A program made the translations under genes and the position numbers. DNA of 64,000 nucleotides, from positions 65,270,286 to 65,334,285 of the forward strand of contig CM067086.1 of assembly GCA_034008185.1 (NCBI GenBank), read 5' to 3'. The notes beneath the pieces are model-generated. The model saw nothing but the letters and a program-made list of their open reading frames with translations, ran no database searches and was not told the DNA's origin. The DNA comes from Gorsachius magnificus. Taxonomy: Eukaryota > Chordata > Aves > Pelecaniformes > Ardeidae. Shown here piece by piece: positions 1-64,000 of the stretch; position 1 is the stretch's first letter, and the number at the start of each line of letters is the position of its first letter.

Positions 1-819
1 AACCAAAATTCTGCCTGCCCTATATCTTTCCCCTTTTCACGCAGGCATAACCCCACCCGTGATGTGAAAAGCAAGATTTTCAGCCCTTAGGTGATTAAAT
101 ACTGTTGCATAGCTTCTGTGTGGAAGTGGAACATCATTTGAAGAAGTTGGGGTTTGGGTTGGTTTGGTTTTTTTTTTGTGCTGTGCCAGACGCGTAAAAT
201 GTATGGGTTTTAATCTATAGCTCAAGTAGTCAACTGCTTGAAAAAAATGTCACTGACAGTTGTGGGGTTTATGCAAGTGCCAGCATTAAATAGCATTATT
301 TAAATTTGCTTCTAAATACTTGTTTGATAAGTAGGGATATGTATGATTTATTCATATCACAATTTACTGAAGCATGTTAGCTGGGTTTTTTTTTTTTCTA
401 ATTTATACCCTACTGTCACTCTGTTTTTATATATGTTAGTTTAAAAAGATTTGCCCAACGTAAATAAGAACAATTACAGAATTACAGAGCAGGATTACTT
501 CTGAAGGGAAAAAAAAAATAACCATGGCTTGTATTCTCAGTGGCTATTCTATTTGACTTCATCATTAAGAAAAGTATTCAGAGCGTCTAAAGGGTGAAGA
601 GTGGAGGAGTGTGTTTTCTTTTCGATATGATAGCTGCATTCAAGTTATTCTTTCCTTTACAATAGATTTTACCTAGCTTTATCTTCATAGGAAGCTGCTT
701 TCAGTTGAAAAGCAGAAGTGAATAGGAGTGTCATGACATAGGATTAACAGTACAACCGGATAGTAAATCAAATGTTTGAGATGAAAAAATGTAGAATGTG
801 ACATGCATCAGGAGAACGA

Positions 820-1210
820 ACCGGCAGCGTTTCGCCGAGACGAGTGAACAGATAATGTATAATTATCTGTGGAGGTTCTTGAGACCTGGACTTTAATTCA
901 GCTTCCAGGAACACACGGCCCATTTTAACCAGTCAATCTCTGTAATGAATCTAATCACAATGTAAAACATTCCCAGGAACTGCCGGCCTTACGGAGTGCT
1001 AATTACAGATGAAACCAGCCTAAGCCTTCAGAAAAATAAAAGAAGACATAAAGAAGGAAAGGCACCGCGTTTCAGCTGGACCTGCAATTCCAATTCAGGG
1101 CAAGCAATGCAAATAAAAGAGATCCAACAAGTGCCAAAATTAAAGAACGTGCAAAATTAAGCTTTAAAGCCTTCTACGTTTTATTATTTGACGAATGCTT
1201 AATAGCGTTA
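820..1210. other. Candidate conserved non-coding element
   Basis: Seen: a dense set of homeodomain-type words (TAATTA, CTAATTAC, TCTAATCACAATG) next to CpG-containing words (CCGGCAGCG, CGCCGAGACG) in an otherwise CpG-poor AT-rich background, with no repeat similarity. Inference: this composition is common in developmental enhancers. Nothing here proves function, and cross-species conservation was not tested. Confidence 0.2.
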
Positions 1211-1589
1211 GAGCAACTCGGAAGGGTGATCTCTTGCTCTGATCAGCAATATCCCTCAGAAAACACATATTGCCATCAGATTCTCCTGCAACATGGCGCT
1301 ACTGTCGCAGCAATGAACCGACACCAGATACAAATGCACTTGATCCTGCTCGATGATTTGAATGCATTTGTGACTCTGTGCTGGTGGTTTAAATTCACTG
1401 CAGAGAGCAACTTGCAATACTTTTAACAGGCTCTAATCTCTCTGGTTTCAGTTTGAGACCAAGAGGCATTTTGTAACCTCAGCAGTGGATTTTTATGGTA
1501 TGCTTAGAGAATAGAAATGGATTTCCAGGGGGTTTAATTTATCAATATCTAGTCTTTATGGGAAACAGTAGTTTGCATAGGAAAGGGGT

Positions 1590-1960
1590 TAAAAGAAGGT
1601 TTAAATTATGTCTCTAATATTTCCTGAAAACTTTGTACAAAAATATTCTATGCCACAAAAGCCCATTAAATATTCAAACTTTAATATACATTCCTCAGTA
1701 ACAAATGTACAGTTAGATAACACATAAAGAATTATGAATGACTAATTATATTTTGCATATTTACAGCAAAGACAATTAGCAAATAGCTTTTATATGCAAA
1801 ATAAATGAAAAAGTAATTAAGATGCACTAACTAGAGCAGCAATATCAAGTCTGTTGTCTTGTGATTCATTCCTAACAAACATAATAATTATGCATTCATT
1901 GTCATATAATTAAAACAGCTCTGTCCTTTAGAAAACTGGTTATTTACTGTATAATAACCT
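1590..1960. other. Candidate conserved non-coding element with POU/homeodomain words
   Basis: The interval carries several octamer-like words on both strands (TTTGCATAT near 1753, TATGCAAAAT near 1793) and repeated TAATTA, AATTAG and TAATTAAG homeodomain cores within about 350 bp. No coding signal or interspersed repeat was recognised. The regulatory reading is an inference from motif density in AT-rich DNA, where such words also arise by chance. Confidence 0.22.
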
Positions 1961-2944
1961 GAAGAGTGGCAGAAGTTCCTCATAATGGTGAGAAGGATAA
2001 TTAAATATTTCTTCCTGGTGTCTGCTCACTCATTTGAGTTTATTATCTTAAACTTGTGTGAGAAAACATTTCCTCTGCAGTTCCAAAAGCTCCCCTATTC
2101 ACCACTGGGAAGTTATGCCTTTCCCATGCAGGTCAGGTCAGGTACCCAAAACGTCCCTGGGCACCGCCCAGGCATTAAAACCCATCCCGGGATGAGAAAG
2201 CTTGGGGGCACCAGCCTAGGGAGGGTGGGGATACTCTGGTTAGAGCCTGGGGGTCCCTTCTCCTCCATGCTATGACCTTGGTTGAACTTCTTCAGTGTCA
2301 TTGCTGGGGACGGGCACATGTTTCATTTTGTGCATGGAGAATATCCCCTGACATGGGCAGAACTACGTCCTTGTAGGACCGGGGACTTATTTGTCCCACG
2401 CCATGGCCCCCCAGCTCTAACACAGGCATCACCTCACCTCCACTCTCTGTCTTTTCTTATTCCCTTCATTTCCCAGCTCTTATTATATCTCAATCAAACA
2501 TAATAAATTGTCCAGTCTCAACTAGAACCCTTAATCACTACCCAACAGAACAGTAATATCCAGTACTGTAAGCCGTCTTTATAATACTAATATCATCAAG
2601 CACTTTTTTTTTTTGGTCTCAAAATTCTCTTTTCTTATAAACCTCAACTGCAGAACCTGCCGAGCTGCAGTGGAGGAAAAACAATGTAATTGCTTGGCTG
2701 CACGTACGGCTGGCCTGGATCAGTAATCGGATTTTGAGGGACTCAATAGGTAAGGAGCAGGGCAGAGTGAGCCAGGTTCACCTACACAAGCTGGGACGGA
2801 TGGACTTAGCCCATGCTGCCGGACAGACTTCATCCTCCTCTCCAAGCCCTTGATGTCGGTTCTTGCCCCTGTCCCAGCCACTCGCCTCCCTGCAATGGGA
2901 AGGGATAGCCACTCTCTTTAATGTTTCTCTACCAGACAATCTTT

Positions 2945-3024
2945 CCTCTTCTTGTTTGGGCAAAACTAGGCCTGCTCTGCTGGTCCTCTTCTTGTTTGGG
3001 CAAAATTAGACCTGCTCTGCTGGT
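2945..3024 (+). repeat. 40-bp tandem duplication (2 copies)
   Basis: Positions 2945-2984 are repeated at 2985-3024 with two mismatches (both C/T or G/A transitions). Each unit starts CCTCTTCTTG and ends CTGCTCTGCTGGT. The units abut with no spacer, so this is a simple tandem duplication. Confidence 0.95.
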
Positions 3025-3962
3025 GCAGGGAGAATCTCCAGGCATGGAGGGGTCTGTGCAAGGGGGTATGGTAAGACCAGAGAGGTCCCCATGGGCAGAG
3101 GAGGACTCAGGACCAGCTTCGCATAGCCCCATTCAGGGGAATCCAGGGTGGCTTTTAATTGCCTTCGGTCCCCATCACCCCACTCCCATCACTAGGAGTA
3201 TTTGGGCTATCCTGATATTTGCCCTGAAGGGACGGGTCAGCTAGACCCTGCTGCAATATGCACAGAGGGAAAGAAATAAAAGGACCGCATCTCCCAGACA
3301 CACGGGGAATAGCACTGTGCTTTTCCCCCAGTGCCCTCTGAAAGGCAGGGGATTTTTGCACAGCTTTCTTAATACTCCAGGGGGAAAAAAAAATAGAGTC
3401 CCTTTGGACTCTACACAATTTATATACTCAGACTTTCTCATCTGCTCATTTCTGTGTCGGGAATGCAGCAGGACTTCACCTGACCTACACAAGAGACCCC
3501 CCCGGGCAATACCCCTGCAGTGTGATATATTTCTTTTAAGAGAATTAGGCATCCTATGAAGCTTGAGTCCCAAAGGGACTTAGTGTTTAGGACAGAAAAA
3601 GCAGATGGGTCATATTTTCTATTAAATCCTCCAGAGCAGGTCTTTGCAGCTGCAGAGATTTCCCTGTCTTTAGGCCACCCTTGCACTCCGTAAGGCTGAC
3701 CTGTTGCTCAGGTGGATTTCGCAACAGCTCTGTCTTTCTGTATTACCCCCTTCGAACTGATCTGAAGGATGATTTGTACTTCTGCTGAGCAACCAAGCGT
3801 TTACTCACTTCTTGCGTAGCCAATACCTAGCTCATTGCCCGAGTCAGGTATGGATGGAGGGCAATTATGTGTAAGGATAGGCAATTCTGCTGAGATCCCT
3901 TGGAGATCCTGACCCATTTTCCTGGTCCTGCAAACCATCTCCACCTCATATGGAGGAACGGG
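3025..3962. other. Non-coding stretch, no recognisable feature
   Basis: Moderately GC-rich sequence without a recognised repeat, coding signal or RNA gene. Short open frames occur on both strands around 3150-3690, but they overlap each other, are low-complexity in part and resemble nothing known. Confidence 0.6.
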
Positions 3963-4069
3963 GAGCATTAGCCATCCTGCAGGGTGCATTAGCCATCTTA
4001 TGGGAGCATTAGCCATCCTCTGGGGAGTATTAGCCATCCTACCATGAGTATTAGCCATCCTACCATGAG
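3963..4069 (+). repeat. Minisatellite, about 21-bp unit, 5 copies
   Basis: The core ATTAGCCATC starts at 3967, 3988, 4008, 4029 and 4050, giving spacings of 21, 20, 21 and 21 bp. The two right-hand units are identical over the full 21 bp (GAGTATTAGCCATCCTACCAT), while the left units have drifted, so the array probably grew at its right edge. On the minus strand most units stay in one frame and read as a heptapeptide-like repeat (MANTPQR, MANAPIR), but this is a by-product of the period and no gene is implied. Confidence 0.95.
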
Positions 4070-4129
4070 CTCCCTAGAGCCTCCGAGGTGTCAGGATATA
4101 GCGGTTCTGTGCCTGGCTCTGCGCAGAGC

Positions 4130-4270
4130 TGTCAGGATGACAGCCTTAACCTCACTCTGTCCCTGTTTACCCAAAGTAAGAAGATTGTAAGGCTTAGTTC
4201 ATGTTTGTAAGTGCCTCAGGGTTCTTATATGATAGGCGCTATCTACATGCAAGTGTATTATAATACATGT
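4130..4270 (+). mobile_element. MIR-like (CORE-SINE) relic
   Basis: The right half carries the word order typical of amniote MIR-like SINE tails: TTGTAAGGCTTA, then ATGTTTGTAAGTGC, then GATAGGCGCTAT, followed by TATTATAATA. Upstream, CCCTGTTTACCC resembles the degenerate start of the conserved core. The copy is heavily mutated and has no visible target-site duplication. The family name is from recalled sequence patterns, not a database search. Confidence 0.45.
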
Positions 4271-5417
4271 CATAAGAAGAATTAATAAACCATAATGTAT
4301 TAATTTAAAGGTAGCAGACACTCGTGCATGATAGCTGTTCTAGCTGCTCCTTTACAGGCACCCAGAAAATGATATTTAAGTTAAAATCAGGTTAAAGAAA
4401 AAGAATGCAGTCAATCACTACTGGATACTGAGTTAGTAGAGATCAACTTATAAAATGAGTCACCGATAAGAACTTTGATAAAATCAGGTGTTAGGGAAAG
4501 GACACTTGGAGAGACAGATGTGACACATGCATTTGTTTCAGAAGATATACGCTCTTTTTGGAAACTCGACTTTTACTTTGGGCACTTCTATTTTCTGCAT
4601 GTCCTCTCAAAATATTGGGGACCCCAGCGGCAGCTGGGCACAAAGCCAGAAGGATGGCCCTTTTGCCTCAAAACTTTGATGGCAGACAATGTGAGCCCCC
4701 AGGAAAGGCCACCCGTGACCTTATCTGAAATCAGGGTGAGAATTAAAAGCCCTTTAAGCATTCCCGAACGTAGAGGCATCCATGCGTTTTAAGTACTGGG
4801 AGAAGGTAAGGTATAGACAACGCAGGCTGGGCAGGCTCACAATGTGATCGTAGCTGCTCCTAGACCCATTAAATGAGGGATGGCACTGAAGTAATCTGGC
4901 CTTCAAGAAGCAGCATGGACTAAGATTTGCCTGTGGCCCAGATTCAGGAAGGCAGTGATGGACAAGCAAGAGCTTCGAGTGCTGGAGGATCCCATGGAGA
5001 GCTCTGGGACCTCGCAGGGGCTTACAGAGGCATGTGCGTGGGCTTAAAGTCCTTCTCAAATAAGAGTCAGAAGGCCAAGACTTCAATAAGACATGAGTGC
5101 TCACATTTAATGTGTTTTGCACATGCAATCCAAACCCACCAACAAGCTCTCCCGATAGCAGAGCTACTGAAATTAAAAAGCTGCCTCTACATTGGCAATG
5201 AGCTCTTGCACCTGAAGGAGCAGCAAGGCCAGCTCCATATTTCAGTTTTTTTCTTTCATCTTAGGTTGAAATCTGGTTTCTTCTACCTTTCCAAGGTGCC
5301 GCAGCCCTTGCATTTCTCCTTCTGCTGCAGAAGTCGCCCCCAGCCACGTCCCCCTGGGCATAACCTCAGCGCGGCAATGGGCCAGCAGCTGGGCTTTACC
5401 TACAGTATAGGTACATA

Positions 5418-5441
5418 TATCCCTACTCCTGGGTAGGGATA
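5418..5441. repeat. Short perfect inverted repeat
   Basis: TATCCCTAC (5418-5426) pairs perfectly with GTAGGGATA (5433-5441) around a 6-base loop. No run of T follows, so it is not a transcription-terminator-like structure. Its meaning is unknown. Confidence 0.6.
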
Positions 5442-7914
5442 AGAGGTCTTTGGTAAAGGAATAAAATGAGCTCTTTCTCTCTCTCTCTCCGCATAAAAGA
5501 AAGAGAGTAAATAAAATTCCAGCATCTACAAGCTGGCGACATTATAGTCATAATCCAGAAATGAACATTGATTCTGAAGAAGTCGCTTCTTCAAACTTTA
5601 ACGCAACAATTAAGTATTCCATTGTCATGGCTCAATTAAATGGTATGGCCTGAGAAAATTTGGGATTGTAAAGTGAGGATGGAATGTGCTTTGATCCTCT
5701 TTCCAGGGTTATTGTTTCATTAATAAATGAACATGTCATTTGTCTCACCAGAGGGAGCTCCTGCCCTCCAGGCTTTTTCCCTTTTTTGTTCAGGTTTTAT
5801 AAAGATGAATTTCCAGTGCTCTGAAATACCATGGATTAGTAGTTAAGCCTGACAGCACTTCGGGGAGTAGTGGGCTTAAAGTGCCTCACACAGGTCTCCA
5901 AAGCACTTGTTTACTAATAGAGGAAATCAGCGACCGTCTGCAGCTGCTGATATCGCATTACCATTTGGAAAGACAGTAGCTGAGATAACAAATCACACAG
6001 TTTTAATAATTACTCCTGCATTCCAGTTTTTTGTTTCCTGCGTAACTGCAAAGGCTGGATTTCTTCCAAATAAACAGATAAAAACAGTATGGAACTTTTA
6101 TCTTTTAATGATAATGACAACACATCATGTTTCACTAAAAGTTTCCTGCTGAATTTTTTTCTGATTTCTAGAGTTTCAATAAAATGTAATTATACTTTAT
6201 AATTCCACTCTTTTAATCTTCACTTCAAAAACTATTCACAGTTAGCAAGTTTGCTAGGCACGGAGAGGGGGTGAGGAGCAGAAGCGGACTTCCCCCACAT
6301 CGGGCTGTTCATAAATTCTGTCTGGGGGTAAACCTGTCATTGAAACGGCACAAACTGAGCTGCTTTGCATTCAAATTAATACCTAGTTTAATTTGAATAT
6401 AAAATAGCTCCATTTATGTGGTTATTAAGAAAAAGTAACAAAACCATTTGGCAATGAATGGATGTTTAAGATAGGATTCACTTGCAACCTATTTCTTTCC
6501 CGTTCTTGGGTTTTGGGGTTTTTTTTCCTTTTTTTTTAATCCTTTGGATACTTTGGCATCAGGATGTTTTTCCTATCAACAGATAAGGCTTTAAAACAAA
6601 ACAAAACCTATATAATCCCAATGGTTAATATATACTCTGGGAGTCAAAAAGTTCCCATTATCCCAATACTGAATTAGACTTTGCGGGTTTTGTTTGCGTC
6701 CATCTCCCCACCTTGTCCTTTGCTATGCTCAGAGAAACCCCAGCAATTTCAGTAACGACTTTTCTTGCTAAACAATTTCCTAGATTTACTCAGGAGAGCA
6801 GAGGAGGCGGAGAGGAATACCGCAATTATACCTTCCTCTTCCAACTCAAATTGTCCAGACTTAAAGGTAAGGTAAACTTTTCTCACAGCTTTTAGTTTGC
6901 TTACCATCAGCCCATGTTCCACTGGGTGATTAAAGAAAGCTTTTTTAAAGCATTACTTCAGAATGATCTTAATTGGTGCAAGGTTGAGCCCTTTCTAGGA
7001 GGGGAGGGAAAAGGTTGAATAGCCTTTTCAAGTCACATGAAAGTTTCTAGGATGAATGTACGATAATTAGATTAATAAGTAGCTTAATTTATCACAGCTA
7101 AGGATTTCAACAGCCACACATTAGAGCAAGAAAAAAAAGATTAGTGTGATTCCAGTTTGTAAAAAATTGTACTGAAACTTGATTAACCTTAAATACAAAG
7201 TGCCTTTCTTTTTGTGTGTAAATTCAGTAGTTAAGGGGAAAAAAACACTAAAATAATCAGAAAAGTCCTGTTCCGTTCCTTTGTGTTCGCTAGCTAATGA
7301 GAGATATCGGGCTTGTACAAAACAACTTTTCCCTGTGAGGTTATTCTTCCTAGAACATGGATTTAAATCAAATCTGCAATCCCCACCACCACTGCTGTGG
7401 ACCCCGAAGATCTGTGTGAGGTGCAAGATAACGTATGCAGGGGTTAAAAATATCTTCAGCATCAGCCATTTTCATTGTAAAATGAAAGAAAATGAAAATA
7501 GATGGAATATATATTCTAGCATAACGCAAAGTTATATTCACCCTAGTCCCAGCAATGAAAAAGGAATGAACAGGAGCCTGCATGCCGGGGAGGGGTATGG
7601 AAAGCAAAAGCTAACGTTGAGTATGCAATTACCGGTGCCAATTAGCAGGCAACGTTCGCTCACGCCAAGCACGACGTCTATAACACGGCATCGTTTCGAC
7701 AGCGCTCTCCGTTGCCGGTATCAGCCTAAAATCAAAAGCAGCGAATGTGGGAGCAGAGCAGCAACACAGAGCAAAAAAACCTCGTTCGCTGATGGGAGAT
7801 TCATGTAAAATATTGCCAGACCATCCAGCTTTCCCCTCGCCACCGTCTCTGCTTCCTTACCGCACAATCCCTTAATAGAGAGTGAAATCTGCTGTGCTGT
7901 TTGATGTTGCCATC

Positions 7915-7940
7915 CACCACCGAGGTTGCTTTCGGTGGTG
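7915..7940. repeat. GC-rich perfect hairpin
   Basis: CACCACCGA (7915-7923) pairs perfectly with TCGGTGGTG (7932-7940) around an 8-base loop. It is followed by a 60-bp AT-rich tract with TCATTAATCTA and ATTATTTATCA words. A 9-bp GC-rich stem containing two CpGs is conspicuous in this AT-rich setting. Confidence 0.65.
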
Positions 7941-8329
7941 TCATTATTTATCAGCGCTACCGTCAGATTTCATTAATCTACCTCCTTAACATTGTATCAC
8001 AGCGGACAAAAATTCCCAGTGCTTTTTATTAAGATGGCTGGCACCGGGGCTAGCAAAGCCCACGGAAGGGTCTGGAGGACAGTGGTATGGTTCCTGTCGA
8101 CGCTCAACAGCCATCATCATTTGGAGGAGGCCTAATGCAAACCCAGCAGTAGCAAGATGGGAGATGCTGGGTTTGTGACTCCCTGTCCTGAATCGCTCTT
8201 TGAAAGGGGATGATAAGGGGGAAGGTTGGTTCATACTCGTAGGAAACTGCAAATGAAATTACTCAGAGCCTTAAAAAAAAAAAAAAATTTAAAAAACCCC
8301 ATAATGAAACGAGAAAGGAGGACAGTTTC

Positions 8330-9080
8330 TTTTAATTTTATCTCACACTTAAGAGATGACTAAGTGCGCTAATGAAAGGCAGTGTAATTATAGCCCAGAT
8401 AGTGCATATTGCACACGCCATAACGTCGGAAAGGTTAACTCTGGCAAAGAGAGATCATACAAATCAAAGTGGCTGAGGGCACTCATGCATTGGCCTGTTT
8501 GATAAGATTGATAACTGTAACCAGTAGCTTAGGAGAATCGATTTCCACTGCCGGGGATCTCTCTGGATGCTCTCATCTTTTCTTCTGTTTATATGAAAGT
8601 CAAGCTTTAAAGATGTTTTATCATCTAATGGCGAATATGACACACAGTTACAAAAAGAATCTTTTTTTAATCTCAGAATGGAAAATTTAAGCGGGGCAGT
8701 GATTCGCTTTAATTATGTATATTGAACAAATTTGAAGAGATGAGAAGAAACTTGTTTTTCAGCCCACTGAACCCAAGTGCTTGCCTGTAATCTAAAATGG
8801 ATATCTAATTATTGTTTAACATTATTTATTTAGGAGGAGTTACGACCTCTAATTTGCCTTTAAATGATTAATTTAGTGTTTAAATAAAGCTCCTTTTATT
8901 TAATAATGTTTTCTTTAACCAATCTTCACTAATGTCAATAAACTCTTTGTTTAACCTTCTTAAAGGAAACATTTTCTCAGCTCTGAGACAATTACGAATT
9001 ACCAAAACCTGTATAGAAAAATGAGCTAAGTAATTATCTAATATTATTGCAGTGTGCTTAAGAAGAGAATATTCCACACC
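8330..9080. other. Candidate conserved non-coding element
   Basis: AT-rich DNA holding a perfect 5-bp-arm palindrome GTGCATATTGCAC (8402-8414, POU-like), GATAAGATTGATAACTG (8499-8515, paired GATA words), ATCGATTT, and runs of TTTAAATGATTAATTTAG and TTTATTTAATAATG further right. No repeat or coding similarity is seen. The enhancer-like reading is inference only. Confidence 0.25.
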
Positions 9081-9509
9081 AATAACGTAAAGCAGGAGAG
9101 AGGAAAAAAGCTGTTCTAAATATTGAGAATTTTAAGCAGTCTGCCTCTTTTTGAGGTGATAAGGCAGCACGGAAATACCCCAAAATACTAATAGCTTGGC
9201 TAAATAAACTCATCCACTTCTATTAGCATCCTTAAGTGGTACTTGGTTCAGGTCCCAGGCACAAACCGAGCAGCACAAATATCCCCGCTCCGAGATGGTC
9301 ACATGAAATGCGGGTGCCCTCATCGTGTCCCCAGCCCTCAGCAGGGCACCCTCACCCATGGCAAAGGTGACTTTGCGCCACCACGATGTTCCCTCAATGG
9401 CCAGGACCAGAGGGGATTAGTTCAGACATGGGGGCAAGGGAGCACCAGTCACTGCCCCGAAACTCTGCTCCGGACCTTTGGCTATTTTCTGAAGCTGATT
9501 CTCACATAC

Positions 9510-9712
9510 AGCATCCTGGCTTGTATCAGGAGTGGTGTGGCCAGCAGGAGCAGGGCAGTGACCGTGACCATGTCCTGGGCGCTGGTGAGGCCGCCCCTTG
9601 AATGCTGGGGTCAGAGTTGGGCCCCTCACGCCCAGAAGGACCTGGAGGGGCTGGAGCGTGTCCAGAGAAGGGCAAGGAAGCTGGTGAGGGGTCTGGAGCC
9701 CAAGGCTGATGG
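9510..9712 (+). mobile_element. CR1 LINE fragment (internal ORF2 piece)
   Basis: Translation on the plus strand gives a degenerate but clear CR1 polyprotein segment: [13 protein letters not shown], then [18 protein letters not shown], then [21 protein letters not shown]. This matches the region just after the reverse-transcriptase core. Similarity stops soon after 9706. The upstream part of the same open frame (9243-9509) is not CR1-like. The copy is a short internal fragment and cannot be functional. Confidence 0.85.
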
Positions 9713-10534
9713 GCCTATATATGGGTATAGTGGCACATATATATTATGTTATAGTATACACTGGCCACCAATTTTGAAAGCAACTGCTTTTTGGGAGCCC
9801 AAGGGTGACTGCTATGTATTAAATATTGAGCACCATTTCTACATTGTAAGTTATGTTTGTGATATTGCATATGCTTTCTCGGTCTTGCTTAGATGATACA
9901 TACTTTGCGCTGAAGTACACTGGAGCTGGGAAGATCACAGGAAAAAGCAGACAGCACAAACAAAGGGAAACTGATGTCCAGGGGGCCAGAAAGTGGCAGG
10001 AGGTAAGCGGTGGAGGAGAAAGAGGGGAGATGGAGCTTCCAGGAGGAGCGAGATGAAATAGAAAAGGCAGGAGTGGGAGCAATCGGTGAGAAGGAGCAAG
10101 GAGAGTCTTTGGAGGCTGTAGACTGGGACACAAACTGGAAGGGGAAAAAATTTCAGAAAGCTCTCAGTAGAGAGCAACAAATGTTAAGAAAATGCGTGAG
10201 TCCCAACCGAGCATTAGTAGCAGGGCTACAGGAGAGATTGCCTAAGAAATGTACGGCCTTCCCTTAACCACTCTGGTTACTGTCTGGAGCTCAGGTGATG
10301 GAGCTCTGGACAAGAGCTGTGATAATTGCAACTTTTGAAATATGCTGCCTGCCCTTATTATAAGCAGAGTTGAAAGGGCCCTCACGTTCACAGCTCTACT
10401 CTGGTACAGCAAAAGCAGCAGCAGAGCATAGGGTTCTTCTGGGCAATTACTCCTTCCAGGTCTTGTTGAAGACACCAGGCAGAAGAAAGGGAGAACGTGC
10501 CTAGGTTTGAATGAAGAGGGCTGAGCAACAGCGA
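9713..10534. other. Non-coding DNA between two CR1 pieces
   Basis: The left part is AT-rich with alternating TATA words (9716-9760). Positions 9985-10200 are strongly purine-rich on the plus strand. No gene or repeat was recognised. The interval lies between an internal and a 3'-terminal CR1 fragment in the same orientation, so part of it may be inserted or replaced DNA within one former CR1 copy. Confidence 0.6.
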
Positions 10535-10697
10535 AGGGTAGAGTCCTCCTCCCTGGAGGTATTTAAAAGAAGGATAGATGAGACGCTTAGGGACATGGTT
10601 TAGTGGTGGGATGGCAGGGTTAGGTTAAAGGTTGGACTTGATGATCTTAAAGGTCTTTTCCAACCAAAGTGATTCTATGATTCTATGATTCTATGAT
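10535..10697 (+). mobile_element. CR1 LINE 3'-terminal fragment
   Basis: The copy begins near the CCTCCCTGGAGGTATTTAAAA segment, contains the 3'-UTR hairpin with GGTTGGACTTGATGATC pairing to TTTTCCAACC, and ends in three ATTCTATG units (about 10672-10696). It belongs to the tail type shared with 12619-12832 and 63056-63267. It is extremely 5'-truncated, as is usual for CR1. Confidence 0.9.
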
Positions 10698-11837
10698 CGT
10701 GAAAGCCACAGCATTGCAGGTGTACAGGGAAAAGCAAAAGAAGGAAAATGGGTGTGTAGGAAGCATTCATGGGAGCTCCTGGGAGTAAGAAAGGAGAAGG
10801 AACGACGGGGGAGGGAGTCTGGTGATCAAAAGGCTGTATCTAAATGGCTCCATGAACAGAGAGGGGGAATTAAGAACAGGATTAACTATGCAATTCTTAC
10901 TTTAGGGCTCTTGCAAGGTGCGGGGGGTCAGTTTGAGAAGGCAGGTGCCTGGCTCCAGGGGCCAGATCATGGCTCCAAGCTGGTGATAAGATGCACAGAG
11001 ATGTGCTGGCACTGATCTGGGCTCCAGGAGGAGCAAAGCTACACTGGTGCGGCTCCAAGCTAAGCTACTATTAGGCACCTTTCACAGTGTCTTGCTCTTT
11101 CTCTGTTTTTTGGAAGGGTGGGAGCCCGGGAGCGGTGCGGTGGGACTTGGACACCCAGCGAGGAGCCGAGCTCCCTGCCTGATGCAGGCTGAGGGGTGAC
11201 CCAGGGGTGTCAGCACTGCTGCTCCCCAAAACCTGAAAACACCCAGCGGGTCCCTGCTCCCCTCTCAGTTTCTCCCTTCCCTGGCACAAAAAATTCCCCT
11301 TTGGCTTCTTTCTTTTTTAAAAACTGGCAAAGAGCTTTTGACTATTTGTTTCCTGAAGTTTTGACATTATAGTTTCAATTTTTTTCCCAATAATATGGGC
11401 TAATACCTCATCCAAGTTGTAGATCTCTAACCCAAGCAAAATCTCTAATCCCCAATCCTTAGTTCTTTACAGTCCATATCTAGGATGACACACTGGGGTG
11501 GCCAATTTGCAACTGATTTGGTAGGAGGAACATCCATGCTCTGTTTATTCCTTCTCTCCCACCTTGTCCTGACACTTGCCCATACCCCATCCCCTGAAAA
11601 CTCGGAGTATCTGAGGCCACACAGCAACAGAGTTTGGCTGATGCCATCAATACAACCAGGAGTCTCTTTTAACACCCACCCACAAGCTGACCTCTGTCTG
11701 TGTAAATGATGAGACTGGGGCCCACAAAATGAACAAGCTGTTGGGAGACCCCAAATACCCAAAGCAAGCAGAGTTGGGAAGAGCTGCCTCCATGACATCC
11801 CCTTGATGCTGGACCAGCACACCTGGAGTGAAGAAGA
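10698..11837. other. Non-coding stretch, no recognisable feature
   Basis: GC-moderate sequence without a recognised gene, RNA or repeat. Short overlapping open frames on both strands (for example near 11071-11289) have no recognisable domain. Confidence 0.6.
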
Positions 11838-12035
11838 TTTGAGCACAAGTCTTATGAGGAGCGGCTGAGGGTGTTCAGCCTGGAGCAGAGGAGGCTGAGG
11901 GGAGCCCTCATCACTCCCTACAACTGCCTGACAGAAGGAGGGAGCCGGGGGGGAGTCGGTCTTTTCTCCCAAATAACAAGCGATAGAACGAAGGGAAAGG
12001 GCCTCAAGTTGCACCAGGGCAGGTTTAGATTGGAC
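11838..12035 (+). mobile_element. CR1 LINE, left part of an interrupted copy
   Basis: The sequence follows the CR1 ORF2 C-terminal region: CTTATGAGGAGCGGCTGAGG, GTTCAGCCTGGAGCAGAGG, then GTTGCACCAGGGCAGG and GGTTTAGATTGGAC. CR1 similarity stops abruptly at 12035 and resumes at 12619 with ATTAGGGAAAATTTC. If 12036-12618 is removed in thought, the two CR1 parts join without loss or gain. The first 14 bases of the following DNA (CTATAATTTGCATT) are not CR1. This and 12619-12832 are therefore best read as one copy split by a later event. Confidence 0.85.
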
Positions 12036-12618
12036 TATAATTTGCATTTCTTGATACAGCTTATATCAAAAAATGTTGGAAAGTCGCATTTCAATAAAAT
12101 ATTTAAATTGCTGACATAGCCTGTGACTGTCTGTACTACATAGACTCAAGATACACTGCAACTTGTTCTGAATTTCTCATCAGGTGTCAAACATGCAGAT
12201 TTATGGACTGCATAGACTAAATCACAGCAAATGCCCTAAATCTGGAACTATAGAAACCCACTTCCAGCTCCATGCTCAGGTAGGAATCCTATAGCCGTGG
12301 TCCAAAATCCTACAGGGAGTCCAAAAGCAAAGTACGGTACGAGAAAAATATCCTGGGGCTAAAAGCAAAATACTACAAGGGGCAAAATAGGGCTGAAGTT
12401 ACTGCTTGCCTACAGGTTTCACTGAAGATGAGAGCATGAGCCGATGAAGGAGCCTTGTTCAGCCTGGAGCAGAGGAGGCTGAGGGGAGCCCTCATCACTC
12501 CCTACAACTGCCTGACAGGAGGGGGGAGACGGGGGGGGTCAGTTTTTTCTCCCTAATAACAAGCAATAGGACTAGGGGAAATGGCCTCAAGTTGCACCAG
12601 GGCAGGTTTAGATTGGAC
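12036..12618 (+). repeat. 583-bp ectopic copy of distant DNA inserted in a CR1
   Basis: This block matches 62474-63055 over its whole length. By eye the only difference is a single extra base near 12057. It comprises about 415 bp of non-CR1 DNA followed by about 165 bp of CR1 ORF2 sequence belonging to the other locus's CR1. Its last 35 bp (12584-12618) exactly repeat the 35 bp preceding it (12001-12035). Identity with the distant locus ends at position 12618. Beyond it the flanking CR1 tails differ at roughly 20 of 205 positions. The block is too clean to be an old duplication. Its boundaries suggest a copied repair patch or an assembly error. Confidence 0.85.
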
Positions 12619-12832
12619 ATTAGGGAAAATTTCTTCCCCAAAAGGGCTGTCAGGCACTGGAAGGGGCTGCCCAGGGAAATGGTCGAATCCTCAGCCCTGG
12701 GGGGATTTAAAAGCCGGGCAGACGAGGTGCTTAGGGACATGGTTTGGTGGTGGGATGGCAGGGTTAGGGGAACGGTTGGACTTGATGATCTTAAAGGTCA
12801 TTCCAACCTAAACAGTTCTATGATTCTATGAT
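12619..12832 (+). mobile_element. CR1 LINE, right (3') part of the interrupted copy
   Basis: Continues the CR1 frame from the left part (AAATTTCTTCCCCAAAAGG, then CAGGCACTGGAAGGGGCTG), then the 3' UTR hairpin GGTTGGACTTGATGATC / CATTCCAACC and tail ATTCTATGATTCTATGAT ending about 12832. It carries bases different from the CR1 at 63056-63267 at about one position in ten, so the two are separate insertions of one subfamily. Confidence 0.9.
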
Positions 12833-13944
12833 GCAGCTTTGCCCCTCGTTCTCCATGTGGGTTTCTCTTCCCAGGGAATGCAGCTGCACCCACCAGTCCA
12901 GATGTTCAAAGAGGGACAAGACTCCCACAGTCCCTATGTGAAAGGTGAACGAAAGGACGGTGAGCAACTACATGCCTTAAAATCTTCAGACTACGACCCA
13001 CCATGAACTGTTGCCCCCTGACACATGATGGGAAGCAAAGCGTAATCTCAGCTCAGTTAGAGGTAAATGGGCAGATGTGTTTGCCCTCAGGCAGCCTGAG
13101 GACACGCCATCCCCTCCTGAACGTAGCGTGTTAAAAATGAACCGTCTTTTAAATAGCTGTTTACCTTCAGGCTGCTAAGTCCATGAATGGCCTGCTGCTC
13201 ATTAGGGGTCAAGAAGAGCCTGGTTAAAAGGTCCTGCTCCACCTTCAGTGCCACATGGACAAGTCCCTCAGGACTTGCTTGGCAGTGCAACAACATACAG
13301 AGCTGACCCACAATACCCCCTGGAGTCCTCCTAAGGTTAGAAGATGACACGGCTTGTCTCAGCAGACATGGGAGGAATTTTCCCGAGAACCACCCAAAAA
13401 CCTCTGCTGGGATGTATAGGAGACAAGTCCTCTCTGTCAGCCTATGTGCAATCCTCAAATAGGGATAGGACACATCCAACCTTTTGAATTATTATTTAAA
13501 AAATGTGGCATTCTGACTCTTTTTGAATCCCAGACAAGTAAGAATGAAGTGAAGGATTTCTTGCATTCACCACCTCTTTAGACCCGACTGGCACTGCACT
13601 CTCAGCTCCTAGAGAGCTTTACTAACCTAAAATAAGTAAAAATTTACGAATCTAATCACAGTAAAAACCACTGGTTAGCAAAGAATTTATTTTGCTTTTC
13701 CCCTTCTCCTTTCTTTTAATCAGCCCCACAACGTTCCCCCTGCCTGCATGGACGGGAATAGGTAATACTGTTTGATGAATGAATAAAATATCAGGTGGGA
13801 AGTGTCTCGTTTGTCTGCGTCTTCATTATCTCCTTCCCCATCCTGCCGCTGTGTCTGGACCAGTGTGTTCTTCTTTACTGGTCATTCACTCTTGGGTTTG
13901 TACTAGCAGCTACCAGCTGGGAGCCCTGGACATTGGTTAGGAAT
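12833..13944. other. Non-coding stretch, no recognisable feature
   Basis: A minus-strand open frame of 130 codons at 13087-13479 has no recognisable domain and no flanking splice or start context that would support an exon. No interspersed repeat was recognised in this interval. Confidence 0.55.
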
Positions 13945-14010
13945 GAAGGTGTTCGGCACTGTACAAATAACAAATAAAAAGATAATCCCTTCAGAATAAG
14001 CTCAGAGTTC
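13945..14010 (+). mobile_element. Possible old interspersed-repeat fragment
   Basis: GTGTTCGGCACTGTACAAAT followed by ATAAAAAGATAATCCCTTCAG resembles a word order (GTGCTGTACAAA ... AGACAGTCCCTGCC ... AGAGCT) recurring in amniote genomes as an old dispersed repeat. A second similar piece lies at 43155-43216. The family could not be named with certainty. Confidence 0.3.
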
Positions 14011-17000
14011 TTCCAGATTTTGTTTTTCCCTGAACACCCTTCCTTGCTAGAGCCTTCATACAAAGTTTAAATCTGAAGCAGGGAATAGTTCAGATGATAA
14101 ATCGTCGGTTTTCTCTTCTTCCCTTTTGTAATTATTTAAAATTACCACATTATGGATTTTTCTCTGGGGCTGCAAACTCATTTAGATTATGTTGGTCAAC
14201 ATTTACAGTGAAGTGCAGAATTTGGAGCTGTTCTGGGGAGGGGGGAAAAAAGCCAATTCCAGCCACGAGTTAGAATAAGTTGATAGAAAATTTCAAAATA
14301 GAAGGCTTTTTTGAAAGATGTGCAAAACCCCTGGAGAGTTGTCACCACTCTCACTGGAGGAGGTGTGCAAGAATCCTTTTTTTTCAATTCCGCATTTATT
14401 CTCTCCTTTTCCAGTGAAGGCAGGTAATCTCAGATTATTTACCAGCATCTCATTTCCAACTCACAAGAAACGCCTTGAAGCCAGAAAAAAATACTACGCG
14501 CCCGCCTGTTTTTGTTTTGCTCTCATGTTTATTTTCATCTTAACATTAATTGCCCCATAATGTCTGCTTGGTTTTATCAATTAGCCTTTGCAGTGGGAAA
14601 ATATTTTAGCGCCTAATACAGCGTAATGATTTTTTTCCCTATTTGCCAAGGGGGTTATTAATAAATGTCCCCACTGGGGTTACAACTCTGGTGCTCTGGT
14701 GTTTGCTTTAGGGGAAATGAGGGATTGGAGGAAAATCCTAACCAAACGGAGCTATAATTAGAGCGAAAGCAGCTGCAATTATAAGTATATGTTCAACGAC
14801 ACCCATGGCACTCGGGGACAAACCTCCCCTCCACTCGGGCAGGGGTGGCAGCAGAAACTCCGCCACTGCAAAAAGGGGAAAGCTCTTGGTTTTCCTGCTT
14901 TTCCAAGTCTTGCATGGAAGATTTGCACCACTGCCTAGCGTATGTCTCCGAGGAGGAAGGTTTTTTTCAGCGGAGGAGTGCTGGCCCGGCAAAGCCAACA
15001 TCCCGAGCTGGGATTTCACCCCGATCTCTCGCTCCTCACTATTTATTTAGCCTGAACCGCTGCCACCGGCACGGCTGGGCTCTCTGGTTAGCTGCCAGCC
15101 AAGCAGGCCCTTCAAATGACACATCTCAGAGCACATCAGACAGCCACGCAATGTCCCACAGAGTCCTCTCCTGGGGCTGCAGGTACTCCATGGTTAGACG
15201 GCGAAGCCTGGCAGACCCTGCTCTCCTCCCCCGCTGCCACAACAACTTTGTTCACGGAGGAAAAACCAGACGCCGTCCCTTTGGCTTTTCTGTCTGTTAC
15301 AAATCTAAATTCTCCATCACCGGGAAATGGAGCAGCTAACAGGCTGTCCTAGGAAAATTCAATCCTGTCATCAGATACGGGTTTCTGGAAAGCCAAAATG
15401 GAAGGAGTTCTGCAGCATGTCAAGAATTCAGGCTGAGTTAAACTATTAGTGCTTGATTTTATCAATTAGCCAAACAAGTTTAACAATAAACACTTTCATG
15501 CAGCAAGGACAGATATGGAATTAAAAACATGCAGCAGATGTGCAATACTGCTTAATATGGCTTTTAGCTTAATTCATCTTATTGCAGAAATCTGTAATTC
15601 TCATGGCGTGGTTTCTGAACAGCAGCTACTGGTGCAACCTTTTGTCTTTCCCTGGGTTTTTTTGGTTAAAAAAAAAAAAAAAAACAACCCAAAACAATTA
15701 CTATTAGAGCACTATTAGCTTTGAGGATTTACAGCTTTGCTTCCTTCACAGCAGAGCTTGGAAGTAATAGAATTTACTCTGGGAAAACCTGACCATGCCC
15801 TTCCAAGTCTTTGTAGGGCTTCTCATATTGGGGTCCCATATAGGCACCCCGTATAGCTCTTTGTAGGAAACAGGTTATTGCCAGCATTAGCTGGCTGGCT
15901 ATGGAGGCCTGTGCCTGAGCAACACCTCCCATCCCACCACAGCTGCAGAAAGCAGGCAGAAAGCAGCAGTAAAATGCAAGGACGTGCTGCACTCTTGTCC
16001 TCCACCACCTACACATGATACAGGTGGTCCATGATAGTGCCAGATCCGCAAGAACACAGATTTCCCTAAACGCCCCAAAAGATGCAACCTCATTCCTGCA
16101 GATGGCTGAGCACCAGAAAAGTCACCTAAATGGCTTTGTTGCCTGATTTCTCTGCTCCTTCTTCAGAACAGTACCTCCTCCGGGTCCTGGATCTCTGTGT
16201 TTTGACCAGAAGAAGGGCTCTGGTGGACCTCGGGACTACTGGTTTTCCAGCATGAATGAACAGAGATTAAAGGTAATGATTTGTATTGCAAACCACCCTG
16301 AGGACACAACGGCCACTGCAGTACCACAAGGGACAGCCCTGCCCTGCTGAACATCCCCTCCGAACACAGAGTCCATAAGATTATGTGCGAGAAGCAGGTA
16401 TCCACCGCCAGCGTTTTTGAAGCAAGGAGCACTGTCCCTGGAAGGCGCGTGGATTTTATACCCTACTTCTACTACCAGCAAAGCATCCAGGAGCTGCACG
16501 GAGGAGTTGGGAACTGAACCCATAGGGCAAGAGCTCAGCACCTTTTGCTATAACCCAAAAATTTCTGTCCTGAGAAAAGCAAAGACGATGCTTCCACTGA
16601 CATCAGGAGGGTGCGGGCTCACCTGGTGTCTGCTCTGATTTCTGGCCCAGAATTCACCACAACTAAATATTTCTTCAAAACCAGAACCTTTCCGAATTAC
16701 CATCAAAGCACCAAGTCTAGAGAAATTGGACATTTGGTTCCTTTTATTTCCTTCTCAGCCTTGGAGAGGGGGGGAGTGTGTAATTACGTGTCTCTCCGTA
16801 TATAATATAATCACCCACACACTATTTGTACACTCTAGGTGTATATTATAGACCTTTAATACTCCAAGAAGCTTATAATTGATTTTAAATGTTGCTTTAA
16901 AGGGCTATGTATCATACTAGGGACACATGTATATGTACACACCAACGTGCACAAATGCCTATTAGTACACCTATGAGTATGCATATACACACAGTAAACA

Positions 17001-19029
17001 CACGAGACCCTCCAGCGCTAACTGTGCAGCTCAGCACCCTACCCTTTCCCCACTGTGCTCAAGGGTCTAAAATGAACACTGGGCTTTTAAAGCTACTTTT
17101 ATTACCTTACCACCACCAGAAACAGCACAACCTTGTGCAGCCGCTCTGACACAGATGTTAATTTTCACTTGCAGCTGTGGCAATTAGAAAGTGTACTTAA
17201 TAGAGTGTCATGTTAATTGTTGCAGAGTTAACCAATTTCTCCATTTAATTGTCAATTGATTAACCTATTGAAATGGTAAGTGACTCAGTTTCCTTCCAGA
17301 ACAAACAGCAGCCACATATTGTAGCTTCATCCAGCTGGAGGGGGTACTCTGATTTGCTCAGCCTCAATGTGCTGGTATTTTTCTACACCTCCCTGAGCTT
17401 TTAATTAGATGAGCCAATTTTACATGTATTTGTCTGCTGGAAAGGTTATCTGTGCCGGAGCTGACCTGCAGAGACAAGGTTGAGCCTAGCGGTCTTAATA
17501 GAAAAGGTTTTCAGCTATGACTGCTGTACTTGATTGCATTGTAATGGTAATTAACTTGAGACTTTGCCTCCCTCAATGTTTTTTTGTAGCTTTAACTATG
17601 CAATGAGATGTTTCCTCTGTCATATATATGCACTTATTAAGCTCTCATTGGATTCTAATATGCATGCAAATAGTCAAGAGTTTCTTAAGGCTAATACTAC
17701 ACTATGTAGATTGTAGTGCTATTAAGTCACTACAAAGATGTAGCCTGCAGCAAACTTATAAGTTTTCTTTTTTTTCTTTTTCTGCAGCTGTATGCAAGGG
17801 TTTGATTTTCCATTTTTGTGCTTTTTTTTTCAACCTAAAGGAGGAAGAATTCCCTCTACGGACTTTTGCTCCTTTTTTATCTGAAGGCTTCTGCACGCGA
17901 GAGCCCATTTCAACAAGTTTTCTTCCCCCAAACGAGCCTAAAAATGCGCTTGTGTTTTAAAAGGAAGCTCCCAATGTCCTTAATTCAGTTTTTCAAGGCG
18001 GTTTGTAATCCATCCCCATTCCTACTCCTTCCTCCGAGCGGCTCGTTTGAAAGCCCTCGGTATCTCCTGTGTTGCTGCATGTTCTTTTACAGTATGGCGC
18101 TGTCATTTAATTACGAGACAATCCCCCACAACTGAGCAAGCATTTTCATCATTGATAATGTTGGTAGCAGGCAACTGAGACAAAATGATTACAAACCTAT
18201 GTTGCGCTCAATAGTCCTTTAGAGGATTTCTCTCTTAATAGTCCGGGCTCATTCATGTTTGGTTCAGTACATTTGTTCTTTAAAAAAGGCATAGATTAGA
18301 AGAGTTTCAGGGTAGGTTAATAACTCAACTGAAAATGGCTGCTTGCATTGTCAAAGTCTGTTCCTGCAGTTGCCTGGTGCTTTCTTCAGTTCTTCCACAC
18401 TGCAGCTTTGGCCCAGTTGGTAAACAGCTTAAGTCCAGACATCTTTTCATTCTCCGCGCAGCGGATTGAAATAAAAATGCATATAAGTGGCGACTGACTG
18501 GCGCTGGCCTGACAATAGCCTGTAACATTATGCAAGGGTATTTACATAGGAATAAGGCCTTGGTAAAGAAGACAGGGGCAATTAATGACTAGGGCCACAC
18601 ATATAAGGAAAGTTTGTCCAATCCTTTCTTCAATAAAGATCTTTTGTAAAGTGCTATGGAAACTCATGGAGGCCCCCAAACAGATTAGGAGAGGGACTTT
18701 TGTGGTAGGGGGTTTTTTGGGTTTGGTTTTTGTTTTTTTTTTTTTCAAACCTTAAGTTAAAAGGGCCAAATTTTGTAAAGGTAAAATGTAATTCTTCTGA
18801 AGTTTTGAATTTTTACTATTGTGGCCTTTTTTTTCCTTTCCTTTTTTTCACAGGAATCAGCTTTGTGTGGCTATTTTCCTAGGAGAACGCGTGGAATAAA
18901 GAAATAAAGTGAACGGTGTGCCTCAGCCAGGAAGGGCGGAGGAGGCAAAAGGCTTGGAGGAGACCTGTCACAAGGCTTGACTCCTCCTGCTAGCGCAGGT
19001 TTGGAATTTAAGCTAATTTGTAAGCATTT
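14011..19029. other. Gene-free DNA with AT-rich candidate elements
   Basis: No coding gene is supported across 5 kb. The interval contains an 18-base A-run near 15667-15684, dinucleotide-like TATA/CA sequence at 16800-17000, and T-runs at about 18728-18744. AT-rich sections with homeodomain-like words lie at 14540-14790, 17150-17570 and 18080-18330. Open frames around 14805-15352 overlap in three frames and are not protein-like. Confidence 0.6.
17150..17570. other. Candidate conserved non-coding element
   Basis: Contains many closely packed words: CAATTAG, GTTAATTGTTG, TTTAATTGTCAATTGATTAA, AAATGGTAAGTGACTCAG (an AP-1-like TGACTCA word), GGTAATTAACTTGAG. The sequence is of normal complexity despite being AT-rich and shows no repeat similarity. 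Regulatory function is inference. Confidence 0.25.
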
Positions 19030-19100
19030 AAGGCCTGATTCTGATCTCTCTTACACCCCCAGCAGCTCCGCTGGGGCTGTTAAAGTGCTTTCTGGCAGAT
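19030..19100 (+). mobile_element. Fragment resembling an old palindromic amniote MITE
   Basis: GGCCTGATTCTGATCTCTC followed by TTACACC matches the start of a dispersed palindromic repeat typical of amniotes (GGCC(A/T)GATTCTGATCTC...TTACAC). The remainder is eroded and the second arm is not seen. Identification rests on recalled sequence pattern only. Confidence 0.4.
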
Positions 19101-22100
19101 GCAAGATAGGCAACTCCGCCTTCCAAATTCGGCTTTCTCCTTCGTTTTGTCCTGGAGGATTTGGGCATGAGTGATTTTGACAAACCGAGGAAGCCCCAGG
19201 CTCTGGCTCCAGGTTGTGTTGCCGAAGGCGGAGCACTGTCAGCAGCGGGCGTTGCAGCGGGTGTTGCAGGCACATAGCCCAGGGCAGAATTTAACCCCAA
19301 GGCTTCATCCTGCCAGATGGGATGCTCTCCCTGGGGCTTGCAGATAATGAGCCCATTTCCCTGGGGGAAACCAGCCCGCATCCCCCCGGAGCAAAGATGG
19401 CACAAAAGAGTCACAGCTGGTGATGCCTTCTCTACCCGGCCAGACTCCGAGTTGGTAGGTTTGTGCCTCTTGGCACAGGGTGGACACGCCACTTTGGGTC
19501 CGAAGCCACCATCGCCAGGACAAGGCTCCTGGGAACCTCTTCATCAACATTGTACGCTCCTTCGGCGTCTCCTTTCCCTTCTCAAGAAATTCAAGCTGCT
19601 GTTCTCTAAGTCTCACCTGCCCCCATGGAAGTGTCGAGGACCATATTTTTCTTGGGCTGCCGTGGCACATCTGTTGATGGTAGCTTGAATATACCCATAC
19701 CAGTTGAGTAATTTTGATTTCAGGCTCATCTGTTGGTGTTTAGAGACTGCTCTTATTCTAATGACTGTGGAGGGCTCCTTGGTTTGGGCTGATGCTGTAA
19801 CTTCCCTACCATGCTGTCCAGAAAGCCGTAGGTCTCTATCTTGAAAGCAGAGCAGGGATCCTACTGCTCACCCCATCGTATGTGTTCAAGAAGTCAAACC
19901 TTTGGCAGGCATGAATGAGGAAAGCCCCATTGATTTCTCTACAGTTCTGCCAAGCTTTACACTGTCTGATGATCTACTACTGAACCCTTTTCCTCTTAGA
20001 GATTCTTAAAGTAGAATGTAACTCAAGGAAGAGAGAAGAACATTTCCCGGGACCCCCTGTCATGCCACTGTCTTTCTTCAAAATAATTTTGAGAGTCAAA
20101 TCTCCCATGGAAATTAATTCCTAAAATGCATGTTGGACATTGAAGAGGGGAAAATAAATGTAAATAGCACAAATGCATGGTTCCTATGAGAGAAGTGTGC
20201 ACGGAGCAGAGAATCTGTTTCTGCTGCAGCCCCAGAAAGCTGCAGAAATCAATGCTTCATTCAAGGCTATTGATCAGTACTAAATTAATTAGACTTCAAG
20301 GCTTATGGCAGTTGATAAGACAACTTGTTAATTTAGTCAATGATAGTGTTTTCCCTAAAGCAGCAAATACCCTCTTTCCAGAAAAAATTTTATGTACCAT
20401 TCCCCCCCCCCCCCGCTTTTTTTATTTAAAAAAAAAATTCACTTTACATTTAAATTAAGATAAGAATTGGACGGGGAGATACTTCTATTTACCCCTATTT
20501 GCTGCCTTTTGCTCTAATGTCGAAGCGGGGTGTCGATAACATCTGATGTAATTTAATACGACGGCAGCATAACATTTAGCTTCTTCGACCCGGACCCATT
20601 GACGGCGATGTTCATTTGGAAAAGCTCGTGGGGAGAGGAGGGAGGAGGGAGAAAACCCACTTTCTAAATGTGGTGGGTTGGTTTTTTTTTTTTTTAAATG
20701 GCAAACCCAGAGCTTTTGCTTCCCAGACGAGAAGGATGCTCATGGCCACTGACAAAGGCATGGGCGCTGCCGGTCCTGCAAGCGGTGAATGAGATGAAGG
20801 TATCCCAGAATACCCCGGACATGGGGCCGTACTTCCTGCTGGCTGGGAAGGACAAAAGGACAAAGCCGAAGGAGTGCCGGGGTCCCACCACCAGCTCTTG
20901 GAGGCACCAGTCTGCTACCAGCAGCACTCCAACCCTCGGAGAATGCTAATAAGCCACTGAAGAGCTCAGCTTTCCTGCCATAATTCTATAGCGCTGTTGA
21001 GGACCCCATAGTGTTCACTAAATAAAGACAACTAATTGAGAATTTTTTGCACATTTTGCTCAGTGGACTTGTTGTTCAGGCGGTTGGTTGGGGAGAATGT
21101 CCCCCTACTGACAACAGGGGCTGATTGTTTTGGCAGCCGCCGGGTTAGCACCATTTCCCGGGTCTGAGGCTGACTTTCGAAGTATGACAAAAATGTTTCA
21201 TTTCAGAATTTTATTTTTTTTTTTTTTAATTACGTGGCTGGGAATTATTTGGGCTTGCTGGAGAATAGGCCGTCCGGTGTTTGCGTGGAAAAAAAAAAAA
21301 AAATTAAAAAAAATTGCTGGCAGAGTTTCTCAGAATAAAACCTTTGGTCTTTCTCTCTCTTTTTCTCCTTGCTCTCTCTTCCCCCCCCCCCCCCTTTTTT
21401 TTTTACTGCATTTTCTGTGGTGAGGCCTACATTTTTGTGTCTGCAGGTGACACTTTGATTGAAACTAAAATTAATAAATCAGCTGAAAAGCTCACACCTA
21501 CAGCTCACAGCAGGGCCTTGAAAACACGGTTATAAAGGGAGCTTTATGCCCTTGTGTAAAGAAGGAATAAATTACAGAAGCACTTGTTGCCCTTGGACTC
21601 GATTTTGCTTTGCAGGCTGGTATCTTATTTTTGGAGCTTATTGTTAATCAACAGGTTCCTTGTAGGTTTAGCAGGTGACTTTGCTATTAATCTCCTATTT
21701 GACCGCTATAGCATATTAATGAGGTAGGCTTCTGGATGTGGCTATGTCTCCAGCACAAGGAATTAGTTTAAAAGGTGCACTCTTTACTCAATTGCTCACA
21801 GTTAATGATGCTGCAGCCCAAATGCAAAGTAGCATTTTCTACAGCTTGTGTAGCATTAAGAGTGTTTTACTAACATTATGTTCCTCACTGTGCTTTTCTT
21901 CTGTTGTATACTTATTTCTTCTCCGTGGAGGGCTATTATCAGGCTTACTGGTCCTTCCTTCTCTTTATAGTTTTGGGGGCTTGCTTCATTTTTTATTCCC
22001 CCAACAAAATAAAGAAATTATATATAAATGACAAAATGATATCCTTTCTGATTAACGTGCACTTTGGTTTTAATTAAACAATTCCAGAGCGCTTTGGAGG

Positions 22101-25100
22101 TACCATAGGATTTAAATGAAACTCTCGGCTCAACATTTCTCTTCAAAACTAGCTTAATAAATATCATTATAAAGTGCAGGAATTCAACCAGCCCCATTTC
22201 ACCTTGTATTTTGGGTCTGATTTAAGCTTGGAGTGAGGATACCTATAGGGGTACTTTAAGAACATAAAGAAAAGCCGAGGATTTAAGACTTAAATTTGTA
22301 ATTACAAGGATCTGCCGAAATACATAATATTATGAGCCAGGCTACAAAACACCCTGGTGGAAACAACAGCTTTGTTGTAATACAGTAATTTCCACATTCC
22401 AAGGAACGTGCTCTGCCATAGACGGTTATTATTGGCATTTCCTTTCATAACTTTCAGACGTGTGGTCTACCTCCCAAACAGATACATTTTCCTATTTAAA
22501 TTAGGACTGTCAGGCTTATGCCTGCAGATTCCCGGGATTTTTTTTTTTTAACAAGGCCTTTTAGACGCAACGGCATATTTGTGTCAGGTTAGATGTCAGC
22601 CTTGAGTTTTAGCCTGAACTGTAAAATATCTGTCTTTTATGGATTAAGGTCAAAGTTATCTCGTTACTTTAGCTTGGTATTTTGGTATTCCTTTTCTTTC
22701 TTCCCTTTTAATTGGGATATATGTTTTTTAAAGATGAAAGGGAATATGTCTAAGAGCAAAGATATTTAAGGTATCAGTAGTACCTTTACTGCGGGCAGCA
22801 AGGCGTGGGGGCTGGCCCCCTCTGCCTCTCACAAAAACACCCGTGGAAGGAGATGTACAGCCCATATTCAACGTCACATTCAAATTTGTATCTATATTTT
22901 CAGAACTTAACGTCAATTTAAGCTGCAGCCATCGCAGGGTGCTCAGTTTGAGCCTCTGGCAAGGGCTGGGAGCTCAGCTGAAGCAGGGAAGGCGCCCTGA
23001 GAGGACGCACCGGAGTGAAGCATCCTCAGACAGACATCCCGAGTCACGGGGGGACAAACTACGGGGGAAAGATGAAATTCATCTGCAGACCTCGGCAGTG
23101 CCCTGGCCTCGGAGCAGGTGAGACACCCAGAAACACGCTCACAAGCCTGGATCTGACCTGAGGATCCCTGCATCCCAGTGCAGGATGCGTCCAGCTCACA
23201 CCCGTACCTCTACATCTCCCCGGGACGAACTAACGGGCCCATTTCCAGACATCCATAACTCGACCAGTTAATTTGTTAAAACCAAAGTGACATCTTCCCT
23301 ATCACAGGCCAACAAATCACCTAACTTCACTCGGAAAGGAAAAAAAAGAAATAGAAAGGTGCTTTTCAGCTTTGACAACAGTAATTACCACTGACTTTTT
23401 TTCTTCTTTTTTTAAGGAACCACCTTTTAAACAGTTTCGTTGGATTTTTGTTCAGAGGTTTCGCATTGTGGTCTTGTTTGTCAGGGTTCAAGGAAGAGCG
23501 AATTTTTACCGCAGAGGCGCAACCCCCCGTAAATCAGCATTCGCTGTTAAACCGCTGGCAAACCCTTCACTGAAGTGGCGTTAGCGGGGGCTGCTCGACA
23601 GTGTATTTCTAAGGAGCAATAGTTAATGGAACATGGTTTGGGAGCCCCAGCCCCCATCTCCCCCAAACTACTTACAGCACAAGGAGGTTTGAGCTTATTT
23701 TGTCTTTTCACAACTTAGCAAGATCAGACACATTTCTGCAATGCATATGCAGATTTTACCTCTTGTTACTTTCTCTAATGAGCTTTCACTTAATCAATTT
23801 GACAGTGGCCTTTCTTCCTTTTTGCTTCGTATCCACTAGGAAAGTATTCAGGAAAAAGTGTTAACAGTTTCAAGGGGTATTAGCAAAATGAAATGGTGGC
23901 ATAGCCAAATTTAGGAAGATCGCAAGAGCGCTTTACGGAAAGAAAAAAAAGAAAAAAAAAAAAGAAGTTAAAACGGGGGATGTGGATTTAACAAGAATGT
24001 TTGTCTAGGAAATGAGCAGGACTGCAGACACCACTTTTATTTCCCTGCAAATAACTTAAAATAATGCTAATAATGAGTAGAGAAATCCTGATTTTATGTA
24101 AATATTATAGGTTATAGAAAGAAGCACTTTCCCTGCTAGTATGTAAACCTTTTGAAAATAAAAATATCTTCTTTAATGGGCTATTGAATGGGGGTTCTAG
24201 CCGCAGTCAGTCATCCCGGACAGGGATGCTGGAAGTCCCAGTGAAGGGATCCATAGGGCTGTATCAATCCTACACACCCAGGCTATCGAAGCCAGCTCCG
24301 TATTTAATTTCTGTGGGGAGGGGTTTAATGCAGAAACCCCTCTGAGGGCCTGGCACCCGTATGTTCGGTGAAGTGGGAGATCAGAGTAAGGGTGATCTCT
24401 AGGAAAGGACAAGGGGTGATGGTGGCCCAGCAGCTCTGGGTTCCCTGGACCCAAGGGATGTCCACAGAGGACATTTGATACTTCATTATACTGGCTGCAA
24501 TTTATTACTTGTGGAGTTGAATGAGCACTGTTGCAATCTGGGACCCCCCAGGAGGGAGCGAAGGTGGCCCAGGACCGGTGCTGCCTTGGCTCGCAGGGGG
24601 ATGCTGCGCCCCGGTGCCCGGCCAGCCAAGTTGCGCTTGTGCCTTCTCTTAATCTGCAGGATCTGCCAGCCCTGAATGGAATGGACCTTCCCTCCTGGTG
24701 TGGGTGTCCTAGAGCCTGGCGGCAGCTTTCTCCAAGAAACTGCCAGCTCTGATTGCATCCCTCATCCAGGGGTCTTGCCAGGCAAGGAGAAGCCAGGGCA
24801 CATCAGGTTTCATCGCATCTGCAGGCACTTGACCCCAAAAATACACATGCACAAACAGAAGTCAGTGCTCTGCACGGTATGAAAAGCAAAACCAAGCCAG
24901 GGAATTACCCCCAAAGTGGAGGTGTTGCATGTCTCTGAGTCAGCACTTATGCACTCAATGTCATCACTAAGCTGTGTCATGGCTGAGGACATCGCTTAGG
25001 CATTAAGTTCATAATAGCGAAGTGACAGAGAACTGCTGACACATCCTTACGCATCCTTTCTGACAAGGAATGCAGAGCTTTAGCCGGGGCTTTCGGGAGA

Positions 25101-28100
25101 ATCGCAGCCTGCAGGAAGATGGTATGGGCAGGAGGAAAATGCTCATGGGCAAATGATTTGGGGTTCTCCCCAGTCAATAAACCCACTGGAGACTCCTGGC
25201 CTGGTCTCGTTGTCAGAGAAAAGTTCAGAGCTTAATTCCTGCTAACCAGGTCCTTCACAAATGCCAGCTCACGGGATCACAGCCAAGTTCACAGGATCAG
25301 ACCACATGCAGGGAGTGAGGCTGCACCTAAGGAAAAGGTTTTCCTTTCTCTTCGTAGGTAATTTATATCTTTCTGCAATGGAAGATGCAGCCTTTAGTCA
25401 TGGGTTTCCATCGCTGCGTACCAACAACAGAATGACCATATTCAACGGTTTGCTGTGAGCCAGTTCAGGACAGCACCAAGGAGCGCTGAGTGTCTGACAC
25501 TGGTGCTTCTTGGCTGAAACAAAAACCCAAACCTCATCCCATATCATCGCTGAGATGGAGAAAGAAATAGAGAACAGTGGAAAGTGCTCTGAACCAACTG
25601 TAAAGCCTACACTAGCTTTGTGTTAACCTTAGCAGGGCAGTGAGCTTCATGGGAAGTCCTTTGCTGAGCAGAGCCATGGTGATGTGACATGGGTACTACC
25701 AGGTTGGAGCTATGGCTGTGGGCAGGGGATGTGGGGGACCGGGTCCTACTCCTCTCAGTGGCACAGGCCTCCTGCGTGACCACAGGTGAGTCTCCTAGCA
25801 TCCCTTCCTCACTATAAAGATAATTAGTAGGGTTTTCCTGCCCTGCTGAGGTATGAAAATAAATGTGGGAACAGTGAGTTGTTCACAGAAATGGGAACTG
25901 AATGGATGCCTGAGACATTTACCAAAAGGATGCTTGCGTTGGATGTGGTTATCTCTGTGTCTGAAAACAGTGACATTGCTAAAGGAAAATGCAGGCAATA
26001 CTCACCCTCTAGCTGATGTTCCCTTTCTTTTTTAAATTGGATTCCTCCCTGCCTTCCCAAGCCACAAAAAGATCACTTTTCCACCCAGTGCTGACCAGCT
26101 CCATCACGAGACACATAATTACCAAGTCCAGTAAAATGTGAATTTCCCCACTGCCAGACCGAGCTGCTACACCCAGAAAACCAGTAGGAAACCGTGGCTG
26201 TCATTAGTTAACACTGAATCTAGTTTTCAACATCATTGCCTGCAAACTGAAGGATTATGTCCCCATAAATGCTCCAAGTGCCTGCTTCAGTAAGCGGCGA
26301 GCTAATGGCATTGCCTTTCCATATTTTTGATGTCATTTTGCCCTGTTATACTTTAAGGGCGGTGTTCAGATAACGTGTGCTCGTCGGGAGAAACAACCCG
26401 GCATCGTGGAGCTGACCCTGGCAGGTCTGCAGAGCAAAGGGGGACACACGGACCCAGAGCGGCTTTAGCTGGGCTTTGCTTTCCTGGCACTGTTTCCATC
26501 CCGAAACCGGGGACCACGCCACCACGGAGCCAGAGTATGTGCTCCAACACGACTTTTCCACTCTTTTCAAATATTTTATTCCGATCTTATTTTTAAGCTG
26601 GGGTCCAAAACCTTTAAATCAGAGGCAATTTTGTTTTCCTAGCTGTCAGCAATATTTTGGCTATTTTAAGAATGTAGGACAGGGTTAAGGATTAGTACCA
26701 GCATTTCTTTTCTGTGTATCAGAGCTGCTTAGCAGTAATTAATTAGGACATTGGGTTTTGTACTCTTGGTTCAGGTCATTTGCCTATGAGCAGCTCAAGC
26801 CTTTTACAAAGGCACGCTGCATATGTTTCTGGGTACCTTTTTGAGAGAAGATTTAAATTGGCCAGATGAATAATACTTTGCTACAAGTGTTTTGCCCTAG
26901 GCAAAAAAGGTTTTCTTCATATTATCATTGCCCGGAGCTGGAATCCTCAAGCTTGATGTGACTGGTGTTATACTGTCACATGGCCATGATGTAAGAACAG
27001 GAGCTCTCTGTGTCAGACAAATCTGGATTTAGGGGAATTATAGCAGATGTTGCAAAATGGCAACAGTTTAGCAAGTTCCTTTCATCCCGCGGTTGGGAGG
27101 CAGGTCCACAAAGTCCACCCAGACAGAGAAGAATGTTATCTTTGATCCCTTTCACTCCCGGGGAAGGAGGCTCCACCCGATGGAGGATGCAACGAGGCTG
27201 GAAATAAAAATAAATTTACAGTAGCTGTTTGTTTTGCGATATGGAAATGGGCCGTTATTTATGCATGCTGTTTGCCCAGACCTGTATAAAAGATTTTGAT
27301 TGGGGGGGTAAGCGTGTTTTGTGCACTATAAACAGATTAGAGCATTCGAATGTTAAGATTAATGGCACAGAAAAACACTTGGAAATTTGTGCGTGGTTAG
27401 ATTGCAGGGAAGACTCGCAGCTCCTCTCCACCGCGCGTACGGGGACGGTGGCACAGCCATAGTTTCATGCCGAGGAAAGGAGGGAGAAAGGAATGTTATT
27501 GCCTCTGATACCGTGACGGGAAGCAAAAAGTTACACATGATGGCATAATGCCCCAATTTTATCCCCCATCTAGGATTTATTTTTAATGAAAGAACCTGGA
27601 AACGGCTCGATTCACCTGCTCCTCCTTCGTTAGGGTAAGCAGCTCGTTTATACCTATGCAGCAACCAAACACATGACGACAACGTGACAGACCCTGTTTA
27701 CGGCACGAAAGCACCACCTGGGGTGAACAAAACACGCCAGTGTGGGACAAACAGTAATTCTTTTCATGAGTTTAAATCTGATTGGAATTTGGTCAGAATT
27801 TGCAGGATTTTTCCTAAATTGGTCAGTTCATTAAAAAAAAAAAAAAATCCATTTGGTGACAGGCACAAAACCACCCCAGCCTTTGATTAGGTTTTAATAA
27901 AAAAAAACCTCTTACCACCTGACGGTGCCATGGCCTCGGCAATGTGCAGCACGGACGGAGCTGCTCATGCTGCGCTGATGGAGCACAACCCTCTTGCCCA
28001 AGATGCTCATGGCCATGCTACCCAAAACCAGCTTACCCCATGCATTCTCAGGCAGTCATACCGAGTTCCCATCCCCAGAGAATCTGAACCAGAGGGTTTC

Positions 28101-29205
28101 GAGCACATGCACAATAGCAACAGTGTTTTTTATTGAGGTCTCCTCTACCCCAGCATGCAACGTTCATTTTTAAGAAGAGACACTCAGCTGGATTCTGTTC
28201 AGGAAGGTATTCAAGGGCATGCTGAAATTTAAATATTGGGATCATGGCACTGCACTTCAGGCCACACACAAGCTTAAAATCTGCCCATCCTTTCATCCCT
28301 GCCTGAATTCAGGTCTAGCCCTGCATATGGTGCACCATGCCTGATCCATACAGGAGACACTGATGGAGAAGACAGCGTCAATCTTCTGACGCACCCTTCC
28401 CATGGGTGCCTGCAGTCATCTGGGTCCCTCACATATGTGAGATGTGAACAGAACCAAGCTGTTGTGTCCACCACCTACATTGGTGGCCTTTTGGTACCAT
28501 CTTAGGGAAAGCACTCCCAAGCAGTTCTGCCCACAGGAGGACAAAAAGGCCCTTCTCCATCTCCATCCCCATTTTGTATGCCCCAAACCAGAGGAGACCT
28601 GCAGCAGCCAAGCCAAGGTGACCTCAGCACCCTCTTGTTTCTGTCTCTGCACTGGCCTGCACCCAGGGGTGTCTCCTTAGCCTGGTTCTCCAGACCAGGG
28701 TGGTGTTTGCAAGGCAAGGTCCTAACTTTTGTCATTCCAGAGGAAATACCTGCCCTCGTCTGGCAACCAAACTGCTTGTGTAGGCATTTCTGCCCATGGG
28801 GAGCACCACAGAGCCCATGCCCACAGCTACTGGTCCATGCAAGCAGTAAACCCATTCGGCAGGAGGCCCTTGGGGTGACCTTGCAATGCAGCATTGACCC
28901 CTCTGCATCTTCTGCATCCTCCTGGAGAACCAAAACCCTATGAGTGAAAGGCTGCAATGAACATTTTGCCAAGCGCAACAGAGCCTGGCTCAGCCAAAGC
29001 CTTTAATTGTCGCCACCAGGCAAATATGGGTTAAAGCAGTTCAACGCCACAATTATGGCGCGGCCAAAAAAATGCTACAATGCACACAACAGTCATAGAA
29101 CAAAATTGGTCACGCCACTTAGGATACCAGCCCCGTGTGCTGGGAATCAGAGGTGTTATAAGGAAAACATGGGATCAGCACACGTTCCCATTCAAGATGC
29201 CTAAT
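19101..29205. other. 10-kb gene-free stretch
   Basis: No exon, RNA gene or interspersed repeat could be supported. Simple-sequence items are a C-run at 20402-20414, a T-run near 20682-20695, a T-run near 21209-21227, an A-run near 21289-21302, C14 followed by T10 at 21381-21404, and an A-rich run at 23941-23964. GC-rich sub-intervals occur at about 22780-23250 and 24190-24780. AT-rich enhancer-like composition occurs at about 21590-22060 and 26690-26960. Confidence 0.6.
21381..21404 (+). repeat. C14-T10 homopolymer junction
   Basis: Fourteen C followed directly by ten T, preceded by a CT-rich tract from about 21348. This is a pure pyrimidine run on the plus strand and a likely length-variable site. 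Confidence 0.9.
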
Positions 29206-29480
29206 CTTGTCTACACTCAAAATGGTATTGGCTAAAATTGGTTTTCAATTGATTTAAGTTCACTGGCACAAAGCCCTGTGTAGACATTCTTAAATGGGTT
29301 TAAAAATGGCTTATCAATTTAGCTTAAGACACTTAGTAGCTAAACTAAGCTAAATCGGCATAAGCCAGGTTTAAATTGATTTATGATGTCCACAAAGAGT
29401 TTTGCACTGGTTTAACTAAATTGCTTTAAAAACATACCGCCACTTTAGCCTTCAAAAGTGAGTGCCTATGAGTGTAAGGA
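29206..29480. mobile_element. Degenerate palindromic MITE (non-autonomous DNA transposon relic)
   Basis: The left edge has CTTGTCTACACT (29206-29217), a terminal sequence characteristic of an amniote palindromic MITE family. The interior is a large imperfect inverted repeat centred near 29330. GGCTTATCAATTTAGCTTA on the left pairs with TAAGCTAAATCGGCATAAGCC on the right. Further out, CACTGGCACAAAGCCCTGTG with GTAGACA pairs with GTCCACAAAGAG and TTTTGCACTGG. The right terminus is eroded, with GAGTGTA at 29470-29476 as the likely remnant of the opposite terminal repeat. It has no coding capacity. Confidence 0.65.
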
Positions 29481-29632
29481 TTTAGGGTAAATGTCTTTAA
29501 AAGCGCCTAAATATCCGAGGAGCTTATGCCCCTTTTTCCCTAAACACTTAGTCTTTTCGAAATCAGAAAATGTCCTTTGTAAACGCTACTCCAAAGTTCC
29601 AAAAGAAAAAAAAGAAAAAAAAAAAAAAGGAA

Positions 29633-29700
29633 AAGGGTCAGATCCTCCATGGTGTAAATTAGGGAGATATCCCCTTTTACACCAGCTGGAGGAAAGCCAA
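29633..29700. mobile_element. Short palindromic MITE relic
   Basis: GGGTCAGATCCTCC followed by GGTGTAAATT forms the left arm. TTTACACCAGCTGGAGGA (from about 29676) forms the right arm. TCCTCC-TGGTGTAAA pairs with TTTACACCA-GGAGGA across a 17-20 base centre. The word set matches an amniote-wide palindromic repeat whose arms read GGGCCAGATCCTC...GTGTAAAT. Confidence 0.55.
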
Positions 29701-30804
29701 GCCGTGCCTCAAATTTTTAAAAGGACAGCAAAATTGTCTGAAAACCCAGGTTTCAGGGGGCTTGCGCTATTTTTTTCCACTGGATTTTTTTTTTTCTTTA
29801 CGTCCTTAGGTGTAGTAGTTACATGAGACACGCATATACTCAAATAATCGCGTCCCCCTTCGCAGCATCCCCGCACACTACAGTAATTCAGGCTTTTATG
29901 TTGACGTGCATAGCCCCAGTTTGGAAGATATTTGAGCGCTGGTAGCCACATCTGTTGTTTTCTCTCTTAATGATTTGTACTTAGCCAAAATAATAGAAAG
30001 CAGGCAGAGCTTCTTAATATTGGCTTGCTTGACATGAGCCCGTCTTAGTCAAAATGTTTATTCTGTGGTTCTCCCGCTAGCTCTGGAAATTCGTGTATCT
30101 ATATGTATTTGGGTGTTTTGCTTGAGTAGGCACAAATTATGCTCTCAACTGGAAATATCACAAGTGTAAATAATTTGGAGACATAAGTGTCTGAGCGAAA
30201 CTCATGTAAAAGCTATTTGTTTTATGGATTTTGATCGCCAAAGTTTAAAATATGAGCAAACTTTTCATTAAGGGTTTTGCCATTTGTTTGAACACTCCTG
30301 TAGTAATTGGAAATGCAACAATTGTTTAAAAGTGGCATTGTCCATGAAAAGATTTAGTGAGGGATGAAGAAATTTCTTGAACCTAAAGACATAATCTGGT
30401 GATCCAATTCTCCCCACTGTGTCCATTCCCGTGAAACTCCATTTACTTTCTCCTATCCGTCACCAGCTCCCCCGCATCCCACCTAGCCAATCCTCTAGGT
30501 TTCCCACATTGTTTCCCCTTTTGTCTTTTCAGTCCAAACAGAAGAACAACAGACAAGGTTTCGAAGGGCAGGGAGCATCAGGGGCTGGAAGAGAATGGCT
30601 AAGATGAGGGTCAGAGTCCTAGCCCTACTGCCAACAGTTACTAGGGTTTGTGCTGCCTGGCTGGGCAGTGTTCAAAGACTTTGCTGGGCTTTGTTCCACT
30701 GTGTAGGGATTAGGCCTGGCGGTCTGAGAATTTGCCTTCTAATTAAAAAGGATAAAAGATAGAAGTAGCATTAGACTAAAACATAGCAGTGATACTTCAC
30801 AGGC
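29701..30804. other. Gene-free DNA
   Basis: AT-rich sequence at 29950-30350 has enhancer-like composition (CCTGTAGTAATTGG, TGCAACAATTG, TTTTGATCGCC). No gene or repeat was recognised. Confidence 0.6.
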
Positions 30805-30841
30805 TTTTTTTTTTTTTTTTCCCCTTTTTTTTTTTTTTTTT
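30805..30841 (+). repeat. T16-C4-T17 mirror repeat
   Basis: Sixteen T, four C and seventeen T form a near-perfect mirror-symmetric pyrimidine tract. A run of thirteen A follows at 30905-30917. Such tracts are length-unstable, and mirror pyrimidine runs can adopt triplex structure in vitro. Confidence 0.95.
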
Positions 30842-31717
30842 AGTCACAAGACAACGCACGAAGTTGTCAGGTTGTTTTATTTCTTTTGTTTTCTGCGTGT
30901 ATGGAAAAAAAAAAAAATCGTAGTAAAGAGAAGGGAGGGGAGGAGGAAAAGTTTTGAAACTCTTCCCAGCTGTTCCGTATGGTGAGTGAAGGCTGAATTT
31001 CTGTGTGCACTGTGGCAATTTTGCTCCCTGACTATTGTATTTATTGACAAGGATTACACCAGCTCCCTATCACGTCCTTTAGTGCTGTACCAAAAGGTGA
31101 GGGAATTCCCCACGTCATCCTCCCTGGCCAAAGGAGCCTACAGGAAACCTGAATTTCTTCTTGCACAGCCTCTCCTTTTTTTTTCTTGCCCTCAGCCCTC
31201 ATCAGGCACACTCAAAAGCAGCCACAAACCCTCCCCTCAAATTAACCGGGACATATTATTTTACCCGTCCAATGTGAAAAATGCCAGAGGCCACGTCCAG
31301 ATAGCCATTGCTTATGGCACCACTTTAATTACGCTTAAAAAAATCACGCATTTCGAAGGGGAAGGGGAGGCCAAATCTCTGCAAGCTGTTACTCGTGTGA
31401 GTAATCCCGGCTCATGCAAAAGCTCTATTCACGGCAGCCGCCAAGATCCAGCCCCACGCAGGACGGTGAGGACGGGCATAAATCCAGGCTCTGCCAGCCC
31501 GACAAGGGCCGTTGGAAGAAATCCCTGCCATTTACAACTTGATCTGCCTTTAAAAACATCCTCCAAAGCCGCACCCGGGGCAGGGGGGAGCGGCGGTGTT
31601 TCGGGAGGGCTCTGCTGACTTCCCAGGACGACCGCTTTTACCCTAAGAGAGAAGCTGAGGTGAGCAGTTGCGTAAGGGCCGCTGATGAGATTATATTAAT
31701 TACTTTTCAGAAGGGAG

Positions 31718-31751
31718 AAAAAAAAAAAAAAAAAAAGAAGAAGAAGAAGAA
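31718..31751 (+). repeat. A19 run followed by (GAA)5
   Basis: Nineteen A (31718-31736) are followed by five GAA units and then AAGAGGGGG. This is a pure purine simple-sequence tract. Confidence 0.95.
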
Positions 31752-32749
31752 AAGAGGGGGTAGGAGTTTGGTGGAAGACTTGAGAAGCTTTCAAAGCCAC
31801 CGAGCTCGGGTTGCAGGCAAGGATAAAGGAATGCCCTTTTGTTCCCACACATCTCCCGTTACGTCATGACGAGCCCAATTTCTTCTGAATTCTGGCTGAC
31901 TTTGCACGTAGTAAATAATTTGGAAGAGACGACAGACCAGGCGAAAATTATTCACAGCAGCGAGTTGTTGCGCTTCATCCTGCAGGATCCTAATGGGAAA
32001 GCATTTCTCACAGGAAAGCATTTCCATTCATTAAATTTTTTTGCACGAGTTTTCTTTCCTCCAAGCCAGTAAAGATGATATTTGCCCTGTGCCGTAGCAT
32101 GAGGAAAAGGGAGAAGATTTATAAGCATCACTTGGGCAAAAATGTCATTGTCTTTAACAAAAATAAGCACTGTCAGACTGCTGTGAGTTAGCTCGAAAGC
32201 AATACTAATGTGGCAAATTATCCCATTGATTTTAGGCAGGGTTCTTCATTGATTTTTGCTTAAAAAAATGGTCGTACGATGCAGCCCATGGTGGCTAACT
32301 TCTTAATATCAGTGCATTTGTGAAAGGTTAGCAATGGACTCCTGTTCCTGCCCTTCTGCTCAGTTTTAAGGACATGGAAATTTAATAAAACCTGCGTGCT
32401 GCTTTCTGGATATCAGCGTTTGAAATGAGACCTGCTCTTCTTTGGTAGCTTTAGAAGCAAATAGATTCAACATCCCTGCAGGACAACATTCCCAATTCCC
32501 TCCAGGCCTGCAGTCAGCTCCTTTCTGCCTCCACCCCAGAGAGCCAGGCACAGGATCGGGCCATGCTTTGGTGCTGCAAACCCTCTTTTATTGATTTATG
32601 TCCTTAATGTCCTTTCAGAGAGACTGAAGCAAAGGCAAGGGTCCCCCCTCCCAGTTCGTATTCCAGAGGACTGGTGATAACTGGGAGGCAGTTCCCGGTT
32701 TGCCCCATGATGGGGCTCACTCGGAGGAGCCCTGCTAGCTTTTTCAGCT

Positions 32750-32890
32750 GGCTTTGCGGTGAGGAGCCGGGATGAAAACCCCTCGGAGCAGCGCTGCTCG
32801 GCCGCTGCGCTTCCAGACTTCCCCGCACCTCCTCCTCCTCCTCTTCCTCCTCCGGCGCTGCTCGTTCTGCGGGGCTCAGCCCGTTCCCAT
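32750..32890. other. CpG-dense islet
   Basis: I count about 13 CpG dinucleotides in about 140 bp, far above the surrounding DNA. It contains a perfect 14-bp palindrome, GAGCAGCGCTGCTC (32786-32799), and a CCTCCT-rich stretch (32826-32852). No TATA box, start codon context or exon could be tied to it. It could be a small unmethylated regulatory islet, a distal promoter of a non-coding RNA, or a CpG-rich relic of unknown origin. Confidence 0.5.
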
Positions 32891-33394
32891 AACACAGACT
32901 GGGGGAGAAGGCTCCTAGCACCCATTTTCCATGAGGCAGGGAAAACTATGCAGGGCATAAAGAGGAATATCATATTTTTTAAATACAGAATCCAGGAAGA
33001 AATAAACCTCATCTATTTCGGTGATGTGTTAGAAGCACTTAGCACGAGCTGTGTCGTCTCGACCGCCCCGAGAGAGGTGCGGGTACGAGCGCTATTACTC
33101 TTCACTTATTCACCGAAGGAAGGAGACGATCTGAGGGGGCTTTAGATTTGAAAGAATGTTCCTAATATTTGCATTATCATCAACGAAAATATTTTTAAAG
33201 GCCAAACGAATATTCATTTATATTTATTTGCTTAATCTAATGATCTATTGTGATTCTCCCTTTCATCTATTCTTCCCTTGATGAGTGTGTGGCACTCCCA
33301 TTAAGATTAATAGCAGTTTCACATGCACAGTCAGGGGAGATTAGACCCCTGCCCCGGCCTCCTGCCAGCCCCATGTATGTCTTTGGATTCAAGC

Positions 33395-33475
33395 TCCGAA
33401 CCCTCACTGATGTCAGTGAAAGCACCATGTGTACAAAAAGGCCCAATCCTGCCCGGCGCTGAGCATCCTCCCAGC
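33395..33475. mobile_element. Fragment resembling an amniote palindromic MITE
   Basis: CTCACTGATGTCAGTGAAAG followed by GGCCCAATCCTGCC and GCGCTGAGCATCCTCC resembles the arms of a dispersed amniote repeat built around 'gaagtcaatgg', 'caatcctgc' and 'gtgctgagca'. Only one arm is reasonably preserved. Confidence 0.35.
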
Positions 33476-34369
33476 CAGCCCAGGCATTTAGAAGCGGCAG
33501 GGCAAAGCATCTCCCAAAAGGCATTTATTATGCTGTAAAGTCTGGGACTGTCTGGGGAGCATATGTTTATGTGGGGTCCCTGTTTCTGTGAGCACGAGAG
33601 GGGATTTTTATGACAGACCAGTCTAGAACGGCATATGGGGACCAGCGCGGGGTGCACTGGAACCATTTTCCAGCAAAATAAAACACACAAAACCTGCCTC
33701 TGAACGTGCACGTTACCATCCTTCTATGCAAAGTGACCTCCATTCTTCCTGGGCACGCAATGCGAAATACCTCTGCCATCACGCAGACTGGCCCAGAGAC
33801 ATATTTGAGCCACCCAGCTTTGAAAATTAAGTGTATATAATATATCATGCTACTTTACCAGACAGGGTCTGCTCCAAAGCCTTGGCATGGGAGCTCTCCT
33901 GTCGCTTTCAGCAGGATTTGGAACGAGGCCTTTCTTCCAGTGGCATGAGAAATACTTTTGCTGCAAGCTGGGGTCCCAGAATTGCAAGCATTTATGCTTT
34001 CAAGAGGCAAAAAGCTTTTGAATGGTCCTGGTGCAAAAAGCTTCTGGCAGGTGTAAGGGTTTGCAGCACCTGAGCAGAGGAGGTTCATGTCGTGTATGGG
34101 GCCTGATTTGAGAAAACACATTTTTCTGTTGCTGTCTTGTGTCATCCTTTCATTTGCGGGAGTTTACCAATATCCCCTATTACGTCCTGATCCTGACCTT
34201 GTCAGAGTAAGTACACCAACTCCCTCAGTCCTTGGTCCGTGGAAGATTTTCTCCTCCTATTTATTTGCATGGTGCATGGTATTTCTGGGGAAAGAAGGAT
34301 TTACCAATTGCTAGCAAAGAGGGCCGAGCCACAGCCTCCACGTGTGACTTTTCTGAAGACTGCTAATAT
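33476..34369. other. Non-coding stretch, no recognisable feature
   Basis: Several overlapping open frames of 80-125 codons on both strands (33331-33848) have no recognisable domain. No RNA gene or repeat was recognised. Confidence 0.55.
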
Positions 34370-34480
34370 GGCCTCATGCCTCAGTTTCCCCAGGCATTTC
34401 ATGTGTGGCGATACCTGTGGCTTTCCAGCAGCACCTTGAGAAGTAAGAGAAACATTTATAAAGCTTTTTGAGGCTGACAG
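34370..34480 (+). mobile_element. MIR-like SINE relic
   Basis: CATGCCTCAGTTTCCCCAGG is the hallmark core of MIR-like SINEs. It is followed in order by GGCGATACCTGTGG, ACCTTGAGAAGTAAGAG, ACATTTATAAAGC and TTTTTGAGGCTGACAGG, matching the degenerate 3' half. No terminal repeats or target duplication are seen. Confidence 0.4.
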
Positions 34481-34595
34481 GCATAAAGGGCATTTATACT
34501 GATGTTTGTCAGATTACTTCCAATATTCACCCGGGCTCTTCAATAGCAACACTTACTATTACTAATTTTCACTGCCCCGAAGCACGGAAAAACAA

Positions 34596-34700
34596 AGATC
34601 CAGGCTAAGCAACGTGACCAAAGTCAGACAGAAAGAGTGAGGAAGAGCCAGAAAGTGAGCAGGAGTCAGAGGCTAGCACGGGAACTGCTACGCCATCTGG
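34596..34700 (-). mobile_element. Possible MIR-like SINE 5' half, inverted
   Basis: Read on the plus strand, AACGTGACCAAAGTCAGACAG, then GAGGAAGAGCCAG and CAGGAGTCAGAGGCTAGCAC resemble the reverse complement of a MIR 5' region (GTGACTTGCCCAAGGTCAC...GGCAGAGCC...GGAGTC). The copy is strongly degraded. It lies only about 115 bp from another MIR-like piece of opposite orientation. Confidence 0.3.
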
Positions 34701-35153
34701 CCCCTCGGCTTGCTCGCCAGCCATTGCACAATTAGGGTATAACTGAGTACATGACATTGCTTCCCTGCATTGTATTCGGGCTTCGCTCTCGCTTGCCGTA
34801 ACAACCTCGTTATTGATTTGCGGGGCTTCCACTCAAAGCTTCTGCATCTCTCATAACACACAGCCTACGTACAGGCTATAAATTTTATATGTATGTCATG
34901 CTATCTATATCACAATATCCATCATATATCATCATACACTGGGTAACCATGTCCTGCCAATATTTACAGGTATATTCAAATGTAAACATTTCAATAACTC
35001 CTATTTAAATATGACTACAGCTGTTTACAGTATCGGGCACTAAATCTATTTGATCGATTAGATAGATATGAGTAACTGATGAATATGTATGTTTATCAAA
35101 TGCCTTCTTGAACACCCGTACGGCACTACATCTTCTTTTGGATTTTCTAATAA

Positions 35154-35198
<45 letters not shown>

Positions 35199-36004
35199 AC
35201 ATTTAAGTGCTGCAATTATGGTCATGGCTCATGAGATGTTTTAATAAGTGAAAATAATCTGTAGAATTTCAGCTATTTCGGTAAATGCTTAGAACGTGCA
35301 TTTTAATCTCTCCAAGATCATCATCCTTGTTCTGAGTTCCTAAAATCCTGTGTTGTGATTTGCTTTTATTTTCATATTTGGCTTAAGCAATAGGCTTGAA
35401 AGTGGCAGCTCTGAAAACAGATTTCTTTATCCAGAAGCCAGTTTGGAGAGCGTCCACACAGGCTGCTATTCTAAGGCACCATTTCGAAGACTGCCATCTC
35501 CACGATGGCATATGAGATGTAATTTAGTCTCTGTGTTAATTTAGCCCAGGGTCTCTCCTGAACAGAGAAGACCAGCCGTGCCAAATTCTGTTAAACTAGG
35601 GATGGTGCTTTTGTGATACGGACAACTGTCTACCAGGGATTGAGCTGAGACCACCAAACTACTTTCATTTAGATTCTCAATTTAGTCTTGAACCAAGGTC
35701 AGAAGGTAAATAGCCAGGGCTTTATCTTCTCAGCCAAGCCCCTGGTAGAGGGTCTCTTTGAAGTGGAGTGTGATCACTGGCGGTTTCAGAACTAATGTCC
35801 AAGACAGTGATGTATAATACATTCGCTTCCATTTTACATCTGCTGGTATGATCGCAGGTTAATTTAAGTACGGTTTCCCGACAAAGGAGTGTTTCTATCC
35901 AGCTGTAGTCTTAAAAACAAATCTGAAATAAACTCAAGATGCCCTATTGACACCACCCCCTCCCCAAAGCATATATGTATTTTTTTTCCCCACTGCTTTG
36001 AATG
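34701..36004. other. Gene-free AT-rich DNA
   Basis: Apart from the TAA microsatellite, the interval shows only AT-rich, normally complex sequence. The section 34860-35100 is rich in ATAT words, and 35200-35900 has enhancer-like composition. No gene or interspersed repeat was recognised. Confidence 0.6.
35155..35193 (+). repeat. (TAA)13 microsatellite
   Basis: Thirteen uninterrupted TAA units. On the minus strand it reads as a run of leucine codons, which is an artefact of the repeat. Confidence 0.98.
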
Positions 36005-36085
36005 CCAGTTACTTTGGGTCCAATCCTGCTCTTGCTGAAGTCAATGGCACCATTCGCATTCGCTTCAATGAGTAAGGCAGTTCGA
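36005..36085. mobile_element. Fragment resembling an amniote palindromic MITE
   Basis: GGGTCCAATCCTGCTC, then CTGAAGTCAATGGCACCATT and CGCTTCAATGAGTAAGGC match the dispersed amniote motif whose two arms read CAATCCTGCTC...GAAGTCAATGG and its inverse. The second arm survives only in part. Confidence 0.45.
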
Positions 36086-37436
36086 CAATGTTCCCTGCGT
36101 GGGTTGGTGGCTGCACATCCTCCAGGTGGCCAGAGGGAAGGAGATGTCCATTTGCAGGGACATTTTCTGCCATGACACACAGGGAGAGGTATCTGGTGGC
36201 AGACACCACTTCACAGGCAGGCTCTACGCTCATCGTTCGAGCCAGTCAAGCCACAAACCTTGAACACAGGGAGACATTTGTGGTCATCTGGCAATACCAA
36301 TTTAAGAAGTCCCGTGACCTTCCTCCTGTGTCTCCCCATTCACTTGTACCAGTGCACTTGGGGTTTTTTTAAGGATCTGCGTTCAAAACCCCAAACGTTC
36401 CTCCAAGGTTTATTCCCAGATCAGCTCCTTAACCTAATTCACATCATTGGCCTGCAAACGGTTGTGCCAGCACAGGCACACTCCTGGAGGGGGCACGGTG
36501 AACAGCACAAGGAGAAGATGGCTACCAAAGACCCCATCTCTTCCAACCATGCCCCAAAACTCCCACAGATTGATTCCCCTTCCCAGCCATGTGCCATGAT
36601 GACCACAGTTACTCGGCAGAGCAAGAAAGCCATCCTCCTACTGATGTCCCCTTGCACATGATGTTGCTGCATCTGGGCCGGGATGCCTCTGGCAGGAGCA
36701 GACCACATTGCTGCGCTGCACCTCAAGGCTGGGGGACAAGGGAGGCTTTGTACACTCCCGTGGCACCAAAAAAATGGTAGGCCTATGTTTCACCCTTACA
36801 AAAACCTGTCAGAGATGTGGTGGCACGCGTCTAGGCAGAGCTAATCTGATGCCAGCATTGGTAGCGTGTTCGCTGCCACGTGTCTGTGCACCTCTCACCT
36901 TGGATTAGTTCTCCACATCCACATTCCCAGGTGTAGGATCAGGTCCTGCATGGAAGGGAAGGGGAATCGCTACCTTTTTGCCTTTAGCATTCATGTTTCG
37001 CCACGAAGGGCTGCTGTAGAAGTGGATTTGTATCAAAATATCCCTTTTTATCAAAGCTTTTAATGAATATGCCTGAAAAGTCTTTCTTTTAATGCCACAA
37101 TTTCTTGATTAAAACAGAGCCAGACTTCACCTAACTGGGTCTGAAGATTTGTGGCTAGCCAGGAAGTGGACTAGAAAGGAAATAAAGCCATGCAAACTCC
37201 GACTAGCGTGCCCAGGCACGGCCGTATGCCATGCAACCCCCTCCTTCCCCTACACCCAAATACTGACGGACAATTCCTGACATCACGTGGCATGAAATTT
37301 TTGCAGCATTTAAGCACCATAGGCTGAATTTGAAGAGCTATATTTACTTTCTCTTAGTAATACTGGTGGGATGTAAGGGATAGATAAAGTAGGTTTCTGT
37401 TCAGATGCATGCGAAAAACCAATCGATTTTGCAATA
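36086..37436. other. Non-coding stretch, no recognisable feature
   Basis: A 133-codon plus-strand frame at 36260-36661 and shorter opposing frames have no recognisable domain. No repeat was recognised. Confidence 0.55.
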
Positions 37437-37830
37437 CACAATGAAATCACAGAAAAACAAGGCTAGAAAGAGCATTGAGAAGCCACCTAGTCCATTCCTC
37501 TGCCCCAGGGCAGGGTCACCTGTATTTTTCAGCCTGATGTTTGTCTAACATGCAGTTAAAAGCCTTCACGACCCCTCCAGGCAGGCTGTCCCAGTGCTGC
37601 CTCTGCTCTTAACGTCTAAGCTGAACCTCAGGGCTGCACCCGATGCCCTTTCCTTCTTTTCTCAACCCCTTGGACACAGAGAACAGAGACACACACACAC
37701 ACACACACCCCCCAACAGCTTTGCACATGTTTGACAGCTGCTGCCATCTCTCCCTTCATGACCCCCTGCTCCAAGTTAAACTGACCAAGACTTTTTCAAT
37801 TCTCATCCCCTGCTTCAGTGTAGCCATGGT
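37437..37830 (-). mobile_element. Old CR1/L3-like LINE, 3' region, minus strand
   Basis: Read on the plus strand this is the reverse complement of a CR1-type 3' end: GAAATCACAGAAAAACAAGG, GAAGCCACCTAGTCCATTCC, CTGCCCCAGGGCAGGGTCA, TGATGTTTGTCTAACATG, AGGCTGTCCCAGTGC. Further right, TGCTCCAAGTTAAACTGACC and CTTTTTCAATTCTCATCCC correspond to a more upstream part of the element. Divergence is much greater than in the plus-strand CR1 copies, so this is an old insertion. An (AC)10 microsatellite sits inside it. Confidence 0.7.
37689..37708 (+). repeat. (AC)10 microsatellite
   Basis: Ten uninterrupted AC units followed by a short C-run, located within the old minus-strand CR1-like LINE. Confidence 0.98.
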
Positions 37831-38014
37831 GCCTCCCAAGGCTGGTGTCACCTGTAATCACTCTCTCTTCCACTGAGCAGAACAAGGGCAAACCCCTGAA
37901 GGCCTCCATGAAGGGCAACCTTCCTTTTTTGACAGTGGTTGTAGATAACTTGTTTCTGGTGAAGTTATCTGGCCATATCCTATCCAAATTACAGTAGTTT
38001 CCTTTAAACATTAT

Positions 38015-38110
38015 TCCACTGTTTTGAACTTGGCTGTTCTTGGCAAATCCACATTGATTGCCATTGACTGCAAGAGCTGTATTGCATTTTATTTGTATTC
38101 TGTACTACCA
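38015..38110 (-). mobile_element. Possible further piece of the old CR1/L3-like LINE
   Basis: TTGGCTGTTCTTGGCAAATC followed by CACATTGATTGCC resembles the reverse complement of a CR1/L3 ORF2 segment (TTTGTTCTTGACAAATCCATG...TGACTG). Order and orientation agree with its belonging to the same insertion as 37437-37830 after internal deletion. The match is short. Confidence 0.35.
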
Positions 38111-38514
38111 GCAGTTCCACCCACCCAATTACTTAGGCATTTCAGAGAAGACATCCCTGCTAAAAAAATGCCTCATCCCCATCACAGAAGAAACTCTTGG
38201 AACTAGTAGAAAATAAATCCAAAGGAAGGCTGATCCATAGCTATTAGGCTACAAACTAAACGACACGCATTTCAGTCAAGGCAGTGCTAGCACTGTCCTG
38301 TGTGGTATAGGAAAAATCGGCTACTTCTGGGGAAGATTTGTCCTTTACATTGGATCCCTAAGACAGGAGCATATGATGCTGCTTGGAAATTGGGGAAAGG
38401 ACTCCCTCCCTCAGGTTCTCTGAAAGTCTCTGCTTCTACCCAATAACTATACCAGGGGCTTAAGTTAGCTGCCTAAATTAGATAGCGTGCATATGGCCTG
38501 CAACATCCCTGGTG

Positions 38515-38612
38515 GGGATTCCCCATCTGTAAAAAAGAAAGCAATTTCTACCTAACAGTGGGCTATGAGGGAAGAATTAATAAGCTAAAGAAGATGAGGC
38601 ACTCCTATAAAC
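38515..38612 (+). mobile_element. MIR-like SINE relic
   Basis: GGATTCCCCATCTGTAAAAA, then TTTCTACCTAACAGTGGGC, GAGGGAAGAATTAATAAG and GAAGATGAGGCACTCCTAT follow the MIR 3' half in order (CCCATCTGTAAAAT...TACCTACCTCACAG...GAGGATTAATAAGT...AGATGAAAGGCGCTAT). This is the best preserved of the MIR-like pieces in the window. Confidence 0.5.
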
Positions 38613-41600
38613 AGTCAAACACTGTAACGGGCTGTGCCGGGTCACTGCTCTCCAGCTGGAGGTAGCAAACCCGCAGACCCCTCAGCACACTGGGATAACA
38701 TGTTTGACCAGATCCTTGACCACCCAGCTCCTCCTTTTCTTGAAGTGTCAAGATTTGTCACATCTCATAGCTGTTATCAACTGAAAGACCGATGTCGAAG
38801 TCATGACATGCCTACTGAGCGAGTGCAGAGCCACCCATGCCGGCTTCATGCTTTAAACCCAGCGGTGGAAGGAAAAGACTACGAAACAGAGCTTCTTAAT
38901 ACAGCTAAACTACTTCCAGAGACCATCTAATATACCTGCGTAAATTTTGCATAAACGGCTTTTACATCACTCATCACTAGAAGCTCCTTGGCTAGATGGT
39001 ACTGGAGATGACAAGAAGTGTGACCGTCAGGGCCCCAACTGGGAGATGAATAATGGGATCCAGTACCTGAAAACTGAAGTTAGACTCATGGAGCCTTATT
39101 TAGCCTGTCTAAATTTCCTCCTCAATAGCTCAAGGCCCTCAGAGGCACCACGCCAACAGGCACCACCAGGCTTAGGGTCTGGGGTGGGAATGGTCCACTG
39201 AGGTAAAGAGGAAATTGGGAAACAATTAATGACCAGAACAAATGGCCAAGGATTGCAGTGGTGTCTCTACTGCCGGAGATTTCCACCTCAAGACCGGATA
39301 TTTTTCCAAGTGAGATTCTCCAAGCCAAACATGCGTTAATCCATGGACATCCTCTGGACTGCATTAAACAGCAAGGCAGGTGAGACAAGCACAGTTGTCC
39401 CTCTGGCTTTTAAATCTGTGACTCCCCATCTACCCAGACACCACAGAGCCTCATTCTCCCCATGACTAGCACCAGCCTAACACAGACATTCCACTTCTCT
39501 TCCTCAAGCCCTCTCAACATACCAGGTTTGCAGTAACTAATGGCATATAGACAACCTCACTTCTCCCCATCCAGGAGAGGTACATGACAATTTGATCCCA
39601 TTAGGCCTAGAATCATAAAAAGATACAGTCCTTCCAAAAATGCATGCATCTGTGCCTACCATTTCAAAACACAGCCATCTGATGGCATCCGCAGCCCAGA
39701 TTAGGCATTTTGGCTGCCTGTAGGAAAAGAAGAGGGAAATGGGATCCAAAATAGCCATCGTGTTGCATGGAGAGTTGTCAGCGCTGGCCAGGAGGAGATA
39801 TCTGCGAGTTAGGAGAGGCTCAAGACCCACCTCTGGGCTCCAGGAGACACCATGTCTCCCACTTGGACTCAGAGAACCACACACCCTTTTTCTAGTCAAG
39901 TAAAAGCAGATTCATAAATTTGGGTTCAAAAGCTGGCAGCATGATGCTTAAATAAACTGGACATCTTGGTGTTTATGAAGCATGAGGACCTGGCTGTGCT
40001 TTCCTTCTCAGCCTGAACATCTCCTACATCCTCAGAGTGTCCCAGTCACAGCCTACAGCGAGGCTGTGTTGGGGACAGTCACCATCCTCCTATGGAAGGT
40101 GGGTCACTGTGCACAGGGGACAGCAGAAACCTTCCAGTAAGAGGGAAAGCCACTGGCTCTGATCACAGCTGAGCACAGATGCTTAAGAAGAAAGCTCTAA
40201 AAATCCAGTGCACCTTTTCAAGTGTTCTCACACCTGTGCCTCTTCTCATCACCCATAAAATACCATGCCACTTCTTTTTATTTTGGACCCTGCCAGTTTT
40301 GAATGCAGCAGTGCCTGATGGTGGTGGGCCCTGGTGATGGTGGCAGGGGTCTGAGTGAGGCTTCCTGCTAGGAGACAGATGAATTTGCCCCGCCATGTGG
40401 TGCAAGTAGGGCTGACAGGAGAGCTGATGTGAAATGGTGTACATGCTTTGTGTCAAGCAGGAACATCAGATGAAGATCTGCCCTTAAACTTTAATACAGA
40501 TGAGTGTGGACCAAGTCAGAGCCAAGCAAACATGACTTTTCCAGTTCAGATCCAGTGCAAACCAAAATAGTGGTATGGCTCTTACTCAGGAACAGGCTGA
40601 CCCAAACCCCTCCAACCACCATGACTCTCAGAAAGATTGCTGCTAAATCCAAACTGTGAAATTGGGACTTGGCCCTAGACCAAGCCAACATCTTGGCTGG
40701 ACTGAGAAAAGCCACCAACTAGACACTGAGAAATGAGTAGTCTGCTCCCTTTCTACAGAAATCTTTTCCAAGGTCTCAATCAAGTGCCCCAACTTTTCAA
40801 ACCTTTGTCACCTCGCATAAAATAATAATGTATCAAAAAAAATAATGGAGGAGCAGTGTTACAAAAATATAAAGGAGATTTACAGATGGTACACAGGAAT
40901 TTGTGCAGATTTTTATTTGGGGGAAAGGGGTGGATTTGTAGTGAATTACTTGGACCCCACCATGTGCACCACCACTCTCAAAAATCCAGCCTTCATGTAA
41001 TTCTTCTCCTACCCTCCCCAGCCTGCCGCTCTATTCCCCCCACCCACCAAGAAAAATTTGGAAATCCCATAGAAGTGAACTGCCTGAATTTGCGGTGTCA
41101 GTCCTGTTAGGCAGCCGGTTCCCCTTCAACACGCACACACACACAAAGGAAGCCATGGGAGTTTCTTTGGAAATTCAGCGGCGCCGGTGCAGCACGTTTG
41201 CAGGGAGGTAAAGGTACAGCAGAATTTAGGTGCATCCAGGCAATTTTTCAAACGTGCCTGGAAGAGGTGGCAGGGATTTCTCTCAACAGCGTTGAATTCA
41301 AATCTGAGACACAAGGTTTGGTGAAAAGGATTGCTATTTTTAATACCCACAGTTTTCTTGTGTGATTCCAGCTCTCTAAGACCCTAAGACCTTTAAATTC
41401 CATCTAGTGTCTATCACATGCCATTGAATTGGCATGTTTGCAAATTGCATGCAGTGAGATCCTTCCATACCAGCAGCTCTGTCTCAGATTCCCCACCATC
41501 CCTGCCAAACTAGTATTGCCTGCACATTTTTTTCATCTTTTCATTGAGTTCTGTGTGTCAGCCAACACATTCTTTAGAATAGGCTTCAGTAGGCATGGTA

Positions 41601-43154
41601 ACTGGTTCCTGGTTGCAAGCTGCCTTATGCATTTGCTCCTATTTCTTTCTGGATAATTTTCCCCCTCCTTCTTCTTAGGTGAGGACTTGAAGCGTCTTTA
41701 GCGTTATCCGTTCCATCTGTTGTGTTTGCGATAAATAGCCGAGATATAATAAAAAGTCCTAATTGAGGTAGTGATGCGGTGAATAAGCAAAGCTTGTTCA
41801 TCGGGACTGCGAATCTGGACTGTTGATAGCCGCAGGTACCTCGGGGCTGCTCAGCCTGACTGCGATGTTGACTTTGTCTAATTGCAGGGGAGGAGCTAGA
41901 AAAGCAGTGAAGGGCAGTGGCACACACAGCAGGAGAGCTGAAAAATACTGGCATAACCACGCAGAGCTAAACAAACTGACTGACAAAGCTCTTGGCGTAT
42001 TATTAAAAAATCTGGCAAAACGCTCATCTCTTGACAAAAATGTAGAAAGACTAGTAATGCATAACTTTATCCGATGTTGGATTTTAAAGTGGCTAATGCC
42101 AAGTTGTCTGTCAAAATTAATAGGGCATTGCTGCTTCTTATAGAATAGGAAAAAAGAGAGAGAGCACACATACATTTTATTCATTTATTCATCTCTAACA
42201 AAAATGATGTATCTGCTAAAAATTTATTTAGGGAGGGCTTTGCTAGATGCTAATGTTAATTCTGAAACAGCAATACTCGAGGAGCGATGCTGGCTTGTAC
42301 TTACTGGGGTTAACGGATAAAACCTCCCAGAAAAATAATATCAGAAAAAGTCTGCTTTTTTTCTCAAACCTGGGTACAAGGGAGTTTCAGAGACACTGTT
42401 ACCAATCTGCATCTCTGCCCAGATGCATATTTTCCTTTTCTGATGATTTACATGCATCGATTTCATTTTTCTATGTGCTGCTTCAGGAGAACGACATGGA
42501 TACTCAGGGTCTTCACAGGCACTAATCCATAAACAGATTTGTTTACCATCAGCCATAGTTAAACTTACTCTGCTTTAGTGTTTGCATGAGATTTTGGCTC
42601 TGTTGCTTTAGCTATGGATGCCTGACACCTGAGCCTTGCAACTACGTCGCCCAGAATATCCATGACGTTTACGCTCTTTGCAGTAGAACATGCACAGACC
42701 TGCTCTGAGCACCAGCTCCATCGTACAAGCCTTAGCCACCCAGCTTAAAAAAAAAAAAACAACCAAATTAAGAAATTTGCCTAAGTTGCTCTGCTATCTT
42801 TCAAATGACTGATTACAGGTCCTGAAAATTTCTGAAGACTCTCCCTTTCTACCCAAAACTCATGGGTGCCAATATGTCCTTCCTGCTCTGGAGAAACAGC
42901 CACATCAGCCTGCAAACCCTCCAGCACTGCTGCCCCTGGTGCAGAGCACCCATAGCTCCCTCCGGAACACAGGCCGCTGTGAAACCAAAAAATGCCGGGA
43001 TCAGTGAAATTTAAAATGAAGACGCAGCTGGCTTCCTTTGCAATCCGAGGGATTTCTGCATAGCCTGAATACAGTATCACAATACGCTACCGAAAATAGC
43101 CTGGTGCATTTGGGTGTTTCCAGGAGGGACCAAAGTCAGGAAACCATTTTATTA
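38613..43154. other. Gene-free DNA
   Basis: No exon, RNA gene or interspersed repeat was supported over 4.5 kb, except the candidate element at 41660-42150. A short AC-rich run lies at 41131-41145 and an A-run at 42747-42759. Open frames of up to about 128 codons (39537-39899, 41798-42184, both minus) show no recognisable domain. Confidence 0.55.
41660..42150. other. Candidate conserved non-coding element
   Basis: The section has normal complexity, retains CpGs (GCGTTATCCG, TGATGCGGTG, ATAGCCGCAGG) and carries closely spaced TGACTGACAAAG, TCTTGACAAAA and CTGTCAAAATTAATAG words (TALE-homeodomain-like TGAC/GTCA cores). A polypyrimidine-poor TTGTCTAATTGCAG (41874-41887) resembles a splice acceptor and is followed by about 85 open codons. 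No donor and no similarity support an exon. A regulatory element is the more likely reading. Confidence 0.28.
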
Positions 43155-43216
43155 GCACACCCAAATAAAGAAAAGACATTCCCTGCCTTAAGAAGGTGAT
43201 AGTCCAAGTAATGATG
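43155..43216 (+). mobile_element. Possible old interspersed-repeat fragment
   Basis: AAAAGACATTCCCTGCC followed by TTAAGAAGGTGATAGTCCAAG resembles the dispersed amniote word series AGACAGTCCCTGCC...AAGAGCTTACAGTCTAAG, the same series seen at 13945-14010. The family could not be named. Confidence 0.3.
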
Positions 43217-44904
43217 AATTTTCTTCCCTTTTTTTTATGGGAGGCTGTAAACATTGCACACATCCGTAAAACCACAGGGGGACTCACTGGTTAGTACTGT
43301 TGAACTCCTGGGGTGCAGCACTTTGTATCAATACGTCACACATTGGCATATGTGGCCCATTTTGTTGTGTTAGTAAAGTCTGAACTCAGTCTTTTCCCAA
43401 GGAGCCTAATAAGTATGGTTGGACTGTCCTCACAGTGGCGATAGAGGATACATTTCAAAGTAGAAGCATTTTCAACAGGTAAGGAGAGAAGTCCTGCACC
43501 CATGGTACCTCCAGAAGCCACCGACCCAGTGCACGACCAAGTATTCCCGCACCTCAGATGGGCCCACTCAGACTTTGCAGTTACTTGGAGTCACCCTACA
43601 TATTTTAGCCTTTTAAGCCCTCCCTTTCAGGTGGGACATAGAGAATCTGGGTGCCCGTCTGAGAGACGAAGCCTTTCATTGCTAACGAGTCGCCCCCCTG
43701 GAGGAGTGTGAGTAAACGTTGACACTCGACACACACACACACACACACAAAAAAGAATCGTGCAAACGTTCTTCAAAGGCTGATGGAATAAACATGTAAA
43801 TACAAGATGGGCTGATTTCCTACTGCTCATGTTTGCTCACTGTGAACATTTGGTTCACTTGGCTTTCCTCATTATTTCAGCTGGGGAAAGTCACTATATG
43901 AATTAATAGCAGATTTCCCCGCTGAAAATAAATGTTTACCAGTATTTATTTTTTTTTTCCTTTTGGCAGAGACCAGGCTTTTTTGTCTGACTGCCTCCTT
44001 TTTGGCCTGCACATCCCCGAGGTGTGTAATTAAAGTGAGGGAATTTGCGCATAGTGCTTTAGGGGCTTAGTGAATAGAAAACATAGGATATTTCATCAAT
44101 TTGGTGCACACGATATTGTCAGAGTGTACATTTCCTTTATAAATGGCAAAAAGAGAGCCGTAATAATACACGTGCATTCAACCCTGTGTGCAAAAAAAAA
44201 AAAATATTTAAAAGACAAATAAAAATAAAGGAACTGTATCTGTTTCCAAATCCTAACATAAAACACATTCAAAAGAGCAATTTAGATTAAAACAGAAAAG
44301 GCAGGAGCTTCAACATGGTTCCGAATTAACAATCAAGCTATACTTTCCTCGAGATCTAATTTCACTTAGAGTAGGTGTGGAAATCTTTGAAAAATTCATT
44401 TTACAGAACCACATGTGAAAATAAAGATTTGTGTCAGTAAAAGATTCTTCGGCTGCTCTTAAAAAAATAAAAAGTACGTTAAATAGCATGTGTGTATAAT
44501 ATATAAAGAGCGTCCAATCTGTGCAGTGAGTAGGCATCTGCGATGTGCCTCGTGTTCTGGGGATTGCCTGTTGAAATAATGTTGGGTGTCTTGGGATGGG
44601 AGGAGAAGTAAATTCTCTTTTCTGGAGAGGTCTAAACAAATTCACACTCTGGAACTTCCTTGATGGTCAGGTTGGTGCAAATATATTTGCTCACTATAAA
44701 AAGGAGATGGATATCCGTGACTCAAGTTGGACCCTTTGGACCCGATGAAGAGGTACAGAGAACAAGAAGCACAGACCACAACTACAGCCGTTCAAGTGAC
44801 CCAGCTCAACCCAACTCAACTTCTGCCCCACCGGGTGATACAGCACATGAGACGTGTTTCCTACCGTTCCCTGTCCTGTCTCCAAATGCAGCACCATCTC
44901 AGAC
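43217..44904. other. Gene-free DNA
   Basis: AT-rich with enhancer-like composition at 43840-44190 and an A-run at 44192-44203. The 44660-44900 part is open in two frames up to the following CR1 but is not CR1-like and has no recognisable domain. Confidence 0.55.
43729..43748 (+). repeat. (AC)10 microsatellite
   Basis: Ten uninterrupted AC units followed by an A-run. Confidence 0.98.
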
Positions 44905-45238
44905 ATCAAGAAAGAAGACAACACATACAAATATCTTAAGGGTGGATGTCATGAGGATGGAGCCAGACCCTTTGCAGTGGTGCCCAGTGACAGGACAAGA
45001 GGCAATGGGCACAAACTGAAGCAGAAGAGGTTTCAGTTGAATATGAGGAAAAACTTCTTTACTTTGAGGGTGACCGAGCACTGGAACAGGCTGCCCAGGG
45101 GGGCTGTGAAGATATTCAAACCCCGCCTGGACAACGTCCTGTGCCACATGCTCTAGGTGAACCTGCTTTAGCAGGAGGGTTGGACTAGATGATCTCCTGA
45201 GGTCCCTTCCAACCCTTGCCATTCTGTGATTCTGTGAA
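44905..45238 (+). mobile_element. CR1 LINE 3' fragment
   Basis: Plus-strand translation runs TYKYLKGG, SDRTRGNGHKLKQKRFQ, MRKNFFTLRVTEHWNRLPRG, matching the CR1 ORF2 C-terminus up to a stop near 45156. Then follow the CR1 3' hairpin (GGTTGGACTAGATGATCTCC pairing with CCCTTCCAACC, about 45178-45215) and a variant tail of two ATTCTGTG units ending about 45237. It is 5'-truncated. The tail type matches the copy at 48055 rather than the copies near 10.6, 12.7 and 63.2 kb. Confidence 0.88.
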
Positions 45239-45494
45239 GCAGCCCATCCTCATCTGAGCACTGTCAAGAGGAGGAGAGCTCTCTAATACACTGTCCCTGT
45301 GCTATTTATGTAGGTTGTCCATACCAGGAGCCTGGCCGGGATCCTCTGCACTGCACAAGTGCCAAGATACAAATAATCTGCGTGCAAGGAGCAAAGCAGG
45401 TTCACCAATCTCCCGTTCAGCGGAGAGCAGTTCTAGCCCGCCCAGGACGGAAGGCCCAAGGCTGATGCTGTGATCCTCTGCTTAACAGATGGAT

Positions 45495-45600
45495 GGTGAC
45501 ACGCTGGAACAGATTATCTGGTGAGATGGTGCAATTTCCAGCACTGGAGGTCTCTGAGGTATCTTCCAACCCTATTGCTCAATGAATCTATAATTCATTG
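45495..45600 (+). mobile_element. Decayed CR1 fragment with internal deletion
   Basis: GACACGCTGGAACAGATTATC, then AATTTCCAGCACTGGAGGT corresponds to the CR1 ORF2 C-terminus (HWN.L...SLE). It jumps directly to TCTCTGAGGTATCTTCC and AACCC, the 3' hairpin, and ends in a decayed tail (GAATCTATAATTCATTG). About 80 bp between these parts is missing relative to other copies. Confidence 0.6.
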
Positions 45601-48054
45601 TTTGGTGAGCGAGTCAAGATACTCCCTCAACTCTCAAAACAGCATGCAAAGGACAAATTGCTCTTTTTTGCATCTCTTCCCACTAAGCAGAAGGGAAAAA
45701 AAGACATGGGGTGGGAATGCAGAGGGAAAGGAGGAGAGTTCAGCATCTTCCCACGGCTCTACTTTGTCCAGGCTATAAACCTTTGTATGTGCTTATTCAC
45801 ATCCAAAAAAATGCACATGAAAATATAATTTTTCTCTTCTTTCCTCTGACCCCTCTGATATCTTCTTCACAGCAGAAGATTAAGTTCAATTTCAAGAATC
45901 CATTGGAGAAAAAATGCATGTGGAATTGAAAAAGAAGCATTTTATCATTAAAAGAAGACATCCCAGGGCATGTTAGGGGATACCAGCAGAGAGAGGCTGT
46001 TTCGTTGGGACCTCAGACCTTATCCCCCCCTGAATTTCCAGCTCTGCCTGGCACACTTGAAACAAGCAGCTAATTCAAACAGTTTATTTCAGGTCAGTAT
46101 TATTATTACAATAGAGTTCTATAACAGGCAGGATTTGGGGGCTGGGATTATGAGTTATCTGAACTTCAAGGTATTTATTCTAACTGTAAATGACCTTCCT
46201 GACCTCCCCTCATTCTCACTCCATCAATGTGCTGGACTTCATCATTTAAAGCCAAATCTAACATTACTTAAAGTCCAAATCAGCACCATCCACTTGTAAC
46301 AACGTCATTTGCAAACTGTCAAATAAATTAAATATTTAACTAATCCACTGACACCCCATCCTATTATTTCCCTGATCTGCAAAGACAGAAGTAAAACCCA
46401 AGTACATCATCCCAGCTTTCTGTGGACATTTATTTATGTCTCACAGTCATATCCCAGCACCGCAGGAGTCAGAGCCATTTCAGCCTCTGCTCAGCCGATC
46501 CACAAAGTCCAGCCAAAGTCACGGAAAAGTCGGTCTTGTTGGATTCGCTGTATTGCCTCATCCGCTTGTCACCCACTTGCCAAGCAGCGGGGCATTTCCT
46601 GAACAAAAATTTGTATTATCAAGTCCATATATCTTATATCAGTTCTGGGGTTGCCTTCTTCATTTATAGAAAATAAGAAGGGAGACATAGCACAAGTACG
46701 CTCGAAGAAGAGCGGTGCAAGAAGCACAACGTTGCATGCATAGAGCTGGAAAGGAGAAGTGTATTTAATCTCTTCAGATGCAAGGGTTTCCTTGCCTGCC
46801 AGCCATGCAGCAGTGTTTGTAGGACGCAGGAACTGCTTCAGGGAGGCAGATTCTCCTGGCACCCCCAAGGACAGAGTTCGCAATGCGCTTCAGCAGTCAG
46901 CGCACACAGAAACTTTGCCATTTATATATAATGGTTATGTGACATTCCCTGATCTTAAAATAACAAAGCATTTTAATCACAGAGACTTTGACCTTTTGGT
47001 CAAGTGGAACGCTTGCTATTTAATTTCTTTACTTTTTATACAACACATTAGATCTTCCCTGTAAAGTAACTCGGGAGACTGCTCAGGAGAGAAAGGCTGG
47101 GTTTGTGGTAAAGGCAACCACAAAAGGTTCAGCTCAGGTCTGTGTACAGCCTTCCTGGCTGGGTTCAGGCAATTTGCTCATGCTTTGACCCATCCAACCC
47201 AGTTTTAGTTGCCCAAGGGGGACACGCAAGTGTCTTTTTGCATCCTCTGGGAAGTCAGCAGAAAGGAAGGACCTTGTCTGCAGGATAATTCAGCCTATCC
47301 AGAACTGAAATGCATTTCAGAGACACCTCTTTCTCCAGTGCCTGATCTGAAGTGGATTATTGGGCCCCCTACATGCAGAAATTTGCTGCCTTGGTTACAT
47401 GCCTGAAGATTCATGGGGTCTTTTTATCTTATTATTCCAGGCAGGAAGATCCAAATGGCATCAAGCAATCAGATTTTGAGGACCAAAAGCAGGAGTGATA
47501 CCAAGAAAGACAGTCCCATGTTCTCATACAAGAGGTGGTTCACATGGACATGCGGTCACAGTTGATCCGGGCAGGCAGGACAGGCCTGGGCTAACAGCCC
47601 CAGTGGCCATCCCCGCCCTAATCCCGGGCTGCGTTTGGAACCCACTGAGGTTCACCCACCTTTAAAAGTCACTCACATAAACTACAGAAGAAATCTGTCA
47701 AATTGGCTGAGCCTCTTCAAATAGCACATGCATACATTTGCCTACCCACCAGGCAATGGTGCGATTTATATCTCTTTGCATACGGTCATTGAATTTTGTC
47801 AAGCACCATTAGAGTGGCAGTGATGAATTGGAGTTTTGTAGCAAGTCCACACAACACCAGCAGCAGACACCAAGATTAGATGAACCACCTCCCACCCTGC
47901 CTTCAGAAGGACTGCATCAGAGCATCCCAAATCAGAGCTTTGCTCCTGGAGCTAAAGGAATTCTTAAAGGGCAACACTGGTAGGTTGTTCATCCTTCCAG
48001 CAGATGATCTAAAGAGCTGACCATCGCAGCTACGTGGACACCTCTACGTGCAAA
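45601..48054. other. Gene-free DNA between CR1 copies
   Basis: No coding gene, RNA gene or recognised repeat in 2.4 kb. Open frames of up to about 110 codons (45970-46299, 46569-46883) have no recognisable domain. Confidence 0.55.
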
Positions 48055-48764
48055 GGACGTGCCGAGAGGGACTTGGGCGTGCTGGTGGATGAAAAGCTGG
48101 ACATGAGCCGGCAATGTGCAATGGCAGCCCAGAAGGCCAACCGTACCCTGGGCTGCATCAGGAGAAGCGTGGCCAGCAGGTCAAGGGAGGGGATTCTGCC
48201 CCTCTACTCTGCTCTGGTGAGACCCCACCTAGAGTACTGTGTCCAGCTCTGGAGCCCTCAGCACAAGAAGGACATGGGACTGTTGGAGCGGGTCCAGAGG
48301 AGGGCTACTAAAATGATCCGAGGGCTGGAGCACCTCTCTTATGAGGACAGGCTGAGGGAGTTGGGCTTGTTCAGCCTGGAGAAGAGAAGGCTGCGGGGAG
48401 ACCTGATTATGGCCTTTCAGTATCTAAAGGGGGCCTATAGGAAAGATGGGGAAAATCTTTTTAGTAGGGCCAGCTGTGACAGGACAAGGGGTAACGGTTT
48501 TAAACTAAACCAGGGTAGGTTTAGACTGGATATAAGGAGGAAATTCTTTACAACGAGGGTGGTGAAACACTGGAACAGGTTGCCCAGAGAGGCGGTGGAG
48601 GCCCCATCCCTGGAAACATTCCAGGCCAGGTTGGATGGGGCTCTGAGCAACCTGATCTAGTTAGTGGTGTCCCTGCTCACTGCAGGGGGGTTGGACTAGA
48701 TGATCTCTAGGGGTCCCTTCCAACCCAAAACATTCTATGATTCTATGATTCTATGATTCTATGA
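48055..48764 (+). mobile_element. CR1 LINE, 5'-truncated, best preserved copy
   Basis: This carries about 600 bp of uninterrupted CR1 ORF2 C-terminal coding sequence, a short 3' UTR with the CR1 stem-loop (GGTTGGACTAGATGATCTC pairing with CCCTTCCAACC, about 48689-48726) and four ATTCTATG units (48731-48764). The 5' end is truncated near 48055, which is normal for CR1. No target-site duplication is evident. The low number of disabling changes points to a relatively recent insertion. Confidence 0.95.
48061..48660 (+). pseudogene. CR1 ORF2 C-terminal fragment (reverse-transcriptase polyprotein)
   Basis: About 200 codons are open to the natural stop at 48658-48660. Recognisable CR1 blocks in order are [100 protein letters not shown] and [20 protein letters not shown]. 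These are the region after the polymerase core. The endonuclease domain, the catalytic YADD-type motif of the polymerase and ORF1 are all absent because of 5' truncation, so the fragment cannot make an active enzyme. In-frame ATG codons upstream (48034) lie in flanking DNA and are fortuitous. Confidence 0.93.
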
Positions 48765-51700
48765 CCACAGCAGCTCTGGTGACAGCATGGTGACAGCCCT
48801 GGTGACAGTAGGGGGAAGGGATCACAGGGTGGCATGGTGAGTCCACTGCAGAGTCCTCCCAGCTCCCACCCAGAATACACATTTCTATGCACACCACACT
48901 TACAGCCCCCCCGACACATCCAGCCAATGCCATCTCCTACAATCATCAGGAAGAAATTTCTCATATGCTAAAAGCAGTACTGAAGCATTCATTTGAAGCT
49001 TAGTCCTTTCCAAATGAACCCCCATGGCTGCTGGCCCATGATGGAATGAAAGGTCCTTTGTACTCTACAGCCAGGATATATGGTCAAGGGAGAGAGGCAA
49101 AAAGGGACACTCATTCTGGTGGCCACTAGAAGCCAAATTAGGCATGAAGGCATAGCACCTCTTTCCTAACTCTGCCAAAAATATGCAGCATTTTATTAAT
49201 GGACTTACATACAACTTAAAAGCAAATTATTTCTGGCCTGTCTTGGTGCCCACAAAGAACATTTCAATGCCAATAACAGATTTCTTCAGAAGGTTGTCAA
49301 GAAAAAAAACCTTCCAGCCAGACATTCACCTGTACCTTCCACAGAGACGATTTGGTTCAAAACTGATCCGGCGGCAGGGTGGCTCACACACACCCTGACC
49401 TCCCATCATGCGCCATCTCCCCTGATTTTATAAGAGCATCCAGCTGGGTTAAAGGAAGGTGCAGGTCCCCAGTGTGTAGATGTGACCATCCACTGCCTCC
49501 AGTGGAGCCAGAATCCTTCTGGGATGCCTAAACAGGCATTAAAAACCATAACAAAGATGAATGCGATAAAGAAGGATGTTGATGCTCCTCTCTCCTCTCT
49601 CTTTTTAGGCATCTTTATACTAACTCACTACAAACTTCTGCCCCATCCCTTCTTCCCCCGTGGCCACTCAGCGTAGTTGGGTAGCAGAGGGACCCGCTCC
49701 CGATAGGAAGTCTTTCCATTTTCCTCACAGCCAAGAAGGGGGAATGTGAAGGCAGCATGATTGAGGCCTTACAATAAAAACCCCACCGTCTGCTCCTCAA
49801 CTTTCAGCCTTTCACTCTTCACCCCCCTCCGTTTCCCCAGGCCCTCATTGCAAGCTGATCATGTTCCCGAATACCACAGGTCATTGTCTTCCCACAGCCT
49901 CAGGAGCTGCAACCTGCTGAGGCCGCAGTGCCAGAAGGCAGCGCTTTCCCTCTTTGTGGTTTGCAGCTGATTTTTCAACATTTCCTAAAGGGAAGAGGGG
50001 TTGGGACCGGCTGTTACCCCCACATGCGTTTTCATTTTGCAGCGTTGGTGCTTAGTGGTGCAAGTGCCAAACTTGAATTCAACGAGTTTCGGCTTTTCCC
50101 TTCGCCACGCTTTTCGAGATGACTCACGAGGACTAAGTATGCAGTCGTAGCTCCGTTTTAAAACCTAACTACTGAGCAGAGACTGCCAAATTTCAGCCCA
50201 CAGCAAATTCTTACAACCCAGCTGTAACCCTTCAAAACAGAGACTGCTACCATATGGTTGTGTCAGTGGGAGCTTCTGTAATGCAATTTATTGTTGTGTA
50301 GGCTCTTTCAAGCTACTACACATGAAAGGTAAAGGGAACATTTACTCTTCGATGGGAGTTTAATCTTAGATTTACCTCATTTGAAACAAAACCGTCATTT
50401 GCATCTCTAATACATAAGCAATCACCTGTAAAGAGTGCTTGTAAATAGAGACATTTCTTGACTGTCATCAGAGCCTTTGTTCCTGACTGGGGCTTTTGCC
50501 TAAGAAAAGGCAGAATTCAGTCCTCTTCCAGACAGTGTGCACAAACCCCACTGATATCGCTAAAAACTAGTGATAAATTAAGGAAAGCACTCTCATGAAG
50601 TGGAACAGATACCCACAGCTAATATGGGGGCTTGTGCTAGGTTCATTCTGTTGCGTGCATATGTAATATAAAATTTAATTCCTCTGTGCTTTGCCTTCCG
50701 TGCCCTTTTTATATCTAAGCATTACAGTGTATGGTTAAGGCTTCAAACAGGAGTAATCTCCTGTTGAAGTGAAAGTGCTTGATCCTGCACAAGCAATAAA
50801 AGATAAATCTGTTCCACAAGATGGTGAAGCATGCTCACTACTCAGCCTCCTCAACACCACAGCCTCAGCAAAGGGATGTCCAGCAGAGCATGGTCCTTTT
50901 GTGTGGCCCACTCCATCTCAATCAAATTGGCATCATGAACTCATTGACACCACAAAGCACCTCTTCTAAAAGAGATTACAGAGTTCTGGAGTTGAGGATG
51001 TTTAAAAACAAGTCCCTTTACTTGGTGTAGGCTGGGTCTAGTAGGATGACAAGCGCCCTCTCCCAGACCCAGACAAGTACTTGTGCGATGTCCAGCTTCA
51101 AGCTTGGCCACAGAGCTAGGATCTTCTTATATGAGAAGGGCAGAGAGCTCACCACTTTCAGCTTTTTTTCCTTTTTTCTTCCTTGTGTAACTTCTACCTA
51201 CAAAGGCAAAGCATTAAGTAATCGCCAGCCAGGCCATAACTCAAGAACGTGACCTTAAGCTCTGACCTACCACTGCCTCCAGCTGAATTCCTTAGTCTGA
51301 ATCCAGGATGAAGGTACCTAAAATATATCAACTTTGGGAAGGGCTTGCTTAAAAGTTTTATGCTCCTCTTGATGGGTTCTGAGTTGAGACACAGACTGCA
51401 GAAAACATTATGGATAAGTCTTTTTTTTTTCCCCAGGGCAATTAATTTAACTTGAAATTTCACTTGGGCTAACACATTGAAAGACAGCTCAGCTATTCAT
51501 CTGTGGCTCTGAAGCGGGTCATGCAGAAGCACACAGACTACAGACCGATTAAAAACTAGCAATTAAGGGGGGAAAAAAGATATTTAAAATAACTTTAAGA
51601 CATGGACATGGTCCTGTTTTCTTTTGTGACTGTGATTACCCTGAAACCTATCAATTGCCTTTATGTACCATCAGTGTTACCTTTCAGAGCTGATCCTTTC

Positions 51701-53932
51701 AGTAGAAATTCCTATCTAATACGTATATGGAGAATCTCTATGTGAATCCTCGGTATCAAACACCGAGGAGACCCAGCTCCAGCTTCCCTATGCCGAGGGC
51801 CATTTGCAAAGGACACCTACTCTCTCCCTCCTGTAATACACATGATCTCCTCCAGCTAACATCATGAGATATTAAAAATTGCCTTTTTTCTGATAGCTTA
51901 CGTTTCTGTCCTCTGACTACCAAGCAATGAGTGCCCTGGTTACTACAAAAGTCATGCACACATGTCTCCTGCCAGCATGGTGTCATGTCTTCTGTCAGTG
52001 TGTTATTTAGTACTCAATGTTCCTATTATCCTCAAACGGGCCCTGGATTTGTTCCAAAGATGGCAATGTTATTCAGGAAAACTTTGGTGGAGGGTTTACA
52101 GCCTGTTCGAGCAATAGGTTGAAACAATGCAGGGTTTGAAGGGGGGAGACATGGGGATTGGGTTTTGGAGGGAAAGACCGAGGGAGTTCATATCTATATG
52201 TGCCAGTTATCAATTTGAGAGTCCATGTTAATCTGTCTGGATAAAAGGAATTCTGTGTGGTGAGGAAAATGTGGAGCACTGATACATGGAAGGAAGGAAA
52301 TTGCTCTCCTAGACTGGGATCACCGGGAGGTCTTCCAGTCAGGTTAAGTCCCCTTTCTACTTTGATTATTTACCAATTTATTACCACTTCTGCTATTCCA
52401 AACAAACAAATAAATAGAGCAGAAACCTGAAAAACATCCATATCAGGCTTCAAGATGACACATTAGCAAAACTTTCATAAATGATAATTTTTCAGAGCCA
52501 ATTTGGCTACTTCTTTGTCTCCCCAAATCCTGTCACTCTAAATCAGTGTAAGAGCTACCTTCTCTGGATGGCTCAGTTTTACTATTACCAGAATTACTCA
52601 AGCATATTAGCAGACTTGTAGCCAAGAATACCTTGTGGTCTGATGTAAAGCCTTGTCTTCCTTGATTAAACCTCCATTTCTTGTATTTGTTAGAATAAAC
52701 AAGCAATTGAATATTTTATTAGAAAGAATATGATATATATTTGTTAGTTAATATATTTTCTCTGTGGCAGAGCCTCGGGGGATGAATATTTTACTTCCTT
52801 GACAGCCCTGAAGGGATGGCACTTATAGAGTCTGATCTCAGCCTATTCAAGCAGTCTCCAAGAGACATTTTGCAGTACAGAGGCAAATTTTCAGATGCTG
52901 AGGGAACTTTTGCTTATGAGAAAAAAACAACCACATCATTTTCCCTCTCCTACTTAGGTATTGTGGGCTTAGTATCTGCCTACTTGTGTCTGAATTCACC
53001 CTTTTCCGTGGATAATCAGTGTTGTTGATGCGATAGCAAGCCCAGAGCCTCGCACGCAGGTAGGAGCGTGTGGCCCAAGCGTAAGCAGGCTGTAGGATCT
53101 GTATTGTGGAGAAGGCTGGTGTGCAGGCAGGGACCAGGGCTTAGGTATGGGGTGGGAACCTCTTCAAAGCATCCGTTCTCCACCTGAGCCCTGTTTCTTT
53201 CTTCCCCAGGTCTATAGCAGCAAGCAAAGAGAGACCCTGAGTCTTTTTTTCTGGCCAGTGCACACTACACACAGATGCTCTCTTCTTGCTACTCTGCACA
53301 CCCTAAAGTTAACTCTCAGCTCCTTGCTGGTAGCCCTTCCAAGCGAGGCCCAACATTTTCTACAGAACAGACCATCTAGATACCTGTTTCAGTAGGACAA
53401 TCAGTTTACCTCAGACTGAGCAGTCTGGGCTTTGACTGATACAATATTTGGGCTATTAGCAGGAAAATAAACTGAATCGGCGACTAGTGTACTGATTGGA
53501 GATACAATATTGATGCCTTATTAAATTTCCAATCAGATCAGGACCCACTGAGCTGAGTATGATACGAACACAATGTAGGAGACACTCCATACTACAGAGA
53601 ATTAAAGTGTGACAGATCGAAACACACAAAGGGTAGGGTGGGAATGCACCCAGGTCCAGTAGCAAAGGCAGAAGATAATCTAAGATTTCATGCCTTCCCT
53701 GCTAAAGCATCCAGAATGAGTCTATGAACTGGAAAAGAAAAGCTGTTAAAAAGGGGTATAAAAGAGGATCCTATTTAGGTTCAACCAGCACATTCATTCT
53801 TGCACTGTGTGAGCCACAGATCCAGCCATGGAGTGCATGGATGATGCAACTTCTCCATGACCCACTGCATGGAGAGGTACAAAGATGAGCTGCAAGGACA
53901 AACGGAAACAGAAAGAAGCAGAATAAATGAGT

Positions 53933-53952
53933 GAACCAGAAGCTTCTGGTTC
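53933..53952. repeat. Perfect 20-bp palindrome with heat-shock-element core
   Basis: GAACCAGAAGCTTCTGGTTC reads identically on both strands. Its centre AGAAGCTTCT is a canonical two-unit nGAAnnTTCn heat-shock-factor word. The outer GAA/TTC units are not at the canonical spacing. A single palindrome of this length may still be fortuitous. Confidence 0.6.
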
Positions 53953-55829
53953 GTTCTGGGCAACCAGGGCAAAGATCATGGATTTTCCCAAGCATTTATT
54001 GTAGGTGCACATCTCTGGTCTGCACATCACCTAGCGCCCAGTGTTACAAAGACGAGTTTACTCGAGAGGCAGTAAGCTCTGACAAAGGTGCTGATCCATC
54101 GAGGACTTGCTTCCTAACAAAGGTGATCCCAAATAAAAAAATGTAGTCCCAAACCTCTCTAAACATGGAGTGTACACACTTCAGCTGCCTGCTATCTCTG
54201 AAATCACATCTGGATTCAAAATGCACAGCTTCTGTGTGTCTTTTCTTCCCGGGAATGATACCATAAGGGAAGAGGAAGAGGCAGTGTATTTAACAAAGCC
54301 GTTATGCAGTTTACTGATTGTGATTATTCAAGGCAAATGCTTTGAAGTAACAGCTTAGTGCAGAGTGACAGTAAACAAGATATAGAGATATACCTAGATG
54401 AGAAGAAAAATAAATGGCAATTAGAATTGATATGCTAGGTGTAGGAAATGCCAGTAAGACCTCAATCTCCAGCAATGACACTCTGCATTTGTATTGCCAC
54501 TTCCCTACAAGACCTCCAGGGTGAATTACAAATGGCAATTAGACATCAGTGTACCCCCAAATAGCACGTGAACATTAGCCTATCTACTCTATAGCCGAGG
54601 CAAATGAAGAACGAAGAAAAAGGGAGCCCTATTTAGACCTCCTATGCTAATGCTTAGGGTTGACCTAAGCACCTGCAACAACATCTAAGTTCAAGACGAT
54701 GATAAACAAATTGATACCATCTCTTGACTTCCAACATAATGAATGCAGAGTACTTGGGGACTGTATTCAGACAGGCTGCTAGAAGAATATTTTTGATATT
54801 GTCACTTCCTCTCCCCATTCATTGCACTGGGAGCTCAGGACTGGAAGTCATGGATAGCATGGGGCAGGACTGTTCTTCATCATCTTGAGCAACACACAGC
54901 TATGTTCATCTTAGATATGGGTACCCTTGGGGGTTCCTGAGCTGCAGTCTAAAGGATTTGCTCAGGACTGATCAGGGAGTCCAGGGCAGACCCAGGAACA
55001 GAATCTAGCAGCCTTGATTATGAACTAGAAGGTAAATGTGCACGTTGGACACTCCAGTACCACTCTCAAAGCCCACATGGGATGGAAATCCTCACAGGAA
55101 GGATGGACGTCCCTGCATGGTCTCCTAGGAGAGGTGGAAGTTTGTAAACTTATAAAGTGAGCACAAACCAAAGAACAGTCAGTAGAAGAAATACAGTTTT
55201 CTCTTTTCTAGTCTCTTTTGCCTTCCCTTACGTTGGTTGCGAACCTGCTTGCCATTAGCTTTCAGCAGCTGGGACAATGACTATACTCATTTTAATTTTC
55301 TGATTTCCAGAAATCTCTCTTCTTGAACCCAAGACACATTGGTTGTACTAGGGGAAGTCCTTAGGTGGTGAAGCTACTGCAACTCCACTGCTTTCACTGG
55401 AGGAGTTTGCATACAGACTCCGAAGAGTGTCTATGCAAACTTCGGCATGGCCAAGGAGCTACCGTACACTCTCATGGAACTCCAGGCTTTCGCTGCAAGT
55501 TCCCAAGTGTACTTAACCCACTAACATGATATATGTTTTCTTCTCATCCAGAAATCCCCTTCTCCTGTAAACAACCAGAGATGAAAAAGGAGGTGGCCGG
55601 TACAGCAGAACGCTGACCTGCCTTCAGGGTGCCCACAAGAGTCCTTCCTAGCACTGGCATGAGCACCGGCCTGTACAATACTGTAGAGTTAAGATTCGCC
55701 CCAATATTAACTTCTTCCTGAGCATTCCTGCAGCTGAAGTCTGTAAACTGCCACTGTTCCAAGGGGTAAAGCAAAGAATTATGACTTACCACAAACACTG
55801 TACATAGAACATTGCTCTCTTTTTTTTTT

Positions 55830-56190
55830 CCCCTTTTGTTCCCATCTAATTCTATTTTTTAGAAAAATTATTAAAACTAATTGCATTATTTAATCCCATC
55901 ACATAAAATCCTCCAGTGTTTCATTAATCAATGTAATCAAGCCAATCAAAATAGATAAAGGAGATCTTTTGGCAGGCTTTGATGAGATTTTATCAAAATC
56001 TCAGTGCATATTGTAAAGCCTTAGCATCCTCAGAAGCAAACTAACTGTAGAATGTGGAAGCTTTATCAAGCAGGCACTAATAAAGCAGATGATGCTTGGA
56101 CTGTTTTAAGAGGGTCTCCATATTAAACTAATAAGAGCAATGTTTTTGTATTATATATAAAGAATATAAAAGCAAATGGAAAAAAGCATT
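55830..56190. other. Candidate conserved non-coding element
   Basis: AT-rich, complex sequence with TTTCATTAATCAATGTAATC, CCAATCAAAATAG, CTTTGATGAG (TCF/LEF-like), TTTATCAA and GGCACTAATAAAGC words, plus a perfect 9-bp-arm hairpin. It has no repeat similarity and no coding signal. The regulatory reading is inference. Confidence 0.28.
55983..56003. repeat. Perfect inverted repeat inside an AT-rich element
   Basis: TGAGATTTT (55983-55991) pairs perfectly with AAAATCTCA (55995-56003) around ATC. It sits directly after a CTTTGA word and may represent a dimer-type protein site, or chance in AT-rich DNA. Confidence 0.6.
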
Positions 56191-59100
56191 AATTTTGTAT
56201 CCATAGAGAGATTGCTATGAAGCAATCACTTTTTTTTAAGTAATGAAGAAGAAACATGTCTGTGAGCCAGCAGACCAGAAAGCCAGAATACTGTAAGGAA
56301 AATGCAGTGCGTAATGCAAAGGTTATAGCAGAACAGTTGTAAGGGAAGAGCCTTATTAAAAGCACAAACCATTTCCTTTTAAATGTAGTACTCTTACTCC
56401 CCATCTGAATCATAAATAAATATGAATGAATAAGCTGTGTCTTGTGCAACACTGGTATTTGTGTCTCTCCTTCCCCCTTTGGGCCACAGCTCCCGTGCTC
56501 TTCATGCTTTTGCACTGACTGATCAGGAGTATGAATGAGCTGCTGAAATACTACCGCAAGGATGGAAATTAAAGGGGTATTGGTGTAATACAGCACCCTA
56601 AAACCAGGAAATGTGTATGGTTGGTAGACACTGCAGTCGAAATACAGACCGGTATTAGGTTGAACGAACTTAACAGACACTTTGGCCAGAAGAGATACAG
56701 CCAGGATCCCATCTAATGGACTTGGTGAACACAGTATAAAATGCCACCAGTATTTCCCTATAGCTTCTGCCCCTTGCAGTTAGTTTGGCTTCTCAGGTGG
56801 GGCCACTGCAGAAGTAGTTACTAATCCACAAATGCAAAGACTTGCCAACATAAAAAAATCCTAAAACTCCTGGATTAAACAACCCCTCTCTGATCTAGAC
56901 CTAAAAACCGATGCAAGGCTACTGCCCCTCAAGGGAGGTCCTCTCCTGACACTGGATTTCTAGCAGTAGTAGCAGAGATGGTGTTAACAGACTCTCTTGG
57001 GCATCTTGTGGTGGACAGAAATATCTTTCACTCCCCCAGAGTCCTCCAGCTCAGCTAGTACAGGTCACCCATGACATTCACTGACTGCATGGTACCCTAT
57101 GAACATTGTGCCACACTCCAGTCCTTGTCCTGCCTTCTTCATTTTCATGTGTGCCTGGACCAGCTGCGGGGTCACCAGCACATCTGGGGTGAGGAGACAC
57201 TGTGCAACACCTGGTAGTTCTATGCAATATGCCTTAGGACCTAATTATCCCAGGAAACCTTAGGTAGTTACTCCCTTGCCTCACTCCAGCCTGGCTTAGG
57301 ACACCCCCCCCAAAAAATCGCATCCCAGGGAACAGACCTTGAAGCACCACAGAAATCAGCCTGACAAGTAGCACTTGTCTGCAAAGCAGAAAGAGTTGAA
57401 AAATGAGCACTGCCTTCTCTCACAGCTACCTCGACGCCTGTTCCAGCTGAAAACACTGGAGGTTTCACCACTTTCTTCCATTTAAAGACTCTTTGGGCCA
57501 AATCCTCCTACCCCAGATGGAGCTGCATTCTCCCTCCCTTTTTTCTCTTAGGCTACAACATGGAGATAGGCAACAGGTAGAGCTCAACGCTGGCCATTTT
57601 CACAATGAGTTCAGCACTTCAGAAGGCCCTCTTAGAGCTTAACAATGAGAGGGATAAAATCCAGAGGAAATAATGAAGGAGAGGGATCTTGGGCGTTATT
57701 TAAAAGCAGGCAACATGGCACCACTTGATTGCTTAGAAAGCTGCTGGACTGAGTGTGTAGGTAGCAGCTCAACAACAGCAAAATCTAATGAATGCTGTAA
57801 TTTTGCCTGATGTTGTGCTTTCATTTCAATTCTGTGTTGCAAATGGTTGTACATGGAATTAAGCTTGTCTCCGTCACAAGCAGAATTTGCTTTTTTTTTT
57901 TTTCCCTTCCCCTTCCTTTCCTTTATACAAGCACCCAACAAATACAGCTCAATTTAAAAATAAACCCAGGACTGAGCAAAGGAAAATGTGTTAGTCGTGG
58001 GAGTTGTCTGGTAGAACAGCGTGGGAGGCCATGGATGAGCAGTTGTGGGTACCTTGAGCTTGATGCACCCGTCTTGGCTGGGTACTCAATGAAGCAACCC
58101 TGCTCTACCTCTGCAGCAAAACTGGACCTGGTATGCCTAACATAATCCCTTCAGAATGAAGCTAGAGTTTTGCTGCAAGAGAGTTGTTTTATTTACTCTT
58201 GAAGTCGACTTTGCATTACCAGACCTCACCTGTAATCCCTGTGGTGTCGAAAAGTCACTTCGCATTAGCTGAAATCAGAGCTTCCGAGTTACGGATGGGC
58301 AAGGTCAAACTATTCTTGAAACATTTCCCAGCAAGTTAAAACACTGAAAATATCCTCTGGAAAAACCAGTATAGTTCCACTGAAGGGAGCGGCGTGCGAT
58401 CAGCAGAGGCTCTCATTCATTCGTTACAGCCATTACAAGCTGAGGATTGGTTTATTACGTTAACTGGTTAATTAACCAATATAGCTAGCCATGTCCTAAC
58501 TACTGTCATCAGAAGGAAAGGATTTGTTTCATCTCAATATTCAGCCATTAGAGGAATAAACCCTGAGATCTGAGGTTTTTGGAGGGGGGCTTCCCACTGT
58601 CATAATTTTGTAATTTTTTTTTTCATTCCATTGGAGTGGTTTTATTGTGCTTTTAAGATGTGTAGTTACATCAAGGAGAGGTATAAAATTTGTATTTGAT
58701 TTTTTCTTTTTTTTTTCTTTTTTTTTTTACATCTTTAATTTAAAAGAACATTATCAGGAAGGGGGAGAAACTGTAGTGGGATACTGAGATCCCAGTCATC
58801 CCAGCACGCCACGCCGCTGCTCTTTGGACAGCAATCACAGGAGCCCGGCAGCAAGCTGTGGACGAGGTTCTTCCAAGCAGCAGCATCTGGCTTTCTGGCA
58901 AGCAGAACAGGCGGCCGCACCGGCCACGTTGGAGTTGCCCCTGGGTTTGTCACGTGGGGAAGCTGCTGACGGACTGGCTGGGTTGCTCTGCCCTTGTCTC
59001 AGTTACGTTGGCTTTAGATACCTGCCTTTCAGGGTACATAAATCTCTATACCAAACCCTGCTGCTGGTGGCCTCCACTTGCTCGTGCTCCTCCATGCACT

Positions 59101-60328
59101 GCGTTATGGTCAAGCAAGCAAATTTCCCCGTGCCCACGTTCGAAGTACCCCACGAGCCACAGCTCACACCCATGCAGAACGATGACCAAAACTGATGTTC
59201 CTGTGAATTTAAGGCTGTCTCTCAGGATCCTCTATTAGCAAAAATCTGCCTGACATTTTACCCTAGTTGCGTTTTTATGAGTAGCCGGTTAACCGATAGA
59301 TTTTCCGATTTTTTTTCTTTTCACAAAAGCTTTGCCTGTTCACATCGGGGAAGGTGAATGCCTCCTCGCAACGCAGCCGCAGGTGGTGGAGATTTCTAGA
59401 GCACTGGGATCGCCACCGCCAGCTGACAGCATGGAAGACGCACTCTGAGCGGGGAACATGGGGTTCTGCACACACCCGCTCCCTCCCTTCTTCACCCGTG
59501 TCCCATTAGTGATACCATCACAGCAGACTTGTACAGTAGTGGAAATTTTTTTAAAAAAAAATTAGTATAAACACAACCCAAACCTGCTCATATTAAAACA
59601 ATTAAGGAATTAAGGGATGCCACAGCATGTGGGGAGAACTAAGCTATTATTTTATTCCTTGATAGATAGTAAGTTCACTGAAAATTGAGTATCATGCTAC
59701 TCAAAAGTGTTTGTGAGAGGGGGTGAAATCTGGAAAACAAAAAAGTCTTCGTTTCTTTTAAGGAAGACTTCATTCTGAAAATGCCAGTGTTCTTTTTTCT
59801 TTAACATCTTCTAAATTAAACTTCCATTTTTCATTTTAAAATAGCATTTTCCTACCAAAAATAGACTAAAAAAAGTTTTTAAAGGTATTAAATAGCCAAA
59901 AAAAATATCTGTTTTCAGTGTGTATAGTCCACTCTGACTGCTTTCTGCTTCAGTCACCAAAAAGAAAATACATTATCCACCCAGCACCTTCTGTAAGGTG
60001 CTCAAAACCCTACCAAAGGATTTAGGATTTACACACCGACCTTTCCATCAGCCAGACAACTCCCTTCTCTGTCAGCTCAAGGGAAGAAAAAGTTGGAAGC
60101 CCAAGTCTAGAGCCAATGAATGAGGTGGTATTGGATGAGTTTTCTAAGAAATATCCTAACAGGATTCCATTTGGGAAGAGGTTCAGGCTAAAAGCTTGTC
60201 TGTGGTGCTGCAGAAAAAAAGTGAAATCCCAGCTATCAGCCAGGTGACCGCTCAGGAAAATCACAGGAGGAGGATTTTGCAAGTGAGAGCTGTTTCCAGG
60301 TGGTTTAAGGCCTTTATAAGGATTCAGC

Positions 60329-60416
60329 AGGGGGAAAAAAAAAAGAGAGAGAAAAAAAGAAAATAAAAATAAAGGAAAAAAAAAAGGAGGGAAAAAAGAA
60401 AAATAAAAAGAAAGGG
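60329..60416 (+). repeat. Purine-rich tract, 88 bp
   Basis: Nearly all bases are A or G on the plus strand, with only three T interruptions. The tract shows no fixed period. On the minus strand it creates a phenylalanine/serine-rich open frame, which is an artefact. Confidence 0.9.
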
Positions 60417-62472
60417 CAAGTATAAAAACTGCTTTTACCATAAGAGTAGGGAAACACAGAATAATTTACAAACTGACATCTGATGGATTTAGAAATGTTC
60501 CTTTGGGACAAACACTTGAAAGTATTTCATCCATGCTGCGATATTTTCACTGGGTTTAATAAGTTTGGAATCCAGTCTCTCCTTCCCTCTCCCAAGCCAC
60601 ACACAGGTGCCAAAACTGGATCTAAGAGGAGGGTGTATCCAGTGCCACTTCCACAGCCACGGCTGCCGTATTCCCTGAGACACCCACAGCCTGGCTCCTC
60701 TTCACTTTCACCGTAGGGACGTTGGTGGTGGACAAAAGGAAGAAGAAAATATTTCAGTGAAAGGACAGAACTCTCAAGGCTATTAATTCATAGAATCCAA
60801 AATATCCCGCATGCTGGGCATGGATGCTAGTGGACAGAGATGCCCGGCTCCCCCTGAGGATGCCACTGCTTTCCAGAGGAACGGGAAGGTGAGGCTGCAG
60901 GGGAACTTATGCCACCTCTAGGAAATTTGGGCAGATCCCTCAATATCCTTCCATCTTTTAAACAAAGGGGGAACTTGCCAGGGTATAAATTTGTAGTTCT
61001 TTGGTTCCCAGCAAGGGAACTAACTCGTCTAAATACAACTGGTCCCAATTAAGGCATGCAGCCAAATTAAGCCCTTGAAGCTGCGTGGTCTTGTACTTGC
61101 AACAGAGCTCCCTAAAAGCCAGGGACAGTGAGGGCAACAGCAACTCTTTGCAAATGTTTGTGAGGCTTCGCTATTGGAATGAGCACCTTGCACTCTCCAT
61201 CTGCCTCAGATGTGTGTAGCCACATGAGTTTTTACACATCCTTTGGTTAAACCTGAGTGAAATTTAGCACTCTGGGACACCATGGGGAGTTGCCCATTTG
61301 CCCATTTCTCCATGGCTCTAAGCCACGTAAATGGTGCTTCCTCGAGGACAGTAGAAGCATCATTTGAAATTCCTGCTCTGGAAGAGGCTGTGAGTGTTAT
61401 TTCTTTGGATTTTGAAGACAGGCAATAAGAAGCCTGAAGAAAGGGACATGAGCGTGTATGTGAAAAGCAGTTGAGGCACCAGACCAGTCCTCCCACAAGC
61501 TCTTTGCTTGGCCTTCATTTACAAGACGGTTCCTCCCTTGCAGAATGGAGGCAATGAGCCCCTGTACTGCCAGGTGTGGTGTGAATTAATTCATTAGCAC
61601 TGCCAAAGTATCCAAATGATAGATTAATTTCATAACTAATGATAACTAAAGTATTTATTAATAGAGAGAGTAATAGCTAGAGTTCCATCCAGCACGAAGT
61701 TCTTTTATCGGCTCACCCATAAATACCTGATTATTTAGGGTCAACCTTTCTTTTTTTTTCCCCACAATCCATAACATCCTCGTCCACATTTTTCTAAGGT
61801 CCCCACCTGCCTTTCTCAAAACCTTTTCACCATTTCCATTCCAGGCTGATTTTTCCTTCAGGTTTTTGAGGCATGCACAGGTTTGACAAAACAGCCACAT
61901 TTGAAGCAAAAATGGACCAGCTTCCAAGGCTCAGTGCCGCGATGTGAAAACGACCTTTGTGGGAGCATAAAGAGACCTGTTTATCCCAGAAATATTTTTC
62001 CTCAGAATAAAGGCCCACTTGGGCTGCAAAAGTAGCTTGTCTGCCCGAGAAAGAGCCTGCACATCTATTTACTTTCATAAATGGACTTGGATTTGTGATC
62101 TTAGCACACACGAAAAATCTGGAGTGTTAAAAGTCCTGTGTTCCATCGATAATAATTTATACATCTCACACTGGAAAGCTTTTTTGAATGACAAGTACAG
62201 GGTAAAATACAGCCAGTGGTGTTTATATTAGTTCTTTTTTTTTTTTTCTAATAGGCTTATATAGTAACTCCTGTAACAATTAATCCAAGCACAGAGGCTG
62301 AAACTATCTACAGAGCAAGAGGATAGCATGAAAATAAAATATTTCATTAAAAAATGTGCTCTGGTTTAAAAATTCTTAGTTATGTGAAAGGAATTGGCTT
62401 TCTTCCTTTTGTAGTGTTTCCTTATTAAAGAACGGCGGTAAGTTAAGGGGAGTTGGGCAATTATACTATTAT

Positions 62473-63055
62473 ACTATAATTTGCATTTCTTGATAAGCTT
62501 ATATCAAAAAATGTTGGAAAGTCGCATTTCAATAAAATATTTAAATTGCTGACATAGCCTGTGACTGTCTGTACTACATAGACTCAAGATACACTGCAAC
62601 TTGTTCTGAATTTCTCATCAGGTGTCAAACATGCAGATTTATGGACTGCATAGACTAAATCACAGCAAATGCCCTAAATCTGGAACTATAGAAACCCACT
62701 TCCAGCTCCATGCTCAGGTAGGAATCCTATAGCCGTGGTCCAAAATCCTACAGGGAGTCCAAAAGCAAAGTACGGTACGAGAAAAATATCCTGGGGCTAA
62801 AAGCAAAATACTACAAGGGGCAAAATAGGGCTGAAGTTACTGCTTGCCTACAGGTTTCACTGAAGATGAGAGCATGAGCCGATGAAGGAGCCTTGTTCAG
62901 CCTGGAGCAGAGGAGGCTGAGGGGAGCCCTCATCACTCCCTACAACTGCCTGACAGGAGGGGGGAGACGGGGGGGGTCAGTTTTTTCTCCCTAATAACAA
63001 GCAATAGGACTAGGGGAAATGGCCTCAAGTTGCACCAGGGCAGGTTTAGATTGGA
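62473..63055 (+). repeat. Probable donor of the 583-bp duplicated block
   Basis: This matches 12034-12617 with a single 1-bp difference (62495 region). To its left, unique DNA continues without any junction signature (the block merely follows an ATTATACTATTATACTATAA run). On its right it runs into the 3' part of its own CR1. Because this locus is continuous while the 12-kb locus has a CR1 interrupted at a 35-bp direct repeat, this copy is the likelier source. The about 415 bp of non-CR1 sequence has no recognised family. Confidence 0.8.
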
Positions 63056-63267
63056 TATTAGGGAAAATTTCTTCCCCAAAAGGGCTGTCAAGCACTGGAT
63101 GGGGCTGCCCAGGGAAGGGGTCGAGTCCCCATCCCTGGGGGAATTTAAAAGCCGGGCAGGCAAGGTGCTTAGGGACATGGTTTGGTGGTGGGATGGCAGG
63201 GTTAGGGTAATGGTTGGGCTTGATCATCTTAAAGGTCTTTTCCAACCCAAACGATTCTATGATTCTA
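62880..63267 (+). mobile_element. CR1 LINE 3' fragment
   Basis: It starts near GATGAAGGAGCCTTGTTCAG, runs through the ORF2 C-terminal blocks with several frame-breaking changes, and continues into the 3' UTR (GGTTGGGCTTGATCATC / TTTTCCAACC). The decayed tail ATTCTATGATTCTAAGT ends about 63267. The first about 175 bp are duplicated in the 12-kb locus and the remainder is not. Confidence 0.9.
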
Positions 63268-64000
63268 AGTGAAAACACGCACTTTCCTCTTCCTCAAAAG
63301 CAATCCAAGGAAGAGATGCATGGCACAGCAACTCCTAGCTGGACATTCACGCCCTGGCCAACTCCATCTTCCTGCACATACCGACACATGCACCAGCCCC
63401 AAGACTCTCCCCACAGACAGGACTTGCAAGCGCTGTGCCGATCACCATCACTGCTCCATCCTCCTCCTCCCAGCTGCAGGCAGGGCTGAGGAGCCGGTCT
63501 CTGCCCTTTCTCCTCTCCAGCCCTGATCCCGGCACTGCCCCAAGAACCGGAGCAGAAGGACAACCGGAGCAGAAGGACAACTAGAGCGTTGGTCACGGCT
63601 CTTCCTCCTCAAATGAGCACCTGCAGCCAGCCCTGCTCTCACCTGTCCTTGCCATAGCAAGCTTCAAATCAACTACCAGCATATTTTATCTACGACCTTA
63701 TCTGCACCTCATCCTGATGGCACTGTGTTTACACCTAGGAAGAGAAGAAGTTCAGGACTTGGAGGATATTCTCCAGTTCTCATCCAGCGACTCAGCACTA
63801 AATACTCCCTAGGCAGACATCAACAAACAAGAATACGCTTCAGGTGGCCAAACCAAGACACCTCGGCAGGATTCTGCTCTCACTAATTGGGTTGTCGGCA
63901 CCTCCTGAACTCGGACTCCCTCTTGGCGTTCAACGCTGCCACGTCAATCAAGGCGCCACATCGATGCAGCCACATCACTGGTCTAAACGAGGCACCAAGA
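63268..64000. other. GC-richer non-coding DNA
   Basis: No gene was recognised. A 17-bp unit, AACCGGAGCAGAAGGAC, is tandemly duplicated at 63545-63578. Overlapping open frames on both strands (63269-63660) have no recognisable domain. Confidence 0.6.

What the first reader, a model, noticed from the sequence alone, without database searches (positions are those of the whole stretch)
12001..12618. A 583-bp block of distant DNA interrupts a CR1 exactly at a 35-bp direct repeat
Positions 12001-12035 and 12584-12618 are identical 35-bp CR1 sequence. Deleting 12036-12618 restores a continuous CR1. The block equals 62474-63055 with one 1-bp indel, and begins with 415 bp of non-CR1 DNA joined to CR1 with 1-2 bp of overlap (AC). 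This is the expected product if a broken CR1 end invaded a related CR1 about 50 kb away, copied leftward through it into unique DNA, and was then end-joined to the other CR1 end. It would be a homology-primed, end-joined repair patch that duplicates unique sequence between LINE copies.
Basis: partly seen in the sequence, partly recalled or inferred. Interest (0 to 1): 0.75.

Follow-up and report, generated by a model that had tools for sequence, protein, structure and literature searches.

The report
DNA repair patch inside old LINE
A roughly 580-base piece of DNA from 50 kb away on the same chromosome has been copied into the middle of an old retrotransposon remnant, very probably while a broken chromosome was being mended, which is a known kind of repair scar and a tidy, apparently recent example rather than a new phenomenon.

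Summary
A CR1-like LINE at about 11.8-12.8 kb is split by a block (12036-12617) copied from 62475-63055, 49.9 kb away in the same orientation: no substitutions, one 1-bp indel. The right junction is in register inside CR1 homology: donor sequence gives way to native sequence within a 35-bp identical tract. The left junction has only 2 bp of overlap (AC), which chance gives 15% of the time. Twenty of 20 fetched CR1 paralogs cross the insertion point unbroken. Best account: a break in the CR1, copying primed by homology from the right end, then end joining to the left end. Fork template switching gives the same product and is not excluded. Assembly error is unlikely but untested: no reads or relatives were available. 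The class is known: repair-mediated duplications inside TEs were catalogued across vertebrates in 2009 (PMC2671141). This is a clean new member.

The parts
11841..12035 (+). left arm of the interrupted CR1-like LINE remnant (recipient)
   Evidence: aligns to paralogs; aligns to the donor's CR1
12034..12035 (.). left junction; AC shared by recipient and donor (62473-62474)
   Evidence: 2 bp or more of overlap in 15% of random joins
12036..12455 (+). copied block, non-CR1 part; found at two places in the genome
   Evidence: bases 12036-12430 were the genome query
12057..12057 (.). only difference between block and donor (extra C)
12456..12617 (+). copied block, CR1 part (copy of the donor's CR1)
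12583..12617 (.). 35-bp tract in which donor sequence changes to native sequence (right junction, in register)
   Evidence: T at 12582 is donor-like, C at 12618 is native
12618..12832 (+). right arm of the interrupted CR1 with its 3' end
62473..63055 (+). donor (template) of the block
62894..63267 (+). CR1-like remnant at the donor locus, uninterrupted
62000..62472 (+). donor's left flank, not copied, found once in the genome (the query ran to 62473)

Best explanation
A double-strand break arose inside a CR1 remnant at about 12035|12618. The right-hand end, whose CR1 sequence resembles a CR1 remnant 50 kb away, paired with that copy and primed DNA synthesis leftward through about 160 bp of CR1 and about 420 bp of unrelated flanking DNA. 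The new strand then came off and was end-joined to the left-hand end with 0-2 bp of overlap. Shown: donor, acceptor, junctions, copy number, uninterrupted form in paralogs. Inferred: the break, the direction of synthesis and the joining pathway. It is read as a recent repair scar, with no function proposed.
For: The block copies 62475-63055 with 0 substitutions and one indel, while the CR1 arms beside it differ from the donor by about 7% (left) and 9% (right). The right junction is in register within CR1 homology and the left one is not homologous. The non-CR1 part was found at 2 places and the donor flank at 1, whereas the insert in paralog L018, queried the same way, gave 40 matches, itself included (40 scored of 2772 candidates). 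20 of 20 paralogs cross the site unbroken. No target base need have been lost. No run of 6 or more A or T lies within 60 bp of the right junction; near the left there is one A6 at 12068, inside the block and also in the donor.
Against: No reads, other individuals or sister species could be examined, so the event's reality and date rest on one assembly. Acceptor and donor CR1 differ by 7-9%, and mismatch repair restrains pairing of diverged sequences (stated in the start of the abstract of PMC5641073, seen in the listing). The native C at 12618 lies at or near the priming end, opposite a donor T; keeping it means that a mismatched primer end escaped proofreading or that the two ends overlapped by up to 36 bp. 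Two bp of overlap is no evidence for a particular end-joining pathway.
Confidence: 0.72

Rival explanations
1. Replication-fork template switching (FoSTeS/MMBIR-like): the nascent strand left the recipient at about 12035 using AC, copied the donor rightward and returned to the recipient through CR1 homology.
For: Gives the same two junctions; a 2-bp overlap at the left fits a microhomology switch, though chance gives as much in 15% of joins.
Against: Departure and return would be independent, yet the net change to the recipient beyond the patch is 0-36 bp; a two-ended break explains this directly. Weak evidence only.
Confidence: 0.17
2. Assembly error: reads of the 62-kb locus were wrongly joined into the 12-kb CR1.
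For: Near-identity of block and donor; no reads were available to check. The 200 kb beside the window hold 7,447 N, which may be gaps or withheld stretches.
Against: The left join has 2 bp of overlap, not the long overlap that an assembler uses (inference); the copies differ by an indel outside a homopolymer; the window itself has no N and the genome is in 36 contigs.
Confidence: 0.06
3. RNA-templated insertion: a transcript of the donor locus was reverse transcribed into the CR1, by LINE target priming or as a cDNA patch.
For: Such insertions are described in humans, classes 1 and 2 (PMC5110952, abstract and section 9); a direct repeat flanks the block.
Against: No poly(A/T) tail at either end. 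The flanking repeat is the end of about 160 bp of in-register CR1 homology at about 93%, not a free-standing target-site duplication.
Confidence: 0.03
4. Retrotransposition of a CR1 read-through transcript from the donor, or unequal crossing over between the two CR1s.
For: Block and right CR1 arm together follow the donor's order to the CR1 3' end.
Against: Retrotransposition would leave the right arm as identical as the block; it has 20 differences in 212 columns. Crossing over would have two homologous sides and would duplicate the 50 kb between the copies; no such repeat appears in the window or in the high-identity pairs of the 264 kb around it.
Confidence: 0.02

Closest known systems
Repair-mediated duplications (RDs), Pace et al. 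2009, PLoS Genet, PMC2671141 (abstract and sections 6, 7, 12, 17 read; further passages)
   Same: A transposable element interrupted by a short block found at one other place in the genome, with microhomology and no retrotransposition marks; interpreted as break repair by ectopic copying. The confident (proximal) RDs reach 619 bp. Chicken has 6 (0.08 per Mb of TE).
   Different: Donor and acceptor here are 49.9 kb apart, beyond the 5 kb inside which that paper was confident. One junction rests on CR1-to-CR1 homology, and part of the block is itself TE, which may hide it from a pipeline that looks for non-TE inserts (inference).
[quoted passage not shown] 2016, PMC5104497 (start of abstract in a listing, and passages); the same idea in Richardson and Jasin 2000 (title in a reference list; text not held)
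   Same: Copying by homology from one end, then rejoining to the other end with microhomology or added bases; one clone had one homologous and one non-homologous breakpoint.
   Different: Those are induced breaks in reporters in mouse ES cells; here a natural event, with diverged LINE copies as the homology.
Class 2 templated sequence insertion polymorphisms, PMC5110952 (abstract and section 9)
   Same: Patch from a distant locus placed at a break, without target-site duplication or poly(A).
   Different: Class 2 junctions show end-joining features, and the authors favour an RNA template; here one junction is homologous.

Membership tests
Repair-mediated duplication (Pace et al. 2009) | TE interrupted by at least 50 bp, ancestral TE continuous | tested here: met
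   insert of about 582 bp; 20 of 20 fetched paralogs cross the site
Repair-mediated duplication (Pace et al. 2009) | insert present at only one other place in the genome | tested here: met
   2 places, counting the acceptor, for the non-CR1 part (12036-12430); the CR1 part of the block is high copy
Repair-mediated duplication (Pace et al. 2009) | break-repair marks at the junctions, no poly(A/T) end | tested here: met
   2 bp of overlap at left (not above chance), homology at right, no poly(A/T) end
Repair-mediated duplication (Pace et al. 2009) | donor within 5 kb (the paper's confident set) | tested here: not met
   49,856 bp; the paper's wider set had 58 same-chromosome cases over 5 kb
Repair-mediated duplication (Pace et al. 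2009) | empty site in a related species or individual | not testable with these tools
   the genome tool says that no relatives are held
Coupled homologous and end-joining repair | one homologous junction in register, one non-homologous junction | tested here: met
Coupled homologous and end-joining repair | initiated by a double-strand break | not testable with these tools
   inferred from the product only
LINE-mediated (class 1) templated insertion | poly(A) tail and target-site duplication | tested here: not met
   no tail; the repeat is part of longer CR1 homology
CR1 LINE (the host element) | ATTCTATG repeats at the 3' end and many genomic copies | tested here: met
   the name CR1 and this hallmark are recalled, no TE library was available
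CR1 LINE (the host element) | recognisable reverse transcriptase or endonuclease domain | tested here: inconclusive
   Pfam gave 0 families for 2 of 2 ORFs tried (48013-48657, 9204-9893); none of the copies in the window is full length

The most novel reading that the evidence does not exclude
Diverged CR1 copies (7-9% apart) act as priming sites for one-ended ectopic repair over tens of kilobases in a bird-like germline, so that a TE family repeatedly spreads unique flanking DNA in patches that published pipelines miss because the patch ends in the same TE family as the acceptor.
Probability: 0.12. Interest if true: 0.5.

Novelty: new member of a known kind. Interest (0 to 1): 0.25.

Why it matters
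It is a cleanly legible natural example of a repair that seems to start by homology and end by end joining. It suggests that scans for repair-mediated duplications should allow patches whose one end lies in the same TE family as the acceptor, which might raise the low count reported for chicken (6; PMC2671141). As a single case it changes little.

Tried and rejected
The tool warns that it skips very common words, so 2 is what it found, not a proof.

Hairpin at the donor's left edge as a stop for copying: 62445-62505 folds no better than shuffles on the plus strand (84 of 200 as good) and weakly better on the minus strand (18 of 200); not used.

Long identical runs in the CR1 arms as signs of further gene conversion: shuffle p = 0.03 and 0.04 for two runs picked after looking; not claimed.

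Searches that gave nothing: phage collection, no match; Rfam, 0; tRNA, 0; Pfam on two ORFs, 0 families. Paper searches for CR1 with ATTCTATG and for repair-mediated duplication with CR1 gave 0 papers each; one search gave 3, judged unrelated from the listing alone. Searches gave listings; of the papers listed I opened three: PMC5104497, PMC5110952 and PMC2671141.

In the 264 kb read (window plus 200 kb, of which 7,447 bases are N), 8 of 97 repeat pairs had at least 94% identity over at least 80 bp; the pair studied here scores highest of those eight, and the other seven were not examined further.

Full report
What is there. At about 11.84-12.83 kb is the 3' part of a CR1-like LINE. I name it CR1 from recall (many copies, ATTCTATG repeats at its 3' end); no TE library was on hand, and Pfam gave no family for two ORFs of such copies. 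It is split by a block. Bases 12034-12617 align to 62473-63055 with 583 matches and a single indel, an extra C at 12057. The flanking repeat is 36 bp, one base more than reported.

Junctions. On the right, the last donor-specific base is T at 12582 (donor 63020; the recipient's left arm has G at the matching place, 11999), and the first native-specific base is C at 12618 (donor T at 63056). The change from donor to native sequence therefore lies in the 35 bp 12583-12617, in register with CR1. C at that site is ordinary for the family: 13 of 20 paralogs have C and 7 have T. On the left, the recipient reads ...TTGGAC and the donor ...TTATAC before the common TATAATTTGC, so only AC is shared. Two or more shared bases occur in 15.5% of random joins within the window (200,000 draws, pairs under 2 kb apart counted as misses), so the overlap says nothing about pathway. 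Beyond the patch the recipient need have lost or gained no base.

Which copy is the original. At 62 kb the non-CR1 part continues leftward into DNA found once in the genome, and the CR1 there is unbroken. At 12 kb the block cuts a CR1 that is continuous when the flanks are joined. I fetched 20 paralogs, the best 20 of the 38 CR1 places that one search listed outside the window; that list is itself capped (40 scored of 2,291 candidates). All 20 of these align across the join in one piece. The 12-kb site is thus the acceptor.

More than chance, and apparently recent. In the block there are 0 substitutions. In the adjoining right CR1 arm there are 20 differences in 212 columns, 19 of them substitutions (Fisher p = 6e-12 against the block), and in the left arm 12 in 163. 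The non-CR1 part was found at 2 places in the genome. The tool skips very common words, but a control shows that a dispersed insert is found readily: paralog L018 is interrupted elsewhere in its CR1, and that insert gave 40 matches, itself included. If the assumed neutral rates hold, the copy is younger than about 1.0-1.7 million years (rates recalled).

Mechanism. The product has one homologous and one non-homologous junction. The simplest account is a break in the acceptor CR1, pairing of the right end with the related CR1 50 kb away (212 columns at 91%, with identical runs of 35 and 34 bp on either side of the C/T difference at 12618), synthesis leftward for about 580 bases, and end joining to the left end. 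The retained native C at 12618 means that the primer end was not trimmed back past it, or that the two ends overlapped by up to 36 bp. Fork template switching is a fair rival with the same product. Target-primed reverse transcription is disfavoured by the lack of a tail and by the in-register homology. Assembly error is disfavoured by the short left overlap and by the indel outside a homopolymer, but no reads could be examined.

Comparison with what is known. Pace et al. 2009 found 1,136 interrupted human TEs whose insert has one other copy, 824 of them with the donor within 5 kb and up to 619 bp long, and 6 repair-mediated duplications in chicken. Of 29 duplications with the donor on another chromosome that they examined, 17 carried poly(A/T) ends; the present case has none, but same-chromosome cases beyond 5 kb were not examined in the sections that I read. 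Hartlerode et al. 2016 describe recombination that starts by homology and ends by rejoining with microhomology or added bases in mouse cells (passages). The present case brings these two together: a natural patch whose one end is homologous because acceptor and donor belong to one LINE family. A search for CR1 together with repair-mediated duplication gave no paper in the held library; this does not show that none exists.

Verdict. It is a neat new member of a known class, of modest interest.

Noticed in passing
9508-9713 and 11841-12035: The same CR1 seems to have been split earlier by about 2.1 kb: in paralogs that match both pieces, 9508-9713 is followed by 11841 onward with, as a rule, 12-18 bp counted twice. 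Two parts of that insert, 9700-10528 and 10730-11832, were each found once in the genome, so no surviving donor was seen.
   Followed up: partly
10529-10697: A further CR1 3' end in the same orientation lies inside that 2.1-kb insert, 84-85% like the 12-kb and 62-kb copies.
   Followed up: partly
L018:697-1031: A paralogous CR1 is interrupted by a dispersed repeat (40 matches including itself, the others at 93-95%; 40 scored of 2772 candidates); an ordinary repeat insertion, used as a control.
   Followed up: yes
48060-48756: A younger CR1-like copy is 94-95% identical over 690 and 528 bp to two inverted copies, 9.3-9.9 and 35.9-36.4 kb left of the window's start.
   Followed up: no
62462-62490: The donor's left edge lies in AT-rich sequence with a near-palindrome; folding of the surrounding 61 bases is not significant.
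   Followed up: partly
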